This document shows positions 1 to 44,110 of a stretch of 44,110 nt of DNA, one piece after another (position 1 is the stretch's first letter; every line of letters begins with the position of its first letter). This DNA comes from Effusibacillus pohliae DSM 22757 (GTDB taxonomy: Bacteria; Bacillota; Bacilli; Tumebacillales; Effusibacillaceae): contig NZ_AQXL01000111.1 in the NCBI RefSeq assembly GCF_000376225.1, forward strand, positions 1 to 44,110. The letters are read 5' to 3'. Under the pieces are notes generated by a model, which saw nothing but the letters and a program-made list of their open reading frames with translations, ran no database searches and was not told where the DNA came from. The position numbers and the translations under genes are program-made.

Positions 1-2
1 CG

Positions 3-176
3 ATCATTACGACCAACCTGTCGTTTGAGCGCTGGGGCGAAATCTTTCAGGATCCGGTCATGACCGCCGCCATGATTGACCGGTTGACGCATCAATCGTA
101 CATCGTCAACATGAACGGCAATTCATACCGGATGAAAGAAACGAAGGAGTGGCTGTCGAAGCAACAGTTGGCCTAA
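3..176 (+). CDS. istB: IS21-family helper ATPase IstB, C-terminal end (partial)
   Basis: An open frame enters from the left edge and ends at TAA. Its 57 residues include the segment TTNLSFERWGEIF, then a stretch ending in an arginine-rich turn and RMKETKEWL. This is the usual C-terminus of IstB, the AAA+ helper ATPase that directs target choice for the IstA transposase of IS21 elements. The Walker motifs and istA lie outside the window. The gene is followed by a non-coding tail typical of the right end of such elements. Identification rests on remembered family sequence, and completeness cannot be judged here. Confidence 0.85.
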   Translation: MITTNLSFERWGEIFQDPVMTAAMIDRLTHQSYIVNMNGNSYRMKETKEWLSKQQLA

Positions 177-279
177 TCTCAAGAAAAAAATCCGAAGGGG
201 AATTACCGCCATCTGTAAGTTCTCTGTTTCACAGGTGGGGGAAAATTAAATGAGCGAATGGCGGAATTTTGGGTTGACA
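177..279 (+). mobile_element. Right end of an IS21-family insertion sequence
   Basis: The stretch after istB carries repeated GGGGAATT/GGGGGAAAATT-type blocks and closes with GGGTTGACA. On the other strand this is TGTCAACCC, which fits the TGT...ACA ends of IS21 elements. The glycosyltransferase reading frame resumes directly after it, so the boundary near 279 is set by where foreign sequence replaces that gene. The exact end could differ by a few bases because the matching left end and target duplication are not in the window. Confidence 0.6.
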
Positions 280-783
280 AATACACTCGGCTAATCTGCC
301 TGTTTTCCAGCCTCCAACCGATTCTAAAGCGTCACGTTTGACAAATTGGCCATTTCCTCCAAGACCGCAACATCCAAGCATGGAATCTCGTCCTGATTGA
401 AAAATGCTGCAATGGATGGCGAATTCACTGTCCTGTAACATTGTCCAGATGTTTTGGTTTCGATTATACATACGAACCCGAGTCTGAATACCGGACACAA
501 CTGAAGAGGCATCATCAATGACGATAATCTCAATGTTTTGATAGGTTTGATCTAATATTGAATATACGGTCTCCGCAATCACATTTTGTTCATTATGTGC
601 CGGTATCAAAATGGAAACTTTTGGTTTATACGCAAGTTTGGTGCTAATCTTGCGATTGTAAAAACTGTACACGAGAACTGTCATCATATATAGGTTCAGT
701 ACAAGCATCAGATATTCAAGAACTTTTCCTGTCCAACCAAATAAACTGGCAAACGTGCTGATGACCAATAAGCTTCTTAGCAT
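280..783 (-). pseudogene. Glycosyltransferase family 2 gene, internally deleted and cut by an IS
   Basis: The start at 783 has a good ribosome binding site (AAAGGGGA). The N-terminus has a hydrophobic segment of about 40 residues, then the GT-A start VSILIPAHNEQNVIAETV and IIVIDDASS. The frame then jumps to a region (TRVRMYNRNQNIWTMLQD, then LGGNGQFVKRDALESVGGW) that in processive GT2 enzymes such as BcsA or IcaA lies far downstream. The DxD region between is missing. The C-terminus ends in the IS21 end. So there is an internal in-frame deletion plus an insertion truncation, and the product should be inactive. An exopolysaccharide synthase is the likely ancestor, but the exact substrate cannot be told. 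Confidence 0.75.
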
Positions 784-985
784 AATTGGGTCCCCTTTAA
801 ATAAATAAAATAAAAATTAAATAGCATTATTTTTGTGTTTGTGTAACCATGGTGATATGTATGCAGAAGAGGTCATCCGTATACCGATCCAGTGATCAGG
901 GGTCCGTTTTTCAGCCCGAAAACAGGTCCCCGACCGTATGCCGATTTTGCATAATGGGGAATACCAACTAGGAAGGAGGGAATCG

Positions 986-2170
986 GTGTTGGCCTATCGG
1001 GACTGGTCAAAATCGATGCGGATGCTGCTTTGGATCGGCGTGTTGTTTACGATGGCCTCCGCGTTGTCTTCCGCGTTTGTCAATGTGTTTTTGTGGAAGC
1101 AGACGAAAAGCTTGCTGGCGCTCGCCGTGTACAACGGGTTGCAATATTCGATGATGCCGCTCGTGTTTTTTGTGGCGAGCCGGTTGTACAGGGTTCACCG
1201 GGAGACCTATCTGCGTGTCGGAATTTTTCTGCACGCGCTGTTTTATGGACTGGTGCTGTGGGCGGGGCACCGGGCCAATCCCTATTGGATGGGATTGCTG
1301 CTTGGAGCGGGGACCGGATTTTACTGGTATGGATACAACCTGCTGTCCTTGCGCCTGACTGAAAGCCGGGCGCGGGGGGAATTCAGCAGTTGGACCGGGA
1401 TGTTCGGATCGGTTGCGACGATGGCGGCGCCGTTGATTTCTGGGTTTCTGATTACGTCGTTGCAAGGGGTCGGGTACACGCTGGTGTTTTCCCTCTCGCT
1501 CGGTTTTTTCGCGGCGGCGTTGGTGGTCAGTCATTGGTTGGATCCGGTGGAAGAGACAGAATTGCCGATGCCGGTGTTTCGGCGGCAGCATCCGAATTGG
1601 AACCGGGTGCTGATGGGCAATTTTTTTCAGGGCGTGCGGGAAGGCGTGTTCGTCTTCTTTGCGGCGATCATGGTGATGATCACGACGGGCAGCGAGTGGG
1701 GGCTGGGGAAGTATACGGCGGTCAATGCGCTGCTTTCCAGCCTGTCGTTTTTTGCGGTCGGCAAATGGCTGCGCTGGCGGTGGTACAACGAATCGATGCT
1801 GATCGGATCCTTCCTGTCGAGCGGCGCGATCGCCCTGTTCCTGTTCGAGCAGAATTACAAAACGATCATGTTGTACGGGATGATCACCGCGATTTTCACT
1901 CCTTTGTTTGCCGTACCGTTCGCCGCCCGGGCCTTTCACGTAATCGATGAAGCGCACGAACGTTACGAACGGGAATATATCGTGGAACGGGAAATCGTGC
2001 TCAACGCGGGACGCGTGCTGAGCATCGCCAGTTTTATCTCGACCTATCGCTATCTGCCGAAGGAATGGATCCCCGCCTATCTGCTGCTGATCGGCTCGAT
2101 GCAGATTCTGGCGGTGCTGGTGCTCAGGAGCGTCGGATTCCGGCTGAAAAAAATGTGGGAAGATGCGTAA
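986..2170 (+). CDS. MFS-type transporter of unknown substrate
   Basis: A polytopic membrane protein of 394 residues with about 12 hydrophobic segments in two halves, separated by a charged loop around residue 190 (VEETELPMP). It resembles Bacillus MFS proteins of the YqgE type. The start is taken at GTG 986, six bases after AAGGAGG; TTG 989 is also possible. The upstream ATG at 938 lacks a ribosome binding site. It stands alone, with about 110 bases before the next gene. Substrate unknown. Confidence 0.75.
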   Translation: MLAYRDWSKSMRMLLWIGVLFTMASALSSAFVNVFLWKQTKSLLALAVYNGLQYSMMPLVFFVASRLYRVHRETYLRVGIFLHALFYGLVLWAGHRANPYWMGLLLGAGTGFYWYGYNLLSLRLTESRARGEFSSWTGMFGSVATMAAPLISGFLITSLQGVGYTLVFSLSLGFFAAALVVSHWLDPVEETELPMPVFRRQHPNWNRVLMGNFFQGVREGVFVFFAAIMVMITTGSEWGLGKYTAVNALLSSLSFFAVGKWLRWRWYNESMLIGSFLSSGAIALFLFEQNYKTIMLYGMITAIFTPLFAVPFAARAFHVIDEAHERYEREYIVEREIVLNAGRVLSIASFISTYRYLPKEWIPAYLLLIGSMQILAVLVLRSVGFRLKKMWEDA

Positions 2171-2223
2171 AATATCGGTACGCCGTTTAAGCGCAGGGCG
2201 GCGAATTTGCTGTTCATTTTCGT

Positions 2224-2252
2224 TTGATTTATATCGTTCATGTAGATATAAT
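2224..2252 (+). promoter_or_regulatory. Sigma-A promoter and likely auto-operator of the MarR gene
   Basis: TTGATT (2224-2229), a 17-base spacer and TATAAT (2247-2252) form a near-consensus promoter. An inverted repeat ATATC (2231-2235) / GATAT (2245-2249) lies in the spacer and overlaps the -10. That is where a MarR repressor often binds to control its own gene. The operator role is an inference from position and symmetry. Confidence 0.7.
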
Positions 2253-2282
2253 CGTTCTTAAAGAAGTATTGGGGGTGTGGGC

Positions 2283-2708
2283 ATGAGCGATTTCTTGCGG
2301 TTGGCAGAAGAATTGTCCGCCTATTTTTCCGAAATTTACTATCATTGTCACCCCTCTTTCAGCATCAACCTGTCACACCAAGCGGTCCGGGCGTTGCAGC
2401 TTACGGCTATCAGGGGGGGAGTGACGGTGCAGGACGTAGCCGTTCATCTGGGATGCGCTCATAATACCGCATCCGAAATCGTGCGCCGTTTGGCGGATAA
2501 ACAATTGCTCGTACGGACACGGAGAAAAGAGGATGAAAGAGTGGTAGAACTGCGGGTCACAGAATTTGGAAGAAAGATTCTACAGGAACAGACAGGTCTT
2601 GACGTTCGGAAGCTGAGCGGTGTTTTGGCTGCAATGCCAGCAGCCGAAAGGGAAAAGGTGCACTCCGGATTTGCGTTGCTTCTGCAACATCTGAGGGAGG
2701 AGACCTAA
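2283..2708 (+). CDS. MarR-family transcriptional regulator
   Basis: A protein of 141 residues with a winged helix-turn-helix from about residue 38 to 105. The recognition region is TVQDVAVHLGCAHNTASEIV and the wing RRKEDERVVELRVT. MarR proteins are dimeric repressors released by small phenolic or oxidant ligands. ATG 2283 is chosen because GGGGG lies seven bases before it; GTG 2277 is in frame but too close to that site. The gene is followed at once by a DUF3147 membrane protein, its probable co-transcribed target. The ligand is unknown. Confidence 0.85.
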   Translation: MSDFLRLAEELSAYFSEIYYHCHPSFSINLSHQAVRALQLTAIRGGVTVQDVAVHLGCAHNTASEIVRRLADKQLLVRTRRKEDERVVELRVTEFGRKILQEQTGLDVRKLSGVLAAMPAAEREKVHSGFALLLQHLREET

Positions 2709-2711
2709 ACA

Positions 2712-3044
2712 TTGGCTGCTTTGAAAGTCATCGTTTCGGCTTTGATCATCCTGGCGGTCAATTGGCTTGCCAAAAAAAATCCGGCGCTCGCCGGCTGGGT
2801 GGCGGCACTGCCGGTGATCAGCCTGCTCTCGGCGGTCTGGTTGGCGGCCGATGAGAGAAGCCGGGCGGAGATCGCCGATTTTTTGCAGGGAGTGGCCTGG
2901 GGGCTGATCCCGACCGGCCTCATGCTGACTGTCATTGTGATCGCTTTACGTTCCGGATTCAACCTGTTTTTCTCCTTCCTGTTCGGTGTTGGTGTCTGGT
3001 TTGTCTATACCTGGTGTCTAAAAAGCGGTCATTTCTTTGGATGA
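2712..3044 (+). CDS. DUF3147-family membrane protein
   Basis: A protein of 110 residues with four predicted membrane helices. It contains the motif NPALAGWVAALPVISLLS, typical of DUF3147 proteins (small inner-membrane proteins of unknown function). It starts with TTG, preceded by GGGAGGAG, only three bases after the MarR stop, so the two form an operon under the promoter at 2224. Members of this family often sit beside regulators or transporters, and a role in export or envelope stress is only a guess. Confidence 0.7.
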   Translation: MAALKVIVSALIILAVNWLAKKNPALAGWVAALPVISLLSAVWLAADERSRAEIADFLQGVAWGLIPTGLMLTVIVIALRSGFNLFFSFLFGVGVWFVYTWCLKSGHFFG

Positions 3045-3165
3045 CGCTAAATGTCCCTATGCAGGAGACGATTTTGTTATTGCGGGAAGCAGGAGAAAAG
3101 GGAAAGACAGCTTGGGCGAATTGAGGTAAAATGGGAAACAAAAAGTGAGCAGAAAGGTGACGCAT

Positions 3166-4677
3166 ATGACCCTGTCGCGGGCGGCGGAGAGGCTGCAAGA
3201 GGTGCGGCAAAAACCGGTCTACCGGAAAAAATATTCCGCCCTGTTAACCGATCTTTACCAGTTGACCATGATGTACGGCTATTATAAATCGGGCAAGCTG
3301 AATCAGCGGGCTGTGTTCGATCTGTTCTACCGGAAAAATCCTTGTGATAACGGATTTGCCGTAGCGGCCGGCCTGGAAGAAGTTGTGGTGTTTTTGACCG
3401 GTCTTAAGTTCGAGGAGGAGGATATCGAGTATCTTCGCTCGCTCGAACTGTTTGATGAATCGTTTCTCGACGAGTTGCGCCGTTTCCGGTTTACCGGAAC
3501 GGTGTATGCGGTGGAGGAAGGAACCGTTGTGTTTCCGCATATTCCGCTCTTGCGGTTTGAGGGGCGGATTTTTGAGCTGCAGTTGGTGGAATCGGCCTGT
3601 TTGTCGTTCATCAACCATCAGACGTTGATCGCTACAAAAGCGGCTCGTATGGTGCAAGCGACCCGCGGCGAGCTGTACGACCACTCGGACGAGTCGGTCG
3701 AATTCGGGCTGCGGCGGGCGCAAAATGCGGACGCCGCCACGTTTGGCGCGCGTGCTGCCTATATCGGCGGCTGCGTCGGCACCAGCAACGTGTATGCGGG
3801 GCAAAATTTTGGCATTCCGGTGGTGGGCACCCAGTCGCACAGTTGGATTTTGAGCTTTCCCAGTGAGTTGGAAGCGTTTCGCGCCTATGCCGCTACCTAT
3901 CCGGATCGCACCACGCTGTTGGTCGACACGTACGACACGCTGAAAAGCGGCATTCCAAACGCGATCCAGGTGGCTCGCGAATTGCGGGAAAAAGGCTATC
4001 AACTGCGCGGCATCCGGCTGGATTCGGGCGATCTCGCCTGGTTGTCGAAAGAAGCGCGCCGAATGCTGGATGAGGCGGGGTACCCGGAGGTGAAGATTCT
4101 CGCGTCCGGCGATCTGGATGAGTATGTGGTGCGGGACCTGATTTTGCAGGGCGCTCGGATTGATACATGGTGTTTCGGCACCGCCCTGATCACCGGCAAC
4201 GATTGTCCCGCATTGGGCGGCGTGTACAAGCTGGTGGCGGAAGAGGAAAACGGGGTGATGATCCCGAAGATTAAAGTGTCTGAAAATCCGGAGAAAATCA
4301 CCAATCCGGGCTACAAAAAGGCGGTCCGGCTGTACCTGGAAAACGGCAAGGCGACCGCCGACCTGATCATGCTGGCGGATGAACAGTTGGACCCGTCCCG
4401 GCCGTTGACTCTGTTTCATCCGATTCACACCTACAAGCGAAAAACGATTCGGAACTATACGGTTGAAGAACTGCTCGTCCCGGTTCTGATCAATGGCGAG
4501 ATTGTGTACGAACTGCCGGATGTACACCAGATCAGGCAGCGGGCGATCAAACAGCTTGAAGCGATGCCGCGGGAAGTCAAGCGGCCGATCAACCCGCATG
4601 CCTACCATGTGGACTTGTCGGAAAATCTGTGGAACCTGAAACAGCGGTTGTTGCAGGAAGCGAAGGGAGTTCAATGA
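3166..4677 (+). CDS. pncB: Nicotinate phosphoribosyltransferase
   Basis: Makes nicotinate mononucleotide from nicotinate and PRPP, with ATP hydrolysis, in the NAD salvage pathway; cytosolic. The 503 residues show the family N-terminus LLTDLYQLTMMYGYYKSG, the TQSHSWI segment whose His (about 225) is the phosphorylated residue, GIRLDSGDLAWLSKE, and FGTALITGNDCPALGGVYK. ATG 3166 is chosen for the AAAGGTG eight bases upstream; the in-frame GTG at 3145 has no such site. The stop overlaps an ATG in frame with the glycerate kinase gene (ATGA), so the two are probably translated together. Confidence 0.93.
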   Translation: MTLSRAAERLQEVRQKPVYRKKYSALLTDLYQLTMMYGYYKSGKLNQRAVFDLFYRKNPCDNGFAVAAGLEEVVVFLTGLKFEEEDIEYLRSLELFDESFLDELRRFRFTGTVYAVEEGTVVFPHIPLLRFEGRIFELQLVESACLSFINHQTLIATKAARMVQATRGELYDHSDESVEFGLRRAQNADAATFGARAAYIGGCVGTSNVYAGQNFGIPVVGTQSHSWILSFPSELEAFRAYAATYPDRTTLLVDTYDTLKSGIPNAIQVARELREKGYQLRGIRLDSGDLAWLSKEARRMLDEAGYPEVKILASGDLDEYVVRDLILQGARIDTWCFGTALITGNDCPALGGVYKLVAEEENGVMIPKIKVSENPEKITNPGYKKAVRLYLENGKATADLIMLADEQLDPSRPLTLFHPIHTYKRKTIRNYTVEELLVPVLINGEIVYELPDVHQIRQRAIKQLEAMPREVKRPINPHAYHVDLSENLWNLKQRLLQEAKGVQ

Positions 4678-4691
4678 CCGGGGGGATGGAT

Positions 4692-5840
4692 ATGAAAATC
4701 GTGTTGGCGCCCGATTCCTACAAAGGCAGCCTGACGGCCAAAGAAGCGTGTGACGCGATGGAAGCCGGCATCCGCCGCGTGCTGCCGGAGGCGGAGATCG
4801 TGAAAGTGCCGATGGCGGACGGCGGGGAAGGAACGGTGCAAAGTTTGGTCGATGCAACGGGTGGACGGTTTATGACGCGGCAGGTGACCAACCCGCTCGG
4901 TGAGCCGGTGAACGCCCAATATGGGATCCTCGGCGACGGGAAAACGGCTGTCATCGAGATGGCGGAAGCGTCCGGGCTGTATCGGATCCCGGCTGACCGC
5001 CGCAATCCGTTGGTCACCACCACCTATGGCACGGGTGAATTGATCCGTGCCGCTCTCGATCAAGGGTGCCGTAAGTTCATTCTGGGCATTGGCGGCAGTG
5101 CCACCAATGACGGAGGCACCGGCATGGCACAGGCGCTGGGCGTCAAGTTTTTCGACAAGGAAGGGCGGGAACTGCCGTTTGGCGGAGGCAGTCTGGGCCA
5201 GTTGCAGCGAATTGATATGTCGGGCGTCGACCCGCGGCTGAAAGATTGCGAGTTCACGGTCGCGTGCGATGTCGACAACCCACTGACGGGACCAAACGGG
5301 GCAAGCCACGTGTTCGGCCCGCAAAAAGGGGCGACGCCCGACATGGTGGTTGAGCTGGACCGCAATCTTGCCCACTATGCGAAGATGATCGAACGGGATC
5401 TGGGCACATCGGTCAGCGATCTGCCCGGGGCGGGGGCTGCCGGCGGACTGGGGGCGGCGATGGTCGCTTTTCTTGGGGCAACGCTGAAGCGCGGGGTGGA
5501 AATTGTGGTGGAGGCGACCCGCCTGGCGGAGCATGTGCAGGGAGCCGATCTCGTTTTGTCGGGGGAGGGGCAGATTGATTTTCAGACGGAACGGGGCAAG
5601 ACACCGTTTGGAGTTGCGAAAGTGGCACAGAAGGCGGGCGTTCCGGTGATCCTGATCGCCGGTTCGATCGGGCGTGGCGTGGAAGTTCTCTATCAACACG
5701 GGGTGCAAAGCGTATTTTCGATCGTCAACCGGCCGATGTCCCTGCAGGAAGCAATGGAACAAGCGCGAGATCTGCTGGCAGATGCCACGGAAAGGATCGT
5801 CCGAGTGGCGTTTGCAGCGGAAATTATCAAAAAAATATAA
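4692..5840 (+). CDS. glxK: Glycerate kinase (GlxK type)
   Basis: Phosphorylates glycerate with ATP, feeding it into glycolysis or serine metabolism. The 382 residues match the GlxK family in length. They carry MKIVLAPDSYKGSLTAKEA at the start, PMADGGEGT, the glycine-rich GIGGSATNDGGTGMAQALG and GQIDFQTERGKTPFGVAK. The start at 4692 fits the conserved N-terminus and the GGGGGG six bases upstream. ATG 4674, overlapping the pncB stop, is the alternative and would add six residues. It forms an operon with pncB and runs toward the lactate permease with no terminator visible between them. Confidence 0.92.
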   Translation: MKIVLAPDSYKGSLTAKEACDAMEAGIRRVLPEAEIVKVPMADGGEGTVQSLVDATGGRFMTRQVTNPLGEPVNAQYGILGDGKTAVIEMAEASGLYRIPADRRNPLVTTTYGTGELIRAALDQGCRKFILGIGGSATNDGGTGMAQALGVKFFDKEGRELPFGGGSLGQLQRIDMSGVDPRLKDCEFTVACDVDNPLTGPNGASHVFGPQKGATPDMVVELDRNLAHYAKMIERDLGTSVSDLPGAGAAGGLGAAMVAFLGATLKRGVEIVVEATRLAEHVQGADLVLSGEGQIDFQTERGKTPFGVAKVAQKAGVPVILIAGSIGRGVEVLYQHGVQSVFSIVNRPMSLQEAMEQARDLLADATERIVRVAFAAEIIKKI

Positions 5841-5850
5841 AAAGAGGGAT

Positions 5851-5867
5851 TTGCAAGCGTTTTCATT
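5851..5867 (+). promoter_or_regulatory. Catabolite-response element (cre)
   Basis: TTGCAAGCGTTTTCATT fits the Bacillus CcpA consensus WTGNAARCGNWWWCAWW at every position. It lies 64 bases before the lactate permease start, in the gap after glxK, so carbon catabolite control of the permease by CcpA is likely. Confidence 0.75.
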
Positions 5868-5886
5868 CATGATATATTTGATCTGG

Positions 5887-5901
5887 GATGATCATATCAT
5901 C
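5887..5901 (+). promoter_or_regulatory. Inverted repeat before the lactate permease
   Basis: GATGAT and ATCATC are separated by CAT, giving a perfect six-base inverted repeat 30 bases before the permease start. Lactate permease genes are often under a GntR-type repressor. This symmetry is a candidate operator, but no such regulator lies in the window. Confidence 0.4.
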
Positions 5902-5930
5902 ATATCACCTGTTGACAAGGAGGTCAGCGA

Positions 5931-7637
5931 ATGACAACGTGGACGCAAGTTACCAATCCGCTGAACAATCTGTGGCTGTCAGCATTTGTGGCCGCATTGC
6001 CGATTTTCTTTCTCGGTTGGGCGCTTGCCATCAAGAAAATGAAAGGGTATCTGGCTGCACTTCTCACCATCCTGCTGGCGACTTTGATCGCGATTTTTGT
6101 GTATGGGATGCCGACCGGTATCGCTTTGACGACTGATCTGCTGGGGGCGTTCAAAGGGTTGGCCCCGATCGGGTATGTCGTCTTGACCGGTGTGTTCCTG
6201 TACAACCTGACGGTGGAAGCGGGACAATTTGAGATTATCAAGTATTCGATTTCGAAAGTGTCGGACGATCAGCGAATACAGGCGTTGTTGATTGCGTTCG
6301 CATTCAGCGCCTTCATTGAAGGGGCGGCCGGCTTCGGTACGCCTGTTGCGATAGCCGCGGCGATGCTCATCGGTCTTGGATTTCCGCCGTTGTACGCCGC
6401 CGGATTGGCGCTGGTGGCCAACTCGATACCGGTTGCGTTCGGTTCGATCGGCATTCCGATCACCACGGCCGGCAGCGTCTCGGGGCTGAGTCCCGATTTG
6501 ATCGGCGCGATGGCGGGCCGGCAGTTGCCGATTTTGACGCTGATCATCCCGTTCTGGGTGGTGATGATCATGGGCGGCTGGAAAGCGGCGAAAGGCGTGA
6601 TGCCGGCGTTGGTGGTGTCCGGCGTGTCATTTGCTGCCGCCCAGTTCATCAGTTCCAACTACCTCGGGTATCAGTCGACCGACCTGATTGCCTCGATGAC
6701 CGCGATCGCGGCGCTGATATTGTTGCTGCTGGTGTGGAAACCGAAGGACAGATGGACATTTGAAGGAATGCAAGCGACCGTTCCAGGCAACAAAGGATAT
6801 CCCCGGCCAGCGGAATTGGAGTTGTCCGCGACTTCTCCAACACAAGCGACCGACACCGGTGGCCAGCGCTATTCGGGAAGTGAGATACTGCGGGCCTGGT
6901 CTCCTTACATCATTACTTCTCTGGTGATTCTGCTCTGGAGCCGCCAGTGGTTTAAGGATCTGTTTGATGTGAAAAAAGGGGCGAGCCAGTTCTGGGAAAT
7001 CAAGTTTAACATGCCGGTCGTGCATAAAGCGGTATTGGTTGGCGGCAAAGCGCAGGACGCAGTTTATTCGCTGAACTGGATCACCGCTTCCGGCACGGCG
7101 ATTCTGGTCGCCACCATCCTTGGCGGTCTGGTTTTGGGCATGTCGCCCAAGCGTTACATCGCCACCTTCGTCAAAACGTTGAAGCAGCTGGCGCTGCCGC
7201 TTGTCGCGATCGCCTGCTTCCTGGCATACGCCGAGTTGAGCCAACGGTCCGGCATGGGCACGACGATGGGACTGGCATTGTCAAAGACCGGTGCGGCGTT
7301 TGCGTTCTTCGCTCCGATCATCGGTTACATCGGCGTGTTTTTGACCGGATCGGACACCTCGACCAACGCGTTGTTCGGAAAATTGCAAACGGTGGCAGCG
7401 AAGGAAGTGGGGATCGATCCAATCCTCGCGGTCGCGTCCAACTCCACCGGCGGTTGTGCGGCCAAGATGATCTCGCCGCAGTCGATCGCAGTCGGCGCGG
7501 GTGCCACCAACATGGTGGGCCAGGAGGGCAATATCCTCCGGTTCACGATCAAGCACAGCCTGATTTTCGTGTTCCTGATCGGGATCATCTCCTGGCTGCA
7601 AGCACATGTGTTTACATGGATGATTCCTGGGCATTAA
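5931..7637 (+). CDS. lctP: L-lactate permease (LctP/LutP family)
   Basis: A proton-coupled carrier for lactate (and possibly glycolate) in the cytoplasmic membrane. The 568 residues hold about 13-14 hydrophobic segments. Conserved LctP stretches are FIEGAAGFGTPVAIAAAMLI, FGSIGIPITTAG, GSDTSTNALFGKLQ and SNSTGGCAAKMISPQSIAVG. AAGGAGGT stands seven bases before ATG. A cre site and an inverted repeat lie upstream, and a strong terminator lies downstream. Next to glycerate kinase, it suggests use of small hydroxy acids. The length is normal for the family. Confidence 0.93.
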   Translation: MTTWTQVTNPLNNLWLSAFVAALPIFFLGWALAIKKMKGYLAALLTILLATLIAIFVYGMPTGIALTTDLLGAFKGLAPIGYVVLTGVFLYNLTVEAGQFEIIKYSISKVSDDQRIQALLIAFAFSAFIEGAAGFGTPVAIAAAMLIGLGFPPLYAAGLALVANSIPVAFGSIGIPITTAGSVSGLSPDLIGAMAGRQLPILTLIIPFWVVMIMGGWKAAKGVMPALVVSGVSFAAAQFISSNYLGYQSTDLIASMTAIAALILLLLVWKPKDRWTFEGMQATVPGNKGYPRPAELELSATSPTQATDTGGQRYSGSEILRAWSPYIITSLVILLWSRQWFKDLFDVKKGASQFWEIKFNMPVVHKAVLVGGKAQDAVYSLNWITASGTAILVATILGGLVLGMSPKRYIATFVKTLKQLALPLVAIACFLAYAELSQRSGMGTTMGLALSKTGAAFAFFAPIIGYIGVFLTGSDTSTNALFGKLQTVAAKEVGIDPILAVASNSTGGCAAKMISPQSIAVGAGATNMVGQEGNILRFTIKHSLIFVFLIGIISWLQAHVFTWMIPGH

Positions 7638-7650
7638 AAACAGGCGGATT

Positions 7651-7682
7651 CTCGCAAAAGCGAGTAAGCAAGCCATGCTTGC
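7651..7682 (+). other. Two tandem short hairpins after lctP
   Basis: CTCGC-AAAA-GCGAG (about 7651-7664) and GCAAG-CCAT-GCTTGC (about 7668-7682) form two neat stem-loops in a row. They sit between the permease stop and the terminator. They may protect the 3' end of the transcript; no known RNA family is recognised. Confidence 0.4.
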
Positions 7683-7705
7683 AAGAGGAGAACCTGATGC
7701 AAGCG

Positions 7706-7741
7706 AAGAGCGCTGACCGGCCGCGGTCTTGCGCTCTTTTT
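7706..7741 (+). terminator. Rho-independent terminator of lctP
   Basis: AAGAGCGC (7706-7713) pairs with GCGCTCTT (7731-7738), with an inner GACCG/CGGTC stem, followed by a run of T. Confidence 0.85.
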
Positions 7742-7768
7742 CATACGGTGACTGTCGAAAAATACCTA

Positions 7769-7798
7769 TTGCCAAGACTGATGCCCTGGTTGTATGAT
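7769..7798 (+). promoter_or_regulatory. Promoter of the LacI regulator gene
   Basis: TTGCCA (7769-7774), an 18-base spacer and TATGAT (7793-7798). The regulator's palindrome at 7816 lies just past the expected start point, which fits autorepression. Confidence 0.55.
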
Positions 7799-7815
7799 GA
7801 AAGCAACAGATTGTC

Positions 7816-7827
7816 GAAAACGTTTTC
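7816..7827 (+). promoter_or_regulatory. LacI-type operator O1
   Basis: GAAAACGTTTTC is a perfect 12-base palindrome with the central CG typical of LacI/GalR operators. The same core recurs at 8993-9006. With its flanks it also fits the cre consensus with one mismatch, so CcpA could bind too. Confidence 0.7.
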
Positions 7828-7842
7828 AGGCGGTGTTGCAAA

Positions 7843-8862
7843 GTGGGCCCGACAATTCGCGATGTGGCAAAGGCGGCGGGGGTTTCGATTACGACGGTGT
7901 CGCGGGTCCTCAACCAATATGCGGACGTCAATCCGAAAACGCGGCAGAAGGTGCTGAAGGTCGTCGAAAAAATGGGCTACCAGCCGAACGCGGTAGCGCG
8001 CGGCCTGGTGATGAACCGCACGCGGACGGTCGGTCTGGTGGTGTCCGATCTGACAAAATCCCGGACCGGCCATCATTTCATGTTTGACGTTCTGTGCGGG
8101 ATTAACGACAGGGCTCAGGAACTTGGCTATGATGTGGTGCTGTTTTCCACATCTCCGACCGCGCAGAGGAAAACCACCTATCTGGAGTTTGTCCGGCAGC
8201 GGCGTGTCGATGGTGTGATCATGATGGGGATCCGGCTGGATGATCCGTATACGCACGAAGTGGTGGAAGCGCCCATCCCCAGTGTGCTGGTCGATGTTCC
8301 GCTCACTTCCAGCACATGTTCGTATGTGACCACCGATAACGTGGCCGGCGCCCGAATGGCGACTGAATATTTGCTGCGTCTCGGGCATCGCCATATCGGG
8401 TTTGTCAACGGCCATCAGCAGGCGGCCGTCTCCCAGCAGCGGCTCGCCGGCTATACGCAAGCACTGGCGGCGGCCGGGGTTCCGTTTCGCGAGGAGTATG
8501 TGTATTACGGGAATTTCGAACTGGTGGACGGGGCCAACGGTGTGCAACATCTGAAACAGCAACATCCGCACATCAGTGCCGTGTTTTTTGCTTCCGACCT
8601 GATGGCGCTGGGCGGAATGAAATACATCCAGGCAAACGGGGGATGCGTGCCTGGCGATCTGTCGATCGTAGGATTCGATGATATCGACCTCGCTTCTCTC
8701 ATGCAGCCGGCGCTGACAACCGTCCGACAAATGCGCTACGAGATGGGCAAGTCGGCGGTGGATACCCTGCTTCGCATGCTTGAAGATGGGGAGACCGGCA
8801 AAGGGATCGTGCTGCCGCCGGAGCTAATCGTGCGGGAAACCGCTCAACCGTTTGCCCAGTGA
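7843..8862 (+). CDS. LacI-family transcriptional regulator of the glucan operon
   Basis: A protein of 339 residues. The N-terminal helix-turn-helix and hinge are typical: TIRDVAKAAGVSITTVSRVL, then YQPNAVARGLV at about 47-57. The periplasmic-binding-protein-like sensor domain follows, with VFFASDLMALGGMKYIQ and SIVGFDDIDLASLMQPALTT near the C-terminus. It starts with GTG; the upstream AGGCGGTG is a modest ribosome binding site. It precedes the debranching enzyme and sugar uptake genes. Identical palindromes before both units point to local repression relieved by a maltodextrin-like inducer, which is an inference. A terminator separates it from lctP. Confidence 0.88.
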   Translation: MGPTIRDVAKAAGVSITTVSRVLNQYADVNPKTRQKVLKVVEKMGYQPNAVARGLVMNRTRTVGLVVSDLTKSRTGHHFMFDVLCGINDRAQELGYDVVLFSTSPTAQRKTTYLEFVRQRRVDGVIMMGIRLDDPYTHEVVEAPIPSVLVDVPLTSSTCSYVTTDNVAGARMATEYLLRLGHRHIGFVNGHQQAAVSQQRLAGYTQALAAAGVPFREEYVYYGNFELVDGANGVQHLKQQHPHISAVFFASDLMALGGMKYIQANGGCVPGDLSIVGFDDIDLASLMQPALTTVRQMRYEMGKSAVDTLLRMLEDGETGKGIVLPPELIVRETAQPFAQ

Positions 8863-8992
8863 ACGGGCGGCTTAGAAAAGAACGGGCTCCACTGTGGGCC
8901 GCAGGCACGGCTTCGGGTGGCTGGTGGCGCCAAGGCTCACGCTCATGCTTCCGCTTGCCGCAGGTGCAAGCAAGGGGTTGCCCGGTTACAAT

Positions 8993-9006
8993 CGAAAACG
9001 TTTTCG
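8993..9006 (+). promoter_or_regulatory. LacI-type operator O2 before the debranching operon
   Basis: CGAAAACGTTTTCG is a perfect 14-base palindrome 75 bases before the amylo-1,6-glucosidase start. It shares its core with the site before the regulator gene. The 218-base gap between the two genes (8863-9080) otherwise shows only a weak GC-rich hairpin, and no clear promoter pair was picked out. Confidence 0.72.
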
Positions 9007-9080
9007 GTATCGCGCGGCCATCGTATGACGTAACGAACCAACGACTTATCGCACGACCAAATGCAACCAGGGAGGCTGTC

Positions 9081-11174
9081 ATGAACTATCGAGTGATCAA
9101 GGAAGACGATCTGTTTTTGCTGACCGATCCGGTCGGCGATATTCGGCCGGGCGAGGAACGGGGGTTCGGGCTATTTACGAAAGACACCCGGTTTCTCAGC
9201 CGGTACGAGGTTTCGGTAGAAAATCTGGACATGATTTTGCTGTCGTCGCATGCCGCGGAAAATTATATCGGCACGATCCGCTTGACGAACAAAGAGAAGA
9301 TGGAAAACGGCGATATCAAAGTCTGGCGCGAATCGATCGCGATGGAAAGGAAGCGGTTTATTGAAGGAGGCGTGCTGTATGAAAGCGTATCCTTCCGCAA
9401 CCACAATGCCTATCCGGTGGAATTGCAGGTCGCCGTCCGCGTCGATGCCGATTACAGGGATATGTTTGAAGTGCGGGGGTATCAGAACGGGCAAAAAGGA
9501 ACGCTTCATCCTGTTGAAACGAGTTCCTGCCAGATTCGTCTGTCCTATACCGGGAGTGACCGGGTGAAACGGGCGACGATCGTTGCATTCGAACCGAAAC
9601 CGAAAACGATTTCGGAAAAAACGGCCGTGTACTCGCTGTCACTCGCTCCGTTCGGCATGGCGCAGATTGCTATTTCGATCGTTCCGGTAATCGACGGACA
9701 GGCGCCGGAAATCAGGGACAGTGCGGAAGCGATCCGCCGCCTGCAGGCGTCCTATGCGGAATGGGAGCGGGAATGCACGGTTGTGGAAACAGACAACGAA
9801 GCGTTTAACGCGCTGGTGGCCCGCGCCAAGAAAGACATCCGCGTACTGCTCACCGATGTCGGGTACGGACGGTTTCCGGTTGCCGGGCTGCCGATTTTTG
9901 CGGTGCCGTTCGGCCGCGATTCCCTGATTGCCGCACTGCAGTTGATGGCGATCAACCCTGATGTGGCGAAAGGGACCTTGCGAACGATGGCGGCGTATCA
10001 GGGGAGCAAGCTCGACCCCTGGCGGGACGAACAGCCAGGCAAAATCATGCACGAGATTCGATATGGCGAACTGGCGAATTCCGGAATCATTCCGTTCACC
10101 CCTTATTATGGAACGATCGATGCGACTCCCTTGTTCCTCGTGTTGGCAGCCGAGTACTATGACTGGACGGGCGATGAGGAGTTGCTTCGCGAGCTGCTGC
10201 CCAATCTCGAACGGGCCCTGGAATGGGTGGATACCTATGGGGATCGCGACGGGGATGGATATGTCGAATATTTCCAGGAATCAAGCAAAGGGATTGCCAA
10301 TCAGGGGTGGAAAGACTCGGGCGATTCGGTCGTCCACAAAGACGGCTCGCTGGCCCGGGCGCCGATCGCCCTGGCGGAAGTGCAGGGCTACGTGTATGAC
10401 GCAAAAATCCGTCTGGCAACCGTGTTCGACCGTCTTGGGCAAACCGGGAAAGCGCATGATTTGCGGGAATCCGCCGCCCGGCTGAAGCAGAATTTTGCCC
10501 GCGATTTCTGGATGCAGGACGAACAGTTTGTGGCGATCGCGCTCGATCATGAAAAAAAGCAGGTCGAATCGGTCACATCCAATCCGGGACATTGCCTCTG
10601 GTCCGGTCTGCTGACCGAAGAACAAGCGAAACAAGTGGCGGATCGCCTGCTGGCGCCCGACATGTTCTCCGGCTGGGGGATTCGCACCATGAGCAGCCGC
10701 TCAACCGGGTACAACCCGATGAGCTATCACGACGGTTCAGTCTGGCCGCATGACAATTCCCTCTGTGTGATGGGACTCAAGCGATATGGATTTGAGGAGC
10801 ATGCCAATCGAGTCATGGAAGGATTGATCGAAGCGGCGAAACATTTCGAGTACGACCGGTTGCCGGAGCTCTTTTGCGGTTATTCGAAAGAAGAAGGCTA
10901 CCCGGTTCCCTATCCGGTGGCCTGTTCGCCGCAGGCGTGGGCGGCCGGAACCCCGCTTTTGTTTGTGCGGGCGATGCTCGGCTTGCAGCCGGATGTGCCG
11001 AACGGCGTCGTTCGTTTGTTCCCTTCCTTGCCGCGGGGGATCAACCGTTTGACAGTCCGCAATCTGCGTGTGGGCAACGGGTCGCTCGACCTGTTGATGC
11101 AAAAATACAACGATGCGCACACGACCTTCAAAGTGATTCACAATTCAACCGGCCTGCAAGTGATAGCCGGGTAA
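9081..11174 (+). CDS. Amylo-alpha-1,6-glucosidase / glycogen debranching-type enzyme
   Basis: Cleaves alpha-1,6 branches of glycogen- or maltodextrin-like glucans, probably in the cytosol since no signal peptide is seen. The 697 residues begin with an N-terminal debranching-enzyme domain (LLTDPVGDIRPGEERGFGLF; KDTRFLSRYEV). An (alpha/alpha)6 catalytic domain follows from about residue 240. Likely active-site acids lie in NQGWKDSGD (about 408-416) and SVWPHDNSLC (about 551-560). CAGGGAGG six bases before ATG 9081 fixes the start; the open frame extends further upstream without support. It leads the operon with a binding protein and two permeases under the operator at 8993. Confidence 0.85.
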   Translation: MNYRVIKEDDLFLLTDPVGDIRPGEERGFGLFTKDTRFLSRYEVSVENLDMILLSSHAAENYIGTIRLTNKEKMENGDIKVWRESIAMERKRFIEGGVLYESVSFRNHNAYPVELQVAVRVDADYRDMFEVRGYQNGQKGTLHPVETSSCQIRLSYTGSDRVKRATIVAFEPKPKTISEKTAVYSLSLAPFGMAQIAISIVPVIDGQAPEIRDSAEAIRRLQASYAEWERECTVVETDNEAFNALVARAKKDIRVLLTDVGYGRFPVAGLPIFAVPFGRDSLIAALQLMAINPDVAKGTLRTMAAYQGSKLDPWRDEQPGKIMHEIRYGELANSGIIPFTPYYGTIDATPLFLVLAAEYYDWTGDEELLRELLPNLERALEWVDTYGDRDGDGYVEYFQESSKGIANQGWKDSGDSVVHKDGSLARAPIALAEVQGYVYDAKIRLATVFDRLGQTGKAHDLRESAARLKQNFARDFWMQDEQFVAIALDHEKKQVESVTSNPGHCLWSGLLTEEQAKQVADRLLAPDMFSGWGIRTMSSRSTGYNPMSYHDGSVWPHDNSLCVMGLKRYGFEEHANRVMEGLIEAAKHFEYDRLPELFCGYSKEEGYPVPYPVACSPQAWAAGTPLLFVRAMLGLQPDVPNGVVRLFPSLPRGINRLTVRNLRVGNGSLDLLMQKYNDAHTTFKVIHNSTGLQVIAG

Positions 11175-11197
11175 AAATCCAAAGGGGGCAAAAAAGG

Positions 11198-12451
11198 ATG
11201 CACAAGAAGGCGAAAATGTTGTCTGGGATTCTGGCGGCAACCCTTGTCATGATGGGACTCGCCGGATGTAGCGGAGCCAACAAGGAGCAGGCTTCACAAC
11301 CGGCCAAGGAAGGGGAAAAAATCACCCTGCGAGTCGGCGGCTGGGCCTCCAGTCCGGAAGAGCAAGCGATTCTGGACGCCCAGATCGCGGAATTCAAAAA
11401 GAACCATCCGAACATCGATGTCAAGTTTGAACCGGTGGTCGGCGACTACCTGCAGAAACTGCAGCCGATGATCGCATCGAAAACGGAACCGGATATTTTC
11501 TATCTGGATGCCTACGCGGCCCCTGAATTCATGGACAAAGGCGTGATCGAACCGATCGACGAGTATGTCAAGAAAAACAATGTGAACCTCGGCGACTATG
11601 AGGACGCTGCGGTCAAGGCGTTCCAGTGGAAGGGCAAAACGTACGGGCTGCCGAAGGATTACAGCACGCTGGCGCTCTTCTACAACAAGGACATGCTGGA
11701 CAAAGCCGGCGTCAAACCGCCGACCAACTGGACGGAACTGAGGGAGGCGGCGAAAAAACTGACCAAAGACGGCGTTGTTGGCTTCTCGATGTCGGCCGAG
11801 CTGCCGCGTTACCAGCCGTTCCTGATGCAGGCGGGCGGATCGGTGTATGACGGGGAAAAAGCGACGTTCAGCAAACCGGAAAACGCCACGGCGATTGACT
11901 TTATCTATGGCGAAATGATGAAAAAGGACAAAATCGCTGCCTATCCGAAGACGCTTGGCAAGGACTGGTCCGGTGACGCGTTTGCCGATGGCAAAGCGGC
12001 GATGGTGGTGGAGGGTCCCTGGCTGATCCCGCACCTGGCGAAAAAATCGCCGAACCTCAAGTACGGCATCACCGAACTGCCGGTGAAAGAGGGTGGAAAA
12101 CCGTCGAATATGATCTTTACCGTGGCGTACGCACTGTCCAAAAACTCCAAGCACAAACAGGAAGCGTTTGAATTGATGGTCTTTCTGACCGGCAAGGAAG
12201 GACAGAAGTTTGTGGTGGAAAAAGGTCTGGCGATTCCCACCAACAAGGAACTGGGCAAGGATTTCGCGACCAAGTACCCGGAACGGGCGCCGTTTGTCAA
12301 GGCGGTCTCCTATGCGACTCCGTTCCAGTACGGAACGATTGGCGTAAAACTGGTCGATGCCGGCAACAAGGCGGCGGAAGCGGTACTGCTTGGCGCGAAG
12401 CCGGACGCGAAAGCGGCCCTGGAAGAAGCGCAGGCCAAAATGGGTCAATAA
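11198..12451 (+). CDS. Sugar ABC transporter substrate-binding lipoprotein
   Basis: An extracellular solute-binding protein of 417 residues (family 1, MalE-like). It has a lipoprotein signal peptide with lipobox LAGC (Cys24), so it is anchored to the outer face of the membrane. Typical features are EEQAILDAQIAEFKKNHPNI, EPDIFYLDAYAAPEFMDKG, WKGKTYGLPKDYSTLALFYN and DGKAAMVVEGPWLIP. ATG 11198 follows AAAGGGGG by about 10 bases. Given the debranching enzyme before it, the ligand is probably a malto-oligosaccharide, which is an inference. A strong hairpin separates it from the permease genes. Confidence 0.9.
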   Translation: MHKKAKMLSGILAATLVMMGLAGCSGANKEQASQPAKEGEKITLRVGGWASSPEEQAILDAQIAEFKKNHPNIDVKFEPVVGDYLQKLQPMIASKTEPDIFYLDAYAAPEFMDKGVIEPIDEYVKKNNVNLGDYEDAAVKAFQWKGKTYGLPKDYSTLALFYNKDMLDKAGVKPPTNWTELREAAKKLTKDGVVGFSMSAELPRYQPFLMQAGGSVYDGEKATFSKPENATAIDFIYGEMMKKDKIAAYPKTLGKDWSGDAFADGKAAMVVEGPWLIPHLAKKSPNLKYGITELPVKEGGKPSNMIFTVAYALSKNSKHKQEAFELMVFLTGKEGQKFVVEKGLAIPTNKELGKDFATKYPERAPFVKAVSYATPFQYGTIGVKLVDAGNKAAEAVLLGAKPDAKAALEEAQAKMGQ

Positions 12452-12462
12452 TCGAACCTGGT

Positions 12463-12509
12463 ATGGGAAAAAGATGCTCGTTTCTGAAACAGCGGGCATC
12501 TTTTCCCAT
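12463..12509 (+). terminator. Intra-operon hairpin after the binding-protein gene
   Basis: A stem of about 14 base pairs (12463-12477 with 12496-12509, one bulged A) and an 18-base loop, without a T run. Such hairpins after binding-protein genes stabilise the upstream mRNA or cut read-through, giving more binding protein than permease. Confidence 0.65.
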
Positions 12510-12533
12510 GATTTGCAAAAGGAGGGGAAGCCG

Positions 12534-13409
12534 GTGCGGACGCGCGGAGATTTGCTGACCGGATACCTGTTTGTGCTGCCGGTTGCTGTTTCGCTGACGG
12601 TGTTTCTGATCGGCCCGATTTTTTACGCGTTTTACATCAGCTTTCACGAATTTTCGTTCCTGGCTCCCGATCAGGCAACGTGGGTCGGATTGGAGAATTA
12701 CGTGAAGCTGTTTCATGACCCCCGTTTTTTGAAAGCGGTGGCAAACACCAGCTTTTATTCGCTTGGCGTGGTGCCGGTTCAGATTTGTATCGCGCTGCTG
12801 CTCGCCTTGATCGTGGATTCGAAGATCAAGGGCAAAACGTTTTTTCGCGTGGTCTACTTCCTGCCGACCGTCACGTCGACCGTTGCGGTTTCGGTGATGT
12901 TTCTGTACCTGTTCAAAAACGACGGGATCGTCAATCTGCTTCTGTCCAAACTGGGAATCCCGACGGTCGATTGGTTCAACAGCATCCATTTTGCGCTGCC
13001 GGCGACGATGATGATGGCGATCTGGACCACGGTCGGCCAGTTTATGGTGATCTATCTGGCCGGTTTGCAGGACATTCCGAACGAACTGTACGAAGCGGCG
13101 GAAGTCGATGGAGCAACCCCCTGGCAAAAGCTGCGGTTTATCACCTGGCCGATGCTCAGGCCCACCACATTTTTCGTGTTGATCATGTCGATCATCGGCA
13201 CGTTCCAGGTGTTTGACCAGATGTACGTGATTTCCAAGGGGGAAGGCGGCCCGCAGGACGCCACCCTGACGGTCGTGTTTTATCTATACCGCGCGGCGTT
13301 TAAAGATTTCAACATGGGGTATGCGTCCGCGATGGCGTTTGTGCTGTTCCTGATCATTCTGGCGCTCACATTGATCCAGAAGAAATTTTTCAAGGAAGAA
13401 ACGGCGTGA
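12534..13409 (+). CDS. Sugar ABC transporter permease (MalF type)
   Basis: An inner-membrane subunit of 291 residues with six membrane helices. It carries the ABC importer loop EAAEVDGATPWQKLRFITWPMLRP near residues 195-218, which docks to the ATPase. It starts at GTG 12534 after AAGGAGGGG. It ends 12 bases before the second permease and pairs with it to form the channel. The ATPase gene is missing locally, so a shared MsmX-like ATPase encoded elsewhere is expected. Confidence 0.9.
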   Translation: MRTRGDLLTGYLFVLPVAVSLTVFLIGPIFYAFYISFHEFSFLAPDQATWVGLENYVKLFHDPRFLKAVANTSFYSLGVVPVQICIALLLALIVDSKIKGKTFFRVVYFLPTVTSTVAVSVMFLYLFKNDGIVNLLLSKLGIPTVDWFNSIHFALPATMMMAIWTTVGQFMVIYLAGLQDIPNELYEAAEVDGATPWQKLRFITWPMLRPTTFFVLIMSIIGTFQVFDQMYVISKGEGGPQDATLTVVFYLYRAAFKDFNMGYASAMAFVLFLIILALTLIQKKFFKEETA

Positions 13410-13421
13410 GGAGGTGTGAGT

Positions 13422-14234
13422 ATGTGGCGGAGAATGTCAAGATTGCTGTTTTACGCGGTGGTGATCGGCTATGCGGTGCTGACGCTGATTCCGTTTTTGT
13501 GGTCCCTCTACACCTCCCTGAAAACGACGCCTGAAATCGATAAACTGTGGGTGCCGTTCAGCCATTTGACGATAGAAAATTACAAGTATATTGTCACGCA
13601 GTTTCCGTTTTTCCGCTGGTTTCTCAATTCGGTGCTGATCGCGGTGGCGGTGACGCTTGGCAATTTGCTGTTTAACACGTTGGCCGGTTATGCGCTGGCG
13701 CGGATCCGGTTTCCCGGCCGCACGCTGCTGTTTTATGTGGTGCTGGCCGTGATGATGGTGCCGGGCCAGGTCGTGATGATTCCGGTCTATATCATGCTGG
13801 CTAACTGGGGCTGGATCAACACCTACTGGGGATTCACGATTCCGTTTCTGACTTCCTCGTTTGGGATTTTCCTAATGCGGCAGTTTTTCCTGTCGCTGCC
13901 GCGGGAACTGGAAGAGGCGGCCACGATCGACGGGCTCAGCCGTTGGGGGATTTTCTGGCGGATTGCGCTGCCGCTGGCCAAACCGGCGCTGGCCGCGCAG
14001 ACCATTTTCATGTTCCTCGGCAACTGGAACTCGTTCATGTGGCCCAGCCTGCTTGCGTCGTCCGACGACATGTACACGCTGCCGGTCGGCTTAAACTCGT
14101 TCCACTGGCAGTATGTCGCTTACTGGAATGTGGACATGGCCGGCACGATGTTCATGACGATCCCGATGATCATCGTTTTCCTGATCTTCCAGAAATGGTT
14201 CATCAAAGGGATCGCGACCACTGGTCTCAAATAA
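13422..14234 (+). CDS. Sugar ABC transporter permease (MalG type)
   Basis: A protein of 270 residues with six membrane helices and the docking loop EEAATIDGLSRWGIFWRIALPLAKPA at about 166-190. ATG 13422 follows AGGAGGT by six bases; the GTG at 13416 overlaps that site and is less likely. It is the last gene of the glucan uptake operon, followed by structured RNA and a terminator. The product forms the translocation pore with the preceding permease. Confidence 0.9.
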   Translation: MWRRMSRLLFYAVVIGYAVLTLIPFLWSLYTSLKTTPEIDKLWVPFSHLTIENYKYIVTQFPFFRWFLNSVLIAVAVTLGNLLFNTLAGYALARIRFPGRTLLFYVVLAVMMVPGQVVMIPVYIMLANWGWINTYWGFTIPFLTSSFGIFLMRQFFLSLPRELEEAATIDGLSRWGIFWRIALPLAKPALAAQTIFMFLGNWNSFMWPSLLASSDDMYTLPVGLNSFHWQYVAYWNVDMAGTMFMTIPMIIVFLIFQKWFIKGIATTGLK

Positions 14235-14304
14235 TGCTGCAAATGGCAGCAGCCTGATACTTACTGGAAGAAACCGCTCCGCGCAAAATGCGGTTCCCCG
14301 TAAG
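14235..14304 (+). other. Structured 3' region of the sugar operon
   Basis: A hairpin TGCTGC/GCAGCA (14235-14251) lies directly after the stop. A longer nested hairpin follows, with CTTAC/GTAAG outside (14260-14264 / 14300-14304) and AACCGC/GCGGTT inside (14272-14277 / 14290-14295). No T run follows, so it is not the terminator. It may be a stabilising 3' end or part of a small RNA. Confidence 0.4.
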
Positions 14305-14346
14305 CGAAGTGACCACGTACAACGGTTTCTGACAGTTGCATAGCAA

Positions 14347-14378
14347 ACGCCCGGAGACAGCACCCGGGCGTATTTTTT
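14347..14378 (+). terminator. Terminator of the sugar operon
   Basis: ACGCCCGG (14347-14354) pairs with CCGGGCGT (14364-14371), followed by ATTTTTT. Confidence 0.88.
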
Positions 14379-14457
14379 GTATATATATTCAATGAGACTT
14401 GGCCGCAAGCATAGCGAACCTTGTCTTCCGCATAAATAGTGGGGGAGGAGGGATAGC

Positions 14458-14655
14458 ATGCGAGACATCACTTGCCACAAATGCGGTTCCGAATACTATT
14501 TGACGGTGCACCGGTTCTCCGGCAAAAGCAGCGGTTCGGTCCGCTGCCTGGTGTGCAGGACAGGGTTGGTCGCCTGGTCGAACAGTACCACCGCTTACTC
14601 TGCGAAGTTGAAAGTGCGGCGCACCGACCATCTGAAACCGAATGCCGGCTCGTGA
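14458..14655 (+). CDS. Small zinc-ribbon-like protein
   Basis: A protein of 65 residues with two CxxC pairs, CHKC (6-9) and CLVC (30-33), spaced like a zinc ribbon. ATG 14458 is preceded by GGGGGAGGAGGG, a very strong ribosome binding site. It stands alone after the sugar operon terminator. Such proteins may bind DNA, RNA or a protein partner. No family name is recognised. Confidence 0.6.
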   Translation: MRDITCHKCGSEYYLTVHRFSGKSSGSVRCLVCRTGLVAWSNSTTAYSAKLKVRRTDHLKPNAGS

Positions 14656-14670
14656 TCGCAGGTTGATTTT

Positions 14671-15291
14671 TTACAGGAAAAATGTCATGATCAAAGCGGT
14701 TAGGAGAATCAACAGAAAACCGCCGAATATGATCGCCGGCAGCGCATTGGCGAAAGTGCGGTTGCGCCGCGTTGCCGGTTCTGTTTCCCGGGAATGGCCG
14801 GGCAGCTCTTCTTCCAGGGCAAACTCGAAATCTGACACGTCAAACACCTGAACGGGAATCTCGGCATCGACGATACGTGCTTGCAAGGACGGCTCTTCCG
14901 TCAGCAGCGGAACGTTTTCCTTCACTGCGAGCACGATCAACTCCGTTTCGATCGGATCGAACGTTTCTCCGTAAGCGGCCGTGTCGACCGCGTTGACGAC
15001 CTGAAAAGTGACTTGTTGATTGTAGAGAATCGGTTTGCTGACGGCCCATGGAGCGGTCAGGCACGACTCGGCCTGTTTGCGAACAAACGGATTTTCAAAA
15101 AATCGGATCAACCGTTCGATATTCGCCCGGATCGTCGCCTGTTCCGCTGCGTCGGCCGACAGGTTCTCATTCACCAGCAGCGGTAGCTCCTGCACGGTCG
15201 AATACGGCAACAAATAACGCACTGGCTGCAGCGGCTGCAGCAATTCGCCAAACATCGCCAGCACCACCGGCTCGGTCACGAATGTGCGCAT
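14671..15291 (-). CDS. Tail-anchored PIN-like domain protein
   Basis: A protein of 206 residues. The N-terminal VTEPVVLAMFGELL, an internal Glu35, and ETELIVLAVKENVPLLTEE near 115-133 resemble the strands and acidic positions of PIN nucleases. The expected Asp residues are mostly Glu here (E7, E35, E117, E132/E133). Residues about 184-206 form one C-terminal membrane helix ending the protein, so the domain should face the cytosol. The start lies four bases after the stop of the small membrane protein gene, so the two form an operon. PIN membership is a weak, pattern-based call. Confidence 0.5.
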   Translation of the reverse strand: MRTFVTEPVVLAMFGELLQPLQPVRYLLPYSTVQELPLLVNENLSADAAEQATIRANIERLIRFFENPFVRKQAESCLTAPWAVSKPILYNQQVTFQVVNAVDTAAYGETFDPIETELIVLAVKENVPLLTEEPSLQARIVDAEIPVQVFDVSDFEFALEEELPGHSRETEPATRRNRTFANALPAIIFGGFLLILLTALIMTFFL

Positions 15292-15294
15292 GCC

Positions 15295-15498
15295 TTATTT
15301 TCCTCTATACCGCTTTTTGTAGTTACGGGCGGCTGAGTCGATCGCCGTGTATCCGACAAAAACCAAACCGTATGCGAGCATCCCCATGACATAGTACGGA
15401 ATGGGTTCACCCGCCCGTTTGGCGAACGCGTACATAGCGGCGCCTGCGATTGCGATCAGCAGCGAAATCAGCAAGATGACCGTGTTTCGCGTTTGCAT
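15295..15498 (-). CDS. Small two-helix membrane protein
   Basis: A protein of 67 residues with two hydrophobic helices (about 6-26 and 33-52) and a basic tail (YKKRYRGK). AAGGAG precedes ATG 15498 at good distance. It is the first gene of a two-gene unit with the PIN-like tail-anchored protein. No family is recognised. The 195 bases between it and the divergent pseudokinase gene hold no gene and probably both promoters. Confidence 0.55.
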   Translation of the reverse strand: MQTRNTVILLISLLIAIAGAAMYAFAKRAGEPIPYYVMGMLAYGLVFVGYTAIDSAARNYKKRYRGK

Positions 15499-15693
15499 GC
15501 TACCAGCTCCTTCAACGAGAATGATACCGAAAAGGGAAACGGGTTTTCAACGGAAATTTCACAGAATCCATTGCAGGATTTTATCGAATTCGAACGAAAT
15601 ATAACAAGGCGAACCTGACAGTGAGCGGGTGATTGGCTGTTTCATGCCTGCATTTGTTGGAGTATTGACGATTGGAGAGAGGAGGGACAAGCG

Positions 15694-16932
15694 TTGCGAC
15701 AGCGATTGTTTTCGGACCGTTACCGGTTGGAACAACGTCTGGAGACGGCGGAGGGATGGCAGTTGTATCGGGCGGTTGACGTTTGCTTCCCCCGCAATGT
15801 TCGGGTCACCGTCTTGTCCCGTCGCGCCCCCTCCGCGATCGAGTTAATCCGCACGCGTGTGCGATCTCTTGCCGGCCTTTCTCACCAGCATATCATCAGC
15901 ATCTATGATGTGGAATGGGAAGCGGACGGCTGCCGGCTGGTGTCCGAATACCGCGAATGCCTGACGCTGCAGCAGGCGATCGGACAGGGGCGCAGATTTT
16001 CCCTGGAAGAAGCGGTTGCGATCGCGCTGCAGATCGCCGGGGCGATCGCGCATGCGCATCAGCAGCAGGTGCTGCATGGACAGCTGTCGTGTGACATGAT
16101 TTGGATTTATGACCGCCATGCGAAGGTGGATTTCGTTTGCCCGCCCGCTCTGGAGGAATCCACAACGATCGAGGTGCAGGTAGATCTGGTAGCGCTTGGA
16201 AACGTGCTGCGGCAACTGTTTGCGGCGACATCGCTTGCCGAGAATCCGGACGTTCAGGCCAAAATCGGAGAGCTGCTGGACCGCTTGACTGACAACCGTC
16301 AGCCGTCCTATACGAACGCGGCAGACGTGGCCTACGACTTGAAAATGATTCTGACAAAAGATGTCTGTCCGCTTTGCCCAACCTATTTGCAACAGATCAA
16401 CGAAACTACGCGCGTATGGGAGGGGCGGCAGGAAACCGGCGAGGCGTTTGCGAACGAGCGGTTCTCGTACAAGCGGCGGGAAAGCGGTTGGCCAATTTGG
16501 TCGGGCAGGATCCGCTTCCGTCTGGTACCGTATTTTATCGCTTCGATCGCTGCTGTGCTGGCGGGGATTGCCACATTTTTCCTGGTCTTCGCCAACCCGG
16601 ACAAGGCAACTCCCGCGCAGCGGACCCCGGTGGCGGACAATCGGCCGGTGCATGTGGCGATGGCCGAAACCACGCAAGCCGCCTCGACGATCACGATTTC
16701 GCCGGCGGAACCGATTTCCCGGCTGGAGCAACGGCCGCGGCTAGTGCCCCAACTGGTCGGATTGCAGCAGCAGGAAGCGGAAAAATTGCTGCTTTCCCTC
16801 GGGATGCGCTACGCTTATTACCTGGAACGCTCCGACCAGCCGCCCGGCACGGTGTTTAAGCAGGCGCAAGCACCGAATACGCCGTATCCGCCGGGAGAGC
16901 GGGTCGTATTTTATGTGAGCAGCGGCAAATAG
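15694..16932 (+). CDS. PASTA-domain membrane pseudokinase
   Basis: A protein of 412 residues with the layout of a PknB/PrkC-type Ser/Thr kinase: kinase-like domain about 8-220, one membrane helix about 280-300 and a single C-terminal PASTA domain about 350-412 (VPQLVGLQQQEAEKLLLSLG). Catalytic residues are lost. The VAIK lysine site reads VTV, HRDLKPxN reads HGQLSCDM (128-135) and DFG reads DFV (146-148). It starts at TTG after GAGGAGGGA. A CPLC motif lies near residue 230. It probably senses muropeptides and acts as a scaffold rather than an enzyme. Confidence 0.75.
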   Translation: MRQRLFSDRYRLEQRLETAEGWQLYRAVDVCFPRNVRVTVLSRRAPSAIELIRTRVRSLAGLSHQHIISIYDVEWEADGCRLVSEYRECLTLQQAIGQGRRFSLEEAVAIALQIAGAIAHAHQQQVLHGQLSCDMIWIYDRHAKVDFVCPPALEESTTIEVQVDLVALGNVLRQLFAATSLAENPDVQAKIGELLDRLTDNRQPSYTNAADVAYDLKMILTKDVCPLCPTYLQQINETTRVWEGRQETGEAFANERFSYKRRESGWPIWSGRIRFRLVPYFIASIAAVLAGIATFFLVFANPDKATPAQRTPVADNRPVHVAMAETTQAASTITISPAEPISRLEQRPRLVPQLVGLQQQEAEKLLLSLGMRYAYYLERSDQPPGTVFKQAQAPNTPYPPGERVVFYVSSGK

Positions 16933-17008
16933 TGAGATAGCTTACGGTATGCAAGCGCGATTCCGGGTACAATATGGTGGCAAGTATAAGCACAAGGAGG
17001 CGTTTCCC

Positions 17009-17254
17009 ATGGAGCAAACTGTCAAGGTGAGGATCGAATATTGCACGATGTGAAACTTCCTGCCGAAAGCCGTCAGTGTGACGGAAGAATTGCTCGGGCA
17101 GCACGCGAAGAGAATCGCGGAGTTGAGCCTGATTCCTTCATCGGGTGGCGTGTTTGAAGTGACGGTGGGGGACAAACTGATTTTTTCGAAAAAGCAGTTG
17201 AACCGGTTCCCGGAGGCTGGAGAAATTCCCAAATTGTTCTCGGACAATGCTTGA
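17009..17254 (+). CDS. SelW/Rdx-family selenoprotein with in-frame TGA (Sec15)
   Basis: Read with TGA at 17051-17053 as selenocysteine, the gene gives 81 residues. Strand 1 is VKVRIEY, the redox motif is C12-T-M-U15, then NFLPKAVSVTEEL, GGVFEVTVGDKLIFSKK and FPEAGEIPKLF. That is the thioredoxin-like Rdx (SelW/SelT/SelH) fold from end to end. AAGGAGG lies about 12 bases before ATG 17009. Coding similarity continues in the same frame on both sides of the TGA, which stands exactly where relatives have Sec or Cys. A stem-loop with G first in the loop follows at SECIS-like distance. Function is probably thiol redox. Sec insertion genes are not in the window. Confidence 0.85.
17054..17087 (+). promoter_or_regulatory. 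Putative bacterial SECIS element
   Basis: CCGTCA (17070-17075), loop GTG, TGACGG (17079-17084) form a perfect six-pair stem whose loop begins 22 bases after the TGA. CTTCC (17056-17060) can also pair with GGAAG (17083-17087) as a lower stem, leaving GTCA/TGAC as upper stem. Bacterial SECIS elements have a small apical loop with a G among its first two bases, about 16-37 bases after UGA, and this hairpin meets that rule. Confidence 0.65.
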
Positions 17255-17301
17255 TCAGCATATATGGAGCGGGCCGCGTGTGAACGAGCCGGCCCTGCAA
17301 G

Positions 17302-17334
17302 AAAACCTTCTTCGCCAGGCGAAGAAGGTTTTTT
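17302..17334 (+). terminator. Bidirectional terminator between the selenoprotein and esterase genes
   Basis: AAAACCTTCTTCGC pairs perfectly with GCGAAGAAGGTTTT around the loop CAG. A T run follows, and an A run precedes, so it can serve both convergent genes. Confidence 0.9.
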
Positions 17335-18186
17335 CTATATGACGTCTTGCAGCATGCGCTGGGCGATCGCCTGGTAGCCTTGCGCGTTCGGGTGGAACTG
17401 GTCGACGCTCAGCAGTTTGGAACTGTTCCATGCGAACAGGTCTTGCGTCGGAACCAGCACAGCGTACGGGTACTTTGCAAGCACCTGCGAGGTTTGCAGG
17501 TTCCATTCGTCCAGGATCTGGAGGGCCGTTTGCTGGGACTGGCCGGTCAGCGGGAACGGATTGTACAGTCCGACGAACAAGACGGGTGCCTTCCCGTTAA
17601 GTGACCGAATCTCTTTTAAAATCCGGTCAAGTGCTTGCAGATACTGCTCTCTCGTCTGTTTGGCCAGCTGCGGATCCGGCGCGGTAACCGGTCCGGCACC
17701 CCGCACCAGGTCATTGCCGCCGATCGACAGGGTGATCAGGTGGGCAGCCTGGATTTCCTTTCGCACATCGGGCGATTGGATGTATTGCAACAGCTCGGGC
17801 GCCTTCATCCCGTTGACGCCCAAATTGGTGGTCAGCACTTTGTTTGTTGTCAGCTTCTGGAGTTCCGTTGTCAGGTATCCCACATACCCCTGACCGGTCT
17901 CGTCTCCGGTGCCGCGGGTCAGTGAATCTCCCAAAGCGACAACCCGGTAGTTGCCGTTGACCCGCGTCGGCGAAGCGGCAGGAACAGCGTCGGAGGCAGC
18001 GGGTGTATCACTGCCGGAACCTGCGTTCGGTTTTGCCTGGCTGGCCGGGTGCTTGTCCGCCGCGGCTTGCGGCGGCGGGCTGGCCTGCGAATCGCGAAAT
18101 GCGAGAATCGCTCCGGCGCTGAGGAGCGAGAGACTGACGATCGACGTGGTTGCAATTGTATACCAGATGGTTTTTCCGCTTTGCAC
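17335..18186 (-). CDS. Exported SGNH/GDSL esterase
   Basis: A protein of 283 residues, with a membrane anchor or signal segment at about 8-30 and a Pro/Ala-rich linker to about 75. The SGNH hydrolase domain follows. All four blocks are present: GDSLTRG (nucleophile Ser), LGVNGM, SIGGNDL and DQFHPNAQGY (Asp-His). It acts outside the membrane on an ester, lipid or cell-wall acyl group, as Bacillus YpmR-type lipases do. It starts at GTG 18186, seven bases after AAGGAGGT. It diverges from the ABC exporter genes with only 53 bases between. Confidence 0.85.
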   Translation of the reverse strand: MQSGKTIWYTIATTSIVSLSLLSAGAILAFRDSQASPPPQAAADKHPASQAKPNAGSGSDTPAASDAVPAASPTRVNGNYRVVALGDSLTRGTGDETGQGYVGYLTTELQKLTTNKVLTTNLGVNGMKAPELLQYIQSPDVRKEIQAAHLITLSIGGNDLVRGAGPVTAPDPQLAKQTREQYLQALDRILKEIRSLNGKAPVLFVGLYNPFPLTGQSQQTALQILDEWNLQTSQVLAKYPYAVLVPTQDLFAWNSSKLLSVDQFHPNAQGYQAIAQRMLQDVI

Positions 18187-18239
18187 GTTTAAACCTCCTT
18201 CGTTATGATTATAACAAGAAATGGTCGGGAGGCCTAATG

Positions 18240-19166
18240 ATGGCAGAGACAGACGTGATCTTATCGGTGCGCGGACTGCAAAAAACGATCGGCCGCAAAA
18301 AGTTGATACACAATATCTCGTTCGACGTGTACCAGGGGGAGGTGTTCGGATTTCTGGGACCGAACGGCGCCGGCAAGACCACAACGATCCGCATGCTGGT
18401 CGGTCTTATGAAGCCGACGGCCGGGACAATTCGGATCTGCGGACATGACCTGCAGCGGCAATTTGTGGAAGCGATGCGATACGTCGGCTGCATTGTCGAG
18501 AATCCGGAACTGTACAAGTTCCTGACCGGCCGCGAAAATCTGGAACAGTTTGCACGGATGCTGGACGGCGTGACGGAACAACGGATCGAGCAGGTGGTCC
18601 GGTTGGTTGGACTCGAAAACAGGATTGACGATAAAGTGAAAACCTATTCGTTGGGGATGCGGCAGCGCCTCGGAATTGCGCAAGCGCTGCTGGCGGAACC
18701 GAAGCTGCTGATTCTGGACGAGCCGACCAACGGGTTGGACCCGATCGGCATTCGGGAGCTGCGGGAGTTTGTCAGGCGGCTGGCGGAACAGGAGGGGGTC
18801 AGTGTGTTTATTTCCAGCCACCTGCTGAGCGAAATTGAAATGATGTGCGACCGCGTTGCGATTTTGCACCAGGGGAAATGTTTGTACACCGGTCCGGTGA
18901 AAGATCTGGTGCAGCGGGAAAACGGCGATACTCGCTGGAGAGTAAGCCCGTTGCAAGAGGCGTTTGAGATGATCGCGGCACAGCCGTATGTCCAACAGGC
19001 AAAAATCGAAGCGGACGCGATCCGCTGCCAGATTGCCCCGGAACGAATCCCCGAGTTGAACGGGTTGCTGGTTGCGAAAGGAATCCACGTGTATGCCATT
19101 CAGCAGGTGTCTCCATCACTGGAGGATCTGTTTGTGGAAATGACGGGGAGGGACAGAATTGCGTAA
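18240..19166 (+). CDS. ABC exporter ATP-binding protein
   Basis: A protein of 308 residues with Walker A GPNGAGKTTT, signature YSLGMRQRLGIAQALL, Walker B LLILDEPTNGLDP and the H-loop SSHLL. The C-terminal extension is typical of bacitracin- and antibiotic-type ABC-2 exporters. ATG 18240 follows GGGAGG by seven bases; ATG 18237 is in frame but too close. It overlaps the permease gene by eight bases. The substrate is unknown. Confidence 0.9.
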   Translation: MAETDVILSVRGLQKTIGRKKLIHNISFDVYQGEVFGFLGPNGAGKTTTIRMLVGLMKPTAGTIRICGHDLQRQFVEAMRYVGCIVENPELYKFLTGRENLEQFARMLDGVTEQRIEQVVRLVGLENRIDDKVKTYSLGMRQRLGIAQALLAEPKLLILDEPTNGLDPIGIRELREFVRRLAEQEGVSVFISSHLLSEIEMMCDRVAILHQGKCLYTGPVKDLVQRENGDTRWRVSPLQEAFEMIAAQPYVQQAKIEADAIRCQIAPERIPELNGLLVAKGIHVYAIQQVSPSLEDLFVEMTGRDRIA

Positions 19167-20151
19167 GTTCGTCGGATTGGTGGAAAACGAGACGATTAAA
19201 CTGCTCAAGCGAAAACGGTTCCTCGTTGTGGTCCTGATCCTGGTCGGGCTGGTCACCCTGTTGGCCTACGCCCAGCAATGGACGCAGCAACGGATGTTGC
19301 AGCGGGTTGGAACGCTCGAATGGAAGCCGGTTGTCCAGCAGCAGATTGCCGATTACGAAAGCCGCATGCGCAACGCTTTTCTGTCGGAAGACCGCAAGCA
19401 ATTGTATCAGCTGCGTATCGAGCAGGCTCGCTATTACCTGGCGCACGACATCAATCCTGCCGCACCGGGAACGGCCACTTTTGTCAGAACGTTCATGGAT
19501 GCCAGCGTGTCGCTGTTGCTGCCTTTGCTTGTGGTGACGCTGGCGGCCGATCTGGTGTCCTCGGAGTGGGGAGACGGGACAATCAAGCTGCTGTTGACCA
19601 GGCCTGTCCCACGCTGGAAGATTCTGGCCGCCAAATATGCGGCGCTCATCTTGTTCGTGTCACTGACCGTGATGGCGGCCTTTCTGTCGGCAACGGTCGT
19701 CGGGGGATTGTTCTTCGGGTGGATGGGCTGGACGATGCCGGTTGCCACAGGGTTTTCCATCGTGGGCGGGACGCTGGATACATCGGGCGCTCACACCATC
19801 CCGCAATGGCAATATATTTTGCGTTCGTATGGCCTGGGCTGGGTCGTCTGCATGGCGGTGGCCACCATCACCTTCACCGTGTCGGTCATTGTACGGCAGA
19901 CAGCAGCTGCGATGGGGCTGATGCTGGCCGCGCTGATCGGCGGCAATCTGTTGCTCGATCTGGCCAGCTCATGGACGGGAGCGAAATATCTGTTCATGGT
20001 CAATCTGCGAATCACCGGGTATCTGTCAGGCATCGTTCCACCGATTGAGGGGATGTCGCTGCCGTTCTCGCTGGCGGTATTGCTCGCCTGGGGAGCCGCT
20101 GCGCTGGCGCTGGGATTTGCGGTGTTCACGAAACGGGATGTGCTGGCGTGA
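19159..20151 (+). CDS. ABC-2 type exporter permease
   Basis: A protein of 330 residues with a first membrane helix at about 20-40, a long outer loop rich in charged residues (about 45-115) and five further helices. SSEWGDGTIKLLLTRPVPRWKILAAKY is the conserved coupling region. It starts with TTG after GGGGAGGGA, inside the end of the ATPase gene, so the two are translationally coupled and form one exporter. Confidence 0.88.
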   Translation: MRKFVGLVENETIKLLKRKRFLVVVLILVGLVTLLAYAQQWTQQRMLQRVGTLEWKPVVQQQIADYESRMRNAFLSEDRKQLYQLRIEQARYYLAHDINPAAPGTATFVRTFMDASVSLLLPLLVVTLAADLVSSEWGDGTIKLLLTRPVPRWKILAAKYAALILFVSLTVMAAFLSATVVGGLFFGWMGWTMPVATGFSIVGGTLDTSGAHTIPQWQYILRSYGLGWVVCMAVATITFTVSVIVRQTAAAMGLMLAALIGGNLLLDLASSWTGAKYLFMVNLRITGYLSGIVPPIEGMSLPFSLAVLLAWGAAALALGFAVFTKRDVLA

Positions 20152-20152
20152 A

Positions 20153-20179
20153 AAGGCAGACCGGCTTACGGCCTGCCTT
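20153..20179 (+). terminator. Hairpin after the ABC exporter operon
   Basis: AAGGCAG pairs with CTGCCTT, with an inner CCG/CGG. The T tail is weak (CGTTGTTGG), so termination may be partial. Confidence 0.55.
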
Positions 20180-20256
20180 CGTTGTTGGTGCTGCTTGAAG
20201 CCGCTCGGGTTGCCAGCCTGCAGCCCCCCGCGGTTACTGGTTCAGCGGCTAACCGC

Positions 20257-21207
20257 CTACGATTCCAGTACCTCGTCGATCGCCTGCAGCAGATCGGGCG
20301 TCAGTTTCACGCCGGACGCTTTCACGTTCTGTTCGATTTGTGCCGGCCGGGACGCGCCGATGATCGCCGAGGAGACACCCGGCTGGCGGAGGATCCAGGC
20401 GAGCGCCAGGTTTGCCAGCGGCATGCCGGCTTCCGCCGCGATTTTTTCCAGTTGGGCTGCTTTTTGCAGGTTATTCTCGGTCAAATAGCGCTCGATAAAC
20501 ATTTTTTGTTCCGGGTTGGCGGCCCGCGAGCCTTGCGGAACCGGTTGGCCCGGCTTGTATTTCCCGGTCAGCAATCCTTGCGCCAGCGGAGAAAATACGA
20601 TCTGGCCGACCCCTTCCCGTTCACACAACGGCAATACCGATTCCTCGATATACCGGTTGAACATGTTATACACAGGCTGGTTGGAGATGATCCGGTCATA
20701 CCCGTTTTTGTCGGCCAGGTGCAGGGCATCATTGATTTGTACGGCCGTCCACTCGGACACGCCGACATACAGCACTTTGCCTTGTGTGACCAGGTCGTCC
20801 AAGGCCTGTAATGTCTCATCGAGCGGCGTTTCCGGGTCAAACCGGTGGCATTGGTACAGATCGATATAATCAACGCCCAGTCGCTTTAACGAAGCATTGC
20901 ACTGTTCGATGATATGTTTGCGGGACAGTCCCCGGTCGTTTGGGCCGTCGCCCATCGGAAAAAACACTTTGGTCGCCAGCACGTACGACTCGCGCGGGTA
21001 TTTGCGGAGCGCTTCGCCGACTACTTTCTCCGATTCGCCGCGGGCATACACGTTGGCCGTGTCAAAAAAGTTGATTCCCAGCTCGTATGCTTTGTCAATA
21101 CACCGGATCGCCGTTTCTTTTTCGACAGAACTGCCGTATGTAAGCCAACTCCCCAGCGAGATTTCGGACACCCGCAAGCCGCTTTTGCCCAATTTTCGAT
21201 AGTTCAT
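20257..21207 (-). CDS. Aldo/keto reductase
   Basis: An NADPH-dependent oxidoreductase with a TIM barrel, cytosolic, 316 residues. The tetrad is visible: Asp in FFDTANVYARGESE, with the following Tyr, Lys in VLATKVFFP, and His in LYQCHRFDPETPLDE. The C-terminal GASRPAQIEQNVKA binds the cofactor phosphate. It resembles the potassium-channel beta-subunit/YghZ-like subgroup. The start at 21207 follows GAAGGGGG. It lies on its own beside the methyltransferase gene. The substrate is not known. Confidence 0.9.
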   Translation of the reverse strand: MNYRKLGKSGLRVSEISLGSWLTYGSSVEKETAIRCIDKAYELGINFFDTANVYARGESEKVVGEALRKYPRESYVLATKVFFPMGDGPNDRGLSRKHIIEQCNASLKRLGVDYIDLYQCHRFDPETPLDETLQALDDLVTQGKVLYVGVSEWTAVQINDALHLADKNGYDRIISNQPVYNMFNRYIEESVLPLCEREGVGQIVFSPLAQGLLTGKYKPGQPVPQGSRAANPEQKMFIERYLTENNLQKAAQLEKIAAEAGMPLANLALAWILRQPGVSSAIIGASRPAQIEQNVKASGVKLTPDLLQAIDEVLES

Positions 21208-21301
21208 GACGAATCCCCCTTCGCAAAAGATAGCTACCAAGTTTATCCTATTCGTGTTTGCCCGACCAATTCCTGCTCCTGTGGCAATATTCAAGGCGAG
21301 A

Positions 21302-22666
21302 TTACGGGATCCGCAAGCCTTTCGGATAATGATTTTTCAGCGTGCCCTGCACGACTTTGCCCCAGCCCAGCGGAAACCGCAGCACACATACGAGCGTCCA
21401 TCCCGGTTCCCGTTCCATCAGCAATGTTTCGCCGCGCAGGTAACGGTGAATGTTTGGATCGTCAGGGTGAAAGGATACGGAGCGGACAACATCCGCTTGC
21501 TGCAGCGTCATTGCCAGGGTATGGGACGGTTCAAACCGATTTTTCTTCAGTTCGCCCAGATGCAGCCCCGGCCTGACCCATTTCAGCCCTTTCAGATCCG
21601 GCAGGGGATCGGGGAGCCGATACAGATGCCCGCCTTGCAGCAAATAGTGCTCCGCAGGCCAAGCGGTCGACAGATTGTCCCGCACAAATGATTGAAAAAG
21701 CGCGACGGCCTCGGCGGGAGCTTTTGCCTGAAATGGCTTCCATCGCGGTTCCGGGCCGTCCGTTTTCTCCAGCAGAGCGGCAAAATGGCCTTCCCCGCGC
21801 AGCCGGTGGGGCCACAACCGGACGGCATGCTGCAGCTCGCTGCGGCCTTGTCCCCATTCCGGGCGGGCCGGCGAAAACAGGGCGGCGTTCGGGAACGGAC
21901 GGATGACGAATTCCGGATGCCGGGCCAGAAAGCCATCCAATACGGCTTCGTTTTCTTCCGGTGCAAAGGTGCAGGTGGAATAGACCAGTTTGCCGCCGGG
22001 ACGCAGCATTTTTGCCGCTTCTTCCAGGATGTCGAGCTGCCGAACCGCGCAATGGGCGGCGCTCTCCGGCGACCATTCTTCACATGCGGCCTGATCTTTG
22101 CGGAACATGCCTTCGCCGGAGCAGGGGGCGTCGACCAGAATCCGGTCAAACCAACCGGGAAAAGCGGCGGCCAGCCGGGCGGGCGTTTCATTCAACACGA
22201 CGGCGTTACGGACTCCCAGCCGCTCGATGTTTTCCGCCAGGATCTTGGCGCGGCTGGCGGTGAACTCATTGGCCACCAGGATTCCCCGCCCCTCCATATA
22301 GGCGGCCAGATGGGTGGCTTTGCCGCCGGGCGCGGCGCACAAATCGAGCACCCGTTCACCCGGTTGGGGAGCCAGCGCGGGCGCGATTGACATGGCGCTC
22401 GGTTCCTGGATATAGTACAAGCCGGCCGTATGAAACACATGTTTGCCGGGAGATTCCCCGTCCTGATAGTAAAAACCCTGGGGGGCCCACGCAACCTGTT
22501 CCAGCCGGAAAGGGGAGATCGCGAGGAACTCCGCAACCGGGATTTTCAGCGTGTTGACGCGCAGCCCCGTTGTTTTCGGCTCTGTGTAACTATTGAAAAA
22601 AAGGGCGGCTTCGTCTCCCAGCAACTTGCTCATCCGGCTGATGAAAACTTGCGGTAAGCCTTTCAT
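21302..22666 (-). CDS. RsmF-like rRNA (cytosine-C5) methyltransferase
   Basis: Transfers methyl from S-adenosylmethionine to a cytosine C5 of rRNA (RsmB/NOP/Sun family), 454 residues. The SAM motif DLCAAPGGKATHLA, VDAPCSGEGMFRKD with one catalytic Cys, and YSTCTFAPEENEAVLD with the other are all present. A C-terminal region of about 150 residues looks like the PUA-like RNA-binding part of RsmF/YebU relatives. GGAGG precedes ATG 22666. The exact target base cannot be fixed from the sequence alone. Confidence 0.88.
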   Translation of the reverse strand: MKGLPQVFISRMSKLLGDEAALFFNSYTEPKTTGLRVNTLKIPVAEFLAISPFRLEQVAWAPQGFYYQDGESPGKHVFHTAGLYYIQEPSAMSIAPALAPQPGERVLDLCAAPGGKATHLAAYMEGRGILVANEFTASRAKILAENIERLGVRNAVVLNETPARLAAAFPGWFDRILVDAPCSGEGMFRKDQAACEEWSPESAAHCAVRQLDILEEAAKMLRPGGKLVYSTCTFAPEENEAVLDGFLARHPEFVIRPFPNAALFSPARPEWGQGRSELQHAVRLWPHRLRGEGHFAALLEKTDGPEPRWKPFQAKAPAEAVALFQSFVRDNLSTAWPAEHYLLQGGHLYRLPDPLPDLKGLKWVRPGLHLGELKKNRFEPSHTLAMTLQQADVVRSVSFHPDDPNIHRYLRGETLLMEREPGWTLVCVLRFPLGWGKVVQGTLKNHYPKGLRIP

Positions 22667-22761
22667 AATCGTGCCTCCAACGGTATGCTAGAAATTACTA
22701 TACCACAACAGTGAAGGCCGCATGATGCAAGGCGCTGCCGAAATCTGGAGGTGCAGGCGGA

Positions 22762-23142
22762 TTGTTGATCGGTGTCGACATGGTGGAAATCGGACGGATT
22801 GAACGACTTGCGGAAAACCCCGCATTTTTGCAACGGGTCTATACAGCAAACGAACTGCAGCTTGTCCAAGGAGCGTCAAAACAGAGAAAATTGGAAGTTC
22901 TCGCAGGGCGGTTTGCAATCAAGGAAGCTGTCGCCAAAGCGTTTGGCACCGGCATTTCCGGCGGACTGACATTTCACGATATTGAAACGATGCGCGGACC
23001 GAACGGAGAACCGGTTGTCAGCCTGCATGGCAAAGCGCGGCAACTGGCGGAGGCTGCAGGCGTGGTGCACGTTAAAGCGAGCCTGTCGCACGCGGCCGGC
23101 CTGGCGATCGCTTTCGTGCTGCTCGAACAAAATGCCGGTTGA
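22762..23142 (+). CDS. acpS: Holo-[acyl-carrier-protein] synthase
   Basis: Transfers 4'-phosphopantetheine from CoA to apo-ACP, needed for fatty acid synthesis. The 126 residues show LIGVDMVEIGRIERL with the metal-binding Asp, RFAIKEAVAKAFGTGI with the Glu, and VKASLSHAAGLAIAFV. It starts with TTG, about eight bases after GGAGGTG. Its 3' part is overlapped on the other strand by the extended sda frame. The length is normal for AcpS. Confidence 0.92.
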   Translation: MLIGVDMVEIGRIERLAENPAFLQRVYTANELQLVQGASKQRKLEVLAGRFAIKEAVAKAFGTGISGGLTFHDIETMRGPNGEPVVSLHGKARQLAEAAGVVHVKASLSHAAGLAIAFVLLEQNAG

Positions 23143-23313
23143 ATCGAGTTGGCTGATCGGCTGCAATTCAAGCCGAATGCGATTCGAGTTTTCTTTTCGC
23201 AGACCCCGCACTTGAATTTCTTTTCGCAGCAGTTCGATAAACTGCTCGTCCAGTTTCAGTTCCACCGCATGTTTGTATGCTTCCAACAATACTTCGTCGC
23301 TGAGCAAACGCAT
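22876..23313 (-). CDS. sda: Sda-like sporulation checkpoint protein with unusual C-terminal extension
   Basis: The first 40 residues, MRLLSDEVLLEAYKHAVELK then LDEQFIELLRKEIQVRGL, match Sda. Sda is a helical hairpin of about 46-52 residues that binds KinA and blocks phosphorelay autophosphorylation when replication or DNA is disturbed. GAGGTG lies six bases before ATG 23313. No stop follows where expected. The frame runs on for about 100 residues antisense to acpS, with no family features. One base shift in the AAAAGAAAA stretch would give a stop after about 10 more residues, so a frameshift or sequencing error is plausible. The promoter has SOS and DnaA sites. Confidence 0.7.
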   Translation of the reverse strand: MRLLSDEVLLEAYKHAVELKLDEQFIELLRKEIQVRGLRKENSNRIRLELQPISQLDSTGILFEQHESDRQAGRVRQARFNVHHACSLRQLPRFAMQADNRFSVRSAHRFNIVKCQSAGNAGAKRFGDSFLDCKPPCENFQFSLF

Positions 23314-23361
23314 CTCGATCACCTCAGGGCGAAATTTTGGAATTTTTTCGTGTGTGAGACT

Positions 23362-23390
23362 ATCGTATCATTCCCCTATGATCAGAACAA
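23362..23390 (-). promoter_or_regulatory. sda promoter
   Basis: On the minus strand, TTGTTC (23390-23385), a 17-base spacer and TACGAT (23367-23362) point toward sda. The -35 is part of the SOS box at 23385-23396. Confidence 0.6.
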
Positions 23391-23396
23391 GTGTTC
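23385..23396. promoter_or_regulatory. LexA (SOS) box over the sda -35
   Basis: GAACAAGTGTTC matches the Gram-positive LexA/DinR core GAACRNRYGTTY at every position. It covers the -35 hexamer of the sda promoter, where LexA binding would block RNA polymerase. Confidence 0.7.
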
Positions 23397-23399
23397 TAA

Positions 23400-23510
23400 T
23401 TATCCACAAGGTGCTGTTGATAATGTGTGAACAGGTTGTGGAAAAGGTGTGGAAAAACTCTCCCGGCGTATCGGGGCCGGGTGTGAAAAAAGGGGATAAA
23501 GTTATACACA
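23400..23510. promoter_or_regulatory. Cluster of five DnaA boxes upstream of sda
   Basis: TTATCCACA (23400-23408) and TTATACACA (23502-23510) match TTATNCACA perfectly. TGTTGATAA (23415-23423) and two TGTGGAAAA (23437-23445, 23448-23456) are reverse-strand boxes with one mismatch. In B. subtilis, DnaA binds upstream of sda and activates it, so the arrangement fits. The rest of the 310-base gap (23314-23623) shows no gene. Confidence 0.75.
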
Positions 23511-23623
23511 GTTTCTCCGGTCTGTCGTTTTGTGCCGAAAATTTTTTCCATAAGCAAAAGAGGGCATGTTCTATTTTCTTTTACCCAAATCTAATGCATA
23601 ATAAACACATTGAGGGAGGAGAA

Positions 23624-24178
23624 ATGGACATGCTGCGGGTTCGCACCCTGATTCTGGAAGGAGATCGGAAACTTCTCACTTCCCTGCTGCGGTTTCGTGC
23701 ATTCAGGACATTGAACGCGTTGATGCGGGTAATCACTGTTTTCGGCGGGGCCGTCTTCAGTGTCGGAATCGTGTTGTTGCTTTTGCTTGTGTCGGACGGA
23801 CGGACCAAACAAGCGGCGTCCGTGGCGGCTGTCGGGTTGGCGGGAAGTTTTCTGATCGTGCAATGCATCAAAAAAACGGTCAAACGCTTCCGCCCGTATC
23901 TGGTGATAGCGGAGATCAAGCTGCTGGGCAAGCCGCTAAAAGATCATTCTTTTCCATCCGGTCACACCACTTCGATCTTTTCCATCGTGACCGCTTTTGC
24001 GCTCGCGTTCCCCGCGCTGGCGGTATGGTTTTACGGATTGGCGGCGCTGGTGGGAGTTTCGAGGGTGTATCTCGGCTTTCATTATCCATCCGACGTATTG
24101 GCCGGCATTCTGATTGGTGCCGGATGTTCGATCGGATCGCATTTCGCGCTGCATTCCTGGTTATTGCAAGGCGCATAG
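23624..24178 (+). CDS. PAP2-family membrane phosphatase
   Basis: A protein of 184 residues with about five membrane helices and the three PAP2 motifs: KKTVKRFRP (motif 1), PSGHT (motif 2) and SRVYLGFHYPSD (motif 3, with the catalytic His). Such enzymes remove phosphate from undecaprenyl pyrophosphate or phosphatidic/phosphatidylglycerol phosphates at the membrane outer face. GAGGGAGGAG lies just before ATG 23624; the ATG at 23630 is also possible. Cell-wall lipid carrier recycling is the most likely role, though the substrate is not proven. Confidence 0.85.
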   Translation: MDMLRVRTLILEGDRKLLTSLLRFRAFRTLNALMRVITVFGGAVFSVGIVLLLLLVSDGRTKQAASVAAVGLAGSFLIVQCIKKTVKRFRPYLVIAEIKLLGKPLKDHSFPSGHTTSIFSIVTAFALAFPALAVWFYGLAALVGVSRVYLGFHYPSDVLAGILIGAGCSIGSHFALHSWLLQGA

Positions 24179-24224
24179 CAACCGTGCTTTTTTTGCACCC
24201 TATTTGTGGATGGAGAAAATATGG

Positions 24225-24230
24225 TATTAT
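24225..24230 (+). promoter_or_regulatory. Extended -10 of the citrate synthase promoter
   Basis: TGGTATTAT gives TGn followed by TATTAT, an extended -10 hexamer 76 bases before the start codon. A weak TTGTGG lies 15 bases upstream. The start point is inferred only. Confidence 0.45.
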
Positions 24231-24305
24231 ATTCTAGCAGAATCTGCACGCGTACATAGAAATTCAGCATGGTCGCTGATATTTCATCAGGGGGTGGAAG
24301 ACAAA

Positions 24306-25454
24306 ATGACAACTCAAGTGAAAGCTGGACTGGAAGATGTAGTGGCGGGTACGTCCGAAATCTGTTTTGTCGACGGTGAAAAAGGCCGCTTGGTGTATCG
24401 CGGATACGATATCAACGAGCTGGTCGGAAAAGCCTCATTCGAAGAAGTGGTGTATCTTTTGTGGCACGGCAAGCTGCCCAACCGGACCGAACTTGACCAG
24501 CTGGAGGCCGAACTGCAAAAATATCGCGACATTCCGGCTGACGTGTTGGAACTGGTACGGACGCTGGCGCAACACCCGGCCGGTGCCACCGGCATGGAAG
24601 TCCTGCGGACGGCTGTCAGCTATCTCGGCGCCGTGGACGCGGACAAATCGATGGATCGGGAAACCCATCTCAAGCAAGCTGCCAAACTGATCGCTCTGTC
24701 CGCTTCGATCACGGCTGCCTTCGGCCGCTTTAAAAAAGGGCTCGAGTACGTGCCGCCGCGCAGCGATCTGAATCATGCGGCCAATTTCCTCTACATGCTG
24801 AATGGACAAGAACCTGACCAGTTGGCGGTCGAAGCGTTTGATGTAGCGCTGATTCTCCATGCCGACCACGAGTTAAACGCTTCCACATTCGCCGGCCGCG
24901 TGACGGTCGCCACATTGTCCGACTTGTATTCGGGCGTCACCTCCGCCATCGGCGCGTTGAAAGGGCCGCTGCACGGGGGAGCGAACGAAGATGTGATGCG
25001 CATGCTGATGGAGATCGGTTCCGTCGAGAACACGGCCAAGGAAGTGCAGGCGCGCCTGGACAGCGGCGAAAAAATCCCAGGGTTCGGCCACCGCGTGTAC
25101 CGCAACTACGACCCGCGCGGCCTGGTGTTGAAACGGTACGCCAAGGAACTGACGGCGAAAGCGGGCAACACCAAATGGTTTGAAATGACCGAGATCACCG
25201 AGGATGTCGTGCTGAAACATTTCGAGAGAAAAGGCAAGGAACTCAAATACAACGTCGACCTGTATTCCGGCTGCCTGTACGATGCGATGGGTATTCCGGT
25301 CGAACTGTTCACCCCGATTTTTGTGATGAGCCGGATGTCCGGCTGGACTGCTCATTTCCTAGAGCAGTACGCGAACAACCGGATCATTCGTCCGCGCGCC
25401 GAATATACCGGTCCTGTCGATCTGGAATTCGTGCCGGTCGATCAACGCCAATAA
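24306..25454 (+). CDS. Citrate synthase (or 2-methylcitrate synthase)
   Basis: Condenses oxaloacetate with acetyl-CoA (or propionyl-CoA) in the cytosol. The 382 residues are the short Gram-positive type. The catalytic residues are His223 in PLHGGANE, His262 in GFGHRVYR and Asp318 in NVDLYSG. LHADHELNAST and EYTGPVDLEFVPVDQR are further family marks. ATG 24306 is preceded by GGGGGTGG. It is a single gene with its own promoter and a strong terminator. CitZ and MmgD/PrpC types cannot be told apart reliably by eye. No methylcitrate pathway genes lie nearby, which favours citrate synthase. Confidence 0.92.
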   Translation: MTTQVKAGLEDVVAGTSEICFVDGEKGRLVYRGYDINELVGKASFEEVVYLLWHGKLPNRTELDQLEAELQKYRDIPADVLELVRTLAQHPAGATGMEVLRTAVSYLGAVDADKSMDRETHLKQAAKLIALSASITAAFGRFKKGLEYVPPRSDLNHAANFLYMLNGQEPDQLAVEAFDVALILHADHELNASTFAGRVTVATLSDLYSGVTSAIGALKGPLHGGANEDVMRMLMEIGSVENTAKEVQARLDSGEKIPGFGHRVYRNYDPRGLVLKRYAKELTAKAGNTKWFEMTEITEDVVLKHFERKGKELKYNVDLYSGCLYDAMGIPVELFTPIFVMSRMSGWTAHFLEQYANNRIIRPRAEYTGPVDLEFVPVDQRQ

Positions 25455-25467
25455 GCAAGCAGCTTCG

Positions 25468-25492
25468 AACCCCTGCGTCAGCGGGGGTTTTT
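25468..25492 (+). terminator. Terminator of citrate synthase
   Basis: AACCCCTGC pairs with GCGGGGGTT around GTCA, followed by a T run. Confidence 0.9.
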
Positions 25493-25501
25493 CGTTGTGG
25501 T

Positions 25502-25645
25502 ACGCACAGCATGGGCGTCATCTATAAGGTGAAAGTCTCGAACGGGGGATCGCGAGCGCCTACCGTTAGCCAAAAGCAAGGGTTTCCGTCGTGAGGCGGG
25601 ATCTGGAGAAGGCTGTTATAGCCCGGATGAGCCTTCAGGACAAGG
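25502..25645 (+). mobile_element. Remnant of a group II intron (5' ribozyme part)
   Basis: The stretch with AAGGTGAAAGTCTCGAACGG, GCCTACCGTTAGCC and GTCGTGAGGCGGGATCTG resembles domain I of bacterial group II introns. There, such blocks lie a few hundred bases before the reverse transcriptase gene. No reverse transcriptase and no domain V/VI follow: the block stops near 25645 and ordinary sequence resumes. The call is from memory of the pattern. The rest of the gap to 25876 contains only the palindrome before yhgE. Confidence 0.45.
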
Positions 25646-25809
25646 TGGAATAAAAAAAAGCCAAAAGCTATGGCAGTAGCTCTCTTACTCGATTGTGGGC
25701 TGCAGGGATCCCGCGTGATCGGTCATGTTTCTTTGAATCGGGCAGCTTTGGAGAGATAACAGCTTACGATCAGGAAAATTGCAGAAGCGCAGCTGTTTAT
25801 CGTTTTTGT

Positions 25810-25823
25810 ACTGACTAGTCAGT
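25810..25823. promoter_or_regulatory. TetR-type operator before the YhgE gene
   Basis: ACTGACTAGTCAGT is a perfect 14-base palindrome of the TGACTnnnAGTCA style used by TetR/AcrR-family repressors. It lies 54 bases before the YhgE start. B. subtilis yhgE stands beside a TetR gene (yhgD), but no TetR gene is present here. Confidence 0.6.
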
Positions 25824-25876
25824 TTAAAATAAGATAAGGGTGTGTTTTTAACAAACGGGAAAGGAGGGAATCTGCA

Positions 25877-27937
25877 ATGGATGGTTTGCGCGTCGCCAAA
25901 TACGAGTGGAGAGCCATTTTTCGCAATCCAAAAGCCATAATTTCGATCATTGCATTGCTGCTGGTTCCGCTCTTGTACAGCTACCTGTATCTGTGGGCGT
26001 TTTGGGATCCGTACGAACGGCTGGACCATCTGCCGGTAGCGGTGGTCAACCAGGACCAGGGCGCCGAAATGGACGGAAAACCGGTCAACATCGGCCAGGA
26101 ATTGGTTGATAAACTGAAATCGGATCCCAAACTGAAATGGGAGTTTACGTCTTACGAGAAAGCACGGGAGGGGCTTGAAAACCAGCGGTATTACATGATG
26201 GTGCAGATTCCGGCCGATTTTTCGAAAAAAGCGGCGAGCCTGTCGCAAACAAAGCCGCAACAGGCGGAAATCCTCTTTGTGCCGAATGAAAGCCGCAATT
26301 TGCTGGCCTCCCAGCTGGGGGCGCGGGCGATGGAGGAAATGAGGGCGCAAATCCAGAGGCAACTGACGGAAAAATATGCGGAGGTTCTGTTTGAGAAGCT
26401 GGGTGACACCGGAAAAGGCCTGGCAGATGCCGCATTCGGAGCCTATCAACTGTCGGACGGACTGCTTACAGTAAAACAGGGAACCGTACAATTGCATGAC
26501 GGTGCCGGCAAACTGTCCTCAGGTGCCCGCCAGTTGAACGATGGTGCCCAACAGCTGTACGGCGGACTGCAGAGCCTGGAATCCGGCCTGAAACAGGCGA
26601 GCGACGGCAGTGCGCGACTGGCAGCAGGACTTGCCAAGTTGAACGATAAAGGCAAGGAGTTGTCGCAGGGAGCCGGGCAGCTGGCCGCCGGGCTGCAACC
26701 GATTTCCCAGGCAATCGCCAGAATTGCCCCGGACTTGCAGCAAACCAGTACAGGACTGAAACAACTTGCGCCGGTCGCTGGCGACACACTGACGCAATGG
26801 CAGGCGCTGGTAGCTAAACATCCGGAATTGTTGCAGGATCCGGAAGGACAAAAACTGGCACGAGAGCTGGGCGAGATATCGCAGACTGTGCCAAAAGCGG
26901 CGGCTGCAAGCGAGCAGATTGCCACCGCGTTGAACCAGGCGGCTCCAGGCGTCGCCCGGTTGGCCGCTGGCAGCCAACAATTGGCAAGTGGTGTCGAGCA
27001 ATATGTGACAGGGGTAGGACAGGCGAAAGACGGGGCCCAGCAAGTGGCCGAGGGTTTCAAGCGGCTGTATGAAGGAGCCGGCAAGCTGACGGCTGGAGCT
27101 GCCAACCTGGCAGCCGGAAGCGGTTCGCTGGCTGTGGGTGGAACAACGCTGCAAAACGGGGTCGACCGGTTGGCGTCCGGTGTGGTCAAATTGGCGGACG
27201 GATCCAAGGAGTTGGCGTCCAAATTGGCCGAAGGCTCACAGCAGGTGAATGACGGAATCGCCGATTCCAAAGACAAGGCGAACATGATCGCCGAGCCGGT
27301 GCAGTTGGAGGAAAACAAACTGCACCCAGTACCGAATTACGGTACAGGCTTTTCTCCCTACTTTATTTCCCTTGCGCTCTATGTCGGCGCGTTGCTGTTG
27401 TTTATCATTCTGGACGTCCGCCGGGTGGCGGTGCAGCCGAAACGGGCTACCGCTTGGCTGTTTGGAAAATTTTCCGTGTACGCAGCGATTGGCGTGTTGC
27501 AGGCGTTGATCGTCGGCTATTCCCTGCAGGCCGGACTGGGACTGCAGGTGGTCAACCAGCCGATGTTTTATGCGATGTGTATGTTGATATCTGTCACGTT
27601 TGTCGTTCTGATACAGGGGCTGATCACCGTTTTTGGGGAAGCCGGCCGATTTTTGGCGATTGTCATTCTGATGTTGCAACTGACATCTTCGGCTGGCACA
27701 TTCCCGCTCGAGATGACGCCCGAGTTCTTCCAGTCGCTCAATCCGTACCTGCCGATGACGTATACGGTTGCAGGCCTGAAAGCGGTTATTTCGAACGGGG
27801 ACAGCAGCTGGATATGGGCGAATGTCCGCACACTGGCGCTCTTTACAATAGGGGTTGCGGTGGTCACGGTGCTGTTGTCGCTACGCCGTTACCCGGGCGC
27901 AAAAACAAAAAGTGTGGCGGAAAGCGCCACCGCCTGA
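25877..27937 (+). CDS. YhgE/Pip-family membrane protein
   Basis: A protein of 686 residues. One N-terminal membrane helix (about 20-40) is followed by a large extracytoplasmic region, then five C-terminal helices (about 490-670) of the ABC-2 exporter type. The outer region from about 190 to 470 is a run of LxxGxxxLxxG-like heptads (for example AGAANLAAGSGSLAVGG), predicted to be a long coiled coil. Members include the phage infection protein Pip of Lactococcus and B. subtilis YhgE. AAGGAGGG precedes ATG. Function is probably export or envelope related; a phage receptor role is possible. Confidence 0.88.
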   Translation: MDGLRVAKYEWRAIFRNPKAIISIIALLLVPLLYSYLYLWAFWDPYERLDHLPVAVVNQDQGAEMDGKPVNIGQELVDKLKSDPKLKWEFTSYEKAREGLENQRYYMMVQIPADFSKKAASLSQTKPQQAEILFVPNESRNLLASQLGARAMEEMRAQIQRQLTEKYAEVLFEKLGDTGKGLADAAFGAYQLSDGLLTVKQGTVQLHDGAGKLSSGARQLNDGAQQLYGGLQSLESGLKQASDGSARLAAGLAKLNDKGKELSQGAGQLAAGLQPISQAIARIAPDLQQTSTGLKQLAPVAGDTLTQWQALVAKHPELLQDPEGQKLARELGEISQTVPKAAAASEQIATALNQAAPGVARLAAGSQQLASGVEQYVTGVGQAKDGAQQVAEGFKRLYEGAGKLTAGAANLAAGSGSLAVGGTTLQNGVDRLASGVVKLADGSKELASKLAEGSQQVNDGIADSKDKANMIAEPVQLEENKLHPVPNYGTGFSPYFISLALYVGALLLFIILDVRRVAVQPKRATAWLFGKFSVYAAIGVLQALIVGYSLQAGLGLQVVNQPMFYAMCMLISVTFVVLIQGLITVFGEAGRFLAIVILMLQLTSSAGTFPLEMTPEFFQSLNPYLPMTYTVAGLKAVISNGDSSWIWANVRTLALFTIGVAVVTVLLSLRRYPGAKTKSVAESATA

Positions 27938-28031
27938 TCGAGGACGTGACTCCACCCGATCTCCAGCGCGGAGGAGATGCCCGACATCTCCCGGACGCCT
28001 TTACCGTTCTTGCCAATCCAAAGGAACTTTC

Positions 28032-28057
28032 ACCCGGCAAACCACGCCGGGTCTTTT
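28032..28057 (+). terminator. Terminator of the YhgE gene
   Basis: ACCCGGC (28032-28038) pairs with GCCGGGT (28046-28052), then CTTTTTA. It abuts the end of the convergent VanZ-like gene. Confidence 0.8.
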
Positions 28058-28527
28058 TATGCACTTTTCCCGATGAGGACAATCAGAGCTATGCCGAGCG
28101 AATCGACCGCCACGTCGATCGGATGGCCTGTGCGGCCAGGGACGAACGTTTGGTGCCATTCGTCGGAAGCTGCATACAGCAGGGCGATGCACGCGCTCGC
28201 GAGCAGGATCTTGCAACGGGTGAGAGACGTGTATGCAAGCGTGCGAATCCAGAGAAACGTGAGGATCGCGTATTCGCTGACATGGGCCGCTTTGCGGATG
28301 AAAAATTCCAGCATGCCGTAAGGCTGTTTCCATGTCACCAAATCGTGGTCATAGTAAAATTCGATGTGCGGCAACCATCGCTCCAACGCGGATGCAGAGA
28401 TCCAGGCGGCCAGTTTTGGCTTCAGATCCTGTTGCGCGTAAGGTTCTGCCGATTTCAGGAAGATCAAGGCCATGAACGCCAGTGTCAGCGCGAACCAGAC
28501 ATAGGCTCGCCAATTTTTTTGCAACAT
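28057..28527 (-). CDS. VanZ-like membrane protein
   Basis: A protein of 156 residues with about four membrane helices. VanZ-family marks are FIRKAAHVSEYAILTFLW and SDEWHQTFVPGRTGHPIDVAVDSLG. VanZ proteins give low-level teicoplanin resistance in Enterococcus, while most relatives have no known role. ATG 28527 follows AAAGGGGGTG; the longer upstream frame has no ribosome binding site. Convergent with yhgE. Confidence 0.85.
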   Translation of the reverse strand: MLQKNWRAYVWFALTLAFMALIFLKSAEPYAQQDLKPKLAAWISASALERWLPHIEFYYDHDLVTWKQPYGMLEFFIRKAAHVSEYAILTFLWIRTLAYTSLTRCKILLASACIALLYAASDEWHQTFVPGRTGHPIDVAVDSLGIALIVLIGKSA

Positions 28528-28617
28528 CAACGGGCACCCCCTTTCGGTGGAATTTCCTTTCCTGATTCTACCTTCAGGGCTGTTTTTTTGCCAAGGGGCA
28601 GGTGTTGGGGAATAAGG

Positions 28618-28641
28618 AAGGACAGGGCTCCCCCTGTCCTT
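28618..28641 (-). terminator. Hairpin after the CBS-domain gene
   Basis: AAGGACAGGG and CCCTGTCCTT pair perfectly around four bases, 15 bases past the CBS gene stop. The T run is poor, so it may end transcription only in part. Confidence 0.55.
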
Positions 28642-28655
28642 TCCCACGCGATCGT

Positions 28656-29084
28656 TTAATGTTGCGGTTGGCTTGGTTCCGAAATCTCCGAGAGGGCGTA
28701 ACCGGCCTCATTTTCGTGAATCGAGACGGTTGCCAGGTCGCCGATCGCCACGATGCCGACGAGACGGCCGTTTTCCACCACCGGCAAGCGGCGGATTTGG
28801 TGTTCAGCCATCAGATCGGCTGCCCGGTGGGCGTCCATATCCGGCGTGCCGGTCACCACAGAGCTGGTCATGCAGTTTTTGACGCGGGCGGTGTTGACAT
28901 CCTGGCCTTTCGCCACCACATTCAGCACGATGTCGCGGTCGGTGACCACTCCCACCAGCTTGTCCCCTTCCACCACCGGTACAATCCCTACGTCGATATT
29001 GCGCATTATTTGAGCAGCCTGTACAACCGTGTCTTGGGGACTGCATGTTTGAACGTCACTTGTCATGAGTTCCCGCAATTTCAT
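28656..29084 (-). CDS. CBS-domain pair protein
   Basis: A protein of 142 residues with two CBS repeats (about 8-58 and 72-122): VVEGDKLVGVVTDRDIVLNV and VVENGRLVGIVAIGDLATVS. Such stand-alone Bateman modules bind adenine nucleotides and often act as energy or stress sensors; B. subtilis YhcV is of this kind. GGAGG lies seven bases before ATG. It lies downstream of the DUF4383 gene on the same strand but is separated from it by a terminator. Confidence 0.88.
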   Translation of the reverse strand: MKLRELMTSDVQTCSPQDTVVQAAQIMRNIDVGIVPVVEGDKLVGVVTDRDIVLNVVAKGQDVNTARVKNCMTSSVVTGTPDMDAHRAADLMAEHQIRRLPVVENGRLVGIVAIGDLATVSIHENEAGYALSEISEPSQPQH

Positions 29085-29111
29085 GGTATCGCCTCCTGAT
29101 TCAAAGTAAGG

Positions 29112-29142
29112 AAAAAAAGACTGCGGAAGATCCCCCGCAGTC
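29112..29142 (-). terminator. Terminator of the DUF4383 gene
   Basis: On the minus strand, GACTGCGG pairs with CCGCAGTC and is followed by a run of seven T. Confidence 0.88.
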
Positions 29143-29153
29143 TGTAGGATGAG

Positions 29154-29486
29154 CTATTCGGCTGTCCGATATACTCCGGCCCACATTCCCCAGCCGCCGA
29201 GCGCAAAATGCAGCATGTTTTCGAGTGGTTCCAGGTGTATTCCCCCGAGCGGGGAGACGAAGAATCCGACGATGCCGAGCAGCAGCAGCAAAGGACCGGC
29301 AACGACGGCGTACAAGCGGGCTTTTTGGTTGGCTGCGGCCGCCAGCGCCAATACGCCCAGCATGAGATGGAGCAGATTGTGAACAGCATCAAACTGAATC
29401 AATCCGGCCAAATGGCTGACAAAAAAACCGAGTATGCCGAGAATCAGGAAAATCCAGCCGGCAGTGCGGGCGAACGTGGTTGCCAA
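29154..29486 (-). CDS. DUF4383-family membrane protein
   Basis: A protein of 110 residues with four hydrophobic helices. It has two GxxGFFVS repeats (GILGFFVSHLAGL and GIVGFFVSPLGG) and HNLLHLMLG and NMLHFALGGWGMWAG, marks of DUF4383. The function is unknown. The likely start is TTG 29486, eight bases after GGGAGGGA. The longer frame to 29510 lacks a ribosome binding site. Confidence 0.75.
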   Translation of the reverse strand: MATTFARTAGWIFLILGILGFFVSHLAGLIQFDAVHNLLHLMLGVLALAAAANQKARLYAVVAGPLLLLLGIVGFFVSPLGGIHLEPLENMLHFALGGWGMWAGVYRTAE

Positions 29487-29689
29487 TTTGCATCCCTCCC
29501 GGAAGATCAATCCTGTCTACTACAGATAGATACGCGCCTGATACAAACCGTAAGACAGATTTTTTGATCGATACAGAAGGAGGGCTCGATTGGCGGGAGC
29601 GCCTCACCCGCTTTGCCAGCATGTACCGGATTGTGTTCTGTCATGAGCGCGTGCCGTAGAGGGGAGACTAGGAAGAGGAGGTGGGAACC

Positions 29690-29923
29690 ATGGCCGACAT
29701 CAACCCGCCTTTGCGGGAAAAAAAGGCACCCTGGCGGGATACGCCGCTGGAACACTGGAGCCGGGAGATCGATCCGGCGATCCTGTCGGGCGACCAGTGG
29801 GCGGACAATGAACGCGACCCAGGATCGGAGAGAAGAGAGAACCAGTACTTGCTGTCAGGCGAAGTTCCCCTGCTGGCTCCCTTTATGCATCCTACACATG
29901 ACGTCACCTACGGGGATGAGTAG
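29690..29923 (+). CDS. DUF3905-like small hydrophilic protein
   Basis: A protein of 77 residues with PLEHWSREIDPAILSGDQW and a C-terminal FMHPTHDVTYGDE. This fits my memory of the DUF3905 family, found in spore-forming Bacilli. It is acidic and has no membrane segment. ATG 29690 follows GAGGAGGTG. It is a single gene with a terminator. Its function is unknown; a link to sporulation is suggested only by its taxonomic range. Confidence 0.65.
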   Translation: MADINPPLREKKAPWRDTPLEHWSREIDPAILSGDQWADNERDPGSERRENQYLLSGEVPLLAPFMHPTHDVTYGDE

Positions 29924-29925
29924 CC

Positions 29926-29957
29926 AAAAGCCCGCTCGATCGGATGAGCGGGCTTTT
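29926..29957. terminator. Bidirectional terminator
   Basis: AAAAGCCCGCTC pairs perfectly with GAGCGGGCTTTT. It serves the DUF3905 gene and the convergent peptidase gene. Confidence 0.9.
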
Positions 29958-29967
29958 GTTGACGTTT

Positions 29968-30945
29968 TTATTTTTTCTGTGACTGGAGTTCCCAGCGGCG
30001 CAAATACGGCGTCGGGTCAAACGCAAATTCCCTCGTCCCGGTATCGCGATACATTCCGTAGTGCAGGTGGGGGGCGAATTTTCCGGATGTTCCCGGTTTG
30101 CCGTAGCCGGAAGAGCCGACATATCCGATCACCTGGCCAGGGGTGACGATGCTGCCGATCTGGATCCCTTTTTTGAAGCTGGACAGGTGGGCATAGTAGT
30201 GGTACACATTGTTGAGATCGCGAATTCCAATGCGCCAGCCGCCGTAATCGTTCCACCCTTTCAATTCGACGAACCCGTAAGTGGTGGCAACCACGGGCGT
30301 GCCGTAGTCGGCAAATATGTCGGTTCCTTCATGTATCCGCCTGCCGCCCCAGCCCCTGCGGTCCCCCCACGTGCTGCGGTAGGTGTAGTTGTACTGCTTG
30401 GGAATGGGAAAGGCGTTGCCGTGCAGTTCGGTTGTCCCAAACTGGTTGTAGATTCGGGCAAAATGGGTGATCCGGTCGACGATCAACGATTCGTGATAAT
30501 GATTCCACAGCGCGATTCGGATATCTTCTTCCGAAGTGCCGTTGGTACCCAGCAAGATCCCCAACGCGTACAGGACATCCTGTTCGTTTTTCGGATCGGC
30601 GATTCCATCCTGGTTGCCGTCCCGGCCGATGCCTCCATAGACGCGAATCGTCCCCTCATAACGGTCCTGCTGGTTGGGATTGAGCGACCCGCACCACAAC
30701 CCGGCCGGCATTTCAATCACCGTTTCGCCGGATCCCTTTTTTTTCTTCCATTGCAGACTGGATTCATATTGGTAAATCGCCGCAATGTAATACCATGGGA
30801 CTTTGGTTGCCGCGGCCGCTTGCTTGAACTTCCCGATGGGATCCGAATGGGGGGCAGACTCGCCCCGATTTTCCGCGAAAGCGGGAGTTCCGGCCAGCAA
30901 CGAGACTATCACGATATACAGGAGAACACGCAAAGCTTTCAGCAT
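29968..30945 (-). CDS. Exported M23 metallopeptidase with transglycosylase-like N-terminal domain
   Basis: A protein of 325 residues. A signal peptide runs to about residue 25 (AGTPAFA). A helical domain at 35-170 resembles lytic transglycosylases (YYIAAIYQYESS, with a DGNQDGIAD loop at 109-117). The LytM endopeptidase domain then has zinc ligands His205 and Asp209 (HEGTD) and His293/His295 (HLH), with His253 as likely catalytic residue. All key residues are present. It should cut peptidoglycan cross-links, in growth or sporulation. The start follows GAGGTG. It lies 11 bases after a 50-residue gene in the same operon. Confidence 0.88.
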   Translation of the reverse strand: MLKALRVLLYIVIVSLLAGTPAFAENRGESAPHSDPIGKFKQAAAATKVPWYYIAAIYQYESSLQWKKKKGSGETVIEMPAGLWCGSLNPNQQDRYEGTIRVYGGIGRDGNQDGIADPKNEQDVLYALGILLGTNGTSEEDIRIALWNHYHESLIVDRITHFARIYNQFGTTELHGNAFPIPKQYNYTYRSTWGDRRGWGGRRIHEGTDIFADYGTPVVATTYGFVELKGWNDYGGWRIGIRDLNNVYHYYAHLSSFKKGIQIGSIVTPGQVIGYVGSSGYGKPGTSGKFAPHLHYGMYRDTGTREFAFDPTPYLRRWELQSQKK

Positions 30946-30956
30946 GGTCTATCACC

Positions 30957-31109
30957 TCAATACTCGTCAATCTGGGTGATCTTGCCGATGGCAACCATCG
31001 GATCCAGCTTGCGCGCCCGCTTCAACAAGCTTTCATGGCTCGGATCCGCCAGATCAAAATGGAAAAATTTGATTCCCTTGCGCTGTTCACGCCGGACTGC
31101 AGGTCGCAT
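30957..31109 (-). CDS. Small basic protein in the peptidase operon
   Basis: A protein of 50 residues starting MRPAVRREQRKGIKFFHF and ending KITQIDEY. It is charged, has no membrane segment and belongs to no family I recognise. AGGAGAG lies before ATG 31109 and its stop is 11 bases before the M23 peptidase start, so the two are co-transcribed. Good spacing and composition make it a likely real gene. Confidence 0.55.
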   Translation of the reverse strand: MRPAVRREQRKGIKFFHFDLADPSHESLLKRARKLDPMVAIGKITQIDEY

Positions 31110-31279
31110 CTCGGTTCTCTCCTTGTCGATTGAAGATATCGTACCCATAGTGTCTACCGAAACCGGAAATCGGTTGACAGGAAAAATCCGCCTCCCACGC
31201 CCGCCACTGGAAACGTCGGCGCGACAATGGTAGAATCGGGAATGATTGATCACACATGTTGGAACAAGGGGCGTGAACC

Positions 31280-31540
31280 ATGGAATATACCGAAACAGCA
31301 AAGCAACTGTTGGAGGAGCTGCTCGCTCCCATCCCGTTTTTTGTACGGCCGATGGCGAAAAAGATGATCGACAAAAAAATCCGGGAAGTCGCTGCAGGGC
31401 AAGGACATACCCAGATTGAAGAAGACGACGTGATTCGCGGCTACATTCTCGCCGGCGAGCAGAAAGATCAGAAGCGAATCAAGGATTTTCTAGTGAAAAA
31501 AGGGATCGACCTGACGCCCTATCAAGACCTGTTCAAGTAA
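31280..31540 (+). CDS. PCP_red-like small protein
   Basis: A protein of 86 residues. The stretch APIPFFVRPMAKKMIDKKIRE, then an acidic TQIEEDDVIRGY, resembles the small helical domain named after the protochlorophyllide reductase subunit (PCP_red). That domain also occurs alone in many non-photosynthetic bacteria. ATG 31280 follows AAGGGGCG. It stands alone between divergent and convergent genes. The function of the stand-alone form is unknown. Confidence 0.6.
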   Translation: MEYTETAKQLLEELLAPIPFFVRPMAKKMIDKKIREVAAGQGHTQIEEDDVIRGYILAGEQKDQKRIKDFLVKKGIDLTPYQDLFK

Positions 31541-31586
31541 GAGCACAGCTCGGACATACTCCCAACCCGACCAAGCGGTTCGGGAT

Positions 31587-32183
31587 TCAACGCGTATCTT
31601 TCGTCCACCACAGTCCGCCGTCGCCGATCGCGTTGATCTGCACGAAGCGGGTGTCGGTCCCCGGCCGGATGATGATAAATCCGCGCGATTGGGTGACGTC
31701 CGCCTTGATTTTGGTCGTGTCGCGGAAGTACGCTTCGATGCTTTTGATATAGGGATTGTGCACCGTACCAAACAGCACGCCGTTATCCGGATCCCATGGA
31801 TTGCCCGCAATGATCGTGTTGTAGGTCACCAGTTGATCCTGCGGGTCGCCCGGCGGGATCGGAATGCGCTCGAGGATGCGGACGTTTCCACCCTGTTTTG
31901 TGACAACTGCCAGACCGTCATTGTTCGGGATGCTGTACAATACATAGGAGACGCGTCGGGTATGGGCGGTCTGGCGGATTTGCAGGGATCGCGCCCGGTC
32001 GGCACTCAGTTTCATATGGTCGGCCAGCAGCCGTTCGACAACCGGCAGATCCAGTTCGCTGACCGGCCCTTGTCCGATCACTCCCTGGATGGCGGGACCT
32101 CCCGTTTTCGGAACCGCCTGCCGGGCGCAAGCGGGCAGCATGATCAAAGCGACGACGAGCAGACAATGGATCAGGTAGCGCAC
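31587..32183 (-). CDS. Lipoprotein of unknown function
   Basis: A protein of 198 residues with a lipoprotein signal and lipobox LPAC (Cys at about 21). The mature part is a mixed alpha/beta domain with no recognised motif; a possible relation to sporulation lipoproteins could not be confirmed. It starts at GTG 32183 after GGGGGG. It diverges from the alcohol dehydrogenase gene, and their starts are 92 bases apart. Confidence 0.65.
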   Translation of the reverse strand: MRYLIHCLLVVALIMLPACARQAVPKTGGPAIQGVIGQGPVSELDLPVVERLLADHMKLSADRARSLQIRQTAHTRRVSYVLYSIPNNDGLAVVTKQGGNVRILERIPIPPGDPQDQLVTYNTIIAGNPWDPDNGVLFGTVHNPYIKSIEAYFRDTTKIKADVTQSRGFIIIRPGTDTRFVQINAIGDGGLWWTKDTR

Positions 32184-32275
32184 AAAGAGCCCCCCTATAC
32201 GGTGATTCTCAGAATTAGAATTTCCTAACGGGGGGATGCCAATACAAATGCATGCAGAAAAAGGAGGGGATCTCA

Positions 32276-33475
32276 ATGTTGAATTTCCAGTTGCACATGC
32301 CGACCCGGATTTTGTTTGGCGCGGGAGAAGTCGAGAAGGCGGGGGAGGAAGCGGCCCAATACGGCCGCAAGCTGCTGCTGGTGACCGGCCGCACTGCCAC
32401 GAAAAAAACGGGTGTCCTCGACCGCGTCGTACGCTCGTTACAAACGGCAGGCCTAGAGGTGCTGGTGTTCGACCGGATTGAGCCGAATCCGCGGGCTGCC
32501 ACGATTGATGAAGGAGGCCGCATCGCCCGTGAAGCAAAATGTAACGCGGTCATCGCGCTTGGCGGCGGTTCCGTGATGGACGCGGCGAAGGCGATCGCCA
32601 CAGTGGCCGTTTCCAACCGACCCATCCATGAATACTTGGCGGGCGGCCAGACGGGACTGTGGAAGGAACTGCTGCCGATCCGGGAGGCGCTGCCTGTTAT
32701 CACGATTCCGACGCTGGCGGCAACCGGATCGGAAGCCAACTCCATCGCAGTGGTGACCAATTGGGAAACGAAGGAAAAAGCGAGCATTTCCGGACCGGCT
32801 CTGTTTCCTGTCGTCGCCATTCTCGATCCGGAACTGACCTATACGGTACCTGCTTCCTATACGGCTGACGGGTGTGCCGACATTTTCACCCATTTGTATG
32901 AGGGCTATCTGACGGGCGAAGGGAATGCGCATGTGCAGGACGAGATCACGGAGGGATTGATGCGGACCGTCATCCGGTTCTCCCGGACGGTACTGGACGA
33001 TCCGACCAATTACGAGGCGCGGGCGGCAATTCTGTGGGCCAGCACGCTGGCGTTGATCGGCATCGCTGGCGCTGGTCGCGGCGGCTCGTTCCCGCTGCAC
33101 CAGATGGAGCATCCTCTGTCGGGCCACTACGATATTTCGCACGGCAGGGGACTGGCGATTCTGGCGCCCGCCTATTTTCGCCATGTATACCGGGACCGGC
33201 CGGAACGGTTTGCCCGGATGGGCAGGCGGGTGTTCGGCGTGCAGGAAACGGATGATCTGAAAGCGGCGGAAGCGGCGATCGCGGCGGTGGAAGCCTGGTT
33301 TGCCGAAATCGGTGTCGCCGGTTCCCTGAAAAAACAAGGCATCCCGCGGGATGCCTTGGCCCGGATGGCGGCCGACGCGGTCCGCATCGGCGGCCGCGGC
33401 AACGGATTCATCCCGGGGATTCGCGAATTGCGGGAGCCTGACGTGCTGGCGATTTATGAAGCTTGTTACGAATAG
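32276..33475 (+). CDS. Iron-containing alcohol dehydrogenase (butanol dehydrogenase type)
   Basis: An NAD(P)H- and metal-dependent oxidoreductase of 399 residues. It shows LGGGSVMDAAKAIA (cofactor site), ITIPTLAATGSEANS, and metal ligands in YTADGCADIFTH and HQMEHPLSGHYDISHG. It resembles B. subtilis YugJ/YugK and clostridial BdhA. AAGGAGGGG lies six bases before ATG 32276. Its last bases overlap the end of the alaX pseudogene on the other strand. It reduces an aldehyde to an alcohol, with unknown substrate. Confidence 0.9.
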   Translation: MLNFQLHMPTRILFGAGEVEKAGEEAAQYGRKLLLVTGRTATKKTGVLDRVVRSLQTAGLEVLVFDRIEPNPRAATIDEGGRIAREAKCNAVIALGGGSVMDAAKAIATVAVSNRPIHEYLAGGQTGLWKELLPIREALPVITIPTLAATGSEANSIAVVTNWETKEKASISGPALFPVVAILDPELTYTVPASYTADGCADIFTHLYEGYLTGEGNAHVQDEITEGLMRTVIRFSRTVLDDPTNYEARAAILWASTLALIGIAGAGRGGSFPLHQMEHPLSGHYDISHGRGLAILAPAYFRHVYRDRPERFARMGRRVFGVQETDDLKAAEAAIAAVEAWFAEIGVAGSLKKQGIPRDALARMAADAVRIGGRGNGFIPGIRELREPDVLAIYEACYE

Positions 33476-34418
33476 GACCGATTTTCCGTTTGCTCTGTGA
33501 GCAGGTGCAGTGCTTGCTCCAGCACCGTTTGGGGGTTGCCGGTTCCAGCGCCGCCGCCTTGGGCGATGGAATCGTTGCCGCCCCCTTTTCCGTTGACCAG
33601 AGGCAAAACGGCTCTCAGCAGGGACACCATCGACAGGTTGACATCGTTTGCTTTGGCAAACACGAGATTCGTTTTGTCTCCTGCGCTTGCCAACAGCGCC
33701 ACGCGGTTGGCGGCGGCCGTCACAAATCCAGCCAGACGTTGCAGTTCCTGCATCGGCCGATTCTCGTAGACGGCGGCGGAGACCAGCAATGATCCGACCA
33801 GTTGAGCTTGGTTCCGCAATTGTTCCGCTTCGTGTTGCAATAAGGTCTGTTTTGTTTCCTGCAGGCTTCGCTCCAGTTCCTTGCGGTCGTTCATCAGCTT
33901 GGCAGCGGAAGCGTACAGCTCGCTTTCGCCCGTGCCCAACAGTCGTCCCAGTTCGCGCAGGATTTGTTGCTTGCGGTCCATCGCGGCAACCGCTCTACCG
34001 CCGCAAACGAACTCGATTCGGGTGCCGGCTTTGTATTTTTCCCATGCCAGGACTTTGACGAAGCCGATCTCTCCCGTCCGGGCGGGATGTGTGCCGCCGC
34101 AAGGCGAATGGTCAAAATCGGCGACCGTCACGATCCGGATGTTTTCAGTAACGGAAGGCGGTTTGCGCAACGGCAGCCGCTTTGCTTCTTCCGGTTCGAC
34201 AAACGCGGCTGTGATCGGCCGATTTTCAAAAATGACGCGGTTGACCAGCTTTTCGACCGCCGCCACTTCCTCGGGCAGCAGCGGGTGGCGGGCAATATCG
34301 ACCGTTACCACTTCCTTGCCCATATGAAAGCCGAACGTCTCCGCATCATACAGCTGTTCAAAAGCGGCAGACAGCAGGTGCTGGCCGGCATGCTGCTGTA
34401 GAACAATTTTCGCGTCAC
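33466..34418 (-). pseudogene. alaX-type alanyl-tRNA editing gene with out-of-frame internal deletion
   Basis: GTG 34418, six bases after AAGGAGGG, begins MTRKLFY, the usual start of AlaX-L. The next codons fall out of frame. In another frame the protein resumes at QQHAGQHLLSAAF (zinc-binding HxxxH) and continues through CGGTH to a DHHA1-like C-terminus. About 85 residues of the N-terminal editing domain are thus missing and the frame is broken at the join. A shortened product from ATG 34323 (285 residues) would lack the HxxxH ligands. AlaX removes Ser or Gly from tRNA-Ala. The aminotransferase gene lies just upstream. Confidence 0.75.
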
Positions 34419-34484
34419 ATTTCGCCCTCCTTCTTCACAGTGCAGTTCCCTGTTGGTGTTGCCTGTTGGTTTCGCCTGCTTTCT

Positions 34485-35651
34485 TCACCGGAGGATGCCG
34501 CTTGCGCCGATCCGCCTGACCGCTTCCTGCAATTGGTCCTCAGGCTGCACCAGGGCGATTCGGACGTATCCTTCCCCCTGCTGGCCGAAGCCAACGCCGG
34601 GAACCACGGCAACCCCCGTTCTTCTCAAAAGTTCGCGTGTGAATTCGCGCGATGCCATCGCGACCGGAATCTTTGCCCAGACAAACATGGTGGCCTTCGG
34701 TTTCGGAATCTGCCAGCCGATTTGGGCGAGTCCGTCGAGTAACACATCTCGCCTTGACTGATACGTTTCGGCCATCCGCCTGGTATGCGACTGGTCGCCG
34801 AGCAGGGCGGCGGCCGCCGCTTTTTGCACTGCGGTGAACACGCCGTAGTCGATGTTCGATTTCACGACAGCCAGCGCCTGCAGGATGTCGCGGTTGCCGA
34901 CGGCAAAGCCGATCCGGCAGCCGGCCATGTTGAAGCTCTTCGACAAAGAATGAAATTCGACGGCAACATCTTTCGCGCCTTCGATTTCCAGTATGCTCAT
35001 CGGCCGGTAGCCGTCAAACGCCAGCTCGGAGTAGGCGATGTCGCTGACGATCGCAATCTGGTGCTGCTTTGCGAAGGCAACCGCTTTTTCGTAAAACGCA
35101 CGGTCGGCCACCGCCGTCACCGGATTGTTGGGGTAATTGAGGATCATCAGCTTCGCCTTGCCGGCCACCTCCTTCGGAATCGCGGAAAAATCCGGTAGAA
35201 ACTGGTTCTCTTCCGTCAGCGGCAGCCGATAGGGAATCCCGTTCGCCAGATGAATGCTGACTTCGTAGATCGGATAACCTGGATCCGGCACCAGTACATA
35301 GTCACCGGGATCCACCAACGCGAGCGCCAAGTGGGACAATCCGTCCTGCGACCCCATCAGGGCCATGCATTCTCTGAGCGGGTCCACTGGAACGCTAAAC
35401 CGATTTTTATACCAAGTCGCGACCGCTTCCCGGAAAAACAGACTGCCCTCGGAAGTCGGATAGCCGTACCCACCGGGATCGGCGACTGCCTCTGCCAACG
35501 TTTGGATCACATGGGGAGGCGGCGGCAAGTCGGGCGAGCCGATGCCCAAATCGATGATCTCTTTGCCCTCCGCGCGCAGTTGCTGCTTCAAATCGTTCAG
35601 TTCAAAGAACACAGCGGAACGAAACTTCTCCAGCCGACGCGATTGTTTCAT
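34485..35651 (-). CDS. Class I/II PLP-dependent aminotransferase
   Basis: A cytosolic enzyme of 388 residues. Marks are IIDLGIGSPDLPPPPHVI, GYPTSEGSLFFREA, ILNYPNNPVTAVA, SDIAYSELAFDG and the PLP lysine in HSLSKSFNMAGCRIGF, followed by Arg in GYVRIALVQ. It resembles the LL-diaminopimelate/PatA-like aminotransferases of Bacillales, so an amino acid biosynthetic role is likely but the substrate is open. GGAGG lies before ATG 35651. It follows the ThyX-like gene by 13 bases, so the two are one operon. Confidence 0.88.
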   Translation of the reverse strand: MKQSRRLEKFRSAVFFELNDLKQQLRAEGKEIIDLGIGSPDLPPPPHVIQTLAEAVADPGGYGYPTSEGSLFFREAVATWYKNRFSVPVDPLRECMALMGSQDGLSHLALALVDPGDYVLVPDPGYPIYEVSIHLANGIPYRLPLTEENQFLPDFSAIPKEVAGKAKLMILNYPNNPVTAVADRAFYEKAVAFAKQHQIAIVSDIAYSELAFDGYRPMSILEIEGAKDVAVEFHSLSKSFNMAGCRIGFAVGNRDILQALAVVKSNIDYGVFTAVQKAAAAALLGDQSHTRRMAETYQSRRDVLLDGLAQIGWQIPKPKATMFVWAKIPVAMASREFTRELLRRTGVAVVPGVGFGQQGEGYVRIALVQPEDQLQEAVRRIGASGILR

Positions 35652-35664
35652 ACAAGTTCCTCCA

Positions 35665-36384
35665 TCATGTCCACATCGATTTTAACTGGCCGTATTTTTC
35701 CATAATTTCCTTGAATAACTCGGGATTCTCTTTTTTCAGCCGGGCGCGCGCTTTTTTCCAGGCGATCGCTTCCGGACCATAGATGTCTTTTGCGAGGTCC
35801 CACAGTTCCGGGTCGTGCTGGCGGACTTGCTCCCACATCAGATTGACCACTTCGAACGTGTCCGGTTGGGCGCCAGGCTCCCAGATCCGTTGCGGGAATA
35901 CCGCTTCCATCAATGTCAGGAAGTTAAACTGCAGAATGTAGTGCAGTTCCACGCTCATCGGTGCGACGGAACGGGCGGCTTGCAGGCGGAGCCGTTCGGT
36001 CGGATCGTTGGTGTCGGGATCGATGCCGCGAACCAGCATTTGGTAGGTTTCCAGGTGACGCTGCCCGATCTCGTATAGCTCGGGAGCCTCCACGGGCGGG
36101 ATGAAATATTGCGCTTCATTCGCACGCAGGCCGCCGCACGCCCGCATTTGGGCTGTGGTATAAGTCACAAGGTGATCGTATACGACTTTTGTGGTCCAGA
36201 ACTCAAACTTCACGTGTTCGCCGCGGAAGATTGAGGTATGGCCCTTTTTCAGCAAATTCAAGGGCCGTTTCACGTTGTCTTCATCCGATTTGCCTAAAAA
36301 AATCGCCGCATTTTTGGCGAGGGACAAACGATCCGGGTCGGTGTAACGCAAAATTTTGACGCGGGGTTTGATCCGGTTTTCCAA
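35665..36384 (-). CDS. ThyX-fold protein lacking the ThyX signature
   Basis: A protein of 239 residues. The fold marks of flavin-dependent thymidylate synthase are present: LLKKGHTSIFRGEHVKFEF, then TTAQMR, and a C-terminal AQPDTFEVV. The signature RHRxxSxNExSxRY reads instead RACGGLRANEAQYF (81-94), without the His-Arg pair and the Ser. The later NLRSLxHF region reads FNFLTLMEAV, losing the dUMP-binding Arg. FAD or nucleotide binding may remain, but thymidylate synthesis is doubtful. TTG 36384, eight bases after GGAGG, is the chosen start. It is the first gene of an operon with the aminotransferase. Confidence 0.7.
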   Translation of the reverse strand: MENRIKPRVKILRYTDPDRLSLAKNAAIFLGKSDEDNVKRPLNLLKKGHTSIFRGEHVKFEFWTTKVVYDHLVTYTTAQMRACGGLRANEAQYFIPPVEAPELYEIGQRHLETYQMLVRGIDPDTNDPTERLRLQAARSVAPMSVELHYILQFNFLTLMEAVFPQRIWEPGAQPDTFEVVNLMWEQVRQHDPELWDLAKDIYGPEAIAWKKARARLKKENPELFKEIMEKYGQLKSMWT

Positions 36385-36509
36385 TGTCACAACCTCCATC
36401 TGGAATGCATATTCTATCTAAGATTCGATACCAATCGGGGGATTCCTGTCAACCGCCGCGATTTTCCTCCGGAATTCGATCCCGGATTTTCAAATCCCGG
36501 ATTTTCTGA

Positions 36510-36539
36510 TTGACAAACAGGGGCGGGACTCGGTATGCT
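36510..36539 (+). promoter_or_regulatory. Promoter of the riboswitch-terC unit
   Basis: TTGACA (36510-36515), an 18-base spacer and TATGCT (36534-36539). A direct repeat TCCCGGATTTT occurs twice just upstream (around 36480-36504). Confidence 0.65.
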
Positions 36540-36559
36540 TTTCTCAAGCATATAGGGTG

Positions 36560-36690
36560 TTCCGCAAAGGGGAGTAGCTTTTACAGTAAGGTCGTCATGA
36601 CGGGATACACGGATCCCCGGCTTTACTGGCAACGTCACGTTGTTTGCAAGACCTTTGCCTCTCTAGTAGAGGTGAAGGTCTTTTATTTTT
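36560..36690 (+). promoter_or_regulatory. yybP-ykoY manganese riboswitch with terminator
   Basis: The 5' block GCAAAGGGGAGTAGC is the hallmark of the yybP-ykoY aptamer. Paired arms around TCGTCATGACGG, CTTTACTGG and CAACGTCACGTTG follow, closing near GCAAGACC. Downstream, AAGACCTT (36648-36655) pairs with AAGGTCTT (36675-36682), with an inner CCTCT/AGAGG, then TTATTTTT. This is an expression-platform terminator. Manganese binding should prevent termination and turn on the TerC-family gene 40 bases further on. It fills the 345-base gap between the ThyX-like and TerC genes. Confidence 0.85.
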
Positions 36691-36729
36691 GCAGATTGTG
36701 GAACACTATTTGGGGGAGGCGAAAGCACG

Positions 36730-37413
36730 ATGTGGGAATTATTGGTGGCCTTTTTCAGCATAATCATCATCAATCTGGTATTGAGCGGTGACAACGCGAT
36801 TGTGATCGCGCTCGCCAGCCGGAAACTGCCGCTTGACAAACGGAGACAGGCGATTCTCTGGGGGACGGCCGGGGCGATCGTGTTGCGGATCGTGCTGACA
36901 TTGGTGGTGGTATGGCTTTTGAAGATTCCGTTTTTGATGGTGGCCGGCGGACTGATGCTGATCTGGATTTCGTACAAATTGCTGATCGACAAGGAAGAGG
37001 GTGTCGAGATTAAGGCGGCCAACAATCTATGGCAGGCGATTCAAACGATCGTCGTTGCCGATTTTGTGATGAGCCTGGACAACGTGCTGGCGATTGCCGG
37101 TGCTGCGAACGGAAAGGTTTATCTGGTGGTGATCGGTATTCTGCTGAGCATTCCGGTGATCGTGTGGGGCAGCACGATGATTTTGAAGCTGATTGAAAAA
37201 TACCCAGCGATTGTCTACATTGGCTCCGGAATCCTGGCGTACACCGCCGGTGAAATGATTGTGGGAGATCAAACGGTGAACCATTGGGTGCACGGCGTGC
37301 CGGGGATTCATTACATCGTTCCGATCGCTACCGCTGTCCTGGTGCTGGCAGCCGGTCACCTGATGAAAAAACGGGGGCCGATCAAGCAGGAGGGGATTTC
37401 AAACAGCCAATAG
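36730..37413 (+). CDS. TerC-family membrane protein, probable manganese exporter
   Basis: A protein of 227 residues with seven predicted helices and the two TerC metal motifs NLVLSGDNAIVIA and DFVMSLDNVLAIA. B. subtilis YkoY and YjbE relatives are linked to metal export or metalation of secreted enzymes and are controlled by the same riboswitch class. GGGGGAGG lies about 10 bases before ATG. The riboswitch upstream supports a role in manganese efflux. Confidence 0.9.
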   Translation: MWELLVAFFSIIIINLVLSGDNAIVIALASRKLPLDKRRQAILWGTAGAIVLRIVLTLVVVWLLKIPFLMVAGGLMLIWISYKLLIDKEEGVEIKAANNLWQAIQTIVVADFVMSLDNVLAIAGAANGKVYLVVIGILLSIPVIVWGSTMILKLIEKYPAIVYIGSGILAYTAGEMIVGDQTVNHWVHGVPGIHYIVPIATAVLVLAAGHLMKKRGPIKQEGISNSQ

Positions 37414-37429
37414 CTGTGACGCGGAACCG

Positions 37430-37458
37430 TTCACAACCCTATCGAAGTCTGTTACGAT
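37430..37458 (+). promoter_or_regulatory. Promoter of the enoyl-CoA hydratase gene
   Basis: TTCACA (37430-37435), a 17-base spacer and TACGAT (37453-37458), 33 bases before the start codon. Confidence 0.6.
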
Positions 37459-37490
37459 AGAAAAAGAGATTATTGAACGGAGGTTTCTCC

Positions 37491-38258
37491 ATGTCTGCAC
37501 TTGTTGTCACCGAATTGGCCGAACATATTGCCGTCATTCGAATCAACCGGCCGGAGTCCAGCAATGCGATCAACTCGGAAGTGATGGACCGCCTCTCGCA
37601 TGCGCTCGATCAAGCGGCCGTCAATGCGGATGTACGGGCGGTGATCCTGACCGGGACCGGCGACCGCTCGTTTGCCGCCGGCGGCGATCTGAAAGAGTTC
37701 CACCAATCGCTACGCACGCCGGATGATGTCTATAAAAAATGGTCGGATATGCGCGACATCCTCTACCGGATCGCGACTTTCCCGAAGCCGGTGATCGCCG
37801 GAGTGAACGGCGCCGCCCGGGGCGGCGGCGGGGAACTGGCGGTCGCTTGCCATTTCCGCGTGGCTTCGTCTGCCGCGACGATCGGATTTGTACAAGTGAA
37901 ACTCGGCATTTCGCCCGGTTGGGGAGGCGCGGCGCTGCTCGCCCGAACGATCGGGTATCAGCCGGCGCTACGGCTGATTTTGACGGGCAAGGTGATTACG
38001 GCGGAGGAAGCGAAACAGATCGGGCTGGTGGATGAAGTGGCGCAGCCTGACCGGTTCTGGGAAGCGGTATGGAAATTTGCCCGCGAGTTGGCGGATAATT
38101 CGCCGGCGGCGGTGCAAAGTATTCTGCACATCATGCGGCAATCCCGCAATCTGCGCCTGGAAGAGGCGATGGATCTGGAAAGCCGGCTGTGTGCTTCGCT
38201 TTGGAATTCGGATGAGCATCAGACGGCGATCGGAAAATTTTTGATCGGCAAGCATTAA
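37491..38258 (+). CDS. Enoyl-CoA hydratase/isomerase family protein
   Basis: A cytosolic crotonase-fold protein of 255 residues. The oxyanion-hole stretches are SFAAGGDLKEFHQS and NGAARGGGGELAVACHFRVA, then VKLGISPGWGGAALL. The residue normally Glu in the second catalytic loop should lie in the GWGG region, but this cannot be confirmed by eye. Substrate and exact reaction (hydration, isomerisation or other) are open. CGGAGG lies before ATG 37491. It has its own promoter and no operon partner. Confidence 0.87.
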   Translation: MSALVVTELAEHIAVIRINRPESSNAINSEVMDRLSHALDQAAVNADVRAVILTGTGDRSFAAGGDLKEFHQSLRTPDDVYKKWSDMRDILYRIATFPKPVIAGVNGAARGGGGELAVACHFRVASSAATIGFVQVKLGISPGWGGAALLARTIGYQPALRLILTGKVITAEEAKQIGLVDEVAQPDRFWEAVWKFARELADNSPAAVQSILHIMRQSRNLRLEEAMDLESRLCASLWNSDEHQTAIGKFLIGKH

Positions 38259-38331
38259 ATATTCCCAGTCTAATCGGACGCCCCTTGTCAGATACTAAAC
38301 TCCAGCGAATGGGTCTCAGGGGGGATCGTGG

Positions 38332-38736
38332 ATGGACACAATGGGGCGTCATGTGATTGCGGAGCTATGGGAGTGCAACCCGCAGATTTTGAATGATATC
38401 GAGCAGGTCGAGCGGATGATGGTGAATGCGGCTCTCGAGGCGGGGGCGGAAGTGCGCGAAGTGACGTTTCACAAATTTACGCCGCACGGGGTCAGCGGTG
38501 TCGTGATTATTTCGGAATCCCATTTGACGATTCACAGTTTTCCGGAACACGGGTATGCAAGCGTCGATGTATACACTTGCGGCGACCGGATCGATCCGCG
38601 TGTGGCGTGCGAGTATATTACGCGGCGGCTGGAGTGTCGGCGAAGACAGTGGATTCAGATCGAACGGGGCGAAGGGTTTACCGGAGCTTTTAAGCAGCAT
38701 GTGGAGATTTTGCCAGCGTCCGTGGCTCCGCATTGA
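38332..38736 (+). CDS. speD: S-adenosylmethionine decarboxylase proenzyme
   Basis: Makes decarboxylated S-adenosylmethionine for spermidine synthesis. The 134 residues are the short Gram-positive type, which cuts itself at Glu62-Ser63 (SESHLTIH), turning Ser63 into the pyruvoyl cofactor. His68 and Cys83 (DVYTCGD) complete the active site. GGGGGG precedes ATG. No spermidine synthase lies next to it. Confidence 0.92.
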
Positions 38737-38765
38737 CGGTGGATTCCTTGGTAGTTTTTTGCCCC

Positions 38766-38794
38766 TTGCCTATCCCGGCGCAGCTATGTATAAT
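38766..38794 (+). promoter_or_regulatory. Promoter of the tRNA cluster
   Basis: TTGCCT (38766-38771), a 17-base spacer and TATAAT (38789-38794), ending 18 bases before tRNA-Ala. Confidence 0.75.
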
Positions 38795-38812
38795 AAAAAT
38801 TGTCGCTGATGC

Positions 38813-38888
38813 GGGGTCGTAGCTCAATTGGTAGAGCACTGCGCTGGCAGCGCAGGGGTTGTGGGTTCGAGTCCCATCGATTCCACCA
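38813..38888 (+). tRNA. tRNA-Ala (anticodon GGC)
   Basis: A 76-base cloverleaf: acceptor GGGGTCG with CGATTCC, including the G3-U70 pair that marks tRNA-Ala. The anticodon stem CTGCG/CGCAG holds the loop TGGCA with GGC. The T loop is GTTCGAGTC and CCA is encoded. Confidence 0.95.
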
Positions 38889-39012
38889 GCTTGGACTTTT
38901 GCTTGGGGCCCGGTTGCGTACGGCGAATGCCTGCATACGGGTCCCATTGCTAGCTAGTGGTGTTGCGGGTTCCGTCCTGGCGGCACCGAGACGGTTGATC
39001 CGATCCTGTTAT

Positions 39013-39087
<75 letters not shown>

Positions 39088-39094
39088 TTCATAA

Positions 39095-39182
39095 GCCGGA
39101 GTGGTGGAATGGCAGACACAAGGGACTTAAAATCCCTCGGGTGGTTGCACCCGTGCCGGTTCGAGTCCGGCTTCCGGCACCA
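39095..39182 (+). tRNA. tRNA-Leu (anticodon TAA)
   Basis: A class II tRNA of 88 bases with the long variable arm TCGGGTGGTTGCACCCG. Anticodon loop CTTAAAA, acceptor GCCGGAG with TTCCGGC, and CCA encoded. An accessory island starts soon after its 3' end. Confidence 0.95.
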
Positions 39183-39199
39183 GTAAATCAAGGGTTTTC

Positions 39200-39226
39200 G
39201 GCAGTCACCAAGACTGCCTTTTCTTG
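39200..39226 (+). terminator. Terminator of the tRNA cluster
   Basis: GGCAGTC (39200-39206) pairs with GACTGCC (39212-39218), followed by TTTTCTT. Confidence 0.85.
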
Positions 39227-39300
39227 TGGTTGCAAATCTATTGCAAATCTTTACTCTGCTAAAGTATCTTTGATTCATTGATCTAAGAGATACCTGTTCA

Positions 39301-39417
39301 GACACGGAGGCTTATCAAAAAGCGGTGGCTGAGATCGAGAAGCTGAAAGCGAACGGAATCAAAATCGAACGGTTTGAGATCGATGAGCAATCGTTTGAAA
39401 ATCATGGCTATGACTAG
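39301..39417 (+). pseudogene. C-terminal gene fragment at the island edge
   Basis: From about 39301 a good coding frame gives DTEAYQKAVAEIEKLKAN and then a charged end FEIDEQSFENHGYD before TAG. No start codon or ribosome binding site precedes it, and the sequence before is AT-rich with the repeat TTGCAAATCT (twice, about 39231-39250). It looks like the tail of a gene whose front was lost at the island junction. Family unknown. It overlaps the start of the PLD gene. Confidence 0.5.
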
Positions 39418-39955
39418 TGCAATCGCATTGTTTTTCCCTGGCTGCGCGCCGGTGGATCACGCAGTTTCTGCTGATCGTTCGAAGAGTGATCAGACAAGAG
39501 TTGAATATGCGTTCACGCAGGCGGACCAGCACCCGGAGACGCTTTTAAAAAATGTGATCGACTCAGCGAAATCGTCGCTCGATATTGCGATTTATTCGAT
39601 TACGAAAGATGACATTCGCGATGCGATTATTGCGGCGAAGAAACGCGGGGTGAAAGTGCGTATGATCACCGATCACCAGGAAGCGCAAGGGAAGTATCAG
39701 GCGGAAGATTTGAAGCGGCTTCGTGAAGCAGGAATCCCCATCAAAGAGAATACCCACTCGGGCCTGATGCATCTCAAGGTCACCATCGCGGACCAATCGT
39801 TGGTCACGACGGGATCGTACAACTACACGGTTGCAGCCTCGACCACAAACGATGAAGTGCTTGTAGTGCTGAGGGATCCGTCCATCGCTAAGGATTGGGA
39901 AAAGCAGTTTGAGCGTATGTGGGAGGATACGAAGAATTTCACGGATATCAAATAA
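39383..39955 (+). CDS. PLD-family nuclease, lipoprotein type
   Basis: A protein of 190 residues with a lipoprotein signal (lipobox FPGC near residue 20) and one HKD motif, HLKVTIADQSLVTTGSYN (His to Asp spacing HxKx4D). This is the Nuc/endonuclease branch of the phospholipase D superfamily, which works as a dimer. Members on conjugative plasmids (pKM101 Nuc) cleave DNA outside the cytoplasm. ATG 39383 has a poor ribosome binding site; TTG 39374 is the alternative. It is part of the island after the tRNAs. Confidence 0.82.
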   Translation: MSNRLKIMAMTSAIALFFPGCAPVDHAVSADRSKSDQTRVEYAFTQADQHPETLLKNVIDSAKSSLDIAIYSITKDDIRDAIIAAKKRGVKVRMITDHQEAQGKYQAEDLKRLREAGIPIKENTHSGLMHLKVTIADQSLVTTGSYNYTVAASTTNDEVLVVLRDPSIAKDWEKQFERMWEDTKNFTDIK

Positions 39956-39977
39956 AAAATCCTTGGTTGAATTAAAC

Positions 39978-40003
39978 ATCCCGGATTCGGACCGGGATTT
40001 TTT
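39978..40003 (+). terminator. Terminator of the PLD nuclease gene
   Basis: ATCCCGG pairs with CCGGGAT, followed by a T run. Confidence 0.88.
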
Positions 40004-40016
40004 AGACACCGGTATA

Positions 40017-40046
40017 GAAAAAACAACCCAGCGGAAAAGCTGGGTT
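40017..40046 (-). terminator. Terminator of the first hicAB unit
   Basis: AACCCAGC pairs with GCTGGGTT around GGAAAA. On the minus strand a T run follows. Confidence 0.85.
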
Positions 40047-40422
40047 AAAGAGATCTTTTTGTTGGATAACCAACGCCGCGGGAGAGCTGATAATTGATGT
40101 ACTGGTTCAGGCTGACGTTTTCTTCTTTTGCTTTTTCGGACAAGATCCGATGAAGCGACTTTGGAATCCGAATGTTGAGTTTCCCTGAGTATTCCTCGGT
40201 GTCCCGTGCGGGTTCCGGAATCTCTATTCCTTCTTCCAATGCGACTTCCAACCAGGCACGCTTGGCATCCTCGATCATCTCCAACGCTTCTTCAATCGTT
40301 TCTCCTTGACTGAGGCAACCGGGCAGTTCCAGAATTTCAACCACGTACCCGCCCTCATCAGCAGGGTGAAGTACGATGCGATAGGGAAGATCTAAGTAAT
40401 ATTGCAGGTCTTTCTTACTCAT
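40045..40422 (-). CDS. hicB: HicB-family antitoxin (first pair)
   Basis: A protein of 125 residues. The N-terminal half has the partial RNase H fold: ADEGGYVVEILELPGCLSQG then TIEEALEMIEDAKRAWLE. The C-terminus has a ribbon-helix-helix DNA-binding part, KLNIRIPKSLHRILSEKA. It neutralises HicA and represses the operon. It overlaps hicA by eight bases and follows it. The hicA-hicB order on the minus strand is the usual one. Confidence 0.88.
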   Translation of the reverse strand: MSKKDLQYYLDLPYRIVLHPADEGGYVVEILELPGCLSQGETIEEALEMIEDAKRAWLEVALEEGIEIPEPARDTEEYSGKLNIRIPKSLHRILSEKAKEENVSLNQYINYQLSRGVGYPTKRSL

Positions 40423-40660
40423 CGTCCATCTCTCCTTCCAAAAGTTTGATCGCTCTTTCTACATAAACGGCTTTGATATGAGGCTTTTTGTAGGGAACAG
40501 TAAGGAGTTTTTCACCCTTTGTGTATGTATAATGGCTGGAACCCCCTCTTGGACTCCGCCGTTCAAACTCGGCACGGATCAGGATTTTATCCAGTTCTTC
40601 AAAACGCACTTGTTTGGGATTGTTCTTGATTTTTTGCAGAAGCTTTTCTAGTTTGCTCAT
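40415..40660 (-). CDS. hicA: HicA-family toxin (first pair)
   Basis: An mRNA interferase of 81 residues with a double-stranded RNA-binding-like fold. Marks are RFEELDKILIRAEFERRSPR, the active His in GGSSHYTY, and KKPHIKAVYVERAIKLL. The start at 40660 follows GAGGGCAG. The longer frame to 40708 has no ribosome binding site. It is transcribed away from the XRE regulator gene. Confidence 0.87.
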   Translation of the reverse strand: MSKLEKLLQKIKNNPKQVRFEELDKILIRAEFERRSPRGGSSHYTYTKGEKLLTVPYKKPHIKAVYVERAIKLLEGEMDDE

Positions 40661-40794
40661 TCTGCCCTCATCTTCGATATTATGGTACCATATATAGTGG
40701 CAATGCACAAGTGGGCTTTTTTCGCCAAAACCTCCCGCCCATCGACAAAGGATTCGACAAGTCGGCTGCCGAAATATGCGGTGAGGTGGGGGAT

Positions 40795-40977
40795 GTGAAA
40801 AATAGGATACGGGAATTGCTGGATGGCAGGCCGGTTACCTGGCTTGCGGAAAAATCGGGCGTTAAACGCACGACGATTCATACATACATAAAAGGCGGGA
40901 TTCCCCAGTTGGATAAAGCGTATGCTATAGCGAGAGTCTTCGGGGTGTCAGTATACGATATATGGCCGGATCTGTGA
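40795..40977 (+). CDS. Small XRE-family regulator
   Basis: A Cro/C1-type helix-turn-helix protein of 60 residues: MKNRIRELLDGRPVTWLAEK, SGVKRTTIHTYIKGG, and a C-terminal GVSVYDIWPDL. It starts at GTG 40795 after GAGGTG. Such one-domain regulators are common in integrated elements. It diverges from hicAB, with about 130 bases between starts. Confidence 0.78.
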   Translation: MKNRIRELLDGRPVTWLAEKSGVKRTTIHTYIKGGIPQLDKAYAIARVFGVSVYDIWPDL

Positions 40978-41081
40978 CGGCCATTATTTTTTGTCTGTTT
41001 CGACAATTACTTATCATAAGTGTCGAATACTCGACATATGCATTTACCATCACACCGCAAGAGGAGAGGGGATGCGACGTG

Positions 41082-41264
41082 ATGGATGGCGAAAAGAAGC
41101 GGTTTGTCACTTTTAACCTGGCAAAACCGGAAGAAGCAAAACTGTTTGAGTTCTCTAAGACGATCAATTTCGCCCAGTTTGTTAAGCAGGCTCTGGCAGC
41201 GGAAATGCGAATCAGAAACCATGTGAGGGGAGATGGGTGGCAACAAAAAAGACCCTCCGAATGA
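41082..41264 (+). CDS. Small RHH-like protein of mobile elements
   Basis: A protein of 60 residues starting MDGEKKRFVTFNLAKPEE and continuing AKLFEFSKTINFAQFVKQAL. A short strand followed by two helices is the ribbon-helix-helix pattern seen in small plasmid proteins. GAGGAGAGGGG lies upstream; ATG 41082 or GTG 41079 may be used. DNA binding is inferred. Confidence 0.55.
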   Translation: MDGEKKRFVTFNLAKPEEAKLFEFSKTINFAQFVKQALAAEMRIRNHVRGDGWQQKRPSE

Positions 41265-41270
41265 GGGTCA
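41245..41270 (-). terminator. Minus-strand terminator of the 31-residue peptide unit
   Basis: GACCCTC pairs with GAGGGTC around CGAAT. On the minus strand TTTTTTG follows. It lies 105 bases past the peptide stop and overlaps the end of the plus-strand small gene. Confidence 0.75.
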
Positions 41271-41374
41271 GGGATGGCCTATAGCCGCTGCGTCGCGGCT
41301 TGCTAAAGCTGCGCTTCGCTAGCAGTGTATGCGGGAGGATGCGAAAATATGCATGGCCCGCAACTGGGAAAATT

Positions 41375-41470
41375 TCACCCGATGATGCCTGCGTCAATCA
41401 GTATCTTCAGAACAAAGATTGTTCCACCAGAAGCCACTAATCCGTACCCAAGCAGTGTCAATATCGGCAT
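41375..41470 (-). CDS. 31-residue hydrophobic peptide
   Basis: ATG 41470 is preceded by AAGGAGGACTTCAG, a perfect ribosome binding site. The peptide begins MPILTLLGYGLVASGG, continues TIFVLKILIDAG and ends IIG. It is one membrane-spanning helix with few charges. Transcription runs against its neighbours and ends at a clear terminator after a 105-base 3' region. The size, hydrophobicity and self-contained unit resemble type I toxins, but small membrane proteins of conjugative elements look similar. No family match is claimed. Confidence 0.55.
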   Translation of the reverse strand: MPILTLLGYGLVASGGTIFVLKILIDAGIIG

Positions 41471-41528
41471 CTGAAGTCCTCCTTCGCGGTTTGTTGTCAG
41501 TATCACCAATTGAGAGGAGAGATATACC

Positions 41529-41624
41529 ATGTTTTATTCGATGGCGTTACCACGCCGGCGTCAAAATGTCGAGGTGATTTCCTTGGAGGATTTTTTCGGG
41601 CGGAGGGAGGGCGTTATGACTTAG
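41529..41624 (+). CDS. Short reading frame at the head of the degraded conjugation gene
   Basis: ATG 41529 follows GAGAGGAGAG and gives 31 residues, starting MFYSMALPRRRQNVEVISL, then ending at TAG 41622-41624. It is in the same frame as the following pseudogene, so it may be that gene's front end cut by the amber codon, or a separate small gene overlapping it. Confidence 0.35.
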   Translation: MFYSMALPRRRQNVEVISLEDFFGRREGVMT

Positions 41625-42952
41625 AAGGAAAAACGGCTGGTCAACGCTCTCCTGTCCAGCGCGACAGCGGTCTTTCTGATCAAGGCGGATCTGGCAGAAG
41701 CCGCCGGGATCGCAGACCGGATCATTCGGGCGTTCGATCCACTTGTCGAGCTGGCGAAAGGGGTGTCGTACCCGATTGCCTTCCTGATGGTAACCGGAGG
41801 GTTTCTGCTGATCATGTTGGGTCAACGCCACAAAGGCCTGCAGATGATCAAGTGGGCCGCGGTGGGGTATATCGGTCTGCAGTTCGTGCCAGCCATCATG
41901 CAGATCCTGGTCGAGGTCGGTCGGCAACTTAACAAGCAGGGGGCTGCGCGGACCGCGCTACGGATTGCCACTGGAACCGTCCTGGAGACCATTAGCATTG
42001 TAACGGAACTGATTACAGGTGAGGAACCGGAAAAAGTGCGGCTTGACGATGCCGAACGGGCGGTTATTCTTCGTGACGGTTGGCTGCGTACGGAAACACT
42101 GGCCAAAACCCGTGGGGATGCTTTCGACGTATCTGGACGAGTGGGGGTAGTATGCGATTCACCGGCCCGCGCTCGAGCATTACTGCGCAGCGCCACGATG
42201 GCATTCCGGGAATTGGATGGCGACAATCACTTGATTCCCGCCGAGATGTCCTCGGAAAAGATGTGGCGGAAGATGCAGCAGCGCAGTATGGGGATCCGGC
42301 TGCAAAAGGACTACCTTTCGATCCCGGAAGTTTCCCGTCTTTTTCTGCTTCCGACGGGTCCGCTGCAGGAAAAATATCATCTTCAAAACATCCGCTCGCT
42401 GGAAACCGACATACCGGAGTCCATTCTCCAAGGCGACATCCTGCTTGGGGCGCACGAGTAGAACGAAAGGCGATCATCATCGATGTGCCAAAGACAGAGT
42501 TGGGGCCGGAAGGTGTGGATCTGATTGTGAATCTGCTATCCACAAAAATTGATCTGGCCATGACGCTTCGAAAGGAGCAAGATCAGTTTCCCTTTTTGTG
42601 ATTTTCGATGAGCCACATCAATATATGCGATCGGAAAAAATCTGGAAGGCCGCAGCCGTCGAATCGCGAAAATGGCGAGTCGGATATGTCTGGATGTTCC
42701 ACTCGTGGGAGCATATCCCGCACAATTTGGCCGAGATCATAAAGGCAGCCGGCGTCCATTATCATCTGTACAATAGTAGCAAAAAGACATTTCGGGATCT
42801 TGCGGAGGACATTGCGCCGTTCACCATTGAAGATGGAATAAAACTGCCCCGATTCCACGCCATCAACGTGCTGCGCGCTGGCGGGTAGATGGTGACACCG
42901 TTCATCGCGAAGATGGCATCGCCGCCGTCGAAGAGAAAAGAGGCCGAGTGAC
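41616..42952 (+). pseudogene. Remains of conjugation genes: small membrane protein joined to a TraG/VirB4-like ATPase
   Basis: ATG 41616 after GGAGGGAGGG reads M-T-TAG, then a good frame: KEKRLVNALLSS, a membrane protein with IAFLMVTGGFLLIMLGQ and KWAAVGYIGLQFVPAIMQIL. It runs on into RLFLLPTGPLQEKYHL and PESILQGDILLG, typical of the region before the P-loop in Gram-positive conjugation ATPases. The P-loop is missing. IIIDVPKTELGPEGVDLIV follows in another frame, and after one more base shift in a T run comes IFDEPHQYM (Walker B) with FHSWEHIPHNLAEII. A second in-frame TAG (42886) precedes MVTPFIAKMASPP. Deletion, frameshifts and two ambers show it is dead. Confidence 0.75.
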
Positions 42953-42963
42953 GGCCTCTTTTC
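42936..42963 (+). terminator. Terminator after the conjugation remnant
   Basis: AAAAGAGGCC pairs with GGCCTCTTTT around GAGTGAC. Confidence 0.85.
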
Positions 42964-42992
42964 GACGACGTGATACAATTTCTCAACCACAA

Positions 42993-43021
42993 TTGACACG
43001 TATAAAAATACGTATTATAAT
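42993..43021 (+). promoter_or_regulatory. Consensus promoter with embedded operator of the second hicAB unit
   Basis: TTGACA (42993-42998), exactly 17 bases, TATAAT (43016-43021): a full-consensus sigma-A promoter. The spacer holds a perfect inverted repeat, ACGTAT-AAAA-ATACGT (42998-43013), a fitting site for HicB autorepression. Confidence 0.85.
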
Positions 43022-43044
43022 AAAGGTGTAAGGAGGAGGGGATA

Positions 43045-43236
43045 TTGAAAAGCTACTCGTCAAGGGAATTGATCAAACTGATTGAGGTGGATGGGTGGTA
43101 CTTGGTGGCGGTGGCCGGGAGTCATCACCAGTACAAACATCCAACCAAACCTGGGCGGGTGACAATCCCTCACCCGAAGAAGGACCTTCCAATTAAGACG
43201 GTCAAGAGCATACTCAAGCAGGCAGGGCTGGAATAA
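43045..43236 (+). CDS. hicA: HicA-family toxin (second pair)
   Basis: An mRNA interferase of 63 residues: MKSYSSRELIKLIEVDGWYL, then VAGSHHQYKHPTKPGRVTIP with the active His, and KKDLPIKTVKSILKQAGL. It is the compact canonical HicA. It starts with TTG after AAGGAGGAGGGG. It precedes hicB by about 30 bases under the strong promoter at 42993. Confidence 0.92.
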   Translation: MKSYSSRELIKLIEVDGWYLVAVAGSHHQYKHPTKPGRVTIPHPKKDLPIKTVKSILKQAGLE

Positions 43237-43268
43237 CCGACCTGCCTGCAAAGGAGGTTTCAATATAC

Positions 43269-43682
43269 GTGAAAGATCGGTACATTTATCCAGCGATTTT
43301 CGATTATGCAGAAGATGGGATTTCGGTTGAGTTTCCTGATTTGCCGGGGTGCCTGACTTGCGGGGACACGGACGAGGAAGCGCTGCACAATGCGAAAGAA
43401 GCGATGGCGCTGCATCTGTACGGAATGGAGCAGGATGGAGATCCCATTCCGGCTCCTACTCCCGTATCGAAGCTGCGGACGGAGGAAAACCAGGCCGTGG
43501 TATTGGTGGAGGTCTGGATGCCGCCGTTTCGGGACGAGATGGAGGATCGCGCGGTGAAAAAGACACTGACCATCCCAAAGTGGCTGAACGACCTGGCAGA
43601 AGAACACAAGGTGAACTTTTCGCACGTGCTGCAGGATGCGCTGAAGCGGTATCTGGGTGTCGAACGTCGGAAAGCAGAATGA
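43269..43682 (+). CDS. hicB: HicB-family antitoxin (second pair)
   Basis: A protein of 137 residues with the N-terminal fold YPAIFDYAEDGISVEFPDLP and GCLTCGDTDEEALHNAKEAM. The C-terminal ribbon-helix-helix part is KKTLTIPKWLNDLAEEHKVN, then FSHVLQDALKRYLG. It starts at GTG 43269, nine bases after AAGGAGGT. It is only distantly similar to the first HicB in this island, so the two pairs are probably separate acquisitions. Confidence 0.92.
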   Translation: MKDRYIYPAIFDYAEDGISVEFPDLPGCLTCGDTDEEALHNAKEAMALHLYGMEQDGDPIPAPTPVSKLRTEENQAVVLVEVWMPPFRDEMEDRAVKKTLTIPKWLNDLAEEHKVNFSHVLQDALKRYLGVERRKAE

Positions 43683-43729
43683 GGCCCAGCCTCAATTCGA
43701 CCCCTTTTTATATTGTGTTATATTGTGTG

Positions 43730-43755
43730 GGAACCTGCTGGGTTCCTCTTTTTTT
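43730..43755 (+). terminator. Terminator of the second hicAB unit
   Basis: GGAACC pairs with GGTTCC around TGCTG, followed by TCTTTTTTT. The direct repeat TATTGTGT occurs twice just before. Confidence 0.8.
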
Positions 43756-43819
43756 GGAGGTCTGCATATGATCATGCATATTGGACACTTGAAATGTGGA
43801 ATGTGGAATGGTTGGAAGT

Positions 43820-44026
43820 ATACTGTTGCCACTCACGTAAAATGACGGCGTAAATCTCACCGACAATGACGGGAGAAGGGGAACGCCAACCTGCCAAATC
43901 AATGAGAAGTGTAACGCCGCTCAAAACGAAAGGCACACGCTGCTCGTTGTGAATAGAAGCGGCATGTGCCAATCGATGTGAGTTGTGGGGACAACGTAAA
44001 ATCAACTCGTAACGCCGCGCTGCCGG
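43820..44026. other. Non-coding stretch with repeated GTAACGCCG blocks
   Basis: Short related blocks recur: GACGGCGTAAATC, GTGTAACGCCGCTC, GTAAAATCAACTCGTAACGCCGCG. No convincing gene is present. The pattern could be the end of a further, older insertion sequence, but no transposase is visible. Confidence 0.35.
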
Positions 44027-44110
44027 TGTCAACATCGGATGTAAAATCCCCAATAGCATCGGATAGCAATTCCCCAAAATCACCGGCATGATTTCCTCAA
44101 AATCATCGGG
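44027..44110 (-). mobile_element. End of an IS21-like insertion sequence (partial)
   Basis: Read on the minus strand, two blocks TTGGGGAATTGCTATCCGAT and TTGGGGATTTTACATCCGAT follow each other and close with GTTGACA. The plus-strand edge is TGTCAAC, as at the left end of the window. Tandem terminal repeats and TGT...ACA edges are typical of IS21 elements. The element itself lies beyond the window. Confidence 0.55.

Follow-up and report, generated by a model that had tools for sequence, protein, structure and literature searches.

An in-frame TGA, probably decoded as selenocysteine, in a SelW-like gene of Effusibacillus pohliae

Does the TGA near the start of a short open frame in Effusibacillus pohliae DSM 22757 mark a decayed gene, or is it read as selenocysteine (Sec)? 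The frame lies on the plus strand at 17009-17254 of a 44,110-nucleotide stretch of contig NZ_AQXL01000111.1 (hereafter, the window), in a genus that NCBI taxonomy places in the Alicyclobacillaceae, Caryophanales. A preliminary description of this DNA had proposed an 82-codon frame with TGA at the second redox position of a Cys-x-x-Sec motif, and direct reading bears this out: the frame comprises 81 residues (MEQTVKVRIEYCTMUNFLPKAVSVTEELLGQHAKRIAELSLIPSSGGVFEVTVGDKLIFSKKQLNRFPEAGEIPKLFSDNA) and a terminal TGA stop. The in-frame TGA is codon 15 (17051-17053, +), three residues past Cys12, and yields the redox motif Cys12-Thr-Met-Sec15 (CxxU; codons at 17042-17053, +), where Sec stands for the TGA codon. 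The good ribosome binding site claimed earlier can be read directly as a Shine-Dalgarno sequence, AAGGAGG, at 16994-17000 (+), 8 nt upstream of the ATG. The claimed downstream terminator corresponds to a terminator-like hairpin with a U tract at 17300-17334 (strand unassigned), 3' of the selW-like gene and between it and a convergent GDSL lipase gene; its folding energy is -21.5 kcal/mol (z -5.94), which none of 200 shuffles equalled. This hairpin was revealed by folding and is absent from the list returned by a simple promoter/terminator scan, which also found no plus-strand promoter-like site near the selW-like gene.

The protein encoded on either side of the TGA belongs to a single family. 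With the TGA read as a residue, a profile search matched Pfam Rdx (PF10262) at 79 bits against a cut-off of 22.6, and the domain runs continuously across the TGA, with residues 6-76 aligned to profile positions 1-71 (E 3e-22). The similarity on both sides, also noted in the preliminary description, is thus far above chance. Two NCBIfam models of the SelT/W/H group were also passed, NF041051 at 98.7 bits (cut-off 88) and TIGR02174 at 61.6 bits, and a whole-genome profile search identified this as the only Rdx match of the genome, with one TGA within it. For structure prediction, AlphaFold2 was given an alignment of 39 sequences in which TGA was read as Cys, namely the window protein and 38 homologues chosen for spread; one further locus (L026), whose matched stretch has TAG, was left out of this alignment. 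Both motif positions are invariant as Cys across the 39 sequences when TGA is read in this way. The resulting model is of fair confidence (mean pLDDT 81.6, pTM 0.65) and places a strand at residues 5-12, then the CxxU motif, then a helix at residues 18-32, predicting a thioredoxin-like product with its redox motif after the first strand. The closest structures in the PDB are those of SelW-related proteins (2FA8, 3DEX, 2OBK, 2OKA, 2P0G and 2OJL), which share the fold with a TM-score by query of 0.83-0.89 at 28-39% identity; for two of them, 2FA8 and 3DEX, the alignments show Cys at the fourth position of the motif, the one occupied by TGA in the window gene. Next comes mouse selenoprotein W (2NPB), matched over residues 5-67 (E 0.0025) with the same fold at TM 0.66, of which the window protein is a distant relative. 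The mechanism of the eukaryotic SECIS element differs from the bacterial one.

Taken as a true stop, codon 15 would cut the protein short, and Cys-type Rdx proteins exist, so that the locus could in principle be a pseudogene, that is, a Cys-type Rdx gene struck by a recent nonsense mutation. This was weighed against homologues drawn from named genomes, whose record titles span several phyla. Among the best 80 of 179 related loci, the codon aligned to residue 15 is TGA in 79, and the one exception is a Cys-type protein of Methylophaga (L073), which carries TGC; the alignment at residue 15 that the preliminary description had called for therefore returns the same codon almost throughout. Within the order of the window, an in-frame TGA was found within Rdx in 13 of 14 genomes, each time at the CxxU position, with the motif reading CTSU in one of them (L114). 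The remainder of the frame is intact, and its protein shares 62-76% identity with its counterparts at three loci, L111, L112 and L115, each in a different genome of the order. None of the refuting outcomes named beforehand (decay, a frame shift, or absence of selC and selB) was seen. The conservation of the TGA refutes the pseudogene in practice, and the hairpin and genes described below weigh against it further; we consider it very improbable.

If the TGA is instead read as Sec, a bacterial SECIS element would be expected to follow it. A hairpin with a 6-bp stem and a 3-nt loop beginning with G, CCGUCA-GUG-UGACGG (17070-17084, +), starts 16 nt past the TGA, and 22 nt separate the TGA from the apical loop (17076-17078). 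In a 40-nt segment, the minimum-energy and centroid folds both consist of this hairpin, at -7.8 kcal/mol. The bacterial SECIS model given in the figure 2 legend of PMC13188914 allows 16-37 nt between UGA and the apical loop and a minimum free energy of at most -7.5 kcal/mol; the hairpin falls within the constraints quoted there, its energy only just. Its stability alone is not unusual, as the 40-nt segment folds equally well after shuffling in 19 of 200 cases, and a longer 71-nt fold from 17040 keeps the hairpin but gains no extra stability (z +0.54; 143 of 200 shuffles as good). Support for a SECIS element comes from comparative analysis.

Alignment of 88 distinct sequences, which includes the window and the Methylophaga locus and leaves out L114 and five duplicate rows, showed the six stem pairs forming in 90.5% of cells, compared with 74.7% in column shuffles, and 82 cells with changes in both partners, compared with 15.6 expected. 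Changes on both sides were observed in five of the six stem pairs, a count equalled in 21 of 500 shuffles; two of five covariation measures were only moderately above the shuffles (reached by 21 and 29 of 500), and sliding the partner columns by 1-3 positions lowered pairing to 25-50%. Given that the hairpin lies within a coding region, we also applied a stricter control in which the protein was held fixed and codons were redrawn according to local usage (pooled for short loci) in 2000 simulations. This control used 92 of 94 rows, omitting the TGC-bearing L073 and L114, and five of the rows duplicate others in the segment. With G-U pairs counted, 70 of the 92 real sequences pair fully; the simulations average 4.9 such sequences and never exceed 12. 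One homologue (L034) illustrates the effect, encoding the same Ala-Val-Ser-Val-Thr as the window while a C-G pair has become G-C at two synonymous third positions. In 14 of the 92 sequences, at most four of the six pairs form in this register; by their titles, 11 of these 14 are records of Tissierella and other clostridia, and the weakly pairing sequences may use another structure. Taken together, these comparisons support 17070-17084 as a selected RNA structure and a predicted SECIS element. It is the strongest local evidence for recoding, and one on which the preliminary description had been silent; its covariation, in part at synonymous sites, is also at odds with a pseudogene.

Decoding of a UGA as Sec further depends on dedicated machinery, which the preliminary description had expected the genome to own as selA, selB, selC and selD. 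In the assembly (3.36 Mb, 135 contigs, 99.85% complete) all four were identified over their cut-offs, a further observation against decay of the gene. The tRNA-Sec gene, selC, lies at C80:9648-9740; its score of 68.5 bits exceeds the cut-off of 47 while the other 20 matches fall below, and ARAGORN types it as tRNA-SeC with anticodon TCA (UCA). SelB (402.5 bits), with its specific beta-barrel and winged-helix domains, SelA (629 bits) and SelD (417 bits) were likewise detected, and selA adjoins selD on contig C135. The selB gene, on contig C123 (L128:1021-3928), lies immediately after a thioredoxin-reductase-like gene and is itself followed by a Nudix-like gene. The tRNA-Sec gene (L001:1501-1597) is away from the other sel genes, having neighbours that resemble an ABC-2-type permease and a tyrosine recombinase; the names of all these neighbours were assigned from sequence.

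The selD gene itself (L127:3880, C135) contains an in-frame TGA in a G-Sec-G-C-K motif, with a GUG-loop hairpin 33 nt on and a nearer one, GGUCC-GGC-GGACC. The GUG loop is common to the selW-like and selD hairpins of this genome. A scan of the 15 selD genes of the order gave a row for 14, and none for the second selD of one genome (L142 of G006). In 13 of the 14, the best hairpin has a loop of GUG, GUU, GUA or GUC at the same spacing, the other selD of that genome (L137) being the one that differs. Across the order, selA and a TGA-containing selD were each found in 14 of 14 genomes.

These data also bear on a further alternative, by which the UGA would be decoded as Cys or Trp through a suppressor tRNA or an altered code, with no part for selenium. 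We regard this as extremely improbable: the genome has a tRNA-Sec with anticodon UCA, and nothing specific favours the alternative. An altered code is also contradicted by the long neighbouring frames, which are open under the standard code, and by the selW-like gene itself, whose terminal stop is again TGA. In all four proteins examined (Rdx, SelD and the two peroxiredoxins described below), moreover, the TGA falls at the redox position.

With the RNA signal in the gene itself and the decoding machinery in the genome, the in-frame stop codon is almost certainly read as Sec. We therefore favour, at a probability of roughly 0.96 and on genomic evidence, a functional SelW-like selenoprotein gene of the Rdx family whose UGA is predicted to be read as Sec. 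Under this interpretation, SelD would supply the selenophosphate with which SelA makes selenocysteinyl-tRNA-Sec, and the SECIS hairpin just past the UGA would recruit SelB bearing this tRNA. Decoding of the UGA as Sec would then give an 81-residue thioredoxin-like protein with Cys-x-x-Sec at the end of its first strand, most likely a cytosolic selenol-thiol redox protein. In proteins with a CxxU motif, Sec acts as the attacker and Cys as the resolver; here, Sec15 would attack a peroxide or disulfide, and Cys12 would resolve the selenenyl intermediate.

Sec insertion generally competes with termination, and the UGA might instead mostly terminate, acting as a selenium-responsive switch that permits full-length SelW only when selenium is plentiful. 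One genome of the same genus (G004, a 420-contig assembly) could be taken to favour such a role, as selA and selD are present there and a profile search returned no Rdx match, meaning that the gene is either dispensable or was missed in this assembly. Against a switch, neither a regulatory partner nor an overlapping downstream gene was found, and the selW-like gene is followed by the terminator-like hairpin and a convergent gene; we judge this explanation improbable.

To place the gene in a wider context, we surveyed 299 Bacilli genomes drawn from a larger group, including the 14 of the window's order. Rdx was detected in 45 of the 299, 68 have a selA match above the cut-off, and 43 have TGA-containing Rdx; outside the order, the latter was found in 30 of 285 genomes and selA in 54 of 285. 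The earlier statement that selenoproteins are rare in aerobic Bacillales is, in light of these frequencies, too strong. All 43 genomes with TGA-containing Rdx possess selA, compared with 25 of the 256 others (Fisher p about 1e-34, a value that is only indicative as the genomes are related). Two genomes have only a stop-free Rdx, one with selA over the cut-off and one without. The counts correspond to 46 TGA-containing Rdx places, two of which list two TGAs, and codon-by-codon checking was confined to the order. In five Bacilli genomes (G103, G254, G091, G192 and G232), the TGA-containing Rdx and selA share a strand and are separated by 64-689 nt, a proximity suggesting a sel-gene cluster.

Searches of the genome for selenoprotein families, covering FdhA (TIGR01591), SelD (TIGR00476), Rdx (PF10262) and AhpC/TSA (PF00578) besides selA and selB, identified further candidates. 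Of 15 AhpC/TSA matches, two carry one in-frame TGA each. The first (L144; C108:11334-11720, -) is a candidate thiol peroxidase with its TGA in TPG-U, which passes NF006960 (thioredoxin-dependent thiol peroxidase) when Cys is substituted for Sec and has a GGUU-loop hairpin 36 nt past the TGA. The second (L145; C135:16709-17104, +) is an AhpC/TSA protein with its TGA in TPV-U; with the same substitution it falls below the cut-offs of peroxiredoxin models, and as only weak 4-bp hairpins fit simple rules, a SECIS element is not obvious. In both, the TGA occupies what is presumably the expected position of the peroxidatic cysteine, and it is plausible that these two peroxiredoxins are redox partners of SelW.

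A TIGR01591 search detected no TGA in the four formate-dehydrogenase-like matches of the genome (three places). Formate-dehydrogenase matches with one TGA each were returned for four genomes (G002, G003, G004 and G006), counted irrespective of position within the match. Within the families searched, TGA is absent from the formate-dehydrogenase-like matches and present in Rdx, SelD and the peroxiredoxins, so that selenium use in this species appears to centre on a small group of redox proteins. More tentatively, and with less than even odds in our estimation, this spore-forming and supposedly aerobic lineage might keep its Sec system mainly for SelW, SelD and two Sec-peroxiredoxins, with SelW as redox partner of the peroxiredoxins and no Sec-formate dehydrogenase in this species. 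Such a partnership would fit the metagenomic operons uniting Prx and SELENOW-like genes that are mentioned in PMC13188914. An antioxidant set of this kind, if real, would contradict the view, expressed in the same source, that aerobic bacteria rarely retain selenoproteins as Sec is too prone to oxidation. Set against that statement, the less expected aspect of the locus is its setting, with selA and TGA-containing selD throughout the genomes sampled from the order.

Proteins of this type are not new to bacteria. PMC9312934 and PMC13188914 include SELENOW-like proteins (PF10262, CxxU) among the bacterial selenoprotein families, with AOH51717.1 as an example, and a count of SelW-like genes dates back to 2006, when three selenoproteins were given for Firmicutes/Bacillales (PMC1794560). 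The window gene shares with that family its Pfam domain, the CxxU motif, a SECIS element just past the UGA and a small stand-alone protein, and differs in organism and sequence, with no architectural difference found. The Cys-x-x-Sec motif is likewise ascribed to SELENOW in PMC8508763. As described in PMC11955535, SelW of Campylobacter jejuni (CJnc60) is a protein of about 80 aa from a formerly unannotated ORF, whose UGA is read by tRNA-Sec and whose full-length translation past the UGA is supported by Ribo-seq and proteomics; the window protein, in contrast, is a prediction from sequence. It passes NF041051 (SelTWH_Campy; 98.7 vs 88 bits), a model that, from its name, we infer to cover C. jejuni SelW. 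Our literature search found no paper naming both a selenoprotein and Effusibacillus. Since the CxxU family is established, the window gene is a further member of it, new in organism and sequence.

Small selenoprotein genes are easily overlooked by gene callers. According to PMC4607533, some selenoprotein genes, SelW especially, were missed entirely in annotation, and 195 of 298 selenoprotein genes are stated in PMC12013277 to be annotated correctly. The window gene offers a clean, testable example, in which SECIS pairing is preserved through synonymous changes. The wider pattern across the order (selA in 14/14, TGA-containing selD in 14/14, TGA-containing Rdx in 13/14) may matter more, and a lineage with two TGA-containing peroxiredoxins could test the role of selenium outside formate metabolism.

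The gene neighbourhood, examined by comparing 14 window neighbours with 11 loci (the ABC ATPase query was not relied on), says little about selW-like function. A PASTA/kinase-like gene lies upstream of the selW-like gene and also adjoins Rdx in two loci of the same genus (L120 and L121). Downstream, the convergent GDSL lipase, the ABC permease and the acpS-like genes are likewise present in L120. None of the compared neighbours was matched in L122, L010 or L011; the sole neighbour match was an RNA methyltransferase-like gene in L126 and L014, and a PASTA-like fragment in L123, L124, L125 and L013, of which L124 and L013 are apparently one and the same Tumebacillus avium locus. The upstream gene itself (15694-16932) encodes a kinase-like protein with a C-terminal PASTA domain; its best Pkinase match covers profile positions 44-122 of 263, and the product may be a pseudokinase.
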